From contig NZNU01000060.1 of NCBI GenBank assembly GCA_002695035.1, positions 10,126-58,097 of the forward strand: a DNA stretch of 47,972 nucleotides, written 5' to 3'. The position numbers were made by a program, and so were the translations under genes. The DNA comes from Micavibrio sp. Lineage in GTDB: Bacteria; Pseudomonadota; Alphaproteobacteria; Micavibrionales; Micavibrionaceae. The stretch's first letter is position 1; each line of letters opens with the position of its first letter. Shown here piece after piece: positions 1 to 47,972 of this stretch. The notes beneath the pieces were generated by a model, which made no database searches, had not been told where the DNA came from, and worked only from the letters and a program-made list of their open reading frames with translations.

Positions 1-107
1 CCTGCGCCGTTCAATACATCGACTTGGTGTTTACAGTCTTCGCGGTTGTTCCAGATTGAATGTGTTTTTTCGCCTGATTGCGTGTCGATAAATACGAGAT
101 AAGTCAT
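1..107 (-). CDS. Partial hypothetical protein, N-terminal 35 codons
   Basis: The ATG at 107-105 is preceded by a good GAGGAG ribosome-binding site, and the frame stays open to the window edge. The visible protein starts MTYLVFIDTQSGEKTHSIWN and is hydrophilic, with no signal peptide. It lies downstream of ardC on the same strand, beyond a hairpin, so it probably belongs to the same block of small plasmid-establishment genes. I do not recognise the family; the C-terminal part is outside the window. Confidence 0.6.
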   Translation of the reverse strand, partial: MTYLVFIDTQSGEKTHSIWNNREDCKHQVDVLNGA

Positions 108-127
108 AATTTGCTCCTCATTAAAGG

Positions 128-148
128 GGCAGGGGGCTTTCCCCTGCC
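128..148. terminator. Hairpin terminator between ardC and the partial gene
   Basis: An 8-bp perfect stem (ggcagggg / cccctgcc) with a 5-nt loop lies just after the ardC stop. It is followed by a short T run on the plus strand and by CCTTT on the minus strand, so termination of the ardC transcript is plausible but may be weak. Confidence 0.5.
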
Positions 149-160
149 TTTTGTCTTGGG

Positions 161-1033
161 TTAATCTTGATTGGTGAAAGAAAAGAGATAATCAGCGGCT
201 TTTTGTGCCTGTGAGCTGGCCGAAAAGATAAACTTCTTGTCGTCCTTCAAGGCTTTCAGCCAGTTTTGTATATAAATGGCGTGGTCTTCTCTGGGGCTTG
301 ACTCTACGCCTGTAGATGCACAAAGCATGGCGGCGCCAAGTTCTGCGACCAATTCCTCGAAAGCATAGTCTTTTGAAGCAAATTGATGCTTCTGCTCACG
401 GTTTAGGCGTTTTTCCGCTCCTGTCCAGTGGACAAGCTCGTGAAATGCCGTGCTGTAGTAATTCTGCGTAGCTGTAGAGCCGCACGTATCCTTGAAAAAT
501 TCAGGGCTGGGCAGGTTGATAAAGTCCTCTAATACGCTGTAATAGGCGCGGCGTTCATCAAAACGAATATCTGCGCCTGATGCTTCAATGAGCTGGTCTG
601 CCGCAGAAATAGCCTGTATATCATTCGGCTCAAAATCATCTTGGAGCAGGGTATATCCATCAACCTGATCGGCATTAAAGACAGTTGAATATTTGGCAAA
701 CATAATTTGCTCGCGCTGTTCATTGTCTTCGGTTGGCTCGACTTCTATGGATTTCCAAAAAACAATCTGGCGGCCTTTCTCGCCCTTTTTTACCTGTGCG
801 CCCATATCCTGCCATTGTTTATAAGTTGCCCATGTTCCGCTTGAATAGGCGCTTTTCATCTGGTGCGCCCATAGCAAAGGCACATTGATACCGTGATAAT
901 AATTTCCCGTGCGGGCGTTCTGGGGAACAATCGAACAGCCATGCCAAGGCAATTCAAAATCCCCTGATAAGCCTTGTTCCAGAGCTTCAATGATTGTGTC
1001 AGTAACAGATTGGTAAATATCGGTGCGTTTCAT
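161..1033 (-). CDS. ardC: ArdC-type antirestriction protein (ssDNA-binding plus zincin domain)
   Basis: The 290-aa protein has the ArdC layout. An N-terminal ssDNA-binding domain (about 1-125) contains the segment GNYYHGINVPLLWA, and a C-terminal zincin-like metallopeptidase domain carries HELVH at 198-202, with a downstream acidic helix near EELVAELGAA that could supply a third ligand. In the family, ArdC protects incoming plasmid DNA from host restriction during conjugation. A ribosome-binding site (AAGGAG) sits 8 nt before the ATG. Its leader contains structured element A. Genes upstream on the same strand are the methylase-like gene and parB. The family call is secure; the enzymatic role of the HExxH site in this protein is inferred. 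Confidence 0.88.
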   Translation of the reverse strand: MKRTDIYQSVTDTIIEALEQGLSGDFELPWHGCSIVPQNARTGNYYHGINVPLLWAHQMKSAYSSGTWATYKQWQDMGAQVKKGEKGRQIVFWKSIEVEPTEDNEQREQIMFAKYSTVFNADQVDGYTLLQDDFEPNDIQAISAADQLIEASGADIRFDERRAYYSVLEDFINLPSPEFFKDTCGSTATQNYYSTAFHELVHWTGAEKRLNREQKHQFASKDYAFEELVAELGAAMLCASTGVESSPREDHAIYIQNWLKALKDDKKFIFSASSQAQKAADYLFSFTNQD

Positions 1034-1054
1034 CTTCTTTTCTCCTTAAAATGT

Positions 1055-1221
1055 GTGTTGCACTTCTTTCCTAGAAGTGCCGTGAAACGGCTTTGGAAGC
1101 GGCTGGAGCGGTCACGACCCACAAAAACGGAGGGGGATCACCCACCTTGCACAAGTCGAAGACGCGGAAAGGTGGGGATACCGTTTTTGTGCGCTTTAGC
1201 GGCCCGAAGGGAGGTCTTGAC
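1055..1221 (-). ncRNA. Structured leader element, copy A (upstream of ardC)
   Basis: Non-coding region between the methylase-like gene and ardC. Stems, in plus coordinates: P1 1111-1119 with 1213-1221 (8 of 9 pairs); P2 1120-1130 with 1181-1191 (11 perfect pairs); inside P2 a 50-nt core, 1131-1180, with a 7-bp stem (ccacctt / aaggtgg read on the minus strand) and a small hairpin gtc-gaa-gac. Between P1 and ardC lie a hairpin gccgt-gaa-acggc (1079-1091) and a 19-nt box (1055-1073) identical to copy B. Copy B (3708-3880) keeps the core but replaces the P1 and P2 sequences with other complementary sequences. The minus strand is chosen because of the downstream gene; the element could act as RNA or as folded single-stranded DNA. 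I do not recognise it as a named RNA family. Confidence 0.7.
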
Positions 1222-1235
1222 GGATACAGCCAAGA

Positions 1236-1895
1236 CTAAAAGAGACGGCCATGCTGCCTGAGAAAGGCAAGCGTGGCCGGTGTCCAAGAAGCGTCGAAAG
1301 TCTCCATAGACAGGCTATTGCAACGCTCCACATGGGCGGGGATTCCTGCAAATGTCAGTTGCAAAAAGCACATATGATACGCAATTTGACTGATATCCTG
1401 AGCGCTTACGAGTAAATGGGAGGAGGGGTCATAACCCATTTCTGCAATAACCTTAGCCGCCGCTAATATCATCCCGCCTGCGCCTGATGCAGGCTCATTC
1501 AGCGTTATAAAGCCTTTTTCCTTAATGGCGGTCTCTGCCCCCTGTAATCCAATCACAGCCATCATTCGAGAGACAGGCATCGGCGTAAAAAACTGACCTG
1601 TTTTAGCATCAAGTGCATTTAATTCAGCAGCGGCCTGTCCGAGAAAGTCTTGTCCGTCCATCACACCGCGCCAAACCATAGCCATAAGACGGGGATATGC
1701 TCTAATCGTGTCTTTATCACGATATGTTTGAACGATATTCATATAACGCTCTTCAAGGTTTTCGGCGCGATCTGGGGATGCTGTCAATTTTGCATAGGCG
1801 CAAAAGGCCAGTTCACAAAAATCCCTGAATTTTTCGGATGAAGATTTTGAAGGGTCTAAACGTGATAAGTCTCTAATAAATTCTTGAATGCTCAT
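1236..1895 (-). CDS. N6-adenine DNA methylase-like SAM-binding protein, lacking NPPY
   Basis: The 219-aa protein resembles the SAM-binding half of HsdM-type adenine methylases. GQFFTP (about 100-105) and EPASGAGGMI form the SAM-binding motif I, followed by AQDIS and a helix containing MCFLQLTFAGIPA. The catalytic motif IV (N/D-PPY/F/W) that normally follows is not visible; the protein ends soon after NSLSMETFDASWTPA. Short proteins of this shape occur on alphaproteobacterial plasmids, so this is probably the natural length rather than a truncation. AGGA lies before the ATG. A terminator-like hairpin sits between parB and this start, so expression may depend on read-through. A modification or decoy role is inference only. 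Confidence 0.7.
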   Translation of the reverse strand: MSIQEFIRDLSRLDPSKSSSEKFRDFCELAFCAYAKLTASPDRAENLEERYMNIVQTYRDKDTIRAYPRLMAMVWRGVMDGQDFLGQAAAELNALDAKTGQFFTPMPVSRMMAVIGLQGAETAIKEKGFITLNEPASGAGGMILAAAKVIAEMGYDPSSHLLVSAQDISQIAYHMCFLQLTFAGIPAHVERCNSLSMETFDASWTPATLAFLRQHGRLF

Positions 1896-1905
1896 GGTGA
1901 ATTCC

Positions 1906-1939
1906 TAAAAAAGAAAAGCCGCCCGATATTTCGGGCGGC
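1906..1939 (-). terminator. Rho-independent terminator or attenuator after the parB-like gene
   Basis: A perfect 9-bp stem (1918-1926 with 1931-1939) is followed on the minus strand by TTTTCTTTTTT. It lies 12 nt after the parB-like stop and only about 10 nt before the methylase-like start codon, so it both ends parB and could attenuate the next gene. Confidence 0.8.
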
Positions 1940-1951
1940 AAATTGGTAGAA

Positions 1952-3673
1952 TTAAGCGGCCTCTTTGAAATCCTCGGCTGTATCGTCCAAGGTTTCATCC
2001 TGCTCGACCTGCTTCACATCAGGGTCAATCGCAGGGAAAGCCATAGCTTCTGGAATCCAGAATGTTGCTTTCAATTCGTCTTCACTGGGGCTTTCAAGTG
2101 TAAGAACGTGCTGAAAATGTTTGCTCATTGAGGTCACAAGTTCTTTTTTCTTATATCCTGCAACATTGCCGAATTTCTGAAAGCACCCTGCCTCGGTAAC
2201 AATCTGCTGTAATTGCACCTTGTTACGGCGTTTCAAAAAGGCTTCATCTGGTCGCCAGTAATTCCGCATATCAACACGCAAATCCTGGGCAACCTGATTG
2301 AAGATGCTGCCTTCATAAGTATCAAGCTGATCACAGAATAATTGCCCGAATTCCAAGGCATCCAGTGTCACCAAAAGGCTTTCTAAAACATCATCCGATA
2401 AGTCTTTGACAGCTTTATAGGCATCTTCTAGGTCATAGTTGAAAAGATAACCCAAATCGCGCCATGTAGCGTCTTCGGAGTCATGGCCGAAATGCGCCAA
2501 TAAAGCCTTTGCCTGTTCATTGATAATTGCGAGGGCAGGGGAGGTTGTCTCTTCCTGCTCGAAATAGGACAGACAATCATGGTTTTTGAAACGATATAGC
2601 TTGTTTGCGACAGCAAGCTGTTTCGCAACCCTTGGGTTTTCAATCAAAGCCGATTGAACCGTGATACTTTTATGCATGGCCATATAACGGCGTAGCGGAG
2701 TAGGGTAAGTGGCTTTAGGCTTCACTTTAAGGCTATTTGCTGTACCTTCATCAGCCTTGGTTTTGATAAGCCCTTCATGGACTTCAACAGCACCGCTTGC
2801 CGATAACGAGACAATAACGCCTCCTGTCTCACCTTCTTCGGCGCGGCCATACTGCCAAGCACTGAAATAGCCCTCAACAAATTCCACCCAATCGACTTTC
2901 TCACGATAGGATTCTACCAGTTCTTCTGCCGCTTGCTTTTGCAGTTCAAAGAATTGCTCTGCATCATTGAAATAGGTGCTATCGTCCTCACCTAAAAGGT
3001 CGGTTGTATACTCACCTGTGTAAAGCTCACGCTCAAAAATAGCCATAGAGAGGGTCGGAAGATCGCCCAAAATACGGTCTTTGATATCCTCGGCATCCCA
3101 ATAACCTGATTTTGCCATGTTAAGACAGCGTTCCTGTTCCTCAAAAGTCCCAATACTCAAGGCTTCTGCCTGTGAGAGAGTGATTTCACCTGTCTCAAGA
3201 CATTCTTTGACTGTCTCACTTAACTGCATGAGAACAAGGCGGCGTCTGACAGTGTGTGCGCTTAATCCTGTTTGAGCGACAATATCATCAAGTTTTTCAC
3301 CGTCCTGAACCAGTTTTGTTAGCGCTTGTGCTTCCTCCAATGGTGTAAGGTCTTGCCTTTGGATGTTTTCCATTGTGGCAATTCGCAAAGCCGTATCGGC
3401 ATCGAGGTCGTCTTTAATTTCAACAGTAACCTCGTAATCTTTCGGCAAATCGCCATTTTCAACCAAATGGCTTATAGCCCGAAAACGGCGTTCACCGCAG
3501 ATAATAGGGTGTAATTTCTTTTTACCTTTGGCTTTTCCGACAATCAAATTTTGAAGCAAACCGTCCGTTTTAATGGATTGAGCCAAGCCCAGAATTGAGT
3601 CTTCATCAAAGGCTTTGCGAGGGTTAGCATCCGAAACCTGAATTTTCGTGATTGGTAGTTTTGTGTAAGTCAT
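1952..3673 (-). CDS. ParB/KorB-like DNA-binding protein with a long C-terminal extension
   Basis: The 573-aa protein opens with a ParB N-terminal domain: NPRK (17-20), GLLQNLIV, the nucleotide-binding motif GERRFRA, and ENIQRQDLTPLEEA. A helix-turn-helix follows (DIVAQTGLSAHTVRRRLVLM). About 370 further residues have no motif I recognise and are rich in acidic residues. ParB-family proteins bind plasmid centromere or operator sites, and many switch with CTP. There is no ParA beside it, so this may be a transcriptional regulator or silencer rather than a classical partition protein. The gene is preceded by structured element B, and the start has AAAGGA upstream. It is longer than typical ParB (about 300 aa). 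Confidence 0.8.
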   Translation of the reverse strand: MTYTKLPITKIQVSDANPRKAFDEDSILGLAQSIKTDGLLQNLIVGKAKGKKKLHPIICGERRFRAISHLVENGDLPKDYEVTVEIKDDLDADTALRIATMENIQRQDLTPLEEAQALTKLVQDGEKLDDIVAQTGLSAHTVRRRLVLMQLSETVKECLETGEITLSQAEALSIGTFEEQERCLNMAKSGYWDAEDIKDRILGDLPTLSMAIFERELYTGEYTTDLLGEDDSTYFNDAEQFFELQKQAAEELVESYREKVDWVEFVEGYFSAWQYGRAEEGETGGVIVSLSASGAVEVHEGLIKTKADEGTANSLKVKPKATYPTPLRRYMAMHKSITVQSALIENPRVAKQLAVANKLYRFKNHDCLSYFEQEETTSPALAIINEQAKALLAHFGHDSEDATWRDLGYLFNYDLEDAYKAVKDLSDDVLESLLVTLDALEFGQLFCDQLDTYEGSIFNQVAQDLRVDMRNYWRPDEAFLKRRNKVQLQQIVTEAGCFQKFGNVAGYKKKELVTSMSKHFQHVLTLESPSEDELKATFWIPEAMAFPAIDPDVKQVEQDETLDDTAEDFKEAA

Positions 3674-3707
3674 AGTTTTTTCCTTTCGCTGATTTAGTTA
3701 AAAGTGC

Positions 3708-3880
3708 GTGTTGCACTTCTTTCCTATGAGCCGCGTAACGGCACGAAAGCGGGGGAGATTTAACCATGACCCGGACTTGCCGGAGGGGGATCACCCGCCT
3801 TGCACAAGGCGAAGCCGCGGAAAGGTGGGGATACCGGCAAGTCAGCCGAAGGTGAGCGTCAGCGAAGGTCTTGTTAAATC
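3708..3880 (-). ncRNA. Structured leader element, copy B (upstream of the parB-like gene)
   Basis: Second copy of the element seen at 1055-1221. P1 is 3757-3764 with 3873-3880 (8 perfect pairs) plus gacc/ggtc (3768-3771 with 3867-3870). P2 is 3774-3783 with 3834-3843 (10 perfect pairs). The enclosed core, 3784-3833, is 50 nt as in copy A and differs at 3 positions. Two of those form one base pair that changes from t-a to g-c in the small hairpin (ggc-gaa-gcc here). A 19-nt box at 3708-3726 is identical to copy A, followed by the parB-like start 35 nt later. The preserved pairing with different sequence supports a selected fold. Confidence 0.7.
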
Positions 3881-3945
3881 GGCCCGAAGGGGGCTAATTA
3901 AAACCTATCGAAACCCTTGCTATACATAGATTATTAACTAATTGA

Positions 3946-3977
3946 ATGTAAGATTAATATATATTATTATCTTACAT
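3946..3977. promoter_or_regulatory. 9-bp inverted repeat, probable operator of the AbiEi-like gene
   Basis: atgtaagat (3946-3954) and atcttacat (3969-3977) are perfect inverted copies across a 14-nt AT-only spacer. They end 15 nt before the start codon at 3993. AbiEi-type antitoxins bind such repeats in their own promoters, so autoregulation is the natural reading; it is inferred from position. Confidence 0.55.
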
Positions 3978-3992
3978 ATTGAGGTAATACAA

Positions 3993-4595
3993 ATGCTATC
4001 TACAGCGCAAAAAATTATGAACAGAATTAAGCGGAAAGGCCGTGGATGGGTCTTTACGCCGCAGGATTTTGTCGATTTAGCATCACGCAGTAATGTGGAT
4101 GTGATTTTATACCGTCTTGTTCAGGATGGTGATATTCGCCGTATTCAGCGCGGATTATATGATTTTCCAAAGATTGATGCCCGCCTTGGTATCTTATCAC
4201 CAGATGTAAAAGGGATCGCTCAAGCGGTTGCGCGCCAATCTGGCGATAGTATCGCCCAATCCGGTGCGGCCGCAGCCAACCTTTTGGGCCTAAGTACACA
4301 AGTCCCTGGCAAGATCGTGTATTCTACAACAGGCAAGAGCAAAAGCATTCCAGTGAAAAACCGCTCAATTCAGCTTGTTTCCTCTCATATTCCAGCCGCT
4401 TTGCATCATCTGGACGATCCCGTAACCCTGACACTGCAAGCCCTCGATTATCTGGGCAAAAAGCATGTAACCAAGACAATGATCAAAAAATGTGCAAGCA
4501 TTCTGTCCGATACGGATAAAAACAGAATCAGGCACAATATCCGCTATATTAAAAATGCGTGGCTATCAGATGTCGCGCGGCAACTATGCTATTAA
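3993..4595 (+). CDS. AbiEi/DUF6088-like regulator (putative antitoxin)
   Basis: The ATG at 3993 is preferred over an upstream TTG because GAGG lies about 9 nt before it and the upstream codons would overlap the inverted-repeat operator. The 200-aa protein starts with a winged-helix region (about 1-60: FTPQDFVDLASRSNVDVILY, then GDIRRIQRGLYDFP). It continues into a domain with QSGAAAANLLGLSTQVP and IQLVSSHIPAALHHLDDP, characteristic of AbiEi/DUF6088 proteins. In known systems these repress their operon and neutralise an AbiEii nucleotidyltransferase. No AbiEii gene is present; the next gene is a Fic protein, an unusual partner. Family call good, antitoxin role inferred. Confidence 0.7.
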   Translation: MLSTAQKIMNRIKRKGRGWVFTPQDFVDLASRSNVDVILYRLVQDGDIRRIQRGLYDFPKIDARLGILSPDVKGIAQAVARQSGDSIAQSGAAAANLLGLSTQVPGKIVYSTTGKSKSIPVKNRSIQLVSSHIPAALHHLDDPVTLTLQALDYLGKKHVTKTMIKKCASILSDTDKNRIRHNIRYIKNAWLSDVARQLCY

Positions 4596-4641
4596 ACCCC
4601 AAAAATTCAAATTATTTCTTTCTTAAACCCCAAAAATTCAA
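4592..4641. repeat. Two 19-bp direct repeats between the AbiEi-like and fic genes
   Basis: An identical 19-mer starting ttaaaccccaaaa occurs at 4592-4610 and 4623-4641, with start points 31 bp apart (about three helical turns). The first copy overlaps the stop codon of the AbiEi-like gene, and the second ends 25 bp before the fic start. A regulatory site for one of the two winged-helix proteins is plausible. Confidence 0.6.
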
Positions 4642-4666
4642 TAAACTCGGCAAATAAGGATTTTAA

Positions 4667-6157
4667 ATGCCCACTTTTTTTGATGAACTGCCTGAAATAT
4701 TTGTCTCCAATACCGAAATTTCGGCATTGGTAAGCGAAGCTGTGAAATCAGGAAAACTGCGAAAACTCGGCTCAAGGCTTTACACAAAGAATCTGGAAGA
4801 GGCGCCGGAAAGTATCGTAAGACGAAATTGGTATTTTTTGCTCAAGGATTATTACCCCGATGCTCTGATTGCCGACCGCACCGCCATAGAAAATCAGCCT
4901 TCTACGGATGGCTCGGTGTTTATCGTTTCGAAGAAAAAACGAGAAACCGCTCTACCAGGAATTACTTTCAAACCAAGACCAGGAGTAGGGGGCTTGGAAA
5001 CAGACAAGCCTTTTTTAGGCGGGGTTCATCTATCCTCAACCGGCCGGGCTTATCTTGAAAATATGCGCGTATCCCGCGCGCGCGGGGGCGATACCTCCCG
5101 CACCTTGTCCCGAAAAGAAATTGAAGAACGCCTTGACCGCATCTTGCGACAAAGCGGTCATGCCGGAGTGAATGCTATTCGGGATGAAGCCCGCACATTG
5201 ACTAAAAAGCTGGACGCGGAAAAAGAATTTAAGGAACTGGACGAGCTGATCGGATCACTGCTTGGAACGCGCGACGCAGAAATGAAAAGTGATCTTGGTA
5301 AAGCCCGTAAAGGGGGGATGCCCTTTGACCCTGTCAGGCTGGAAAAATTCATCAAATTGTTTGAAGCCTTAAAAGCCTCAGCCCCGATACACCGCCGCGC
5401 GCGCGAAACTACTTCACAGGCCAACACCAATTTGTCCTTTTTTGAGGCTTATTTCTCCAACTTCATTGAGGGCACAGAATTTGAAATTAATGAAGCCGTT
5501 GATATTGTCTTCAACGGTCGCATCCCGAATGATCGGCCGGAAGACGCCCATGATGTTTTAGGAACATTCAGGATTGTTTCCGATACTACGGAAATGAGCA
5601 GATTACCTGGTTCAGCGGAAGAATTATCTCAATTACTAAAAAGCCGTCACGCGGTTTTTATGGAACTCCGTCCTGATAAACATCCCGGTGCATATAAAAT
5701 CAAAAATAATCAGGCTGGTTCAAGCCTCTTTGTTGCCCCTGAACTGGTAGAAGGCACACTAGAAAAAGGGTTCGAGATATACCAATCACTAAACGTGCCT
5801 CTTTACCGGGCTATTTTTATGATGTTCTTGATTAGCGAGATACACCCTTTTACAGATGGTAACGGGCGCGCGGCGCGGATTATGATGAACGCGGAGCTGG
5901 TTGCGGCCGATGAAGAAAAAATAATTATTCCAACAGTCTATAGAAGCAATTATCTCTCTTCACTCAAGGCGCTGACCCATAACGGCCTAACAGATCCGCT
6001 GATACGAACACTCGACTTTGCTCAAAAATATACAAGAAGCCTTGATTGGCATAATTTTGAAGAAGCGCGACACCAGCTCACCGAAACAAATGCTTTCATG
6101 GATCCAAATGAAGCCGATGAAACCGGCGTGAGACTGAAACTTTATCAGGAAAGATAA
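4667..6157 (+). CDS. Fic-family AMP-transferase with N-terminal AbiEi-like winged helix
   Basis: The 496-aa protein has a complete Fic active-site motif HPFTDGNGRAAR at 393-404. SNFIEG at 264-269 matches the class II inhibitory motif (S/T)xxxE(G/N), so the enzyme is probably held off by its own alpha-inhibitory helix. Residues 1-45 resemble the wing region of AbiEi-like regulators (SGKLRKLGSRLYTKN). Fic enzymes usually transfer AMP from ATP to a Ser/Thr/Tyr of a target protein; the target here is unknown. AAGGA precedes the ATG. The gene follows the AbiEi-like regulator by 71 nt, suggesting one operon. A toxin or regulatory role is inferred. Confidence 0.85.
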   Translation: MPTFFDELPEIFVSNTEISALVSEAVKSGKLRKLGSRLYTKNLEEAPESIVRRNWYFLLKDYYPDALIADRTAIENQPSTDGSVFIVSKKKRETALPGITFKPRPGVGGLETDKPFLGGVHLSSTGRAYLENMRVSRARGGDTSRTLSRKEIEERLDRILRQSGHAGVNAIRDEARTLTKKLDAEKEFKELDELIGSLLGTRDAEMKSDLGKARKGGMPFDPVRLEKFIKLFEALKASAPIHRRARETTSQANTNLSFFEAYFSNFIEGTEFEINEAVDIVFNGRIPNDRPEDAHDVLGTFRIVSDTTEMSRLPGSAEELSQLLKSRHAVFMELRPDKHPGAYKIKNNQAGSSLFVAPELVEGTLEKGFEIYQSLNVPLYRAIFMMFLISEIHPFTDGNGRAARIMMNAELVAADEEKIIIPTVYRSNYLSSLKALTHNGLTDPLIRTLDFAQKYTRSLDWHNFEEARHQLTETNAFMDPNEADETGVRLKLYQER

Positions 6158-6322
6158 CCGCTGGCATATCAATTTGTATTGCATCCTTCTTATTTTGAAA
6201 GACACGTATTTAATCTTGAAGTCTTTTGTAAGCCTGAATTACAAGTTTCTTTGCTTAGCCTCAAAGCATAAAATTAACTTACAGGTTATTTTTTCGACAG
6301 ATTTATTAATCTATAGGTTAAT

Positions 6323-7564
6323 TTAAAGCCAAAGATTGCTCACAGGCACTGCCCATAGATTTTGGCCAAACGGAACAACATCACGACCACGATACAAGAC
6401 TATTCCGCATATGAAATCATGACCTGCTAAACGCTGAAGCTCTTCCAGACCTTTAAAATCAGCTTTTGAGACACTATCGCGCTGTTTAACCTCAACCGCA
6501 GCTAATTGCCCGTTGGATTTTTCCAAGACAAAATCAACTTCCTTATTATCACTGGTTCTGAAATGGTATAAATCCATCTTCTCATTTTGAAATGTCATAA
6601 GCTTGAGAAGTTCGGTCGCAACAAAGTTCTCAAGAACATGCCCAAAAAGCTCCGGTCTGTTTTGTTCAAGATCGCTGAGCTCATACTGCATGAGATGGCA
6701 TAAGAGCAAAGTATCGCTCATATAACCTTTTGGGGATTTGACAAGACGTTTTCCAATATTGCGCGACCAGGGCGCCAGCTCGAAAGTCAGGAACAGCATT
6801 TTAAGCAAGGTTTTGTAATTCCGGGACGTCACAGGATTTAAACCGGCATCCCTTGCGATATCCGCATCATTCACCAAACCGCCGGCGCGATTAGCCAAAA
6901 TCCGAAGCAAATTAGGCAGCGTGCTTAATTTTTCAATTTCAGCGAGAGCGCGGACATCTCGTTGTAAAATAGTGGTCAGATAACCATCAAACCAGGTTGT
7001 ACGCTCAAGTTTTTGTGAACCTGAAATTTCGGGATAGGTCGCTAGGCGCATAACCTCGGCCAGTTTATATTTGGCAGAGTCTGGCTCAAATTCTTTGTTA
7101 AAAAGCTTTTCGATAAAATTACCGTCGCCGGCCAAGGCTTCTGACGCGGCCAAGGGATAGAGCGTTAAAACGCTCATACGACCAACCAAAGGATCTGATA
7201 ATTTCGGCAAGGCCATAATATTGGCTGATCCGGTGAGCAGAAAACGCCCTTTGAGTTTTGGTTGTTCCAGTCTCAATTCATCCACGACAATTTTTAAGGC
7301 TCTGAAAATCTCCGGAACAAGCTGAACTTCATCAATGATTAAGGCACCTTTACGCTCTTTCAAATAGCTCTCAGGAGAGTTGGCGGCGGCAGCCATTTGT
7401 GTTGTACTGTCAAAAGTCACATATTCAGCTGGGTAATCTTTCTTGGCAATGGATTGTACCAATGTGCTCTTGCCAGCCTGTCTCGGACCATTTAAAAACA
7501 CGACAGGGCTGACATTTAATGCCTTTAGAAGTCTATGTCGTGCGTGTCTTTTGATATATGACAT
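6323..7564 (-). CDS. AAA ATPase with DUF4143 domain
   Basis: The 413-aa protein has Walker A in NGPRQAGKSTLV (about 25-36) and Walker B in LIIDEVQLVPEI. LLTGSANIMALPKL is a sensor-1-like strand, and a winged-helix region lies around DADIARDAGLNPVTSRNY. The C-terminal DUF4143 part contains DFVLEKSNGQLAAVEVKQRD, which looks like a PD-(D/E)xK-type fold. Members of this family are widespread and poorly characterised; a nucleic-acid or toxin-antitoxin role is often suspected but unproven. The gene stands alone, convergent with fic, and has its own promoter. Confidence 0.8.
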   Translation of the reverse strand: MSYIKRHARHRLLKALNVSPVVFLNGPRQAGKSTLVQSIAKKDYPAEYVTFDSTTQMAAAANSPESYLKERKGALIIDEVQLVPEIFRALKIVVDELRLEQPKLKGRFLLTGSANIMALPKLSDPLVGRMSVLTLYPLAASEALAGDGNFIEKLFNKEFEPDSAKYKLAEVMRLATYPEISGSQKLERTTWFDGYLTTILQRDVRALAEIEKLSTLPNLLRILANRAGGLVNDADIARDAGLNPVTSRNYKTLLKMLFLTFELAPWSRNIGKRLVKSPKGYMSDTLLLCHLMQYELSDLEQNRPELFGHVLENFVATELLKLMTFQNEKMDLYHFRTSDNKEVDFVLEKSNGQLAAVEVKQRDSVSKADFKGLEELQRLAGHDFICGIVLYRGRDVVPFGQNLWAVPVSNLWL

Positions 7565-7605
7565 TGAAAATTAAAATCCTGTAGTTATAAATCCACCTTT
7601 TATAA

Positions 7606-7633
7606 ATTATAAAACAAACTTTTATATTTGCAA
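7606..7633 (-). promoter_or_regulatory. Sigma70-type promoter of the DUF4143 ATPase
   Basis: On the minus strand TTGCAA (7633-7628), a 16-nt spacer and a perfect TATAAT (7611-7606) lie about 40 nt before the ATPase start codon. The 7565-7729 stretch holds nothing else recognisable. Confidence 0.6.
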
Positions 7634-7729
7634 AATGATTTATTATTTCTGTAACAACGATTGATCTGGATCTCTTCAGCGTACTTTGACACGGTTTTTA
7701 AAGCTGAACAGAGCGAGAAACACCATTTC

Positions 7730-8239
7730 TCAACGTTTATTTTGCTTCCTCCATTGATAAGGCTCAATAAAATCGCCCTGCCATAACCCACTCTTTGCTA
7801 ATTTCGCCGCACGTTCTTCCGATTTGTAAAACTCATCGCTAAAATAGGTATAATCAATCGCATGGCCGGCTTTAACAATCTCACCGGCAATATCGGTACC
7901 ATCAAGGAAGCATTTCGCTACAATACGGCTCTCTCGCTTGGCGGCTCGCATGATATCGCATGAGACAGCGCGAGATGCTGCCAAATTCTCAAAAAATTGA
8001 CGCGAATGCTTGCCGCAAGGATATGCCTTACCAGTCGCATCACGGCACTTTTGATAGTATTCCGGCGCATCAATACCCCAAAGCCTGACTTTTTGGCCAT
8101 GAATTATAAAGCTGTCGCCGTCCGTAAAATGGTCAATAACACCGGAAATCTTGCTTTGAGCCTGCCCAGAATGCGCGGCAAAAACCAAGGCCAAGATAAC
8201 CAGACCGCAAACCGAGAGCAGGGGAGTGATTTTACGCAT
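7730..8239 (-). CDS. Secreted thermonuclease-like (SNase) protein
   Basis: The 169-aa protein has an N-terminal signal peptide ending near SGQAQ and a staphylococcal-nuclease fold: DGDSFIIHGQKVRLWGIDAPE holds the equivalents of the Ca-binding Asp, Arg35 and Glu43, and ESRIVAKC supplies the second Arg. Four cysteines could form disulphides in the periplasm. Proteins of this type are common on conjugative plasmids (nuc/parB-like genes) and cut DNA or RNA. Its first codons overlap the end of repC by 8 nt, so translation is probably coupled. Why a nuclease is tied to replication is unknown. Confidence 0.85.
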   Translation of the reverse strand: MRKITPLLSVCGLVILALVFAAHSGQAQSKISGVIDHFTDGDSFIIHGQKVRLWGIDAPEYYQKCRDATGKAYPCGKHSRQFFENLAASRAVSCDIMRAAKRESRIVAKCFLDGTDIAGEIVKAGHAIDYTYFSDEFYKSEERAAKLAKSGLWQGDFIEPYQWRKQNKR

Positions 8240-9557
8240 CTTTACTTTCCTCGCTTCGTTTCAAAAGCCCGAAAATCGAGCCTTGTAGGTTCAATTCGCC
8301 TTTCTGGGCGCGAACGGTCATTTCTCGCAAATATCCGCCGGGGCTTCTGATCGGATTGGACAAATCCTGCATTTTTTGATCAATAATCATGATACAGATT
8401 GTAGCACCTGTGCGACCCAGAGTAGAACAAGCCTCCCACCACGCGGATTTATGGATGCCTAACGTCGGAAGAAGGCCGTGTGCAGCATCGGTCAGATCTT
8501 GCCAGGACAATGGCCGCTCATGCAGGGGTATCCGTTCTTTAAAACGATCAGAACAAGCGTTGAGCACCTGCTTCCATGTAATTTTACTAATTATTTCAGC
8601 TATTTTGTTAGATTCAGCTTCTTGCTCTTTAGCGATCTCTCCACTTGCTGTATGTTTGTTATTGGTCTCTAAAGAAGCCGCTACGCCTTCCTGAAGGCTA
8701 ATACCGGGACGGTTACTGTAATCTAATTTATTAGATTGTTTTAGGATTGTACATTGTATGTGGGGGAAATTAGTTTCGTCCGTGGCGGAACTATCACAAG
8801 AAAAAGAAGACTTATCCTCAGCTTGAACAACCCCTTCCAAACTCTGATTAAGAGCCTCATATAATGCTTTATGCTCGGCAAGAAGCTTATCCAGATCGCT
8901 TTGAGAATGATATGTCCGGATAGAGTAAGACACTTTTTCGTATTCATACGTCATATGAAGAAGCATTTCATCCAGCTCATCATAATGACCAGCCTCTGCA
9001 ATCAAGGCTCTTATACGTGCTCTATAGGCAGAAATCTTACGCTTTGTATCATTCCATTTGGCTTTAGCAGCTTGCTTGGCAGCGACTTTTGCTTCCAGTA
9101 AAGGCATTAAAGACGCAAGGGGTGACAAATCAACACCGAAAGCATATTTAATTTCTCGTGTCTCACGATCTCTCATGCCGTAGCGTTTAAAATTACCGGA
9201 ATCTTGCCAAGTCAGTGCGCCGAGGGTATGAAGAGCTTTCTCACGGTTTCTCACCTGTCTTTCAGATATATCGAGATCCTGGGCAGTTGTAGTGACGCTC
9301 TGGTAATTTATAGGCTGGGAGCCTTCTTGCCAGTCTGCTTCATCTGTACGGATCACGTAATATTCTAGAAGCTCGACCAATTCAGCAGAAAACCCTGCAT
9401 CCTTGCCTGCCATCTTAACAAGTTTAAGGGCTTTGAAGCGATCAACATCTTCTTCAAGGCCAATATATTCATCCAAATCCTGTAAGCCGGCCCGAAATTT
9501 GGGTGAGCTTACCCGTCCGCCAAATGCACTTGGCGAATTAATATCTAATATCTGCAT
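8232..9557 (-). CDS. repC: Plasmid replication initiator RepC
   Basis: The 441-aa protein matches RepC of repABC-type alphaproteobacterial plasmids. It has an N-terminal winged-helix region with SERQVRNREKALHTLGALTW, then DSGNFKRYGMRDRETREIKY followed by AFGVDLSPL, a basic coiled middle, and a C-terminal domain with LSWQDLTDAAHGLLPTLGI, SAWWEA and SPGGYLREMT. RepC binds its origin, usually inside the gene, and is rate-limiting for replication. No repA or repB is adjacent, so this is a repC-only replicon or the partition genes have been lost or moved. The ribosome-binding site is weak (TGAAAC), in keeping with translational control. A ctRNA gene lies antisense in its leader. Confidence 0.82.
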   Translation of the reverse strand: MQILDINSPSAFGGRVSSPKFRAGLQDLDEYIGLEEDVDRFKALKLVKMAGKDAGFSAELVELLEYYVIRTDEADWQEGSQPINYQSVTTTAQDLDISERQVRNREKALHTLGALTWQDSGNFKRYGMRDRETREIKYAFGVDLSPLASLMPLLEAKVAAKQAAKAKWNDTKRKISAYRARIRALIAEAGHYDELDEMLLHMTYEYEKVSYSIRTYHSQSDLDKLLAEHKALYEALNQSLEGVVQAEDKSSFSCDSSATDETNFPHIQCTILKQSNKLDYSNRPGISLQEGVAASLETNNKHTASGEIAKEQEAESNKIAEIISKITWKQVLNACSDRFKERIPLHERPLSWQDLTDAAHGLLPTLGIHKSAWWEACSTLGRTGATICIMIIDQKMQDLSNPIRSPGGYLREMTVRAQKGELNLQGSIFGLLKRSEESKDA

Positions 9558-9628
9558 GTTTCATTTAAGCCATTAAAAACCCTGAAACTAGGCCGCAAAA
9601 AAGGGTAGCAAAAAAACACTTTTTTCAC

Positions 9629-9657
9629 TTGCGTCCTGATTCGTTCAGCGGTATATT
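9629..9657 (+). promoter_or_regulatory. Sigma70 promoter of the ctRNA
   Basis: TTGCGT (9629-9634), a 17-nt spacer and TATATT (9652-9657) make a strong consensus-like promoter pointing away from repC, antisense to the repC leader. Confidence 0.65.
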
Positions 9658-9663
9658 GAGAGT

Positions 9664-9723
9664 ACGAAATAAGAATATATCGCTGATTTATTTAGCTAGA
9701 CCGCTGCGCCAACAGCGGTTTTT
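9664..9723 (+). ncRNA. Counter-transcribed RNA controlling repC (incompatibility RNA)
   Basis: Transcription from the promoter at 9629-9657 would start near 9664. It would stop at a hairpin ccgctg / cagcgg (9701-9706 with 9713-9718) followed by five T, giving a transcript of about 60 nt. In repABC plasmids a ctRNA of this size, orientation and position (upstream of and antisense to repC) inhibits repC expression and sets copy number. In the repC leader, the arm read from 9700-9706 can also pair with the sequence read from 9646-9652 (accgctg against cagcggt), giving the two alternative folds expected of such a switch. Confidence 0.68.
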
Positions 9724-10215
9724 GCTTATCTGGGTTCTAAATTACGCTTTCTCCTTCCTAGTTATTGGTTCTACGATTAAAATTGCCCTGGTATTGACGG
9801 CTTGCACCGCCTAGGGCGGGGACATAGTTGCAATCTCCAGATGGAAATTGCGGTGTTAGAAACACAAAATCATTAACTGATTCTGAATCTCTTATAAAAA
9901 ATCTATCATACTGTCTCATTATCCACAACGTAACATTCTCATTAGACAAGTTAAGACAGGATGCAATTCTCGTTAAATTCCTCTGTATGCATTGATAGAG
10001 TGCGGTTTTATAAATGTTATAAAAATTGAGACACTTCCGGAACTCTCTTATGCACAGTCTCATGTGGATAACTAAGACAGTTCTGGACACCCTGATTTGA
10101 CTCACAATGCGAATCTGATTTTTGGTAATAAAGATTTTTTTCTTATAAAATTTCTTTATACTGTGAGCAAGCAATACAAATGTCGCAGAGATGTCTCATG
10201 CGACGAGGTGAGAAA
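9724..10215. other. Candidate vegetative origin region with DnaA boxes
   Basis: A non-coding stretch upstream of the ctRNA. It contains three DnaA-box matches: TTATCCACA at 9919-9927, TTATGCACA at 10048-10056, and TTATCCACA on the minus strand at 10063-10071. An AT-rich tract follows (about 10120-10160). A palindrome ccgcc-tag-ggcgg lies at 9807-9819. Several TGAGACA motifs fall here too. A possible -10 (TATACT, 10157-10162) precedes the coiled-coil gene. Origins of RepC plasmids usually lie within repC, so this could be an auxiliary origin or the regulatory region. Confidence 0.5.
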
Positions 10216-10509
10216 ATGAGTGCAAATAAAGTATCTGTTTCTAAAGCAGCTAAAATGGTTGGCGTTTCCCGCGCCACTTTCTATCGTCACATCGACGAGA
10301 AATCCATATCAACCGAGCAAGACGATAAGGGAAATAAGGTCATAGATGTGGCCGAGCTGGTTCGCGTCTATGGTGATCAACTCAAAACTCTGGAAGACGT
10401 TGAGAAAGCCGAGAAAGCCAAAAAGAAAAAAGGTGAGACAAGCCAAGACAGTGATAATGTCTCAACCGAACTGGAGCTGATGCGCGATAAGCTTAAAAGT
10501 CTTGAGACA
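9912..10509. repeat. Dispersed TGAGACA repeats
   Basis: The heptamer TGAGACA occurs exactly six times, on either strand, at 9912-9918, 10027-10033, 10192-10198, 10434-10440, 10458-10464 and 10503-10509, plus one single-mismatch copy at 10056-10062. Related AAGACAG motifs lie between. They run from the DnaA-box region into the coding part of the coiled-coil gene, as expected of a binding site for a plasmid DNA-binding protein. Confidence 0.5.
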
Positions 10510-10794
10510 GAGCGAGAAAGAGAACGCAAACAACTCTCAGACCAAATTGGTGATCTCCGCACTCGCCTTGAAAAAACAGAAGAGCAGCGTATTAAAGCCG
10601 AAGAACAAAAAGACCGGCTGACGCTCATGCTCACCGACCAGCGTTCTGAAAAAGAAAAGATCGCGGAAAAGGAAATATCCCATGAGAAGAAATTCAGCGA
10701 TCTCGAAACAGTTATCAATGAATTAAAAAGCCAACAAGAAAAACTATTAAATAATGAAAAGAAGGGCTTCTTTGCTCGACTATTCGGCACATAA
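10216..10794 (+). CDS. KfrA-like DNA-binding protein with long coiled coil
   Basis: The ATG at 10216 is favoured over one at 10180 because GAGG lies close before it. The 192-aa protein has an N-terminal helix-turn-helix (VSVSKAAKMVGVSRATFYRH) and then a highly charged alpha-helical region from about 60 to 180 (heptads rich in E, K, R, L). It ends in a short hydrophobic tail, GFFARLFGT. This is the architecture of KfrA-like plasmid proteins, which coat DNA and assist partition or maintenance. It lies beside the replication region and its gene contains TGAGACA repeats, so binding to its own gene and leader is likely. The exact family is not certain. Confidence 0.65.
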   Translation: MSANKVSVSKAAKMVGVSRATFYRHIDEKSISTEQDDKGNKVIDVAELVRVYGDQLKTLEDVEKAEKAKKKKGETSQDSDNVSTELELMRDKLKSLETERERERKQLSDQIGDLRTRLEKTEEQRIKAEEQKDRLTLMLTDQRSEKEKIAEKEISHEKKFSDLETVINELKSQQEKLLNNEKKGFFARLFGT

Positions 10795-10846
10795 TTAAGC
10801 TTAGCCATAGAACCCGCAGGCAGGTTTCTTGTAAGGGTTGCAGGTG

Positions 10847-10855
10847 TGGTATAAT
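10847..10855 (+). promoter_or_regulatory. Extended -10 promoter placing the start site at the ATG
   Basis: TGGTATAAT (TGn plus a perfect TATAAT at 10850-10855) ends 6 nt before the ATG at 10862, so transcription would begin at or next to the start codon. A -35 is less clear (ttcttg at 10826 with 18-nt spacing). The 10-mer ataattaagc containing this -10 also occurs exactly 60 bp upstream at 10791. Confidence 0.5.
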
Positions 10856-10861
10856 TAAGCC

Positions 10862-11164
10862 ATGAAACAACACGTAAAAAGTATCACTGACCTTCCAACT
10901 GTTCTACAGGATATAGAGCCATGGGTGAAAGAGCCCAAGACCCTATATAATGGAAGAAAACCCGGGAATTTCGGGCTTTTGCCACGTGAAATCTGGGCCA
11001 ACTGGCTATTATGCGCGATTGGAAATGCACAAACCGAAAACGTGGACTGGACTTTTTCAGACGATGAAGACGGCGGCGGGGATGGTATCTTGTTTGACCG
11101 GGCATCTGATCGATTGTGGAAAATAAAAAGATCTCGATTGATTGTAGATTTAGTGATTAATTGA
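10862..11164 (+). CDS. Small hypothetical protein, possibly C-terminally truncated, leaderless
   Basis: The 100-aa acidic protein has a distinctive block PGNFGLLPREIWANWLLCAI and then DDEDGGGDGILFDRAS. I recall similar blocks in uncharacterised plasmid and phage proteins that continue further; here the sequence after FDRAS turns basic and ends, hinting at decay. No ribosome-binding site precedes the ATG, and the promoter places the transcript start at the ATG, so leaderless translation is likely. Function unknown. Confidence 0.5.
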   Translation: MKQHVKSITDLPTVLQDIEPWVKEPKTLYNGRKPGNFGLLPREIWANWLLCAIGNAQTENVDWTFSDDEDGGGDGILFDRASDRLWKIKRSRLIVDLVIN

Positions 11165-11184
11165 GTAGTTCAAAATTTTCTAGA

Positions 11185-11376
11185 ATGAATATGCAAGATA
11201 AACCTGATTTACAGACAAAAAACGAAGAGGCTGGTTTCAAGCTGTCTCCAGCTCAAGAAAAGACGGCATTGTTACTACATCAAAGGTTTGGCGCGTATTA
11301 CAAAGATGTTTTTGTAGATATATGTCGAATGATGTCTCGGGGCGGAGATTATAATTCTCAGCGTTATTTGGGGTAA
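11185..11376 (+). CDS. Small hypothetical protein, probably cut by the miniature element
   Basis: The 63-aa frame (ATG at 11185; a TTG at 11161 is possible) includes LSPAQEKTALLLHQRFGAYY. No ribosome-binding site is evident. Its last codons and stop (taa at 11374) lie inside the left inverted repeat of the 188-bp element, so the original C-terminus was probably lost. No recognisable domain. Confidence 0.3.
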   Translation: MNMQDKPDLQTKNEEAGFKLSPAQEKTALLLHQRFGAYYKDVFVDICRMMSRGGDYNSQRYLG

Positions 11377-11557
11377 TGTGAGCGTACGTGTCATATGAGG
11401 CCACATAAATAATTATCATTTATTTTCAATGAGTTATTTTCAGGGGAAAAATTGGAATGAAATTGTCTTCGCATGTAGCGTAACTTCACTAACATACTGA
11501 AAAAAAATAATACTTAAAACAAATGAGCTGGTATGACACGTACGCTCACATTACCCC
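11370..11557. mobile_element. 188-bp miniature inverted-repeat element, Tn3-type ends
   Basis: A 26-bp sequence beginning GGGGTAATGTGAGCG (11370-11395) is repeated perfectly in inverse orientation at 11532-11557, with 136 bp of AT-rich non-coding DNA between. Ends beginning GGGG are typical of Tn3-family transposons, and non-coding elements of this size with such ends are known as TIMEs. The flanking pentamers are TATTT and TATAA, so no clear target duplication remains. It sits between the broken small gene and hipA. Confidence 0.6.
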
Positions 11558-11592
11558 TATAAAAGCTGATGAAACAGGCTTTATCGAGTAAT

Positions 11593-12915
11593 TTAAAGGC
11601 TATTTAACCGCGATTTTAATCCACGCATTACAGAGTCATGTATCTCTTCGGGGAAATTTGCGGGCAGATTATTCTCCAGAGACTGTATGGCTTTTGGCGC
11701 GATCTGGGATATTTCTTCCAGAGCGTCATGTGCGATATAATCCGGCAATCCCGCCTTTTGAACGGTTTGTATAAAATGCCGTCCTTGAATGTCTTCCATT
11801 TTATAATGATTGTTATTCCCGGCGGACATGGCCATTTTCATTTCTTTTTTCTGCAATTTACGAGCGTCAAAAAACGGTTGCGCTGTTAGAACATCATAAA
11901 AGGGTGTGAGGATAAAACGCCCTCCAGCTCCCAAAAAGATACTGAAATTTTTACCATGTCCGTCTGTTGCTCCAATGAGCCAGAAAATAATTTGTGCCTT
12001 CAAGAAGGCTTTTTGATCTTCTGCGGGCTGATCACTTCCTTTTAAAAGATTGAGTATCTCCACCATACTAGGCTGTTTCTCACTGGCAGGGCGGTGATCA
12101 CTCTGGTATTTACGGCTTGGCGGAATGGATAAAGCCTGACAACAATCTTCTTGCGGAATACGCTGTAAAATTCTGTCTTGTGTCCATACGCGGTCAAACC
12201 GCTCAATCACGAGAGATTTTGTGTTGCCGAAAGTCTTAATCTCGGCTTTGTTCACAGGAAGTCCGAAGGCTTCCATCACGGCCAAGCCATAAAACTCATT
12301 TTCCACACTATTAGAAAGGTCAATGCCGTTTGGTAAATGCCCAATCTGGTTTTTAAAAATATGCGTTGTTGGTGTGGTGCCGGACGGGCGCAGCCATTTT
12401 CCCTTATGAAATAACAGGGCTGTTTTTTCCTGCACACCGGCGACCGAAATCCGAAAATCATGCTCTCTGTCTAGCCCTAACGGAACCCGAGCAAGATTAT
12501 TTAAGAGATCTTCAATCTCTTCCTCATTGATCTCTTCTCCTTGGATATCATGCAAATTAGAAAAATCTACGTTTGCATCTTCCGGAAAAAATTGAAGAGC
12601 GCCAACACAATCCCGGCCTATTTGCGCCAGAAGACTATAAGCATCTGTGCCTGCTGCGCCCACTTTCTCTGCAACGCGCGATCTTAAGCTCTGTGAATCC
12701 GGCAGGAGGTTTTCAAATACAGCCAAGACAGGCGCACCTTTAAAAGCCTCTTCGCGTAAGGGCAGGGAAAGAGATACCGGGTAAGCCTTATCGTGAGAAA
12801 GCCATTCATCGGCATAGATGAAGTCCACGGCACCGCTAGGCTGCTTGGATAAATAGCCCACGATCTCGCCGTTTTGAAACACGCTTAAGCGTGGGTGTGT
12901 TTTAGTTCTGCCCAT
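11593..12915 (-). CDS. hipA: HipA-type serine/threonine kinase toxin
   Basis: The 440-aa protein has the HipA N-terminal subdomain (FENLLPDSQSLRSRVAEKVG), the P-loop-like region SVAGVQEKTALLF, the segment VIERFDR, the catalytic motif ATDGHGKNFSIFL and the metal-binding strand FYDVLTAQP. HipA kinases phosphorylate glutamyl-tRNA synthetase or similar targets and slow growth. The start overlaps the end of hipB by 14 nt, with AAGGA about 12 nt before the ATG. It would act as a plasmid-stabilising toxin with HipB as antitoxin. All key residues appear present. Confidence 0.88.
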   Translation of the reverse strand: MGRTKTHPRLSVFQNGEIVGYLSKQPSGAVDFIYADEWLSHDKAYPVSLSLPLREEAFKGAPVLAVFENLLPDSQSLRSRVAEKVGAAGTDAYSLLAQIGRDCVGALQFFPEDANVDFSNLHDIQGEEINEEEIEDLLNNLARVPLGLDREHDFRISVAGVQEKTALLFHKGKWLRPSGTTPTTHIFKNQIGHLPNGIDLSNSVENEFYGLAVMEAFGLPVNKAEIKTFGNTKSLVIERFDRVWTQDRILQRIPQEDCCQALSIPPSRKYQSDHRPASEKQPSMVEILNLLKGSDQPAEDQKAFLKAQIIFWLIGATDGHGKNFSIFLGAGGRFILTPFYDVLTAQPFFDARKLQKKEMKMAMSAGNNNHYKMEDIQGRHFIQTVQKAGLPDYIAHDALEEISQIAPKAIQSLENNLPANFPEEIHDSVMRGLKSRLNSL

Positions 12916-13171
12916 GCGTATTCAATCCTTTTGCTAAGGCAGTGCCCAGACCAGTGCGCGTATGGATTTGTAATTCTAAATCCAGAGCAGCTAAAACAGC
13001 CAAAATGGTCTCTAGTTTGGCAGCAGAATTTCCATTCTCTATCAAAGATATGGTTTCTTGGCGTAAACCTGCCTTTTTACCAAGCTCAGATTGGCTCATA
13101 CCGCTCTTTTTGCGGGCGCGGCGTATGGTATTTCCAAGTTGTTCGGGACTTCGTGCTAATTCAGCCATCAT
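12902..13171 (-). CDS. hipB: HipB-type antitoxin and repressor
   Basis: An XRE-family helix-turn-helix protein of about 89 aa: IRRARKKSGMSQSELGKKAG, then RQETISLIENGNSAAKLETI. The start is taken at the first ATG after GAGGA (13171; 13168 is equally possible) rather than the upstream GTG at 13186. It precedes and overlaps hipA in one operon. HipB neutralises HipA and represses the operon. Confidence 0.85.
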   Translation of the reverse strand: MMAELARSPEQLGNTIRRARKKSGMSQSELGKKAGLRQETISLIENGNSAAKLETILAVLAALDLELQIHTRTGLGTALAKGLNTHGQN

Positions 13172-13228
13172 TATTTCCTCTACCACTATTATGTGTTAAA
13201 TAGCATAAAACGTCAATATCGGAATTAA

Positions 13229-13249
13229 CGCATAAATTAAAATTATGCG
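13229..13249. promoter_or_regulatory. Probable HipB operator
   Basis: An inverted repeat cgcataa-N7-ttatgcg lies about 58 bp before the hipB start, with related half-sites (gcataaaacg, gcgtataa) on either side. Spacing and AT-rich context fit a hip-type autoregulated promoter. The rest of 13260-13498 is AT-rich and holds only a short palindrome (cattaat-atc-attaatg) before the next gene. Confidence 0.45.
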
Positions 13250-13498
13250 ATATAGCGTATAAAATATTTAATAGGAGATGTGTTTGCAAAAATATATGGA
13301 TAACATCGATTGTGTGAAAATGATTTAGCCATATAGAATATGAAAACTAATATCTGGAAAATGCTAATAAGACCCAAATCTCTTGATTAAGGCTATTACT
13401 ATGATCTGTTCTGGGTAGCAAAATGAAGTATTTCTTTATAAATTTACCATTATTTACAATGATGCATTAATATCATTAATGAGTTAGGACTTTTTAGC

Positions 13499-13732
13499 AT
13501 GGGTACAACCGGCAAAGCTTTTTCTATTCCGGATAACGATTACTTCGCCGCAGAAGACCAGGAAGAAGTAAATAATCTAGTATCTGCTGTAAAAGAGGGG
13601 CGAGCGGTTTTGTTTCTTAGAAGCGCGGCTTCATTTGGCGCATTCCACCCCAACAGAGAGGAAGGCCCACCCGCAGAAGGAAAACTCAGGCCTTTACGCA
13701 AACCTGGCGAGCAACAATTACTCGTAGCGTAA
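13499..13732 (+). CDS. Small hypothetical protein at a composition boundary
   Basis: A 77-aa frame with TTAGGA before the ATG. The first 40 residues look like a normal soluble protein (DYFAAEDQEEVNNLVSAVKE). From about residue 42 the composition changes to Pro/Gly/Arg-rich, coinciding with a rise in G+C. The frame may therefore be the N-terminal part of a gene cut by the insertion that brought the resolvase fragment. Function unknown. Confidence 0.35.
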   Translation: MGTTGKAFSIPDNDYFAAEDQEEVNNLVSAVKEGRAVLFLRSAASFGAFHPNREEGPPAEGKLRPLRKPGEQQLLVA

Positions 13733-13757
13733 TTCCTTAAGCGCACTTTTCGTTCCA

Positions 13758-13895
13758 TTGCGCGTCAGACCCCGAAACCTAGACGACCTGCGCAAACTGG
13801 TCATGCAACTGACGAAACGCGGTGTGCGGATCGAGTTTGTCAAAGAGCAACTGTTGCACAACCGGCATAAAGGCACAGCGCCCCACGCCCCCTGA
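13758..13895 (+). pseudogene. Fragment of a Tn3-type serine resolvase/invertase
   Basis: In the frame starting at 13758 the translation includes RNLDDLRKLVMQLTKRGVRI and then EFVKEQL. This matches the segment of serine resolvases (TnpR/Pin family) that normally follows the catalytic domain core. The N-terminal catalytic Ser region is absent and the frame ends at 13895, so only a remnant of about 45 codons is present. It marks the left edge of the foreign segment. Confidence 0.6.
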
Positions 13896-13961
13896 CAAAA
13901 GCTGTGGCAACAGCCGTAAAATAGTCTATAGTTCCCGGACGAATAGCAAAGAAGGGAGGGC

Positions 13962-14422
13962 ATGATGCTGGTTGAGCTGGTCATCGGTGCTACTATGATC
14001 GCAATCACCGTTATCACGCAGGCTTTTGTGCTGGATTTTATCATTCACAAAGTAAAAATTCTCGAGCGCAGCGGCACTTTGTTACGGCTGGGTGCGTTGC
14101 GAAAAAGCATTACACTTTCTGTTGTCGTTCTGGGCGTATTTTGTTCGTTGATTGCCGCCATGTGGCTGTGGGCAGGGCTGTATATATTTTTGCAGGCGTT
14201 TTCCGATGTAGAAACCGCGCTGTATTTTTCAATTGTCAGTTTTACAACAGTTGGTTTTGGCGATGTTGTGCCGAGCGCGGAATGGCGGCTTTTAGGCAGT
14301 ATCGAATCTGCGAACGGCTTCTGTTCGGCTGGAGTACAGCCTTCATTTTTGAAGTTACAGCCATGATCTACCGGAAGGAAAGCGAAACATCCAAATTTGG
14401 CTCTGTTGCAAATAATAGTTAA
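13962..14422 (+). pseudogene. Two-TM K+ channel gene with a single-base frameshift
   Basis: An ATG with GGAGGG before it opens a frame with two hydrophobic helices (about 5-28 and 46-72) and a pore loop with the selectivity filter TTVGFGD, as in bacterial ion-channel (Ion_trans_2) proteins. Near 14321 the frame breaks. Inserting one C (ggcttc-ctgttc) would continue into FLLFGWSTAFIFEVTAMIYR in the other frame, ending at 14422, giving a protein of about 153 aa. So the gene is intact except for one missing base, either a real mutation or a sequencing error. Confidence 0.7.
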
Positions 14423-14478
14423 GGGTCGGATTTTCTGTTGAGGCAGTGAATTGCCTTCAGTTTCTATTTTTTGCTTGC

Positions 14479-14511
14479 TAAGCGTTCCCGCCCCCGGCGC
14501 TTAATTTTTTC
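14479..14511 (+). terminator. Possible terminator after the K+ channel gene
   Basis: A 6-bp stem (taagcg 14479-14484 with cgctta 14498-14503) with a C-rich loop is followed by a six-T run. The remaining sequence to 14660 holds nothing I can support. Confidence 0.4.
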
Positions 14512-14668
14512 TATATCAAGGGTCAAATCCCATAAAGGTACGAAGGCGAGAGCGGACAGCGTCAGCAGCGATACCCACTATGGTCACGGACAGAAAAACA
14601 TGGTTTAATTAACGAAAGATTTGGGATCGGAAAGAAACGCCGTTTAAATCATAAATCAGGAGAATCGC

Positions 14669-16285
14669 ATGCTGTCACCCAATGACTATCGCCGCCTTGC
14701 GATGGTGCTACGTAGGTTAGCCCCAACTACCGCACGACCTGCTTTGGTGCGGCTAGGTCTTCTCCGCAGTGCTACTGCAAGCGAGGCAAGTGAGGCAAGT
14801 GAGGGCGTGGTATACGAGAGCTTTGTCGCTGCCCTTGAGGAGCTCGGCCCTACTTTTATAAAACTAGGCCAGATCATGGCAACCCGGTCGGATCTTCTTC
14901 CACCTGAGTTGACGGAGCGACTTAGCCGTCTCCATGATGACGTTGCTCCGGTCCCCTTTGAGGAGTTGCGCACACAGCTGACTATCGACCTTGGCGGTTC
15001 GCCGGAGGAGCTTTTCGCCGAATTTTCATCGACGCCGATTGCCGCCGCGTCAATTGCCCAGGTCTATGCGGCACGGCTTAAGACTGGTGAAGATGTGGTC
15101 GTGAAGGTCCGCAGGCCGGGAATCGAGGCGGTCATGCGTGCGGATCTTCGGCTGCTGGCGGCAGCGGCTCGCATTGTAGAGCGTCGCGCGCCAGCAATGC
15201 GTCGACATCAGCCCGTGCGTGCTGTGGCGGAACTAAGTGAAGCGCTTTTAGAGGAGATCGATTTTCGCATCGAGGCTCGCAATCAGACGGAGATTCGCAA
15301 GCGTACGACTGCTTTCCTTGTGCCTCTCATACATGAGCGGTTTACAACGGAAAGAACCATGGTCAGCACGCGGGTCCGTGGTCGCAGCCCCAATGCAGCG
15401 TTTCGCGCTGAGCAGCCTGCCTTGGCCCGCACCTTGGCACCGGAAGCAGCTAGGGGCCTATTAGGCATGATTCTATTGGATGGGGTTTTCCACGCCGACC
15501 CACATCCTGGAAATATTCTGGTGACTTCAGACGGTCATCTGGCGCTGCTAGATTTCGGCTCGGTCGGGCGTCTCTCAGCCAAGCGGCGAGAGCAGGTCCT
15601 CGTGGTTCTGGGCTCTTTGGTAGATGCCGATGTCGCGGCGGTATCAGACGTGTTAATGGAGTGGGCTGGCCGCTCTGGGCCCCCGCCGCCTGGCCTCGAA
15701 CAGGGTGTCGAGCGATTCTTCCTGCGTTATTCTCCCGATTCGGGGCGGCCAATCAGACTTGCTGAAGCGGTCAGCGAATTCATTTCTATAGCCCGGGACA
15801 ACGCACTGACCTTGCCGCCGGATTTGCTGCTCTTGATGCGCACCTTAGGCATAGCTGAAGGCCTGGCGAGGACGCTCGACCCTGACATTGATGTTATAGC
15901 CGTGATCGCGCCTGTGGTGGTTCGGGCTTTCGCTTCCAGGTTTGAGCCGAAGGCGCTGGCCACGCGCGCCTTTCGGACTTTCAAGGAACTTGACCAGATC
16001 CTCGCCATCGGGCCGGAAGCAATTCGGCGCGGCATTGGTCGCATCAGCCGTGACGGTCTCGTCCTCCAGGTCTCGGTTTCACATTTAGATGAGTTACCTC
16101 GAGCGGTTAAACGCGCCGGTGAAAGTCTATCACTCGGGATCGTTGTTGCTGCCCTCATCATCGCCGCTGGCATTGTCACCGCCGGAAACGACGACCAGAT
16201 CGCCTCGCTCGGACGCTTGGCGATCCTTATCCTCTCAGGGGTTGGATTGATCGCCTACTTGGTCCGCCTGTCTCGGCGAGACTAA
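14669..16285 (+). CDS. ABC1/UbiB-family atypical kinase
   Basis: The 538-aa protein carries the full ABC1 signature: KxGQ motif in FIKLGQIMATRSDLLPPEL, the Ala-rich nucleotide loop AAASIAQVYAARL, ExD in EEIDFRIEARNQ, the catalytic loop HADPHPGNILV and LLDFGSVGRL. Two membrane segments end the protein (about 488-534). Family members are ATPases/kinases linked to ubiquinone or lipid handling at the membrane; as cargo next to mlaA it may serve membrane homeostasis. AGGAG precedes the ATG. The gene is clearly richer in G+C than the plasmid backbone, indicating a different origin. It is probably not the housekeeping ubiB. Confidence 0.85.
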   Translation: MLSPNDYRRLAMVLRRLAPTTARPALVRLGLLRSATASEASEASEGVVYESFVAALEELGPTFIKLGQIMATRSDLLPPELTERLSRLHDDVAPVPFEELRTQLTIDLGGSPEELFAEFSSTPIAAASIAQVYAARLKTGEDVVVKVRRPGIEAVMRADLRLLAAAARIVERRAPAMRRHQPVRAVAELSEALLEEIDFRIEARNQTEIRKRTTAFLVPLIHERFTTERTMVSTRVRGRSPNAAFRAEQPALARTLAPEAARGLLGMILLDGVFHADPHPGNILVTSDGHLALLDFGSVGRLSAKRREQVLVVLGSLVDADVAAVSDVLMEWAGRSGPPPPGLEQGVERFFLRYSPDSGRPIRLAEAVSEFISIARDNALTLPPDLLLLMRTLGIAEGLARTLDPDIDVIAVIAPVVVRAFASRFEPKALATRAFRTFKELDQILAIGPEAIRRGIGRISRDGLVLQVSVSHLDELPRAVKRAGESLSLGIVVAALIIAAGIVTAGNDDQIASLGRLAILILSGVGLIAYLVRLSRRD

Positions 16286-16529
16286 GGCTCGGCGCAACAT
16301 GAACGCGCAATCTAGGCACTTTTCTGTGATCATGGCCTTTCAGATCTATAGCTATCCCGAGCCTTCAAAAAAGTTTAAAAAGTCAACAACAGTAAGGTTA
16401 TTTGTGTTGTCAAAAGAAAGGAAAGCAGATCTTCGCCTCGCTTAATAACAAACTGTCTAAAGTTAAGGACCTGTAAATGCCATGGCCAGCAGCGCGAGCT
16501 TGAGATTCTTTCCGATCATGCGAGAGGTA

Positions 16530-17276
16530 TCATTCCATCACTGCCAGGCGTCGCCCTTCTGTTGTCACATAACGAACAAGTTCATATTCAAAGGGTGATC
16601 CGGTTTCGTGATATCGGAAATCGTTGTTAGCACGGGTGTTGACTGGTTTTAGGCCGTACTGCACGATGCTATAAGCGGTTTCGTCTTGTATATGGTTCGG
16701 CATAACGAAGGAAAAGGCGACCGCATCCACCACCATTCCGACTGTGTCACGTACGTTGGAAGGCCCAAGGACAGGTAAGACGATATAGGCGCCGGAGCCG
16801 GCACCCCATACACCCAGCGTCTGACCGAAATCTTCTTTATGCTGTGTGATGCCGATCTCGGATGCCGGATCGTATAGACCGAGCAGCCCTACTGTACTGT
16901 TAATGGCAAAACGCCCTATTCCTGTGAACGCCTTGTCGGGCTTCCACTGAAGGGCAGAATTGGTAACGTTGCTGAATTCTCCGAGATTCGAGAAGAAACT
17001 GGAAATCCTGTCATCCACATAATCTGGCACGACAAAATCATAGCTATCCACTATCGGCAGAAAAACATATTTATCAAACTTCGCATTAAATTTATAGAGG
17101 CTGCGGTTCGTCCCTTCGATAGGATCGTATATCACAAATTGTTCTTTGGCATTTTCTTCGATGTTGGCGCGCGTATATTGTCGCGCTGGATCTTTATAGG
17201 ATGAAACGTTACTATCAGCCGCGCAGGCTGTTAATAGGGAAAGGCAAATGCCGGAGAGTATAAAGACCCTGATCAT
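16530..17276 (-). CDS. mlaA: MlaA (VacJ) outer-membrane lipoprotein
   Basis: The 248-aa protein has a lipoprotein signal peptide with lipobox LLTAC (Cys18) and the MlaA domain: YDPIEGTNRSLYKFNAKFDK, FSNLGEFSNVTNSALQ, GRFAINSTVGLLGLYDPAS, DFGQTLGVWG and GAYIVLPVLGPSNVRDTVG. MlaA removes mislocalised phospholipid from the outer leaflet of the outer membrane. The start overlaps the stop of the upstream hydrolase gene (ATGA), so the two are co-translated. Confidence 0.88.
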   Translation of the reverse strand: MIRVFILSGICLSLLTACAADSNVSSYKDPARQYTRANIEENAKEQFVIYDPIEGTNRSLYKFNAKFDKYVFLPIVDSYDFVVPDYVDDRISSFFSNLGEFSNVTNSALQWKPDKAFTGIGRFAINSTVGLLGLYDPASEIGITQHKEDFGQTLGVWGAGSGAYIVLPVLGPSNVRDTVGMVVDAVAFSFVMPNHIQDETAYSIVQYGLKPVNTRANNDFRYHETGSPFEYELVRYVTTEGRRLAVME

Positions 17277-18601
17277 GGCTGCGTTCCTTTAAAGAAATTA
17301 GCAACGCGCCATGCAAAGGCGGGATGCTCGATATTGCCCAGATGCCCCCCTGTTGGGAAGATCCATGATTTCCCGGTGAAGAGAGATTCCAGCGTCGCCA
17401 GTTCTCCGGGGGCTAGAATAATATCGTCGCGGTTGGTAATGAGGCCGATACGAGGATTGGACGCGATCCAGTCTCGCAAAGGTTCAAGACTGCTTTGACC
17501 TATAAGTTCATTATAGGTGAGGCCCGGTGTATTGGTCATGTAGTAGGCCGTATAAATATCTTTGAAGTAATCGCCAAATCCCGTGCGAAGCGCCATGGCC
17601 ATATAATCATTGAGGGGAGTATCCGATTGGAAAGGTCTATCTGAGGGATAAATGTAATTGGCATGGCTCATGACATCGGATGTAAAAATCATGTTTGCAG
17701 CAGAGAAGCGGAAGGCAAAACCGATCGTCGTGGCCATTTTGTCGTTTGTCGGGTTTAGACGACTGTAGCTTTCGAGAAGCATATTTTCGTTTGACAGGTC
17801 AAAGGCATCGGAATCATTACGCAATTGTGACAAGCGCGCCATCGTCCGGTTCAGGAATGTGTCGAGTTCATCGATCCCACCGGGTAGTCCTTGAAGTAGC
17901 ATCTCATCCAATCGTAAAATAGAACTGTGAAGACTCAGCGGGGGATTAATCAGCAGCGTCTTATCCAAGCCGATCTTCTTTTCCTGTTCATCAAGCATGG
18001 AAACAAAGGCTGCATTCCACGCACCTAGGCTATAGCCGGCGATATGGGTCGATGTAATTGCCCGCTTTTGCGCAACCCGTTTCTGAATCATAGTCATGAC
18101 ACGGTAGAGATCTTTTGCATCAGTTTGGCCATTTCCAGGAAAGTGATTTGCGCTTGCTGTTACAATAAAATTTGCATGGGTGGGAGATGGCAGCATGATT
18201 ACATGGTGGCCAGAATTATATAAAGTATTGGCTAGGGCTACGGTAAAGCGTGATTTATACCCAGCCCCTGTTCCGCCAATAAGATAAACAAGCGGAGCCG
18301 CTTTATCCTGCAACATCTGTCCGTAGAGAAGTCCATTATAGTACCAGAAGCCTTCGGGAATTTTCCTATCCGGAAAAACTACCAGTTTTTCTTCGTCCGC
18401 TTCAATGGCATCGGGGTACCGGACTTTCATTTCTGCCGGGGTACCGATGATGGTAGCAGCATAAGCATTGTTTATCGGGTAATCGTAAACCGGCGGTGCC
18501 GCTGCTTTAGGGAAGGAGGCATCCTTGTGGGCACAGGCTACAATTAATGTGAGGCTCAGACATAGCACAGTAAAAAACGTAATCTTTGGGAGAGCCTGCA
18601 T
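17273..18601 (-). CDS. Alpha/beta-hydrolase-fold lipoprotein co-transcribed with mlaA
   Basis: The ATG at 18601 is chosen over 18616 because GGAAG lies about 10 nt before it. The roughly 442-aa protein has a signal peptide with lipobox LIVAC and an alpha/beta-hydrolase core: oxyanion region LVYLIGGTGAGYKSRF, nucleophile elbow GYSLGAW, an acidic residue in TNRDDIILAPGE and His in FPTGGHLGNIEHP. The substrate is unknown; coupling to mlaA suggests a lipid or phospholipase-like activity at the outer membrane. Catalytic triad assignment is by motif only. Confidence 0.75.
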   Translation of the reverse strand: MQALPKITFFTVLCLSLTLIVACAHKDASFPKAAAPPVYDYPINNAYAATIIGTPAEMKVRYPDAIEADEEKLVVFPDRKIPEGFWYYNGLLYGQMLQDKAAPLVYLIGGTGAGYKSRFTVALANTLYNSGHHVIMLPSPTHANFIVTASANHFPGNGQTDAKDLYRVMTMIQKRVAQKRAITSTHIAGYSLGAWNAAFVSMLDEQEKKIGLDKTLLINPPLSLHSSILRLDEMLLQGLPGGIDELDTFLNRTMARLSQLRNDSDAFDLSNENMLLESYSRLNPTNDKMATTIGFAFRFSAANMIFTSDVMSHANYIYPSDRPFQSDTPLNDYMAMALRTGFGDYFKDIYTAYYMTNTPGLTYNELIGQSSLEPLRDWIASNPRIGLITNRDDIILAPGELATLESLFTGKSWIFPTGGHLGNIEHPAFAWRVANFFKGTQP

Positions 18602-18686
18602 AGGTGATACTTCCATTCAGTGAAAATTATATTTAAAAACATTAAATTTTTAATTAATCGGCCCATCCATGACATGCATTTATTTC

Positions 18687-18724
18687 TAACAAAACGCTCG
18701 CTTATTAAGCCGAGCGCTTTGTTA
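18687..18724 (-). terminator. Hairpin after the small SHOCT-like lipoprotein gene
   Basis: aacaaaacgctcg (18688-18700) pairs with cgagcgctttgtt (18711-18723) with one mismatch. It follows the lipoprotein stop on the minus strand and probably ends that transcript. Confidence 0.55.
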
Positions 18725-18740
18725 GTTCATAAAGAGACCT

Positions 18741-18926
18741 TCAATTATCAAGAATCTCTTCTTTTTGCTCCTCGTATTCGTCCGGCGTGACTGCACGTTC
18801 TTTATAGGCATCCTGGAGATCCAATAACTGCTCTCCTTTGGTGCCAGGTTGTGGCGGTTCAGATGCACAGGCTCCCAAAAAAAGAGCGGGCAAAATAGCC
18901 ATTGTCATTAGTGCTTTTTTTATCAT
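18741..18926 (-). CDS. Small SHOCT-like lipoprotein
   Basis: A 61-aa protein with a signal peptide and lipobox LFLGAC, followed by LLDLQDAYKERAVTPDEYEE, which resembles the SHOCT helical hairpin. AAGGA precedes the ATG. It has its own terminator and points toward the mlaA pair. SHOCT domains are thought to mediate oligomerisation; the role here is unknown. Confidence 0.65.
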   Translation of the reverse strand: MIKKALMTMAILPALFLGACASEPPQPGTKGEQLLDLQDAYKERAVTPDEYEEQKEEILDN

Positions 18927-19122
18927 AATTTCCTTCTCCTACTGAGTGTCTACGCTGTCGTACTGGTCTTAAAAAAACAGCTTGTTTTGTATAAACGTTT
19001 GGAGGCCTTCGAAAGTTCCGATGTCACGGTTAATAAAGAGTCATTTAGGAGGCCTTGTTGTGGTGAAAAATTTTATCGGCCTAAAATTTCCAGCATAGCG
19101 ATGTAAGCATTGTTTTTTGTAC

Positions 19123-19800
19123 TTACATCTTGCTCCCCCCGCCTAGCACCTTGTAAAGATTAACCAGATTGGCCAGGCGCTGCCGTTCGATCTGGATTTC
19201 GTTTTGCTGGAACACATAAAGCTCGCGTTGCGCATCAAGGACACTGAGGAAACTGTCGATTCCCGATTTATAGCGAGCCTCGGAAATATCATAAACTTTC
19301 TGCGCGGCGGCCACGAGACGGCGCTGTGATTTTAGTTGCTCATCAAGCGTTTCGCGCGCTGCAAGCTCGTCAGAGACTTCGCGGAAGGCGGTTTGAATAG
19401 CTTTCTCATAACCGACCACGGCCTTTTCCTTGCGAATTTCGACCAGATCAAGATTGGCCTTGTTCCGTCCACCTTGAAAGATCGGTAGTGTGATTTGCGG
19501 CAAGAAAGCCCAGGCACCGCCTGCGCCGCTGGCAAATAAATCGCCAAGGCTTTGGCTGGCAAAACCGTATGTGCCGGTGAGTGTGATGCTAGGGAAGAAG
19601 GCAGCTCTGGCGGCACCGATATCGGCGTTGCGTGCCATTAACTCATATTCTGCCTGCCGGATGTCGGGGCGCATCAACAAAACTTCAGAGGGTAAACCCG
19701 GATCCAGACTGTCCTTGATCGCCACGTCATCCAGAGTCGTTTTCGGCAGAAACGCATTATCCTGTGCAATGCCCATCAGCAGGAATACCGCAAGCCCGAA
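19123..19800 (-). pseudogene. C-terminal half of an OprM/NodT-type outer-membrane efflux protein
   Basis: From about 19800 the frame matches the second repeat of OprM/NodT proteins: GLPSEVLLMRPDIRQAEYEL, NADIGAARAAFFPSITLTGT, AFLPQITLPIFQGGRNKA, YKSGIDSFLSVLDAQRELYV, LANLVNLYKVLGGG. The N-terminal half, with signal peptide and first barrel repeat, is missing. Upstream residues MKWRFTRRAVKRWSKP are an out-of-frame translation of an IS3 remnant. No functional protein is expected. It probably once belonged to an RND efflux operon. Confidence 0.75.
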
Positions 19801-19975
19801 CGGCTTGCTCCACCGTTTGACCGCGCGCCGTGTAAATCTCCACTTCACGCAAAATTTTGATGATTTGTTCGGCTGTATAACGTTTGCCTCAGCTCATAAT
19901 CTGTCTCCTTTCTTAAAGACGATAATAAACCGAAAACTAACTTAAAACATGGACCGATTTTCGGGGGCTGGGTCA
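19785..19975 (-). mobile_element. Remnant of an IS3-family element (left end and start of orfA)
   Basis: On the minus strand the sequence begins with TGACCCAGCCCCCGA (19975-19961), an IS407-group-like end. A ribosome-binding site and ATG (19897) follow, opening a frame MS*GKRYTAEQIIKILREVE, which matches the orfA start of IS3-family transposases but with an in-frame TGA at codon 3. Homology stops near 19790 where the efflux gene begins, so only about 190 bp survive. Confidence 0.65.
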
Positions 19976-20147
19976 ATGCCTAACGCCTGCTTTTGACAGG
20001 AAATGGACAAGTGCCCTATTTAAAATTACACTATAATTACCATAAGATACATTATCACATTTAGCTTAATAGGTGCGGCACATGGAAAATCTGCCCCCAT
20101 CGGTTAAGATTTCCCTCGGTCAAAACTATTATAAAGGAGAAATGATA

Positions 20148-21194
20148 ATGAAATACTATGTTGGTTTGGATGTCTCACAGGAAGAAACACATATTTGCGT
20201 GATTGATGAAGATGATCGCAAAATCTGGCAAGGCAAATGTCTGTCCACCCCGGAGGCCATTGGAAAACTGATACAGGAACATGCACCTGATGCTGCGAAG
20301 ATTGGTTTAGAGACTGGAAATTTATCAACCTACTTATGGCATGGACTGAACGATATGAGCCTGCCGGTGATCTGCATTGATGCCTACCATGCTCATGGTG
20401 TTCTGAAATTACGGATGAATAAGACAGACAAAAATGACGCCCACGGCCTTGCACAAATCATGCGCTCAGGCTGGTTCAAGGCTGTAAAGGTCAAAAGTTT
20501 TGCCAGTCATGAAGTTCGAGCTTTATATCGCGCCAGAAGCAGTTTGGTCAGCATGAGATCGGATGTCGTAAATCAGATACGGGGTTGTTTAAGAGTTTTT
20601 GGCATTCTTATAAAAGGAATAGCTGGCGTTGCTTTTGAAAAACGTGTTCAAGAGATTATTGACGAAGGAGGTACACTTGCCGCTCCTCTTCAGGCGCAGC
20701 TAACAGTATTGCAAACCATTAAAAAAGAAATTGAAGAATTGGATGAGCTAGTGCTTGATCATTCATGGGCGTGTCCGTCGTGTCGCGCTTTAATGACAAT
20801 ACCAGGTGTTGGACCGATGACAGCGGCACATTTTGTGCTGGCCGTTGATGATGTCGAAAGATTCAATAAATCCAAGAGTGTTGCGGCCTACTTTGGATTA
20901 ACGCCGAAACGCTTTCAATCTGGTGATATGGATTTTAACGGGCGCATCTCAAAACGGGGAAACAGAATTGTAAGGCATCACCTCTATGAAGCGGCCAATA
21001 TCCTGATGACCCGCGTCAAAAAGCCATCAGCTTTACAAGAATGGGGCCTACGGATCGCTAAACGTAGCGGCATGAAAAAAGCGCGTGTGGCTGTAGCGAG
21101 AAAGCTTTCAGTGATTATGCACCAAATGTTGCTAACAGGAGAATGCTTTAATCCCTACCCTGCACACAATTATGGAGGTTCGGTACATGGATAA
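20148..21194 (+). CDS. IS110-family DEDD transposase, copy 1
   Basis: The 348-aa transposase starts at the ATG after AAAGGAGA (20148). The N-terminal DEDD domain shows D in YVGLDVSQEETH, E in IGLETGNLS and the pair in NKTDKNDAHG. The C-terminal Transposase_20 domain has MTIPGVGPMTAAHF, YFGLTPKRFQSGDM and the conserved Ser region GRISKRGNRIVRHHLYEAA. IS110 recombinases work with a bridge RNA from the element. The protein looks complete. Confidence 0.9.
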   Translation: MKYYVGLDVSQEETHICVIDEDDRKIWQGKCLSTPEAIGKLIQEHAPDAAKIGLETGNLSTYLWHGLNDMSLPVICIDAYHAHGVLKLRMNKTDKNDAHGLAQIMRSGWFKAVKVKSFASHEVRALYRARSSLVSMRSDVVNQIRGCLRVFGILIKGIAGVAFEKRVQEIIDEGGTLAAPLQAQLTVLQTIKKEIEELDELVLDHSWACPSCRALMTIPGVGPMTAAHFVLAVDDVERFNKSKSVAAYFGLTPKRFQSGDMDFNGRISKRGNRIVRHHLYEAANILMTRVKKPSALQEWGLRIAKRSGMKKARVAVARKLSVIMHQMLLTGECFNPYPAHNYGGSVHG

Positions 21195-21476
21195 ATTTTA
21201 AGATTATGAAGTTTGCGATCCTTTAAATCGTCCACAAAGGATTGCCTATGTCCCCTGCCGGGACGAAGGCGATCGGTGAAACCCGATATTGGTAATGCAG
21301 CGAACAGTCTTTTTTGAAATGGACAAGCGAAAAAGCTGATTGCGGATCACTCTTTAGGGAAACCGAATGCTTGGTACGCTAACATGTGGCAGAAAACCTG
21401 ACCACGAAGAGATCTATGACACCGGCAATGACATGGCAATACTAAAAGGAAATATTAGGATTGCATTTTTATATTG
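21195..21476 (+). ncRNA. 3' non-coding region of IS110 copy 1, bridge-RNA candidate
   Basis: About 280 nt between the transposase stop and the right end, conserved in blocks with the same region of copy 2. Blocks include CCGGGACGAAGGC, a hairpin atcgg-tgaaa-ccgat type structure (21271-21286), GCGGATCAC (21342-21350), TGTGGCAG, GACCACG and ACCGGC. The pairing in the hairpin is kept with changed bases in copy 2 (ccgg/ccgg). Non-coding conservation with paired changes suggests a structured RNA. Confidence 0.5.
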
Positions 21477-21594
21477 CATAATTCTATTAGAGAGAGATTT
21501 AGCTTAATAGGTGCGAAGTATGACAATTACCGATCCCTTTCGGATGGTATATTGCCAATTTTAACAACTATTAGATTTTAAATGGAGATAAGAA

Positions 21595-22659
21595 ATGGAT
21601 CAATATGTCGGCCTCGATGTTTCGCAAGATGAAACGCATGTTTGCGTTGTTGACCGTGATGGTAACAAACTTTGGGAAGGAAATTGCCCGTCAACGCCCG
21701 AAGGTATTGGTGAAACAATCAAAAAACACGCGCCGGAAGCTGTAAAGATCGGTCTGGAAAGTGGCCATCTTTCGACATGGCATTGGCACGGCCTGAACGA
21801 CATGGGGCTTCCAGCCATTTGTATTGACGCGTACCATGCGCACGGCGTTTTACGCTTACAAATGAATAAGACGGACAAGAACGATGCCCATGGCATTGCA
21901 CAGATTATGCGGTGCAACTGGTATAAAGAAGTCACCATCAAGAGCTTCGAGAACCATGAGTCTCGCGCCCTGTTCCGCACACGCAGCAATCTTGTCAGCA
22001 TGCGCAGCAATCTTGTCAGCATGCGCACCGATGTCGTCAACCAAATCCGCGGCATGCTGAAAACGTTTGGCATTCTCATCAAAGGTATTGCAGGCGTTAG
22101 TTTTGAAAGCCGCATTCAGGAGATCATTGATGAAGGCACGGCTATTGCCCCTCCCCTTAAAATCCAGCTTGAGATGCTGCGCATGATTAAGCAAAAAATA
22201 GAAGAGCTGGATGAGCTCGTTCTCGATCATGCTTATGCTTGCCAGAATTGCCGCATTCTAATGAGCATTCCTGGCGTTGGCCCAATGACGGCCGCCAACT
22301 TCGTGCTGGCTGTTTACGATGCCGACAGGTTTAAACAATCAAAGAGTGTCGGTGCTTACTTTGGCTTGACACCAAGGCGTAGGCAATCGGGTGAAATGGA
22401 TTACAACGGGCGCATTTCAAAACGCGGTGATCGTGTCATACGCCACCAGCTCTATGAAGCGGCCAATTCCATTCTCACTAGAGTGAAAAAGCCCTCTGCC
22501 CTGCAAGCATGGGGATTGAGGATTGCGAAACGCTCCGGCATGAAAAAGGCACGCATCGCAGTTGCCCGAAAGCTCGCGGTCATCATGCACCAGATGCTGC
22601 AAACCGGTGAGCTGTTCTGCTTTAATCCTGCAACTGGTGAAAGGGCTTTGTATGCGTAA
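21595..22659 (+). CDS. IS110-family DEDD transposase, copy 2
   Basis: The 354-aa transposase is closely related to copy 1 with the same DEDD residues (YVGLDVSQDETH, IGLESGHLS, NKTDKNDAHG) and C-terminal motifs (MSIPGVGPMTAANF, GRISKRGDRVIRHQ). GGAGA precedes the ATG. It contains a perfect 21-bp tandem duplication at 21982-22023, which repeats SNLVSMR within the helix following the catalytic domain. Copy 1 has a single unit. The effect on activity is unknown. Confidence 0.9.
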   Translation: MDQYVGLDVSQDETHVCVVDRDGNKLWEGNCPSTPEGIGETIKKHAPEAVKIGLESGHLSTWHWHGLNDMGLPAICIDAYHAHGVLRLQMNKTDKNDAHGIAQIMRCNWYKEVTIKSFENHESRALFRTRSNLVSMRSNLVSMRTDVVNQIRGMLKTFGILIKGIAGVSFESRIQEIIDEGTAIAPPLKIQLEMLRMIKQKIEELDELVLDHAYACQNCRILMSIPGVGPMTAANFVLAVYDADRFKQSKSVGAYFGLTPRRRQSGEMDYNGRISKRGDRVIRHQLYEAANSILTRVKKPSALQAWGLRIAKRSGMKKARIAVARKLAVIMHQMLQTGELFCFNPATGERALYA

Positions 22660-22940
22660 GATTTAAGAAAAAACAAGTTTGTAGTCTTGTAAAACAAAGC
22701 ATAAGACTACGTTTTGTCCCAGCCGAGACGAAAGCTTCCGGTTAAACCCGGTATATTTGATGCAGAAAAAGATTGTTTTATTTGGACAAACTACAATCAA
22801 ACTGCGGATCACATTTTGAGGGAACCGAGGCCTCCAAAGCAATAGTGTGGCAGTCCAATGACCACGTAGAGAATGGTGATACCGGCTAGACAAAAACGTA
22901 TTTAAACGCTAGTTTGCAAACTACTCCTGCACCAATTACA
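22660..22940 (+). ncRNA. 3' non-coding region of IS110 copy 2, bridge-RNA candidate
   Basis: Counterpart of 21195-21476. Shared blocks are GCCGAGACGAAAGC with the following ccgg-ttaaac-ccgg hairpin (22730-22752), ATGCAG, TTTGGACAA, GCGGATCAC (22804-22812), GGGAACCGAGG, TGTGGCAG, GACCACGTAGAG and ATACCGGC. No open frame of note. Bridge RNAs of some IS110-family members are encoded in such a 3' region. Confidence 0.5.
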
Positions 22941-23033
22941 CATAATTCTATTAGAGAATTGTCCGTCGTCAAATGATTTGAGACAACTGGTTAGTCTATG
23001 ATCAGGAGAGTTTTGCTCATCTGATTGTTAAAT

Positions 23034-23975
23034 TTAAGCAGCAATTTTGATATGCTGCAAGCGTCTTTGTTGTAATGTTTTGTTTTTCAGTTTTCTCCTT
23101 TTTTCTAGAATTGCATTTCCCCTGCCAAAGTAAACATCGGCAGGCGTAAGGTTATCAAGACTTTCGTGATAGCGTTGATGATTGTAATACGCGATAAACT
23201 CACCAATATCGTATTCAAGATGGCTCGGCAGATAATGGTTGTTCAGCAGGACGCGGTTTTTAAGGGTTTGATGCCAACGCTCGATCTTGCCTTGTGTTTG
23301 CGGGTGATACGGCTTGCCGCGCACATGGTTCATGCCCTTGGCTTTCAAGAAGTCGGCCAGATCGCTTGCCACGTATGACGTGGCGTTATCACAGCCCGAA
23401 GCATCAAGATCCAGTTCAAGCGTATCGGTCACATCACTGGCCTTCATGGTGGTACAAAGCTTCCATGCGATGATATAGCGCGAGAAATCATCAAGCACGG
23501 TGGAGAGATAATACCAGCCCCAGCCAATGATCTTGAAGTAGGTGAAATCCGTTTGCCATTGCTGGTTTACGCGCTCCGGCTTATCCTTGAACTCATTAGC
23601 AGCCTTGATAACCACGAAGGCCGGGCTGGTGATCAGATCCTGCTCTTTGAGCAAGCGATAGACGCTCGCCTCGGACACAAAATAGCCTTTCGTATCCGTA
23701 AAACGCACAGCCAGCTCTCGCGGGGATAGCTCAGGGCATTCGAGTGCCAGCTCGATAATCTGATCCCTTATCTTATCAGGGATGCGGTTCCACACATGAG
23801 ACGGAGTTGAAGGCTTATCAGTCAAAGCTTCAAAGCCGCCTTCAAGGTATTTATCATACCAGCGGTAAAAGGTTGGGCGCGATATGCCGATTTTATCAAG
23901 CGTCTCACGCGCACAAAGATGGGATTGTTCCACGGTGCGGATAATCTCAAGCTTTTCTGATGCAGAGTATCTCAT
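23034..23975 (-). CDS. IS3-family transposase OrfB (DDE integrase)
   Basis: The 313-aa protein has an N-terminal helix-turn-helix (CARETLDKIGISRPTFYRWY) and an rve integrase core with catalytic Asp in QWQTDFTYF, Asp in SGCDNATSY and Glu in GKIERWHQTLK. The C-terminal YYNHQRYHESLDNLTPADVY is typical of the family. It follows orfA after 5 nt, so translation may be coupled or use frameshifting. Complete. Confidence 0.9.
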   Translation of the reverse strand: MRYSASEKLEIIRTVEQSHLCARETLDKIGISRPTFYRWYDKYLEGGFEALTDKPSTPSHVWNRIPDKIRDQIIELALECPELSPRELAVRFTDTKGYFVSEASVYRLLKEQDLITSPAFVVIKAANEFKDKPERVNQQWQTDFTYFKIIGWGWYYLSTVLDDFSRYIIAWKLCTTMKASDVTDTLELDLDASGCDNATSYVASDLADFLKAKGMNHVRGKPYHPQTQGKIERWHQTLKNRVLLNNHYLPSHLEYDIGEFIAYYNHQRYHESLDNLTPADVYFGRGNAILEKRRKLKNKTLQQRRLQHIKIAA

Positions 23976-23980
23976 ATACT

Positions 23981-24343
23981 TTACTCCCCATCCCCGATCA
24001 TGCTTTTTTTGAGAAGGCGAAGCTCTAGCGTTTGCTCAGCAACAACCTCCTTCAAGACCCGCGCTTCTTGGCGCAAAGTCTTGACTTCATCTGTTGTCGC
24101 CGAACGCGCTGTATCACCAGCTAAACGCTGCTTGCCGGCCTCAAGAAATTCTTTTGACCAACTGTAATACAGACTCTGGGCAATGCTCTCAACGCGGCAT
24201 AACTCCGCTATGCTCGTCTCACCGCGCAAGCCGGCTATCACAATCCTGATTTTTTCTTCTGCTGAGTAGAGTTTACGCGTAGAACGGCGAATATTCTTCA
24301 CCAGTTTTTCCGCTTCTGATTTATTGTGTTGTTTTGGTTTCAT
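23981..24343 (-). CDS. IS3-family OrfA (helix-turn-helix protein)
   Basis: The 120-aa protein has the transposase_8-type helix-turn-helix (YSAEEKIRIVIAGLRGETSI, then AELCRVESIAQSLYYSWSKE) followed by a leucine-zipper-like coil (VKTLRQEARVLKEVVAEQTL). The start at 24343 is chosen because AAGGA lies 6 nt before it; ATGs further upstream have no ribosome-binding site. Provides DNA binding for OrfB. Confidence 0.85.
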   Translation of the reverse strand: MKPKQHNKSEAEKLVKNIRRSTRKLYSAEEKIRIVIAGLRGETSIAELCRVESIAQSLYYSWSKEFLEAGKQRLAGDTARSATTDEVKTLRQEARVLKEVVAEQTLELRLLKKSMIGDGE

Positions 24344-24430
24344 CTTCATTCCTTCGTCATTACGATGTAACCAAAACTCTCCTTTACGCAAGACCTCTAT
24401 TCTGTCTCATAGGTTCTGACGGGGGACAGG

Positions 24431-25174
24431 CTTGGATACGCCTTCACCGATGAGTTTAGTGTGTTTGGGGGCGTTCATAAAGGGTTTGCGCCGCCCTCTC
24501 CTAGTAGTACCAATGATGATAACGAAGAGAGTATAAATTATGAGTTAGGAGGACGTTATAACGGCAATATTCTCAATCTAGAATTGGTTGGTTTTTTTAA
24601 CGACTATTCAAATCTTCTTGGGGAATGTACTTTGTCTTCTGGTTGCAGCGGTGGAGCAACAGGTGAGCAATTTAATGCGGGTGAAGTTGATGCTTATGGG
24701 GTAGAATTTTCTTTGGGTTATGATGCTGCGCCTGTATTCAATGTTCGCAATGATATTAGCTTGCCTATTAATTTTAATTATACTTACACACAAGCAGAAT
24801 TTCAGAATAGCTTTGTAAGTGCATTTGACGAATGGGGCAATGTTACGGCTGGGGATGAATTACCCTATATTCCTGAGCATCAGTTTTTCGTGTCTGCAGG
24901 TGTTGTAGCTCCAAAATGGGAGGTGCATGTAGCCGGAAAATATGTTGATGAGATGCGCACACAAGCTGGTAGCGGCTCTATCCCAAGTGGTCAGGGTACA
25001 GACAAACATTTCGTCGTAGATGTAGCAGGAGAATATGAAATATTTGAAAATACACGATTGTTCGGAACAGTAGACAATCTCTTTGATAAAGAATATGTTG
25101 CCGCTCGAAGACCCGCCGGTGCAAGACCAGGCAAACCGCTGACTGCATTGGCTGGGTTAAAGTTTGAATTTTAA
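24431..25174 (+). pseudogene. C-terminal fragment of a TonB-dependent receptor
   Basis: The frame is open directly from the IS3 boundary (GYAFTDEFSVFGGVHKGFAP) and contains typical barrel strands: YNGNILNLELVGFFNDYSNL, VDAYGVEFSLGYD, YIPEHQFFVSAGV and TVDNLFDKEYVAARR, ending in LAGLKFEF with the terminal Phe for outer-membrane insertion. About 250 residues remain; the plug and most of the barrel are gone. The best match in style is the ferric-citrate (FecA-like) group. The first internal start would be GTG at 24461, but no functional product is expected. Confidence 0.75.
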
Positions 25175-25306
25175 AGCAAGTCTTTTTTAAAAAGTTAAGT
25201 TTTTAAAGCGAAGAATTTGTCTTGTCTTTGTTCTGAATAATTTTCAAAACAATTTATACTTAAGCCTTATATAAATCGATGTTCTCTTCAATAATTAGGC
25301 TTAAGA

Positions 25307-26191
25307 TTAATGGGCATCGTCACACTTTTCATCTTCGAACTCTAGCGTTGAATGCTCAATATGATATTCGTCGTGCAGGTGAGTTTTTATTGCTGCTTTA
25401 ACGCTTTCCATGCGACCAACTTCAGAGAGAACGACATGCGCCTCTAAAGCATTTCTGTTTTCATCAATCTGCCAAATATGAACATGGTGTACATTATTTA
25501 CGCCATCTATGGTTTCCATAGATTGAACAACATCGTTGAGGTCTATGCCTTCAGGTGTTCCTTCCATCAGAAGATGAATGACTTTCGGGATCTCAACAAT
25601 GCCGTGATAAAGGACATATCCAGCAATTAGCAAGGTCATTGCAGCGTCCGTCCAAATCCAGCCATACAGCAAAATCAGTGTTCCGGCTATAATCACGCCC
25701 ACGGATGCAAGCGCATCTGTTAAATTGTGAAGAAATGCCGCCCTGATATTCATGCTGTTTTTGGACTGGCTGTATGTTAGTAGAGCCGTAAAAACATCAA
25801 CGACCAGTGCTATTCCGGCGACTATAACAATAGTCCATCCAGCAATAGGCTCTGGCGTGATAAAACGCATAATCGCTTCATAACAAAGGTAAAGCCCAAT
25901 AATAATCAAAGTTGTTAAATTGATTAATGCTGCAACAGTTTCAGCACGTTTATATCCAAAAGTTTTAAATTTATCTGGTGGTTTACGGCCAATACGAATT
26001 GCGACCAAGGCAATTAATAGAGAGGCCGCATCGCTAAAGTTATGCAAAGCGTCAGCAATCAGAGATAAACTACCAGAGATTATGCCTCCAATAATTTGAG
26101 CTAGAGTGAGGAGAATATTTGCTCCTACTGCCCACCATAAGCGTCTCTCACCTATCTCAGATGGATTGCCGTGTGAATGTCCGTGTCCCAT
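25307..26191 (-). CDS. czcD: CDF-family cation exporter (CzcD/ZitB-like)
   Basis: The 294-aa protein has six predicted membrane helices. HxxxD-type metal sites lie in ADALHNFSDAASLL (helix 2) and LHNLTDALASVG (helix 5), and a C-terminal cytoplasmic domain carries VNNVHHVHIWQID and HDEYHIEHSTLEFED. It begins GHGHSHG, a His-rich N-terminus. CDF proteins export Zn/Co/Cd to the periplasm in exchange for protons. It is last in the merR-lspA-CDF-ATPase series on the minus strand, 37 nt after the ATPase gene. Confidence 0.88.
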   Translation of the reverse strand: MGHGHSHGNPSEIGERRLWWAVGANILLTLAQIIGGIISGSLSLIADALHNFSDAASLLIALVAIRIGRKPPDKFKTFGYKRAETVAALINLTTLIIIGLYLCYEAIMRFITPEPIAGWTIVIVAGIALVVDVFTALLTYSQSKNSMNIRAAFLHNLTDALASVGVIIAGTLILLYGWIWTDAAMTLLIAGYVLYHGIVEIPKVIHLLMEGTPEGIDLNDVVQSMETIDGVNNVHHVHIWQIDENRNALEAHVVLSEVGRMESVKAAIKTHLHDEYHIEHSTLEFEDEKCDDAH

Positions 26192-26227
26192 TTTGTTCTT
26201 ACTCTTTTAATTAATGTTCCATAAAAA

Positions 26228-28252
26228 TCATTGGCGATATGCTAATAAGCGTAATGCATTAAAGACAACCACTAACGTACTGCCTTCATGTAGCATTATA
26301 GCAGGACCAATATTCAAACCTAGAATCGTGGCCGGTACCAAGAAGGCAACCATACCCAAACTCATCCATAAATTTTGCTGTATAATGCGGCGCGTTGATC
26401 GGCTTAGTCCGATAGCTAATGGTAAATGATCAAGATTATCAGCCATAAGGGCTATATCTGCAGTTTCTAAAGCGACATCGCTTCCAGCAGCTCCCATCGC
26501 AATCCCAACCGTAGCAGATGCCATCGCAGGCGCATCGTTGACACCATCCCCTACCATTGCAACGCCCCCATCACTTTGCAATCTTTTAATTTCGTTAACT
26601 TTATCCTCGGGCATGAGTTCGCCTCTGGCTTCATCAAGCCCCACTTCTTTAGCCACTGCGTCTGCGACATGCTGATTATCACCGGAAATCATAATCATTT
26701 GCTTAATACCAAGCTCTCTCAACTTCGATATTGTTCGCTTTGCTGCTTCGCGCGGAGTATCCATCAATCCGATAACACCTAAATATCGATTCCCACGCCG
26801 AATAATCATCGTGGTACGACCATTTTCTTCAAGACGCGCAGCTATATTGCGTATTTCATCGGGAAGCGGAGTGCCCTCGACTTCTTCAAATAAATCATCT
26901 TTACCGATATGAACCAATTCACCCTCAACAACCGCTTGAATTCCTCGTCCGGTGATACTTTTCAAATCTGTTGCGATTAGATCATCTTTCAAACTCGAAG
27001 AAGTGGAATCGGCGATTGCCAACAATCGTTCTTTGCCATCCCGGACGACTGCTTTGGCTAATGGATGCTTGCTTAAATCCTCCACCGCAATTGTGGTTCT
27101 AAGCAACTCCTGTTCATCAATGCCTTCTCCTGTGCGTATATCGACTACTTTTGGTTCGCCTTCGGTTAGTGTTCCTGTTTTATCAAAAGCAACGGCATCA
27201 AGCATACCTAGCCTTTCTAATGGGCCGCCCCCTTTAATTAATATGCCCCCTTTTGCTGCGCGTGCAACACCGCTAAGAACCGCACTAGGTGTTGCTATTG
27301 CCAAAGCGCAAGGGCTAGCGGCCACTAGCACCGCCATCGCACGATAAAAAGATTCACTGAAATTTTCGTCCAATACAAGCGGCGCAAACAACAAAATAAC
27401 AACCAAAATAATAACTGAAGGTACAAAGTATTTTTCAAATTTTTTTGTAAATTTTTGAGTTGGTGATACGCGTGTTTCGGCTTCACTAACCATCGTTACC
27501 ACACGAGAGAGTGTATTTTCTGAGGCAATTTTCGTAACCTGTATTTCCAATGCTCCCGCTTGATTGATTGTTCCTGCATATACGCGATGGTTTTGAGACA
27601 ATGATTCTGGATCTTCAGCAGCACGTTTTACATCATTGACTGGTTGCTTATCTACAGGAACACTCTCGCCGGTAATTGGAGCCTGATTAACACTTGACTC
27701 TCCCAAGATGACAAAGCCATCGGCAGGAACACGTTCATCGGGTTTAACAACCACAATGTCACCAATAATAAGCTCTTCAACTGGTATTTCTGTTTCATTT
27801 CCATTTCGTCGAACACGAGCTGTTCTCGGGGCTAATTCGGACAGTTCTTCAATCGCACGCTTCGCACGTCCCATTGCATAACCTTCCAAGGCATGACCTA
27901 TGCTAAACAAGAATAATAAAAGCGCACCTTCAGCCCAAGCACCTAATGTTGCCGCGCCAGCAGCGGCCACAAGCATTAAAAAGTCAATCTCAAACTTACC
28001 CGCTCTGATTTTATCAATCGCTTCTGTAACAGTATAATAGCCACCACAAACATATGCAGTGATATAGAACAGCAAAGATATCTCGTCAGAAAATTCTGTA
28101 AAAGTTTCCAGCAACCATCCACTTGAAAGAAATACACCACTCAAAATAGCAAAGATCAATTCACTACGAGCAACGAAAAGTCCACCATGGACATGGTCAT
28201 TGCCATTTTTGATCTCGCTTTTCTTGTCTTTGTGTGAATGTCCGTGTCCCAT
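26228..28252 (-). CDS. P1B-4-type heavy-metal ATPase (Co/Zn/Cd export)
   Basis: The 674-aa ATPase has TGES in the actuator domain, the phosphorylation motif DKTGTLTEG, and GDGVNDAPAMASATVGIAMG. In the transport helices it carries SPC (VAASPCALAIATPSA) rather than CPC, and HEGST in the last helix. These are the P1B-4 subgroup markers, which mostly move Co(II) and sometimes Zn, Ni or Cd. Consistent with that subgroup there is no N-terminal HMA domain, only a short His-rich stretch. The start overlaps the upstream CDF-like stop by one base (TAATG). Cobalt preference is inferred from motif class. Confidence 0.88.
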   Translation of the reverse strand: MGHGHSHKDKKSEIKNGNDHVHGGLFVARSELIFAILSGVFLSSGWLLETFTEFSDEISLLFYITAYVCGGYYTVTEAIDKIRAGKFEIDFLMLVAAAGAATLGAWAEGALLLFLFSIGHALEGYAMGRAKRAIEELSELAPRTARVRRNGNETEIPVEELIIGDIVVVKPDERVPADGFVILGESSVNQAPITGESVPVDKQPVNDVKRAAEDPESLSQNHRVYAGTINQAGALEIQVTKIASENTLSRVVTMVSEAETRVSPTQKFTKKFEKYFVPSVIILVVILLFAPLVLDENFSESFYRAMAVLVAASPCALAIATPSAVLSGVARAAKGGILIKGGGPLERLGMLDAVAFDKTGTLTEGEPKVVDIRTGEGIDEQELLRTTIAVEDLSKHPLAKAVVRDGKERLLAIADSTSSSLKDDLIATDLKSITGRGIQAVVEGELVHIGKDDLFEEVEGTPLPDEIRNIAARLEENGRTTMIIRRGNRYLGVIGLMDTPREAAKRTISKLRELGIKQMIMISGDNQHVADAVAKEVGLDEARGELMPEDKVNEIKRLQSDGGVAMVGDGVNDAPAMASATVGIAMGAAGSDVALETADIALMADNLDHLPLAIGLSRSTRRIIQQNLWMSLGMVAFLVPATILGLNIGPAIMLHEGSTLVVVFNALRLLAYRQ

Positions 28253-28878
28253 TAACTTCTACTCTCTTTTAATTCTTTGCGGGCTTGTAAAATGATTTTG
28301 ACCGAGGAATGCATAAATAACCCTGCAATAATAAATGCAACGACAATATCGGGCCATACCGTGCCGCTTGCAAAAACACCTAAACCTGCCAAAATTACAG
28401 CTATATTACCTATTGCATCATTTCGGCTACACAACCAAACCGATTTTATATTGGAGTCGCCTTCACGATATTTTAAAAGCAAAAAGACACTAATCATATT
28501 GGCAATGAATGCGAGAACACCGATACCGCTCATTGTCATCGGCTCAGGCTCTCCGATTACAATTGTGCGATAAAGCGTAAAACACAAAACAAATAAAGCC
28601 ATTGCTCCAAGGCTTAAACCTTTTAACAAAGCCGCTTTTGCTCTTAATTCCAGCGATTTTCCTAAAACCAAGAGTGTGATTCCATAGGTTGCAGTGTCTC
28701 CCAGAAAATCAAGGGCATCGGCTTTTAGCGCTGTAGAGTCAGCTAAAAATCCTGCAATAATTTCAACACAAAACATCACGCCATTAATTGCAACAATAAT
28801 CCAAAGGATGCGTTTATACGTTTGTGTCATACCATCAAAATTTTGATTGCCACATGAGTCGCCACAATTATCAGCCAT
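28252..28878 (-). CDS. CDF-like cation transporter, short form
   Basis: A 208-aa membrane protein; the start is placed at 28878 (MADNCGDSCG) because GGGAAC precedes it and it overlaps the lspA stop by 8 nt. It has about six helices with CDF-like motifs in which the usual His is replaced (KADALDFLGDTATYG and CSRNDAIGNIAVILAG). It lacks the cytoplasmic C-terminal domain. The N-terminal CGDSCG may bind metal. Transporters of this type travel with lspA and MerR genes in Cd/Pb/Zn islands. Substrate uncertain. Confidence 0.8.
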   Translation of the reverse strand: MADNCGDSCGNQNFDGMTQTYKRILWIIVAINGVMFCVEIIAGFLADSTALKADALDFLGDTATYGITLLVLGKSLELRAKAALLKGLSLGAMALFVLCFTLYRTIVIGEPEPMTMSGIGVLAFIANMISVFLLLKYREGDSNIKSVWLCSRNDAIGNIAVILAGLGVFASGTVWPDIVVAFIIAGLFMHSSVKIILQARKELKESRS

Positions 28879-29386
28879 AATTTTTGTTCCCTTTATTATT
28901 TGAATGTTCGGGACTTTTAAGTTCATAATATATTAGCAATGATACCCCTATAAAAATAACACTGTCTGTTAAATTAAAGGCTGGCCAGTGATATCCGGCA
29001 AAATGGAAGTCCAAGATATCTATCACATAACCATAGTACAGCCGTTCAAATGTATTGCCTAAAGCGCCGCCGATAATCAGTCCCAGAGCGCAGGCTACCC
29101 ATAGTGATTTCGTCCGCAAAAGCCAGATGAAAAAGAATCCTGTAATGATAAAGGCCGAAATTGAGAGCAGCCATTTGCCATACGCCAGATCCTGTAGCAT
29201 CCCAAAACTGATACCATCATTGCCCGTCCAGACCAGATTAAAAAACGGCGTGATTTTTACGAACCCCTCGGAGTTTTGTATGTAGAACGAAACAGCATGT
29301 TCGGTCATGCGGTCTATAAGAATGACTGAAACAGCCAATAATATCGCCAAAATCTGAAACCGGAATTTTAAGAAAAAGTTTTTCAT
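28871..29386 (-). CDS. lspA: Signal peptidase II (LspA), metal-island form
   Basis: The 171-aa protein has four predicted helices. The catalytic Asp pair lies in GNTFERLYYGYVIDILDFHF and FNLTDSVIFIGV. It cleaves prolipoprotein signal peptides. An lspA copy is a regular companion of CDF and P-type ATPase genes in pbr/cad-type operons, where its benefit is not well explained. It overlaps both neighbours by a few bases (ATGA with merR upstream). Confidence 0.85.
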   Translation of the reverse strand: MKNFFLKFRFQILAILLAVSVILIDRMTEHAVSFYIQNSEGFVKITPFFNLVWTGNDGISFGMLQDLAYGKWLLSISAFIITGFFFIWLLRTKSLWVACALGLIIGGALGNTFERLYYGYVIDILDFHFAGYHWPAFNLTDSVIFIGVSLLIYYELKSPEHSNNKGNKNYG

Positions 29387-29805
29387 GCGTTCTCTTTGTT
29401 TTTAGGGGAACTGAGCGCCTCAATAATACGGCATGTTGAGGTTTTGTTATTTGGACAGGCATTAATCATTGTACTCAGTTCCGTTTCCAAAGCCGTAAGG
29501 CTCGCTTTACTCTTTTTAATATTTTCCAGATGCCGCTTTGCAATAGCACTGGCCTTTTCGCAGGAGGCATCTGGATTTTCGCTTAACTCAAAAAGCTCAC
29601 GAATATCTTCAATGGAAAAACCAAGTTCACGTCCACGCCGTATAAAAATCAAGCGATCAATATGATGTTCATTATAAAGCCTGTGATTGCCGTTCGTTCG
29701 TTTAGGGGGCGGCAATAATCCAATCTCTTCATAGTGCCTAATCGTCTGAAGTTTACAGCCGCTCTTTCGGGATAATGCGCCAATCGCTAGTTTTTGTGCC
29801 TGCAT
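29383..29805 (-). CDS. MerR-family metal-responsive regulator (CadR/PbrR-like)
   Basis: The start at 29805 is chosen over the longer frame because AAGGAG lies just before it. The 140-aa protein has the MerR helix-turn-helix and wing (IGALSRKSGCKLQTIRHYEE, then NGNHRLYNEHHIDRLIFIRR), a dimerisation helix, and Cys at ASCEKAS plus C-terminal CPNNKTSTC as likely metal ligands. Such proteins untwist promoters with long spacers when metal binds. It is first in the operon with lspA, the CDF genes and the ATPase. The inducing metal (Pb, Cd, Zn or Co) cannot be told from sequence. Confidence 0.85.
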   Translation of the reverse strand: MQAQKLAIGALSRKSGCKLQTIRHYEEIGLLPPPKRTNGNHRLYNEHHIDRLIFIRRGRELGFSIEDIRELFELSENPDASCEKASAIAKRHLENIKKSKASLTALETELSTMINACPNNKTSTCRIIEALSSPKNKENA

Positions 29806-29824
29806 AATATTCTCCTTAAAAAAA

Positions 29825-29845
29825 AATCTACAATAGTTGTAGATT
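29825..29845. promoter_or_regulatory. MerR-type operator between two divergent genes
   Basis: aatctacaa-tag-ttgtagatt is a perfect 9-bp dyad, 20 bp before the merR start and about 52 bp before the divergent periplasmic gene. The spacing is typical of MerR-family sites, and it could control both directions. The exact -35/-10 boxes are not clear. Confidence 0.65.
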
Positions 29846-29897
29846 TTATACGAAAAGCACGATAAAAAGACAAGGCACAAACAAAAGGAGATTCACT

Positions 29898-30341
29898 ATG
29901 AAACGAAAATTTATAATGCCTTTGGCTGTAGCTGGAGCGCTGTTGAGCTTTCCAGTTGCTGGTGTAATGGCACAAGCGCAGGACGCACCGCAAACACAGA
30001 CCCAACAGCAAGCGCCCTGGCAAGACATGACAGGTAAGGATAATAACATGATGGGCAGCATGGATAATATGCACATGGGATGCACTGGCATGAAAAATTG
30101 CCCCTGTCCCATGATGCGTGGTCAAGGGCCGATGGCTCCGGTTGATAAATTGACGGAAAATCATGTTCGCACCATGCTTGAAAATGATCTTTCGTGGCAG
30201 GGAAACAGCCGCCTCAAAGTCGGGGATGTGAAAACAGGCGAAGACGGCAATATTATCGGCGATATTCTGACACAGGACGGAACACTCGTTGATCGTTGGA
30301 GCGTTGACCCTGATAACGGTTCCATGCAGCGCGTCCAGTAA
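29898..30341 (+). CDS. Secreted Met/His/Cys-rich protein, putative periplasmic metal binder
   Basis: The 147-aa protein has a signal peptide cleaved near VMAQAQ and a central segment crowded with potential metal ligands: NNMMGSMDNMHMGCTGMKNC followed by PCPMMRG. The C-terminal part (about 85-147) forms a small domain with NRLKVGDV-like strands and DGTLVDRWSVDPDNG, resembling a PepSY-type repeat, though this is weak. AAAGGAG precedes the ATG. It is divergent from merR across the shared operator and ends at a strong terminator. A sensor or buffer role is inferred. Confidence 0.65.
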   Translation: MKRKFIMPLAVAGALLSFPVAGVMAQAQDAPQTQTQQQAPWQDMTGKDNNMMGSMDNMHMGCTGMKNCPCPMMRGQGPMAPVDKLTENHVRTMLENDLSWQGNSRLKVGDVKTGEDGNIIGDILTQDGTLVDRWSVDPDNGSMQRVQ

Positions 30342-30361
30342 AAAAAGTACTGTTCCGATAT

Positions 30362-30391
30362 AAACTGCTGTGCACCAAGCACAGCAGTTTT
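30362..30391. terminator. Bidirectional terminator
   Basis: A perfect 12-bp stem (30362-30373 with 30379-30390) rich in A at one side and T at the other lies between two convergent genes, so it can end transcripts from both sides. Confidence 0.8.
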
Positions 30392-30401
30392 GCATTTCTT
30401 T

Positions 30402-30788
30402 TTAATCATTGGCTTGAGAATTCGCAAATTCATTGACAACACAACTATCGAGCACCTTCATAGAAAGCTGATGGGCTTCTTGATTTAAAGGTTCTAACTT
30501 TATTCCGAGCCTATCAGTCGCTTTGCGGACAATTTCACCTTTACATGGAATTTCTACAATTGAGTCCTGTAGCTTAAACTTTAAAATCAGTTCTAATTCC
30601 TGATTTTGTGAAAACATGCGAGGATCAGCGACAATTTGAACACCACCCATTGACCAATCAACAATAGGATAAATTGTAGAGTCAATAATGCAGACAGAGC
30701 ACGGCAACACAAAACGATTATGGGCTCTTGGTACATGTTCTTGCTCTCCTATTTCAGAGGGGCGCCTATGATGATGGTTTTGTCTCAT
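30402..30788 (-). CDS. PilZ-domain protein
   Basis: The 128-aa protein has the c-di-GMP-binding layout: a basic stretch with Arg residues (VPRAHNRFVLP) and then DWSMGGVQI, which matches D/NxSxxG, followed by beta strands including ELILKFKL and IPCKGEIVRK. It sits 3 nt after the small periplasmic gene at the end of the czc operon. That hints at a link between second-messenger signalling and metal efflux or surface behaviour. The Arg spacing is not canonical, so binding is not assured. Confidence 0.7.
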   Translation of the reverse strand: MRQNHHHRRPSEIGEQEHVPRAHNRFVLPCSVCIIDSTIYPIVDWSMGGVQIVADPRMFSQNQELELILKFKLQDSIVEIPCKGEIVRKATDRLGIKLEPLNQEAHQLSMKVLDSCVVNEFANSQAND

Positions 30789-30791
30789 TTT

Positions 30792-31040
30792 TTACCCTTT
30801 TTCACTTTCTTTATCTTGACGCGCTTGCCTTTTTTCAAAAATTTCGACACGTACTTCTTTTTTACATTCCAGACGTTTTTTAACTGATCTATAGCGGGAT
30901 TTTAGGCAGCGCTGTTGCTCGATACTGCTAAAGCGAGGCATTTCTTTTATTTGCTCCGGCGTATAATCCCTTACGTCAGCTTGTGCACTTCCAACTCCAA
31001 TGGTTAGCGCGGCTGCGGTTATTAACATTGATGTTTTCAT
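30792..31040 (-). CDS. Small secreted basic protein in the czc operon
   Basis: An 82-aa protein with a signal peptide cleaved near AQA-DV, then a lysine- and arginine-rich helical region with two cysteines (QRCLKSRY and RLECKKE) that could form a disulphide. It lies 14 nt after czcA. No recognised family. Confidence 0.6.
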   Translation of the reverse strand: MKTSMLITAAALTIGVGSAQADVRDYTPEQIKEMPRFSSIEQQRCLKSRYRSVKKRLECKKEVRVEIFEKRQARQDKESEKG

Positions 31041-31054
31041 AGTTTTTTCTCCTT

Positions 31055-34243
<3,189 letters not shown>

Positions 34244-34259
34244 CTATATAGCTTCAATT

Positions 34260-35396
34260 TTAATGTTCGTGCGCGGCTGTGCCTTTTAGGATATCGGCCT
34301 TGATGACAAAGCTTCCGGCACTCACGTACGTTTCTCCGCTTTTTAGGCCGGAAGTAATCTCTACATTTTCTGTTCCGGTCATGCCGATTTTTACAGGGCG
34401 CGGTTCATAAGTATTGCCCTCTTTGATAAAGATGACTTGTTGCTCTTCAATAAATTGCAGGGCTGAGCGCGGGACAGCGATAGCGGCTTGCTTTTCGCCA
34501 ACTTTTATATCCCCTTCAATCGTCATACCTGGGCGCCAGACACCGCTTTCATTAGAAAGCTCTGCAATCGCAATAACAGTTTGGCTTAACGCATCAGTGG
34601 TTGGAAACAGCATGGAGATTTGCGTGTTCTGGCGCGTTTTTTCATCCAATGTATGCACCACCACGGACTGGCCTTTTTTGATATAGGGGACATCGCGTGG
34701 GAAGATATGATATTTAGCCCATACGGTCGATAGATCGGCAATGACAAACAATTCATTGCCGTTTGTCACATCGCCAATATTGGTCTCTCGCTTTAGAATA
34801 ACCCCATCCATGGGGGCATAAACAATATAGGCATTCAGGCTTTCATTACTCTCTACTGTAGCAAGTTTTTGCCCTTTTTCAACGCTATCACCAAGGTTGA
34901 CGTGGACGGCTTTTACAATTCCTGGAAATCGTGCGCGGACATTGGCCGTTTTATTTTCATTTAAAACAATACGTCCTGTCAGAGGTGTTGTCATGGCCAC
35001 AGTATCAGGGCCGGCTTGTTTGAATTGTACACCCGTCAGCTTGGCGGCATCCGGCGTAATTTCAACTTTACCTTCCTCATGCTCGCCATGATCGTCGCCT
35101 CCGCCATGACCATGGTCATCGTGGCTGTCTTCCTTTTTATGGCTGTCATGGCCGTGTTCGTCATGGCTATCCCCTTCCTCGGAATGGTCATCACCGTGAT
35201 CGTCACCATCAGTTTCATCATGGGCATCTTCATGCTCATGCCCGTCATCATGGCCGTGGTCTTTTTGTTCATCATGACCGTGATCATCATGCGCTTCTGT
35301 TTCAGCTTTCGCCGAAGTGATTATTGTGGGTGTAAGTTGCCATGCAAAAAGCGCAAGCCCCAGCACTGCTATGGATAATAATTTTCTATTCATCAT
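34260..35396 (-). CDS. czcB: CzcB-type membrane fusion protein with long His/Asp-rich segment
   Basis: The 378-aa adaptor has a signal peptide, then about 80 residues (roughly 33-112) made almost only of His, Asp, Glu, Gly and Lys. The HlyD-type core follows: VRARFPGIVKAVHVNLGDSV, then QKLATVESNESLNAY and VYAPMDGVILKRETNIGDV. The His-rich part probably binds cations in the periplasm and passes them to the pump. The start overlaps the czcC stop by 11 nt, so the two are co-translated. Confidence 0.9.
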   Translation of the reverse strand: MMNRKLLSIAVLGLALFAWQLTPTIITSAKAETEAHDDHGHDEQKDHGHDDGHEHEDAHDETDGDDHGDDHSEEGDSHDEHGHDSHKKEDSHDDHGHGGGDDHGEHEEGKVEITPDAAKLTGVQFKQAGPDTVAMTTPLTGRIVLNENKTANVRARFPGIVKAVHVNLGDSVEKGQKLATVESNESLNAYIVYAPMDGVILKRETNIGDVTNGNELFVIADLSTVWAKYHIFPRDVPYIKKGQSVVVHTLDEKTRQNTQISMLFPTTDALSQTVIAIAELSNESGVWRPGMTIEGDIKVGEKQAAIAVPRSALQFIEEQQVIFIKEGNTYEPRPVKIGMTGTENVEITSGLKSGETYVSAGSFVIKADILKGTAAHEH

Positions 35397-36669
35397 TTTG
35401 TCCTTTATTCTTTGTTTGTGATATTTGCGTGATCAGAGAGCTGTGTGTTCCCATCAAAAAATCGGTTTGTGCTTTGGCCTCATAAACGCTCAACAGGCTT
35501 TCCAGACGGGCTTCTTGTACCTCATACAATGTGCGCTGTGCATCGAGCAGATCCAGAAACGTAAAAGCACCGCGCCCATATCCATCATCGGCTTGGCTGT
35601 AAGCTTTACGGGCGCTAGGAATAATTTCGTCCTGATAACGGCTGGTTTCTTCCAGAGATGAAGCGAGGCTTTCCCATGCCTGAATTGCGGATTGCCGCAA
35701 TGACAGTCCGGCAGCATAGCTTTGCGCATCGGCCTTGATCATATTGGCCTTGGCTTCTTGAATTCCGCCCTGATTACGATTAAAGACAGGAATAGGAAAA
35801 GACAGACTGGCCACCAAAGCTGTACTGTCATTTTCATTAAAACGCCGCACACCCAGACCAAAAGTCGGATCAGGGACGCCCTGTGATCTCGCAAGATCAA
35901 AAGAAGAGCGCGCTTGCATCTTGGCAAATTCCTGTGCTTGCGATTGCGGGGCATTCCTTAAAGCATCCAGAAGAGTTTGCTTTTCAATCAGATCCGGCAA
36001 TGCACCTAGATCGGCCTCAATATCAAGACCGGACGCATCCATAACCCCCAGCAACCGCGCCAGATCATTTTGTGCCGTAACCAATTCTTTTTGAGCCTTG
36101 CGTTTTTCAACTTCTGCCGCTGCTTGTTCAATATCGGCTTTGGTATGCTGAATATCCGCTGCTTTTGCAGCGCCAATGCGTTTTTTGACGATGCTGTGGG
36201 TTTTATCCGCTAGATCGAGGCGCTTGTCAGCCAGTGCCATGCGTTCCTGTGCCACGGCTACGCGGATAAAGGCATATTCAGTTTCAGCGAGAAGGCTCAA
36301 GGCTTGTGCTTTGGCTTGTTGTTGAGAAATTTTATAATCAAAATCGGCGACCTTGGTGCGATTGCTACGCTTGCCGCCCATCTCAATAGTTTGCTCAATG
36401 CCAAGTGTGAGTTCAGCGCCGTCAAAACCTTCGTTTTCATCCTCTCCGGCGAAGTTTTCGATTTCAAAAACGGCATTGGGATTGGGCGGCAAAGAGGCTT
36501 GAAGGCGTGAGCCATCTGCCGCGTCAATATTCGCGAGTGCCGCCATATAGGTGGGATTGTTCTGCAACGCCTTTTGAAGGGCTGTTTCTTTATCAAGACC
36601 ATCCGCATTCGCCATAGTCGGTTGCCATAGCAGCACCGCCATTGCAGACATAGTGAGGTATTTTTTCAT
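35386..36669 (-). CDS. czcC: CzcC-type outer-membrane channel protein
   Basis: The 427-aa protein has a signal peptide (cleaved near ANA-DG) and two OEP repeats (about 30-210 and 230-415), including NPNAVFEIENFAG and SLSFPIPVFNRNQGGIQEAK, then RGAFTFLDLLDAQRTLYEVQ. It is the TolC-like exit duct of the CzcCBA complex and the first structural gene of the operon. Confidence 0.9.
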   Translation of the reverse strand: MKKYLTMSAMAVLLWQPTMANADGLDKETALQKALQNNPTYMAALANIDAADGSRLQASLPPNPNAVFEIENFAGEDENEGFDGAELTLGIEQTIEMGGKRSNRTKVADFDYKISQQQAKAQALSLLAETEYAFIRVAVAQERMALADKRLDLADKTHSIVKKRIGAAKAADIQHTKADIEQAAAEVEKRKAQKELVTAQNDLARLLGVMDASGLDIEADLGALPDLIEKQTLLDALRNAPQSQAQEFAKMQARSSFDLARSQGVPDPTFGLGVRRFNENDSTALVASLSFPIPVFNRNQGGIQEAKANMIKADAQSYAAGLSLRQSAIQAWESLASSLEETSRYQDEIIPSARKAYSQADDGYGRGAFTFLDLLDAQRTLYEVQEARLESLLSVYEAKAQTDFLMGTHSSLITQISQTKNKGQNDE

Positions 36670-36802
36670 GTAGTTAGTTCCTTAAGCTTAAATCAAAATG
36701 AGGTCAGGCCGCGCTGTAAAAACCGCGCAGTCAGATGAAAAGGTCGTAAAATTTATTAGCCGCGACTATCGTCAAACGGCAGATACACTACGCCTTATAG
36801 AT

Positions 36803-37123
36803 TTAAGCTTTAGGGGGACGTTTCAGGCCGTAAATCAAGTCTGAAACAAAGAGGGATGTGTTGGGAAGGCTCATTTGATCTTTACCAAGAACGGCAAAGT
36901 CTTTTACACCAAAGGATGTATTCATCGCGTGATGAACACAACAACCACCGCACAACATATCGCAACCGTTACTGCCCAGCTTATTATCGCTTGAACCGTC
37001 GGCATCAATGCTTATGGAGATTTCCGTGTCCGTATCAACACTGGCATGAGCAGCATGCGAAGCGCAGACCGTCACGGAGACGATCAATGCGAAAGCGGAA
37101 AGTATTAAAAAAAACTTGCTCAT
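36803..37123 (-). CDS. Small secreted protein upstream of czcCBA (czcI-like position)
   Basis: A 106-aa protein with a signal peptide (through about ASHAAHA), then a Cys/His cluster GCDMLCGGCCVHHAMN and a conserved-looking tail LIYGLKRPPKA. Small periplasmic proteins such as CzcI precede czc operons and act in regulation; the family cannot be assigned with certainty. An inverted 10-mer (36684-36693 with 36801-36810) surrounds the 107-nt gap to czcC. Confidence 0.6.
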   Translation of the reverse strand: MSKFFLILSAFALIVSVTVCASHAAHASVDTDTEISISIDADGSSDNKLGSNGCDMLCGGCCVHHAMNTSFGVKDFAVLGKDQMSLPNTSLFVSDLIYGLKRPPKA

Positions 37124-37184
37124 TGAGATGACAATATCACTGAAGAGTTACTAACTCAATAATTAAAATCAGCATTGCTAATTT

Positions 37185-37652
37185 CTAATAAAAATATTGC
37201 CCTAAATACGCCCCATCAACCCACATTTTCACGTAGTAAGGCTTTGGTCTTAAAACCGCAGTATAGTTTTGACAACTAGAATTATCCTGAAATTGTGATG
37301 GCGCACAGAATTGCCTATAACAAGCTCCCTCCATAGCTCTGTAACCTTGCGAGCGTTCACGCAGAACGTAACCTTCGTCACAAGGTTCAAACCTCTCATA
37401 TCCAAGCTGATAATGACCATCAATCTTCTCGCCATTTGGGCCGGTCGTACATGATGATAACCTAGGAAGCGGATCTCTGCCCTTTTTAATACGCTTTTTA
37501 AATTCGCTGTAAGCTCCGCTGCATCCCGATGGGAAGCCTCCGGGCAAACATATCCAAATCGCACAAGCGTCTTGGCTGGCAGAATATCCGGGTGAAGGGT
37601 TTAAAACAAATAAAGCCCCAAGAGCCAAAGTTATAAATTTGAGGAATTTCAT
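37185..37652 (-). CDS. TrbM/KikA-like conjugation-associated secreted protein
   Basis: The ATG at 37652 overlaps the stop of the xre gene by one base (TGATG), so it is preferred over a TTG one codon upstream. The 155-aa protein has a signal peptide and a Cys-rich mature part with DACAIWICLPGGFPSGCSGA, FKKRIKKGRDPLPRLSSC and several later Cys. This matches the layout of TrbM/KikA-like proteins found near conjugation genes. Likely periplasmic with disulphides. It points away from virB. Confidence 0.55.
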   Translation of the reverse strand: MKFLKFITLALGALFVLNPSPGYSASQDACAIWICLPGGFPSGCSGAYSEFKKRIKKGRDPLPRLSSCTTGPNGEKIDGHYQLGYERFEPCDEGYVLRERSQGYRAMEGACYRQFCAPSQFQDNSSCQNYTAVLRPKPYYVKMWVDGAYLGQYFY

Positions 37653-38041
37653 CAATCTGCCTCCTCCGCTTCACTGCATGAATTTTGATACTGCTGAGAA
37701 AACTGCCGGAGTTTTCGCACTAAAGCTAAAAATTCAACCCTGACGTCCTTTGGAACGCTGTAAAATTCACTTACAAGCTGAAGAAGCTCATTATCATCGG
37801 TATTAAAAGGGCCATTTTTATCGATGAAGAAATAATTCATAGAAACACCCAAAACATCGGCACAGTCTTTGAGCCTCTCAACTGTTAATCGGTTTTCACC
37901 TGTTTCATATTTATGTATTTGCTGTGCCCGAACACCTAATAGATCTCCCAATTCACCCTGAGAAAGACTCCGGTTCTGACGAAGAAAACTCAGTTTTTTG
38001 CCTAATTTCACATTGAAATCTATGTCTTTTGCTTGCTCCAT
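37652..38041 (-). CDS. XRE-family regulator, probable controller of the virB operon
   Basis: The 129-aa protein has an HTH_3 domain at about 11-66 (KLSFLRQNRSLSQGELGDLL, VRAQQIHKYETGENRL) and a short C-terminal region. It is divergent from virB2 with a 268-bp gap that contains an inverted repeat at 38105-38140. Control of transfer-gene expression is the natural guess from position. Confidence 0.75.
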   Translation of the reverse strand: MEQAKDIDFNVKLGKKLSFLRQNRSLSQGELGDLLGVRAQQIHKYETGENRLTVERLKDCADVLGVSMNYFFIDKNGPFNTDDNELLQLVSEFYSVPKDVRVEFLALVRKLRQFSQQYQNSCSEAEEAD

Positions 38042-38104
38042 TTTTTTAGTCCATTCGTGTGGTTTGCAAGCACAGCCAAAGTATCAAACCCCATCATTTA
38101 TTTG

Positions 38105-38140
38105 GCATGTCTCCCAATCTTTAGCTCTACCAAGACATGC
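38105..38140. promoter_or_regulatory. 8-bp inverted repeat upstream of xre and virB
   Basis: gcatgtct (38105-38112) and agacatgc (38133-38140) are perfect inverted copies with a 20-bp spacer, 64 bp before the xre start. It is a candidate operator for the regulator. Weak -35/-10 candidates for virB lie near 38245-38275. Nothing else is seen in 38042-38309. Confidence 0.4.
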
Positions 38141-38309
38141 GCGCGCTTTTGTTAAGATCATTATCGGGATTTTTTTTTGACTAAACGGGATTCAACCTGA
38201 TGCGTATAATTTTACTGAATTTATTAACTCTGAGGTGAAAGTCATTGAAATTGCTACACAGTCCCTTTTTATGAATTTGTAAAAATTCAATTATGAGTAA
38301 GGATGCGCT

Positions 38310-38600
38310 ATGAAGAACCGGTATGTTTTATTTTTATTAATATCATTGATACTGGTCTCATATCCCGAAGCAGCTCACGCACAAGCCCTGTTTGATTCAG
38401 GAACAAATTTTCTAAACGCTTTGATGAATCTGTTGACAAATACCTGGGCACGGATCATTGCAATTATCGCGGTTGTCGGACTAGGCATTCTTTGGATGAC
38501 AGGACGTTTGGCTTGGGGAATAGCAGCTTCAGTTATCGGCGGTATTATTCTCGTATTTGGCGCACCTGCGATTGTGGACAGCATAGCCGGCTCACTTTAA
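38310..38600 (+). CDS. virB2: VirB2-type pilin (TrbC family)
   Basis: A 96-aa protein with a signal peptide cut near AHAQA and two hydrophobic helices separated by a short loop (IIAIIAVVGLGILWMTG and GIAASVIGGIILVFGAPAIV), the form of VirB2/TrbC pilins. TAAGGA precedes the ATG. First gene of the virB operon; no virB1 transglycosylase precedes it. Confidence 0.85.
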   Translation: MKNRYVLFLLISLILVSYPEAAHAQALFDSGTNFLNALMNLLTNTWARIIAIIAVVGLGILWMTGRLAWGIAASVIGGIILVFGAPAIVDSIAGSL

Positions 38601-38613
38601 GGAGTTGGCACTT

Positions 38614-38922
38614 ATGGATTTCAAAGACAATCAAGACTTAGATCCCCTATTTGTCGGTATGACAAGACCGCCACTTGTATTAGGCGTGCCCATGGAGTTT
38701 TTCGGGATCAATTTTATCCTCTTTGGGATCGGTATGATTGCCTTTGCTTCGCTCTCAGGCAAAGCCGTCTTTTTCTTAAGCGTCTGCATTCCGCTCCATA
38801 TCGCAGCGTATATTTTGACAGAAAGAGAGCCTCACTGGATGAGCATATACATTACAAAATTAACGAGGTGTGGCCCGATACAAAACAGAGCGTTTTGGAA
38901 ATCAAACAGCTATAAACCATGA
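38614..38922 (+). CDS. virB3: VirB3 inner-membrane protein
   Basis: The ATG at 38614 follows AGGAG by about 10 nt and is preferred over an upstream TTG. The 102-aa protein has the VirB3 pattern: LFVGMTRPPLVLGVPMEFFG, two adjacent membrane helices, and a C-terminal ILTEREPHWMSIYITKL. It works with VirB4 in pilus assembly, whose gene follows 15 nt later. Confidence 0.88.
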   Translation: MDFKDNQDLDPLFVGMTRPPLVLGVPMEFFGINFILFGIGMIAFASLSGKAVFFLSVCIPLHIAAYILTEREPHWMSIYITKLTRCGPIQNRAFWKSNSYKP

Positions 38923-38937
38923 AAGGATTGAGCCTCA

Positions 38938-41346
38938 ATGCTAAAAGCGGCGAGAAAAGAAGATATGAGATACGGTCATGTTGCAAAACGTGAGATCTCT
39001 GTCGAGTCCTTCATTCCCTACTCGCGTCACTTAAATGATACTACGCTCAAAACCAAAGCAGGCTATCTTCTAAAAACCATCAAAGTTGAAGGTCTGCCTT
39101 TTGAAACGTCCGATCAGGTTGATTTAGATAGCCGTAAAAATATCCGTGCCACATTATTAAGAGGGATAAGCAATTCCCGTTTTGCCATTTATCAGCACAC
39201 TATTCGAAGGCAGGTCTTTGACCAGCTAGATTCCCATTTCGACAATCAATTCTGCGGCGATCTCGACCGCACCTATCAAAAGAAGCTCAGCACGAAGAAG
39301 ATGTTTGTGAACGAGCAATATATCACCATCATTCGAAGACCAGCCAAAAGCAAAATTGGCCTCATGTCCGAACTCAGCCGGACATTATTCTCCAAAGTTG
39401 ATAAAGACCATCAAAAACAAAATGAAGCTGAAAATCTCCGCGCTCTTAATGAAGCGGTCAATAACATCCTTTCCACCCTCAAACCCTATAAGCCCAAACT
39501 GCTCAGCGTGAAAAAGGACGATCACGGCTTTTATTCGGAAAATCTATCCTTCCTCTCATATCTGATTAATTTTGAGAATAAGAAGGTCAGGCTGCCGGAA
39601 CAATCAATCGCCAGTTATTTACCTGAAAAGCGCATTTCCTTTGGCCGCGAAACATTTGAATTAAGAGGCGCCGCACCCAATGACATCAAGCTCGGCGCTG
39701 TCTTATCCGTAAAAGAATATGCCTCCACCACAGGCGCGGGGATGCTCGATAATCTGCTCGCCCTGCCCCATGAATTTATTCTTTGTCAGAGCTTTGGCTT
39801 TGTCGATCGGCAAACATCACTTTCTGCCATGAATGAGGCTGAGCGCAAAATGATTGCAACGGAATCCGGTGCGGAAAGTCTTATTCTGGATATTCAGGAT
39901 GCGCGCAATGATCTGGCCTCTGGCCTCTCGACCTTTGGCGAGCATCATATTTCACTCACTGTCCATGCGCCCGATAAAGACAGGCTCGATTTCGGGATTA
40001 GCGATATTTTGAGCGTTTTTACCAATATCGGCCTGATTTCTGCGCGAGAAGATGTAAATTTAGAGCCCGCATTTTGGGCTAATCTGCCGGGGAATTTCAG
40101 CTATATTGCTAGGCGATCTCTGATTTCGAATAAGAATTTTGCCAGCTTTGCCAGTCTTCATACATTTCCGGCAGGTAGCAAAACAGACAATCATTGGGGT
40201 GAGGCCATCACAAGGCTCGAAACAACGTCTGGAACGCCCTATTGGTTTAACTTTCATGAGCGCGATGTAGGCAATTTCACTGTGATCGGCCCGACCGGAA
40301 CGGGTAAAACAGTTCTTCTCACCTTCCTCATGGCGCAAGCGCAGCGCGTCAAACCAAGATCAGTCTATTTTGATAAGGATCGCGGCGCAGAAATTTTCAT
40401 TCGAGCGATCGGCGGGGATTATACCAATGTCATCTCTGGTGAACCAACCGGCCTGAACCCTCTGCAAATTGAAGATACCCCAGCAAACAGAGCTTTTTTA
40501 AAAGACTGGCTTGATTTGATTATCACATCGGATGGCGGCGCAAAATTATCACCCCAGGAAAGCGATATTCTCAGCGATGCCATCAAAGCTAATTTTGAAA
40601 CCCCGCCTCATCACAGGCGACTTCGCTATTTTTCAGAGCTTTTGGCAGGATATGATTCAGGGGATGCGTATTCCCTATCAGCCAGAATAGCCAAATGGCA
40701 CAGCCAAGGCGAAAAAGCATGGCTCTTTGATAATGAAGAAGACACGCTTTCGCTTGGCAATTCCACGCTTGGTTTTGATCTGACCTCAATCTTGGATGAT
40801 GCCACCTCACGCGCACCTTGGCTCATGTATATTTTTCACAGGATTTCGGCGCTCATGGACGGGCAAAAGACCATTATCATGCTCGATGAGGGCTGGAAAA
40901 TGTTTGATGATCCGGTTTTCACATACCGTATCAAAGACTGGATGAAAACAATCCGTAAGCAAAACGGTATTCTAGGCTTTGCTACCCAATCGGTTCGTGA
41001 TGCCCTTAATTCCGATGTGGGTGATACCATCATCGAACAATCTCCTACACAAGTTTTTCTGCCTAATAATAAGGCATCCGAAGAAGACTACTGCAAAGGC
41101 TTTGGTCTTACCCATCACGAACTCAAACTCATTCGTGAAATATCACCGGAATCACGTTGTTTTCTCATTAAACATGGCAGCGACTCCGTTATCGCCCGTC
41201 TTGATTTAAGCGGCATGGATGATTGCATCGCCGTTTTGTCAGGGCGCACGGAAAGCGTCAATCTCATGGATCAAATTATCTCTGAAACCAGCCCTGACCC
41301 TGAAGACTGGCTTGGGCTTTTTATTCAAAGGAGAACCCAAACGTGA
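38938..41346 (+). CDS. virB4: VirB4 ATPase of the type IV secretion system
   Basis: The 802-aa ATPase has the CagE/TrbE N-terminal domain and a C-terminal motor with Walker A in VIGPTGTGKTVLLTFL and Walker B in IIMLDEGWKMFDD, then GFATQSVRDAL and ESRCFLIKHG. It powers pilus biogenesis and substrate transfer at the inner membrane. Length is normal for the family. The stop overlaps virB5 by 4 nt. Confidence 0.93.
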   Translation: MLKAARKEDMRYGHVAKREISVESFIPYSRHLNDTTLKTKAGYLLKTIKVEGLPFETSDQVDLDSRKNIRATLLRGISNSRFAIYQHTIRRQVFDQLDSHFDNQFCGDLDRTYQKKLSTKKMFVNEQYITIIRRPAKSKIGLMSELSRTLFSKVDKDHQKQNEAENLRALNEAVNNILSTLKPYKPKLLSVKKDDHGFYSENLSFLSYLINFENKKVRLPEQSIASYLPEKRISFGRETFELRGAAPNDIKLGAVLSVKEYASTTGAGMLDNLLALPHEFILCQSFGFVDRQTSLSAMNEAERKMIATESGAESLILDIQDARNDLASGLSTFGEHHISLTVHAPDKDRLDFGISDILSVFTNIGLISAREDVNLEPAFWANLPGNFSYIARRSLISNKNFASFASLHTFPAGSKTDNHWGEAITRLETTSGTPYWFNFHERDVGNFTVIGPTGTGKTVLLTFLMAQAQRVKPRSVYFDKDRGAEIFIRAIGGDYTNVISGEPTGLNPLQIEDTPANRAFLKDWLDLIITSDGGAKLSPQESDILSDAIKANFETPPHHRRLRYFSELLAGYDSGDAYSLSARIAKWHSQGEKAWLFDNEEDTLSLGNSTLGFDLTSILDDATSRAPWLMYIFHRISALMDGQKTIIMLDEGWKMFDDPVFTYRIKDWMKTIRKQNGILGFATQSVRDALNSDVGDTIIEQSPTQVFLPNNKASEEDYCKGFGLTHHELKLIREISPESRCFLIKHGSDSVIARLDLSGMDDCIAVLSGRTESVNLMDQIISETSPDPEDWLGLFIQRRTQT

Positions 41347-42089
41347 ATAAATTCCTTATTGCAGTCATTGCTTCTTCCTTGATGATCTTTGCTTCCAACC
41401 CTTCAAAGGCGCAAGGCATCCCTGTTTATGATGCCTCTGGCTATGCGCAGCTCATAGCCCAGCTTGATGCTATGGCAGATGATTATGCCAATCAGATTGA
41501 CCAGCTCGAAGAAGCGGTGAGACAAGCCGATGCAATTACCGGAACGCGCAATATGGGCGATGTAGCAAACGGGGTCTTTGAACAGCAACTTCGCCAATAT
41601 CTTCCCAACACATGGCAAGACACGCTTAATATGATTAACGGCGCGCCTATCCCAAATGGCGCTTTGGGGACACAAAATATCTATAGCAATCTTTATAATG
41701 AATTTGATCCCTTATCAGGCGCCACAATCATGGCCTCCGATCCAAGCGGCCAAGTCGCCAAAGCCATTGATCGCAGAACTGGCACGACCTATGCCGCAAT
41801 CGCTGCTAGTGAGCAGGCTTACAATAATATACCAGTGCGGATGCAGACTTATGAATCTCTGCTGAGCGAGCTGAACAATAGCGATGATTTAAAGGCATCT
41901 GTTGATCTAAATGCCCGCATTGCGGCAGAAAACGGCATTTTGATGAATGAGATTATGCGCCTGAATGCCATTCAAATTCAGCAAAACTCATCCATTGATA
42001 ATACGCAGCTCATGGAAAACCGCCGCGCGGCAACATTTAACCAATATGACCCTGAACTCGCAAGACAGGCCATTGAATTCCCAGATTAA
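41343..42089 (+). CDS. virB5: VirB5-type minor pilin
   Basis: A 248-aa protein with a signal peptide ending near SKAQG, then a mostly helical mature part: YAQLIAQLDAMADDYANQID, NTWQDTLNMINGAP, and a late LNAIQIQQNSSIDNTQLMEN. These are VirB5/TrbJ-like features. It sits at the pilus tip. Overlaps virB4 by 4 nt (start GTG in TGA context). Confidence 0.85.
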   Translation: MNKFLIAVIASSLMIFASNPSKAQGIPVYDASGYAQLIAQLDAMADDYANQIDQLEEAVRQADAITGTRNMGDVANGVFEQQLRQYLPNTWQDTLNMINGAPIPNGALGTQNIYSNLYNEFDPLSGATIMASDPSGQVAKAIDRRTGTTYAAIAASEQAYNNIPVRMQTYESLLSELNNSDDLKASVDLNARIAAENGILMNEIMRLNAIQIQQNSSIDNTQLMENRRAATFNQYDPELARQAIEFPD

Positions 42090-42102
42090 GGAGAAAACAC
42101 GC

Positions 42103-42288
42103 ATGAAAAAACTACTCACCCTCTCATTTGTACTGATCGCATTTAGCGTTTCGGGCTGCTCGCATTACAGCGAAAAGAAAGCCCCATGTGGCAATAAAAA
42201 GACAGCCAGCTTGTCCGGCAATCCTTGTGATCCGTTGCCGATAAATGTCGCAGAGATCACCAAGGCCAAAACGAAGGATCATTCATGA
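42103..42288 (+). CDS. Small lipoprotein in the virB operon (possible VirB7 role)
   Basis: The ATG at 42103 follows AAGGAG closely. The 61-aa protein has a signal peptide with lipobox VSGC and a mature part of about 43 residues with two more cysteines. VirB7 is a small outer-membrane lipoprotein that stabilises VirB9. Size and place fit, but sequence alone does not prove it. The stop overlaps the next start by 4 nt. Confidence 0.6.
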   Translation: MKKLLTLSFVLIAFSVSGCSHYSEKKAPCGNKKTASLSGNPCDPLPINVAEITKAKTKDHS

Positions 42289-42677
42289 GAAAAGCCCTTC
42301 TCTTATGCCTGATTTCATTATCTTTGAGTGCCTGCATTCAAGAGGACAATCCTTTGCAGGATGTTGAGACGAACACGCTCGCGCAAAAAATCTTCGAAAG
42401 TCAAAACTACAAAAGCTTTTGCGGCAAGATGTGGGCGAACCCTGACTCTGTAAGCGCAGACGGACCAAAGTATAAAGAATGTGAAGACCGCGCCTCCCAT
42501 ATTGCAATTTCACTCAAAGAAGCGGGATTAGGTGATATTTCTTCCCAAAATGTCAAAGCTATCAAGCGTTTGAGCGAAATTGATCTGATTATTGAGCGCC
42601 TTCAAGACGAAGCGCGCAAAAAAGCCCGTGATGACAGCAAAAATCTCTGGGGTGATTGGAGCAAGAAACAAGAATGA
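42285..42677 (+). CDS. Second lipoprotein in the virB operon
   Basis: A 130-aa protein with lipobox LSAC and a charged, helical mature part (FESQNYKSFCGKMWANPD, IKRLSEIDLIIERLQDEARK) and a Trp-containing tail. Position between virB5 and virB6 is that of entry-exclusion (EexN-like) lipoproteins in other systems. The family is not certain. It overlaps virB6 by 4 nt. Confidence 0.6.
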   Translation: MRKALLLCLISLSLSACIQEDNPLQDVETNTLAQKIFESQNYKSFCGKMWANPDSVSADGPKYKECEDRASHIAISLKEAGLGDISSQNVKAIKRLSEIDLIIERLQDEARKKARDDSKNLWGDWSKKQE

Positions 42678-43681
42678 TCGAGGCTCTCATCAACAATATT
42701 GATAGTGTCATTCTCGCATTCGTCCAAGGTGCGTTTGGAAGTCTGACGCCCACTGTTCAGCTCCTCTGGCGATTGATGTTCATTATCTTTATTGCCGTTT
42801 TCGGATATAAAGTCATTATTTCCGGCCGTTTTGCCGCAACGGATTTAATCGTAAATACCTTAAAGATCATCGTTCTCCTCTTAATCGCAACCGAGTGGGA
42901 TACGTTCTTCCTCCTTGTTTATAATATGGCGACTGATCTGCCGTCCGATGTGGCCGGCCAAATTATGACAGGCGCGGCTAATGCGACACCGAATGCGGTT
43001 GCAACAGATGACACATCTGCCAACACCATCCTCTCGCAGTTTTATGACCGAGCCATGGATATTGTCAGTGGTATTTTGGAAGGGGCTGGCTGGTCGGATT
43101 TAGGGAAATACTTCCATGCCGCAGTGATCTGGTTTGGGGCATTGGCTTTAACAGGCTATGCCGCCATGCTGATTATATTGGCTAAAATCGCTGTGGCTAT
43201 TTTGCTTTCCATCGGGCCGCTCTTCATATTGCTTTTGATTTTTGCCAATACGCGCAATTTGTTTGAGGGCTGGCTTCGCACACTACTCAATTATGCCATC
43301 ATACCAATATTCGTCTATGCCCTGCTCGCCTTGCTCTTAACGATTGCGGAACCGCCGCTCCAAAACCTTGAAAATAATTCAAGCGGGGATGCTCAGACCC
43401 TTTCTTATATCGGCCCGTTCTTCTTTGTCTCAATCGTCTCGGTTCTTCTGCTCATGCAGGTTATGAACATGGCGGCATCGGTCACGGGAGGTCTATCCCT
43501 ATCAACAATGGGATCGGCAGCATGGACATCACGATTAGCATCACGCTTTGGCAAGGGAACGCCCAAAGGCTCATTCACTACTGGCGTAATGGGCTACAAC
43601 ATTGCCCGTCACCCGGTTCAAACAGGAAAAGCTATGAGCGCGCGCGTGACGACAGCAGCCAAGAATATCAGAGGATTTTAG
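42674..43681 (+). CDS. virB6: VirB6 polytopic inner-membrane protein
   Basis: The ATG at 42674 overlaps the stop of the preceding lipoprotein gene (ATGA) and is preferred over a TTG at 42656. The 335-aa protein has about six membrane helices, including LLWRLMFIIFIAVFGYKVII, VAILLSIGPLFILLLIFA and a TrbL/VirB6-like FEGWLRTLLNYAIIPIFVYA. It forms part of the inner-membrane channel. Confidence 0.88.
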   Translation: MIEALINNIDSVILAFVQGAFGSLTPTVQLLWRLMFIIFIAVFGYKVIISGRFAATDLIVNTLKIIVLLLIATEWDTFFLLVYNMATDLPSDVAGQIMTGAANATPNAVATDDTSANTILSQFYDRAMDIVSGILEGAGWSDLGKYFHAAVIWFGALALTGYAAMLIILAKIAVAILLSIGPLFILLLIFANTRNLFEGWLRTLLNYAIIPIFVYALLALLLTIAEPPLQNLENNSSGDAQTLSYIGPFFFVSIVSVLLLMQVMNMAASVTGGLSLSTMGSAAWTSRLASRFGKGTPKGSFTTGVMGYNIARHPVQTGKAMSARVTTAAKNIRGF

Positions 43682-43684
43682 AAA

Positions 43685-44362
43685 GTGAATAATACAAAGA
43701 CACCGGATTATTATAAAAAAGGCGAAACATGGGATCAGGAAGTGATTGCCAATGCCTTACTATCGCGCAATCGCGCTTGGATCATGGCTTTTTTCTGCAT
43801 GGGTATCGCCGCGCTCTCTCTTTTGACGCTGATTTTGATCTTACCGCTTAAAACCTTTGAGCCTTATGTTGTCACAGTAGATCAAACAACGGGTTATCTC
43901 GAAGTCACCAAAGGACTTTATGACGGAAGTCTCACACAAGATGAAGCTGTCACTCAGGCCAATCTTGTGAAATACGTATCTTTGCGAGAGCAGTATAATC
44001 CGGCCATTTTAAAAGAAAATTATGAAGCTGTAGAGCTTATGTCTGATGGCGAAGCCTTGAAGGAATTTCAGGAGCTTTGGTCTGGCACGAACCCCGATAA
44101 CCCATCACGAAAACTAGGCGCAAAAGCCTCGATCGACATCAAAATCAAGTCTGTGTCCTTCATCAATGACAAAACGGCGTCAGTGCGTTTTATGCGCGAG
44201 GTAAGAGAAAATGACCGCATAAAAACAGGGCATTTCAACGCTGTTATCCAGTTTCAATATTCGCAAAAACCCATGCAGATGAAAGACAGATTTTCTAATC
44301 CGCTTGGCTTTCAAGTCACGCATTACCGTATTAACCCAGAAGTATTGGAGAGAGTTCGATGA
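43685..44362 (+). CDS. virB8: VirB8 inner-membrane scaffold protein
   Basis: A 225-aa protein starting at GTG (43685) with an AGAAA leader. It has a short cytoplasmic part, one membrane helix (about 33-57, MAFFCMGIAALSLLTLILIL) and a periplasmic VirB8 domain with PYVVTVDQTTGYLEVTKGL and VRFMREVRENDRIKTGHF. It nucleates the inner-membrane complex. Overlaps virB9 by 4 nt. Confidence 0.9.
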   Translation: MNNTKTPDYYKKGETWDQEVIANALLSRNRAWIMAFFCMGIAALSLLTLILILPLKTFEPYVVTVDQTTGYLEVTKGLYDGSLTQDEAVTQANLVKYVSLREQYNPAILKENYEAVELMSDGEALKEFQELWSGTNPDNPSRKLGAKASIDIKIKSVSFINDKTASVRFMREVRENDRIKTGHFNAVIQFQYSQKPMQMKDRFSNPLGFQVTHYRINPEVLERVR

Positions 44363-45306
44363 CATTTAAAAAATTATTATTAGGAACAGCCCTGATTTCC
44401 TGCCTATCCATATCCCCTGCCCTCGCAGGCAAAGACCCAAGACCAACGAGCGCCGACGCCCGTGTGAAAGTCGTCACCTATCATGAAAATGATGTCTACC
44501 AGATCAGAGGACACTATGGCTATTCCACGGTGATAGAATTTTCGGAAAAAGAGCGCATTCAAACCATTTCTTTAGGCGATACCGAAGCTTGGCAAGTCAT
44601 GAAGCCCGGACAGCCAAATATCATGTTCATCAAGCCTTTGGAAGAAGATGCCGAAACCAATATGACTGTCATTACAGATAAAAGGATTTATACCTTCGAG
44701 GTGAGCGCCGGAGATGCTTACTCCTCTCGTTCTTCGGACCTAACCTTCCGCCTTAAATTTCACTATGCCGATGAAGCCGCCAAAGAGCTTGCCTTTATTG
44801 GCAGTGTTTCCCAAGCCCATTTTAATCCGCTCGATAATGTCAGCGCCTCGGATTTAAATTTTGATTACAGCTATGCCGGTTCAAAACGCCTTCGCCCCAT
44901 CCGCGCATTCGATGATGGCGTTTTCACATACTTCCAGTTTGAAGATTTTGATGTGATGCCTGCTGTCTTTAGCGTTGATGAAAACGGTAATGAGCGCCTC
45001 GTCAATTTCAATCTCCAAGGTCAATATCTGGTTGTCTCCGGCGTCGGCTCTCAATTCACATTAAGAGACGGTGATACGGCTACTTGTATCTGGAATGACG
45101 CCTACCCAGAAGTTGAACCGGCATCTTATGAACCAGAACCCATCGCAGAGCTGGAAGAGGTCAAAGAGATAGAGGTCGCTTCTGTGCCCGTTCCACCTAT
45201 CAAGCCCGATATTGCCGCCCTTCACGCTGAAGAAGAAAAGCCAAGCCTTTTGGCGCAGCTCTTTTCAAATTTTGATAGCCCAAAAACAGCGAGCCTGAAT
45301 GAGTAA
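44359..45306 (+). CDS. virB9: VirB9 outer-membrane-complex protein
   Basis: A 315-aa protein with a signal peptide (cut near ALAGK). The N-terminal VirB9 domain includes VVTYHENDVYQIRGHYGYST, IQTISLGDTEAWQVM and MTVITDKRIYTFEV, and the C-terminal beta domain includes LRPIRAFDDGVFTYFQFEDF. The tail after about 250 is Pro/Glu-rich. Forms the outer-membrane core ring with VirB10. Confidence 0.9.
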   Translation: MTFKKLLLGTALISCLSISPALAGKDPRPTSADARVKVVTYHENDVYQIRGHYGYSTVIEFSEKERIQTISLGDTEAWQVMKPGQPNIMFIKPLEEDAETNMTVITDKRIYTFEVSAGDAYSSRSSDLTFRLKFHYADEAAKELAFIGSVSQAHFNPLDNVSASDLNFDYSYAGSKRLRPIRAFDDGVFTYFQFEDFDVMPAVFSVDENGNERLVNFNLQGQYLVVSGVGSQFTLRDGDTATCIWNDAYPEVEPASYEPEPIAELEEVKEIEVASVPVPPIKPDIAALHAEEEKPSLLAQLFSNFDSPKTASLNE

Positions 45307-45318
45307 GGATATTATGAT

Positions 45319-46485
45319 ATGAATGATCAAACCCCGCCTGATAGCTTCAATGAAGAGCCTAAGCCAAGACCTTTGGATGGTGATCGTGAATTTCCGACCA
45401 TAGCTCAAGGCTCAAGCGCCTCTAAATTTGGAATTTTTGCATTTCTGGCTGTTGGCGTTATCGCAATTATCTTTGTTGCCCTGGATGGAATGGAACAATC
45501 CGCCCCACGTGAGCTGACAACACCCGAAGAAATTGAGTTTAGAACGCCTACACCCTCCGGCCCTTATATTGAAATTGAAGAACAAGCAGAAGTGCCGCTC
45601 GAACAGCTCATTCCCCCGATTGACGAGCGTGAGCTTTATGATCCGCTAGAGGCACAGCGCGAACTTCAAATGCAGCAGGAAGCTCTGCGATTGGCGCGAG
45701 AACAAAAGAAACGCATGGAAGAGCGCAGACAATCCCCTCAAATAATCTTTGATAACAGCGGTTCAGCGCCAACCAATCTTGCAGGTAGCTCGTCTTCACA
45801 AGGCGGGCAAGGATCACTTCTTGGCAGCGGTGAACAAGACCCCAATATCGCCTTTGCCAATCAATATGCGAATAGCGATGTAGAAATAGCAACGGCCTCT
45901 CAACTACAAAATCTTGATACGCTTGTTACACAAGGAACATTGATTGACGGTATTTTAGAAACGGCCATTCAGAGCGATCTCCCGGGATTGGTGCGCGCGA
46001 TCGTCAGCGAAGATGTTTATTCCTTTAATGGCTCTCATCTTATTATTCCCAAAGGATCAAAACTCATCGGGCGTTATCGCTCAGGGCTTGTTCGCGGACA
46101 ATCACGCGTTTTTGTGATCTGGAACCGCCTTATCAGAAATGACGGTGTGAGCATCAATATCGGCTCATACGGCAGCGATGATTTGGGGCGCAGCGGTTTG
46201 GATGGCGCGGTTGATACGCATTTCTTTGAACGCTTTGGCTCTTCCGTACTTCTCTCACTCATTGATGGGGCACTCCAGATTGGCGTGAATGCCATAGATG
46301 ATGACGATCAGGCCACTGTTGCCCTTGATACAGGCACAGATTTTTCTAGATCAGCCGAAATCGCCCTTGATAACTCTATTGGCATACCGCCAACGGTGCA
46401 TGTTCACCAAGGCGCACGCATCAAAGTCTTTGTTGGCAAGGATCTGGACTTCTCGCAAGTCACCGGAAATATCCCGAAACATTGA
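45319..46485 (+). CDS. virB10: VirB10 core-complex protein
   Basis: A 388-aa protein with a cytoplasmic N-terminus, one membrane helix (about 36-54), a Pro/Glu-rich spacer, and the VirB10 C-terminal domain: VTQGTLIDGILETAIQSDLP, PKGSKLIGRYRSGLVRGQSR, VFVIWNRLIRNDGVSINIGS and a TonB-like closing HVHQGARIKVFVGKDLDF. It spans both membranes and senses ATP use by the motor proteins. Confidence 0.92.
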   Translation: MNDQTPPDSFNEEPKPRPLDGDREFPTIAQGSSASKFGIFAFLAVGVIAIIFVALDGMEQSAPRELTTPEEIEFRTPTPSGPYIEIEEQAEVPLEQLIPPIDERELYDPLEAQRELQMQQEALRLAREQKKRMEERRQSPQIIFDNSGSAPTNLAGSSSSQGGQGSLLGSGEQDPNIAFANQYANSDVEIATASQLQNLDTLVTQGTLIDGILETAIQSDLPGLVRAIVSEDVYSFNGSHLIIPKGSKLIGRYRSGLVRGQSRVFVIWNRLIRNDGVSINIGSYGSDDLGRSGLDGAVDTHFFERFGSSVLLSLIDGALQIGVNAIDDDDQATVALDTGTDFSRSAEIALDNSIGIPPTVHVHQGARIKVFVGKDLDFSQVTGNIPKH

Positions 46486-46495
46486 AAGGTGCGAG

Positions 46496-47548
46496 ATGAG
46501 TTCACACAAAAAACCCGTAAAAGCCGCTAATCAATCTTTTGAAAAAAGAGAGAGCGCAAAAACTGAGCAATCAGGCGTTTATCTCAAACAATATATGGGA
46601 CTGTTCGAGAAATACCTGAATGATCCCGATATTTCTGAGATTTGCGTGAATAAACCAGGGGAGCTATGGATTGAAAAGGCCGGTGAGCCTGAAATGTTGT
46701 TCATCGAAAACAAAGAAATCACCGATGATATTTTATGGCGTTTGGGCCGTTTGGTCGCCAATTACACTGATCAATCTATTGCGGCCAATAAACCTTTATT
46801 ATCGGCATCGCTTCCAAGTGGCGAGCGTATTCAGTTTGCAACGCCGCCTGTTTCTCGTTTTGGCGTCGCACTCTCCATCAGAAAGCAAGTCATGCGGGAT
46901 TTAAGCCTTGATGATTATCGGGAAATGGGCGCTTTTGAGAGCTTAAAAGAAAGCAGCGTATCCAAAACCGACATTAATCAAACCCTTCAATACCATCTTG
47001 ATGCTGGCGAATATCAGGACTTTATTTCTGCCGCCATTCGCGCAAAGAAAAATATCATTGTCTCCGGCGGAACATCGACCGGAAAAACCACACTTTTGAA
47101 TGCAATTTTAAAAGAGATTGAGCCGCATGAGCGTTTAGTCACTATCGAAGATACGCCCGAAGTCATGCCGCCGCAGAAAAATCATGTATCCCTTCTTGCA
47201 TCCAAAGGCGATCAAGGGCAGAGCAAAGTCACCATTCAGGATTTATTGGAAGCCAGTCTTCGCTTTCGCCCAGACCGCATTCTTCTCGGGGAGTTGCGCG
47301 GCAAGGAAGCTTATAGCTTTCTTCGGGCTGTCAATACTGGCCATCCGGGATCAATTACCACAATTCACGCCGATACGCCTCAAGGAGCATTAGAGCAAAT
47401 CTGTTTAATGGTCATGCAAGCCAATCTCGGCCTCACACATAACCAGATCATGGCTTACATCAGCTCGATCATCGATGTTGTCATTCAGCTCAAGCGCATT
47501 GGGGGCAAGCGCATCATCTCTGAAATCTGGTATCCGAGGGGTTCATGA
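46496..47548 (+). CDS. virB11: VirB11 traffic ATPase
   Basis: The ATG at 46496 follows virB10 with AAAGGTG before it; the longer frame into virB10 is not supported. The 350-aa ATPase has Walker A in VSGGTSTGKTTLLNA, the Asp box ERLVTIEDTPEV, Walker B in RPDRILLGELRG and the His box NTGHPGSITTIHADTP. It forms a hexamer that works with VirB4 and VirD4. The stop overlaps virD4 by 4 nt. Confidence 0.93.
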   Translation: MSSHKKPVKAANQSFEKRESAKTEQSGVYLKQYMGLFEKYLNDPDISEICVNKPGELWIEKAGEPEMLFIENKEITDDILWRLGRLVANYTDQSIAANKPLLSASLPSGERIQFATPPVSRFGVALSIRKQVMRDLSLDDYREMGAFESLKESSVSKTDINQTLQYHLDAGEYQDFISAAIRAKKNIIVSGGTSTGKTTLLNAILKEIEPHERLVTIEDTPEVMPPQKNHVSLLASKGDQGQSKVTIQDLLEASLRFRPDRILLGELRGKEAYSFLRAVNTGHPGSITTIHADTPQGALEQICLMVMQANLGLTHNQIMAYISSIIDVVIQLKRIGGKRIISEIWYPRGS

Positions 47549-47972
47549 GCGATACAAACATGAAATATCTCTATGGTTTTGGCGGAATCTTTGGCCTTAT
47601 TCTCTATTCCTATGCCGCATCACTCATGTTTTTCCTCCTCTCAAAACAACCTTTGGAACTGGCAAGCCCGCTCTCCATCTGGCTCACCTTTGGAGATGAG
47701 ATTGACGAGCAAACAGGGTCACGCCTATTTGTAGCCTTTGGCGCCCCTGCTCTTGCGCTCATATTTATTGCAGGTCAAATTTATGACACGGCCTTCAAGG
47801 GTAAAGGTATCTTCGGAAAATCGCATTGGGCTACTTTAAGAGAAATCACGAAGGCTAGGCTTTTTGCCAAAACAGGAGTGATCTTAGGCAAGTTTAAAAA
47901 CCAGTACCTTATCAGCGATCATCCTACGCATTCTATTGTAGTGGCACCGACCAGATCGGGTAAAGGTGTCGG
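47545..47972 (+). CDS. virD4: VirD4/TraG coupling protein, N-terminal part
   Basis: The ATG at 47545 overlaps the virB11 stop (ATGA) and the frame is open to the window edge. The 142 visible residues show two membrane helices (about 7-33 and 60-80), GIFGKSHWATLREITKARLF and the start of Walker A, VAPTRSGKGV. The type IV coupling protein brings the relaxosome to the secretion channel. The rest lies outside the window. Confidence 0.9.
   Translation, partial: MSDTNMKYLYGFGGIFGLILYSYAASLMFFLLSKQPLELASPLSIWLTFGDEIDEQTGSRLFVAFGAPALALIFIAGQIYDTAFKGKGIFGKSHWATLREITKARLFAKTGVILGKFKNQYLISDHPTHSIVVAPTRSGKGV

What the first reader, a model, noticed from the sequence alone, without database searches (positions are those of the whole stretch)
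20059..22957. Head-to-tail IS110 pair with conserved 3' non-coding regions
Both elements have the same left 19-mer and right 17-mer but diverged coding sequences. Both keep about 280 nt after the transposase with conserved blocks and at least one hairpin whose paired bases differ between copies. This is what a bridge RNA would look like. The right end of copy 1 meets the left end of copy 2, like the junction in a circular intermediate, and may create a promoter.
Basis: partly seen in the sequence, partly recalled or inferred. Interest (0 to 1): 0.6.

Follow-up and report, generated by a model that had tools for sequence, protein, structure and literature searches.

The report
RNA-guided insertion-sequence pair at dif
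Two related bacterial "jumping genes" lie head to tail on a plasmid, and each carries an RNA whose guide bases match dif, the site where cells separate joined chromosome or plasmid copies; insertion appears to rebuild that site rather than destroy it.

Summary
Two IS110/IS1111 elements lie head to tail at 20059-21493 and 21497-22957, with identical 19-nt left ends, identical 17-nt right ends and transposases 72% identical. They do not abut: GAG separates them. They follow the IS1111 plan (7-nt and 3-nt end extensions, RNA downstream of the transposase). The RNA fold covaries across ten relatives. In seven of nine families the left guide plus core matches the element's own flank exactly over 7 nt (2 of 72 in cross-family controls). 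This supports the bridge RNA reading.

New here: the target is dif, the XerC/XerD dimer-resolution site. Copy 1 follows CATAA-GATACA-TTATCAC. The chromosomal version (CATAATATAYATTATCAC) occurs about once per genome across the order and, in one chromosome checked, sits where GC skew changes sign. Twelve of 13 insertions lie in dif or dif-like sites, always after TTATCAC. The element's first bases (ATTT/ACTT) refill the outer XerD arm. The window is a repC conjugative plasmid.

Unexplained: the guide reads only about 7 nt, present roughly 1,000 times per genome, yet insertions are confined to dif; copy 1's guides specify a TC core its left end lacks. Transposition, RNA and dif function are predicted, not shown.

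The parts
20035..20062 (+). dif-like XerC/XerD site: XerC arm 20035-20045 (AATTACCATAA), 6-bp centre GATACA 20046-20051, XerD arm 20052-20062 (TTATCAC from the plasmid + ATTT supplied by the IS left end)
   Evidence: matches the once-per-genome dif motif of the order; same plan as published alphaproteobacterial dif sites (PMC2731167)
20059..21493 (+). IS copy 1, 1435 bp, IS1111-type
   Evidence: ends defined by comparison with about a dozen relatives; 7-nt left and 3-nt right extensions around the subterminal repeats
20059..20077 (+). left end of copy 1: 7-nt extension ATTTAGC + subterminal repeat TTAATAG (20066-20072)
20148..21194 (+). transposase of copy 1, 348 aa, DEDD/Transposase_20
21215..21245 (+). 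first hairpin of the copy 1 non-coding RNA, with compensatory changes among relatives
   Evidence: helix 1
21262..21426 (+). predicted bridge/seek RNA core of copy 1
   Evidence: covariance model match, 132.8 bits; copy 1 is one of the model's own sequences
21287..21296 (+). predicted right target guide of copy 1 (UAUUGGUAAU)
   Evidence: position homologous to the guide that is complementary to the right flank in L013 and L029
21346..21352 (+). predicted left target guide of copy 1: AUCAC + core UC
   Evidence: matches ATCAC of dif
21408..21414 (+). predicted left donor guide of copy 1: AGAGA + core UC
   Evidence: matches the right-end terminus AGAGA; same core as the target guide but not as the actual left end (AT)
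21477..21493 (+). right end of copy 1: subterminal repeat CTATTAG (21484-21490) + AGA
21494..21496 (+). GAG spacer between the two copies, origin unknown
   Evidence: the tandem in L006 lacks it
21497..22957 (+). IS copy 2, 1461 bp, IS1111-type
21595..22659 (+). transposase of copy 2, 354 aa, with a 21-bp (7-aa) in-frame tandem duplication relative to copy 1
   Evidence: (family D4)
22681..22710 (+). first hairpin of the copy 2 non-coding RNA
22727..22886 (+). predicted bridge/seek RNA core of copy 2
   Evidence: covariance model match, 186.4 bits; copy 2 is one of the model's own sequences
22752..22761 (+). predicted right target guide of copy 2 (UAUAUUUGAU)
   Evidence: position homologous to the guide that is complementary to the right flank in L013 and L029
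22808..22814 (+). predicted left target guide of copy 2: AUCAC + core AU
   Evidence: exact 7-nt match to dif TTATCAC|AT
22868..22874 (+). predicted left donor guide of copy 2: AGAGA + core AU
   Evidence: matches right end AGAGA + left end AT
22941..22957 (+). right end of copy 2
8232..9557 (-). RepC: the replicon is a repC plasmid
   Evidence: PF03428/PF11800, NF040974
38938..47548 (+). type IV secretion (conjugation) genes on the same replicon
   Evidence: CagE_TrbE_VirB, TrbL, TrbI, T2SSE matches

Best explanation
Both copies are IS1111-type, RNA-guided insertion sequences. The RNA made from the region after each transposase gene is a bridge (seek) RNA with a target loop (right target guide, then left target guide AUCAC + core) and a donor loop (right donor guide, then left donor guide AGAGA + core). 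The transposase with this RNA joins the ends of a circular IS (AGA|ATTTAGC) into a dif site exactly after TTATCAC, in one orientation. The IS left end begins ATTT (or ACTT), so the XerD-binding arm is re-formed and the dif site is probably still usable. In the window the target was the dif-like site of a repC conjugative plasmid. A regenerated TTATCAC|AYTT next to a resident IS can be hit again, which explains recurrent head-to-tail arrays. Shown by sequence: ends, target, guide-flank matches, covariation, recurrent arrays. Inferred: RNA production, RNA-protein binding, transposition, and that dif stays functional.
For: IS1111 plan: 7-nt/3-nt extensions and 3' non-coding region. Left flanks of 12 of 13 insertions end in TTATCAC at a dif or dif-like site. 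CATAANNTNNATTATCNC occurs in 115 of 142 genomes of the order, mostly once, with control counts near zero. In G088 the site lies at the GC-skew change, about +0.08 to +0.17 on the left and about 0 to -0.16 on the right. XerC- and XerD-like genes are present in the window's genome. Alternative-centre sites lie on repC contigs in eight genomes. RNA covariation: 11 pairs changed on both sides against 4.9 in shuffles, 0 of 500 reach it; slid controls 2-4. Guide test: in seven of nine families the left guide + core matches the element's own flank 7/7; cross-family 7/7 in 2 of 72; permutation p = 5e-5. Right target guide complementary to the right flank over 8 nt or more in L013 and 7 nt in L029. Core dinucleotide equal in target guide, donor guide and left end in W2, L002, L013, L032, L043, L047, L048. 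Arrays also in L006 (right end directly against a second left end, now cut by an IS30) and, as a remnant, in L009.
Against: The right target guide does not match the right flanks in the dif family beyond the first one or two bases. The left guide reads only ATCAC + 2; such 7-mers occur about 0.47 per kb, yet insertions are confined to dif, so a specificity factor is missing from the model. Two of the nine families (L037, L041) fail the left-guide test. Copy 1's guides specify core TC while its left end begins AT and its junction reads GAG. One of 13 flanks (L011) is not convincingly dif. The subterminal repeats are short (7 bp with one mismatch). No expression or activity data.
Confidence: 0.85

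Rival explanations
1. The elements are IS1111-type, but dif is chosen mainly by protein: transposase recognises XerCD-bound or bent dif DNA, and the RNA contributes little.
For: Positions -18 to -6 of dif lie outside the guide match but are conserved in the flanks, 8 to 13 of 13 positions in 12 of 13 insertions; guide 7-mers are about 1,000 per genome.
Against: The left guide tracks the flank in six re-targeted families whose targets are not dif; published work shows RNA-directed, reprogrammable targeting in IS1111 and IS110 elements (PMC11187229, PMC11208160).
Confidence: 0.12
2. Insertion is less specific than it looks, and selection removes copies elsewhere: only insertions that rebuild dif are tolerated.
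For: The left-end extension (ATTT/ACTT) fits the outer XerD-arm consensus; each carrier genome has one locus; the guide itself is short.
Against: Not one of 13 insertions lies in an intergenic AUCAC-AY site far from any dif resemblance, although many such sites should be neutral.
Confidence: 0.25
3. The head-to-tail pair arose by homologous recombination or replication slippage rather than by two insertions.
For: The GAG spacer is not explained by two clean insertions; the left 19 nt of copy 1 are like copy 2 while the following bases are like L002.
Against: The copies are 72% identical proteins with different RNA guides, so not a duplication of one copy; a clean direct junction exists in L006.
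Confidence: 0.25
4. The conserved left flank is another repeated motif (promoter or protein-binding site), not dif.
For: It is AT-rich and partly palindromic, like many regulatory sites; the skew test was done on a single chromosome.
Against: About one copy per chromosome across an order, 11-6-11 layout and core like Magnetospirillum and Bartonella dif, skew change at the site.
Confidence: 0.04

Closest known systems
IS1111-group insertion sequences with seekRNA (ISEc11, ISPa11, ISKpn4; PMC11187229)
   Same: DEDD transposase with PF02371; 7-nt left and 3-nt right extensions; RNA region downstream of the transposase; right (top-strand) guide before left guide; clean insertion in one orientation; end-to-end junctions
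   Different: target is dif rather than REP or attC; subterminal repeats only 7 bp with a mismatch; left end rebuilds the target's outer arm; naturally found in arrays
IS621 / IS110-group bridge RNA (PMC11208160, PMC11208158)
   Same: two-loop guide logic with a shared core dinucleotide in target and donor loops; remote sequence similarity of the transposase to solved IS621 and ISCro4 proteins
   Different: IS110 group has the RNA upstream of the gene and the opposite guide order
IS1202-family 'dif site hunters' (ISAjo2, ISAba71; PMC10132070)
   Same: insert in fixed orientation beside chromosomal and plasmid dif sites without destroying them
   Different: DDE transposase, terminal inverted repeats, 5-bp duplications, 5 bp outside the XerC arm; here no duplication, insertion inside the XerD arm, RNA guide
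Elements that integrate by host XerCD at dif (IMEX, pdif modules)
   Same: exploit dif on chromosomes and plasmids
   Different: those carry a dif-like site and use XerCD for integration; here the element has its own transposase

Membership tests
IS1111 group | DEDD_Tnp_IS110 + Transposase_20 domains | tested here: met
   both copies; NF033542
IS1111 group | GL-P----S(t)G motif in the C-terminal domain | tested here: met
   GLTPKRFQSG and GLTPRRRQSG
IS1111 group | 7-nt left and 3-nt right extensions outside subterminal inverted repeats | tested here: met
   ATTTAGC|TTAATAG ... CTATTAG|AGA
IS1111 group | subterminal inverted repeats of usually 11-13 bp (PMC11187229) or 7-17 bp (PMC11208160) | tested here: inconclusive
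   7 bp with one mismatch; other families have 8 of 9 matching
IS1111 group | long non-coding region downstream of the transposase | tested here: met
   299 and 298 nt downstream; 5' side about 90-100 nt
IS1111 group | RNA derived from that region binds the transposase and is required for movement | not testable with these tools
   needs experiment
Bridge RNA with two loops | conserved, covarying secondary structure | tested here: met
   0 of 500 shuffles reach the observed covariation
Bridge RNA with two loops | target loop complementary to both flanks | tested here: inconclusive
   left guide: met in seven of nine families including dif; right guide: clear in L013 and L029, partial in others, poor in the dif family
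Bridge RNA with two loops | donor loop complementary to the joined IS ends, with the same core as the target loop | tested here: met
   AGAGA + core in W2, L002, L013, L032, L043, L047, L048; copy 1 is an exception at its left end, and L029 differs
dif site | 11-6-11 layout, about one per chromosome, near the replication terminus | tested here: met
   (terminus test in one chromosome only)
dif site | recombined by XerC and XerD | not testable with these tools
   XerC- and XerD-like genes present, below the equivalog cut-offs
IS1202 dif hunters | DDE transposase with terminal inverted repeats and 5-bp target duplication | tested here: not met
   DEDD transposase, no duplication

The most novel reading that the evidence does not exclude
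A lineage of RNA-guided insertion sequences is dedicated to XerCD dimer-resolution sites on chromosomes and plasmids, recognises dif by more than its guide RNA (for example through Xer-bound DNA or a contact beyond the known guide), and has evolved left-end bases that rebuild the XerD arm so that dif function and its own target both survive insertion.
Probability: 0.4. Interest if true: 0.75.

Novelty: new variant of a known kind. Interest (0 to 1): 0.62.

Why it matters
RNA-guided insertion sequences were recognised in 2024, and the natural targets reported in the papers read here were repeats such as REP sequences and attC sites. An RNA-guided element aimed at dif would be a second, unrelated solution to the niche of the IS1202 dif hunters, at a site every circular chromosome must keep. 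If the left end restores the XerD arm, the element is a clear case of target repair by a transposon. The gap between a 7-nt guide match and near-exclusive use of dif is a concrete question about how these enzymes find targets. The nine families with readable guides and flanks also give a ready test set for guide rules in the IS1111 branch.

Tried and rejected
Rfam: no match in the window at gathering thresholds. Viral contigs: no relatives. A promoter across the copy 1/copy 2 junction: not found by consensus scan, although seven of eight other families have TTGAC about 22 nt before their right end, so the junction-promoter idea stays open for the group. GC skew in the window's own contig and in G026 was uninformative: the first is a plasmid, the second contig is short. 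I first took the part of the left guide after AUCAC (AUUUU) as a guide to the right flank; comparison with L013 and L029 showed that the right flank is read by the 5' strand of the loop instead. I looked by eye for a longer guide to dif positions -18 to -6 in the RNA and found none conserved (W2-type RNAs contain GUAUAUU, complementary to AATATAC of dif, but other dif-family RNAs do not). Whole-genome download was not available.

Full report
OBSERVATION. The pair is real. Repeat search gives identical 19-mers at 20059 and 21497 and identical 17-mers at 21477 and 22941, with about 70% DNA identity in the coding parts. Both ORFs are IS110-family transposases, 72% identical, followed by 299 and 298 nt of non-coding sequence with shared blocks. 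The genome (a draft of 2.14 Mb in 82 contigs) holds no other copy. The two copies are separated by GAG (21494-21496), so this is not an exact circle junction.

ENDS. Relatives from the same order and a few other genomes have both ends, which fixes the boundaries by comparison: left end ATTTAGC|TTAATAG, right end CTATTAG|AGA. These are the 7-nt and 3-nt extensions outside subterminal inverted repeats that define IS1111-type elements (PMC11187229). The repeats are short, 7 bp with one mismatch. The non-coding region downstream of the gene and the GL-P----SG motif also fit IS1111.

TARGET. Left flanks of 13 insertions (scored) read CATAAnnTnnATTATCAC in most cases. I recognised this as a possible dif site. 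Test 1: the pattern CATAANNTNNATTATCNC occurs in 115 of 142 genomes of the order, usually once, against almost no matches for the reversed-pattern control. Test 2: in IS-free genomes the site reads AATTTCCATAA-TATAYA-TTATCAC[AT][TC], the 11-6-11 layout of published alphaproteobacterial dif sites, for example Magnetospirillum CGTCGCCATAATATACATTATGCGACAA (PMC2731167). Test 3: in a 1.38-Mb contig of G088 the GC skew is positive in every sampled stretch left of the site and falls to zero and then negative to the right. Test 4: XerC- and XerD-like genes are present in the window's genome, just under the curated cut-offs. I treat the motif as dif, with terminus position shown in one chromosome only.

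REPLICON. The window is part of a 75-kb contig with repC and parB and a type IV secretion gene set, so it is a conjugative plasmid. Its dif-like site has the centre GATACA, unlike the chromosomal TATAYA. Sites with such other centres (GATACA, GTTATA, GATATA, ATTATA, GATAAA) lie on the same contig as repC in eight genomes including this one (G000, G021, G042, G060, G064, G078, G081, G110). The IS therefore uses both chromosomal and plasmid dif. The original chromosomal dif of this genome was not found in the draft.

INSERTION POINT. The IS always follows TTATCAC, seven bases into the XerD arm, in one orientation. The outer four bases of the arm are then supplied by the IS: ATTT, or ACTT in L002. 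Both fit the composite consensus of the native outer arm. Left-end extensions of related families that target other sequences are different (ACATGGG, AGATGGT, AGATACT, TATGTAT). I infer, without functional data, that the left end is adapted to rebuild dif.

RNA STRUCTURE. An alignment of ten distinct RNAs (A3) gives a consensus fold. For a seven-helix structure written from these folds, 91.8% of cells pair, 11 pairs have changes on both sides (4.9 expected from shuffles, 0 of 500 reach it), and sliding the partners drops pairing to about 40%. Most covariation lies in the first hairpin and in the hairpin that caps the target loop. The target-loop and donor-loop stems mostly do not vary and so are neither supported nor contradicted. 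The structure was derived from the same sequences, which favours it over slid versions; the shuffle result is less affected but not free of relatedness effects.

RNA RELATIVES. A covariance model finds the RNA at nine genomes of the order, eight of them full-length loci next to the IS apart from this window, and, with low scores, beside transposases 47-55% identical in Sinorhizobium, Ciceribacter, Ensifer and one more genome.

GUIDE TEST. From the dif family I predicted that five bases before a core dinucleotide in the 3' strand of the target loop equal the last five bases of the left flank. I then located ends in eight more distant elements by the 7/3 rule and looked for flank(5) + left-end(2) in each RNA region. 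Six of eight have an exact 7-nt match; counting the dif family, seven of nine. Six of those matches lie 62-73 nt before the end of the donor guide; L029 has a longer region and its match lies at 125. Matching each flank to the other families' RNAs gives 7/7 in 2 of 72 cases; permutation p = 5e-5. L037 and L041 fail; the left end of L041 is uncertain. The search was over the whole region for the best match, and the dif family suggested the rule, so the clean evidence is the six later families. The right target guide is on the 5' strand: L013 GGGGGCTGT is the complement of its right flank ACAGCCCCC, L029 TGGCCGG of CCGGCCA; L043 and L032 show partial agreement by eye. This is the order reported for IS1111 (top-strand complement first, PMC11187229). 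The donor guide is AGAGA + core, equal to the right-end terminus plus the left-end start.

CORE. The core after AUCAC in the target guide and after AGAGA in the donor guide is the same in each dif-family element: AU in copy 2, AC in L002 (whose left end starts AC), UC in copy 1. In L013, L043 (AC) and L032, L047, L048 (AG) the left end and right flank agree as well. L029 does not follow this. Copy 1 is odd: both guides say UC, but its left end starts AT. Its first 19 bases equal copy 2's, while the following bases resemble L002. A replaced left end would explain this; I cannot show it.

ARRAYS. L006 has the right end directly against a second left end that is cut by an IS30 transposase gene region. 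L009 has a second 17-nt right end after ATT, a remnant of a second copy. With the window this makes three of about 13 loci with arrays. Since insertion leaves TTATCAC next to ATTT or ACTT, the site can be used again.

WHAT IS NOT EXPLAINED. The 7-mers that the guides could read (ATCACAT, ATCACAC, ATCACTC) occur at 0.47 per kb on both strands in a sampled chromosome, about 1,000 per genome, yet 12 of 13 insertions are at dif or a dif-like site. The right target guide does not add enough: in the dif family it fits the native consensus ATCAA in some sites but not the actual right flanks. So something else selects dif: DNA-bound Xer proteins, an unrecognised contact, or loss of insertions elsewhere. 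The independence of insertions is inferred from differing flanks; G000 and G059 carry related plasmids and may not be independent.

LITERATURE. In the held library, papers on IS110/IS1111 RNAs do not report dif as a target; the only dif-targeting IS family found is IS1202 (PMC10132070), which is unrelated and works differently. Subscription-only papers and preprints were not searchable.

VERDICT. A new member of the IS1111 branch whose target, and probable repair of it, are new in the literature I could search; hence 'new variant of a known kind'.

Noticed in passing
21974-22015: Copy 2's transposase has a 21-bp in-frame tandem duplication (NLVSMRS repeated) that copy 1 lacks; relatives align with a 7-residue gap there. 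It might impair the protein.
   Followed up: partly
22960-24428: An IS3-type element (rve integrase and HTH_Tnp_1 genes, imperfect 26-bp inverted ends) begins two bases after copy 2, and the TonB receptor fragment at 24461-25174 is only the C-terminal part of the domain.
   Followed up: partly
L002 (G026) 3779-4363: The relative of copy 1 carries an open reading frame with VOC/glyoxalase-like sequence (by eye) between its RNA and its right end, as if cargo; L026 (G011) also has about 700 extra bases there.
   Followed up: no
L058 (G010), just after dif: An IS-free chromosomal dif is followed by ATACCGGCAATGACA, identical to the end of the copy 1-type RNA region, without transposase or ends: a relic or a non-autonomous form.
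   Followed up: partly
right ends of the dif family, e.g. 21477-21483: CATAAT, the inner XerC-arm sequence, is conserved in the right ends of dif-targeting elements although it lies outside the subterminal repeat and is absent from other families; the joined ends read CATAA-5 nt-TTAGAGAATTT, close to a dif site with a 5-bp centre.
   Followed up: no
G064, loci L097-L099: Three dif-like sites with centre GATAAA share an identical 40-nt right flank, suggesting a repeated or mobile unit next to dif.
   Followed up: no
4667-6157, 6323-7564, 11593-12915: The plasmid carries a Fic-domain gene, an AAA_14/DUF4143 gene and a HipA-like gene.
   Followed up: no
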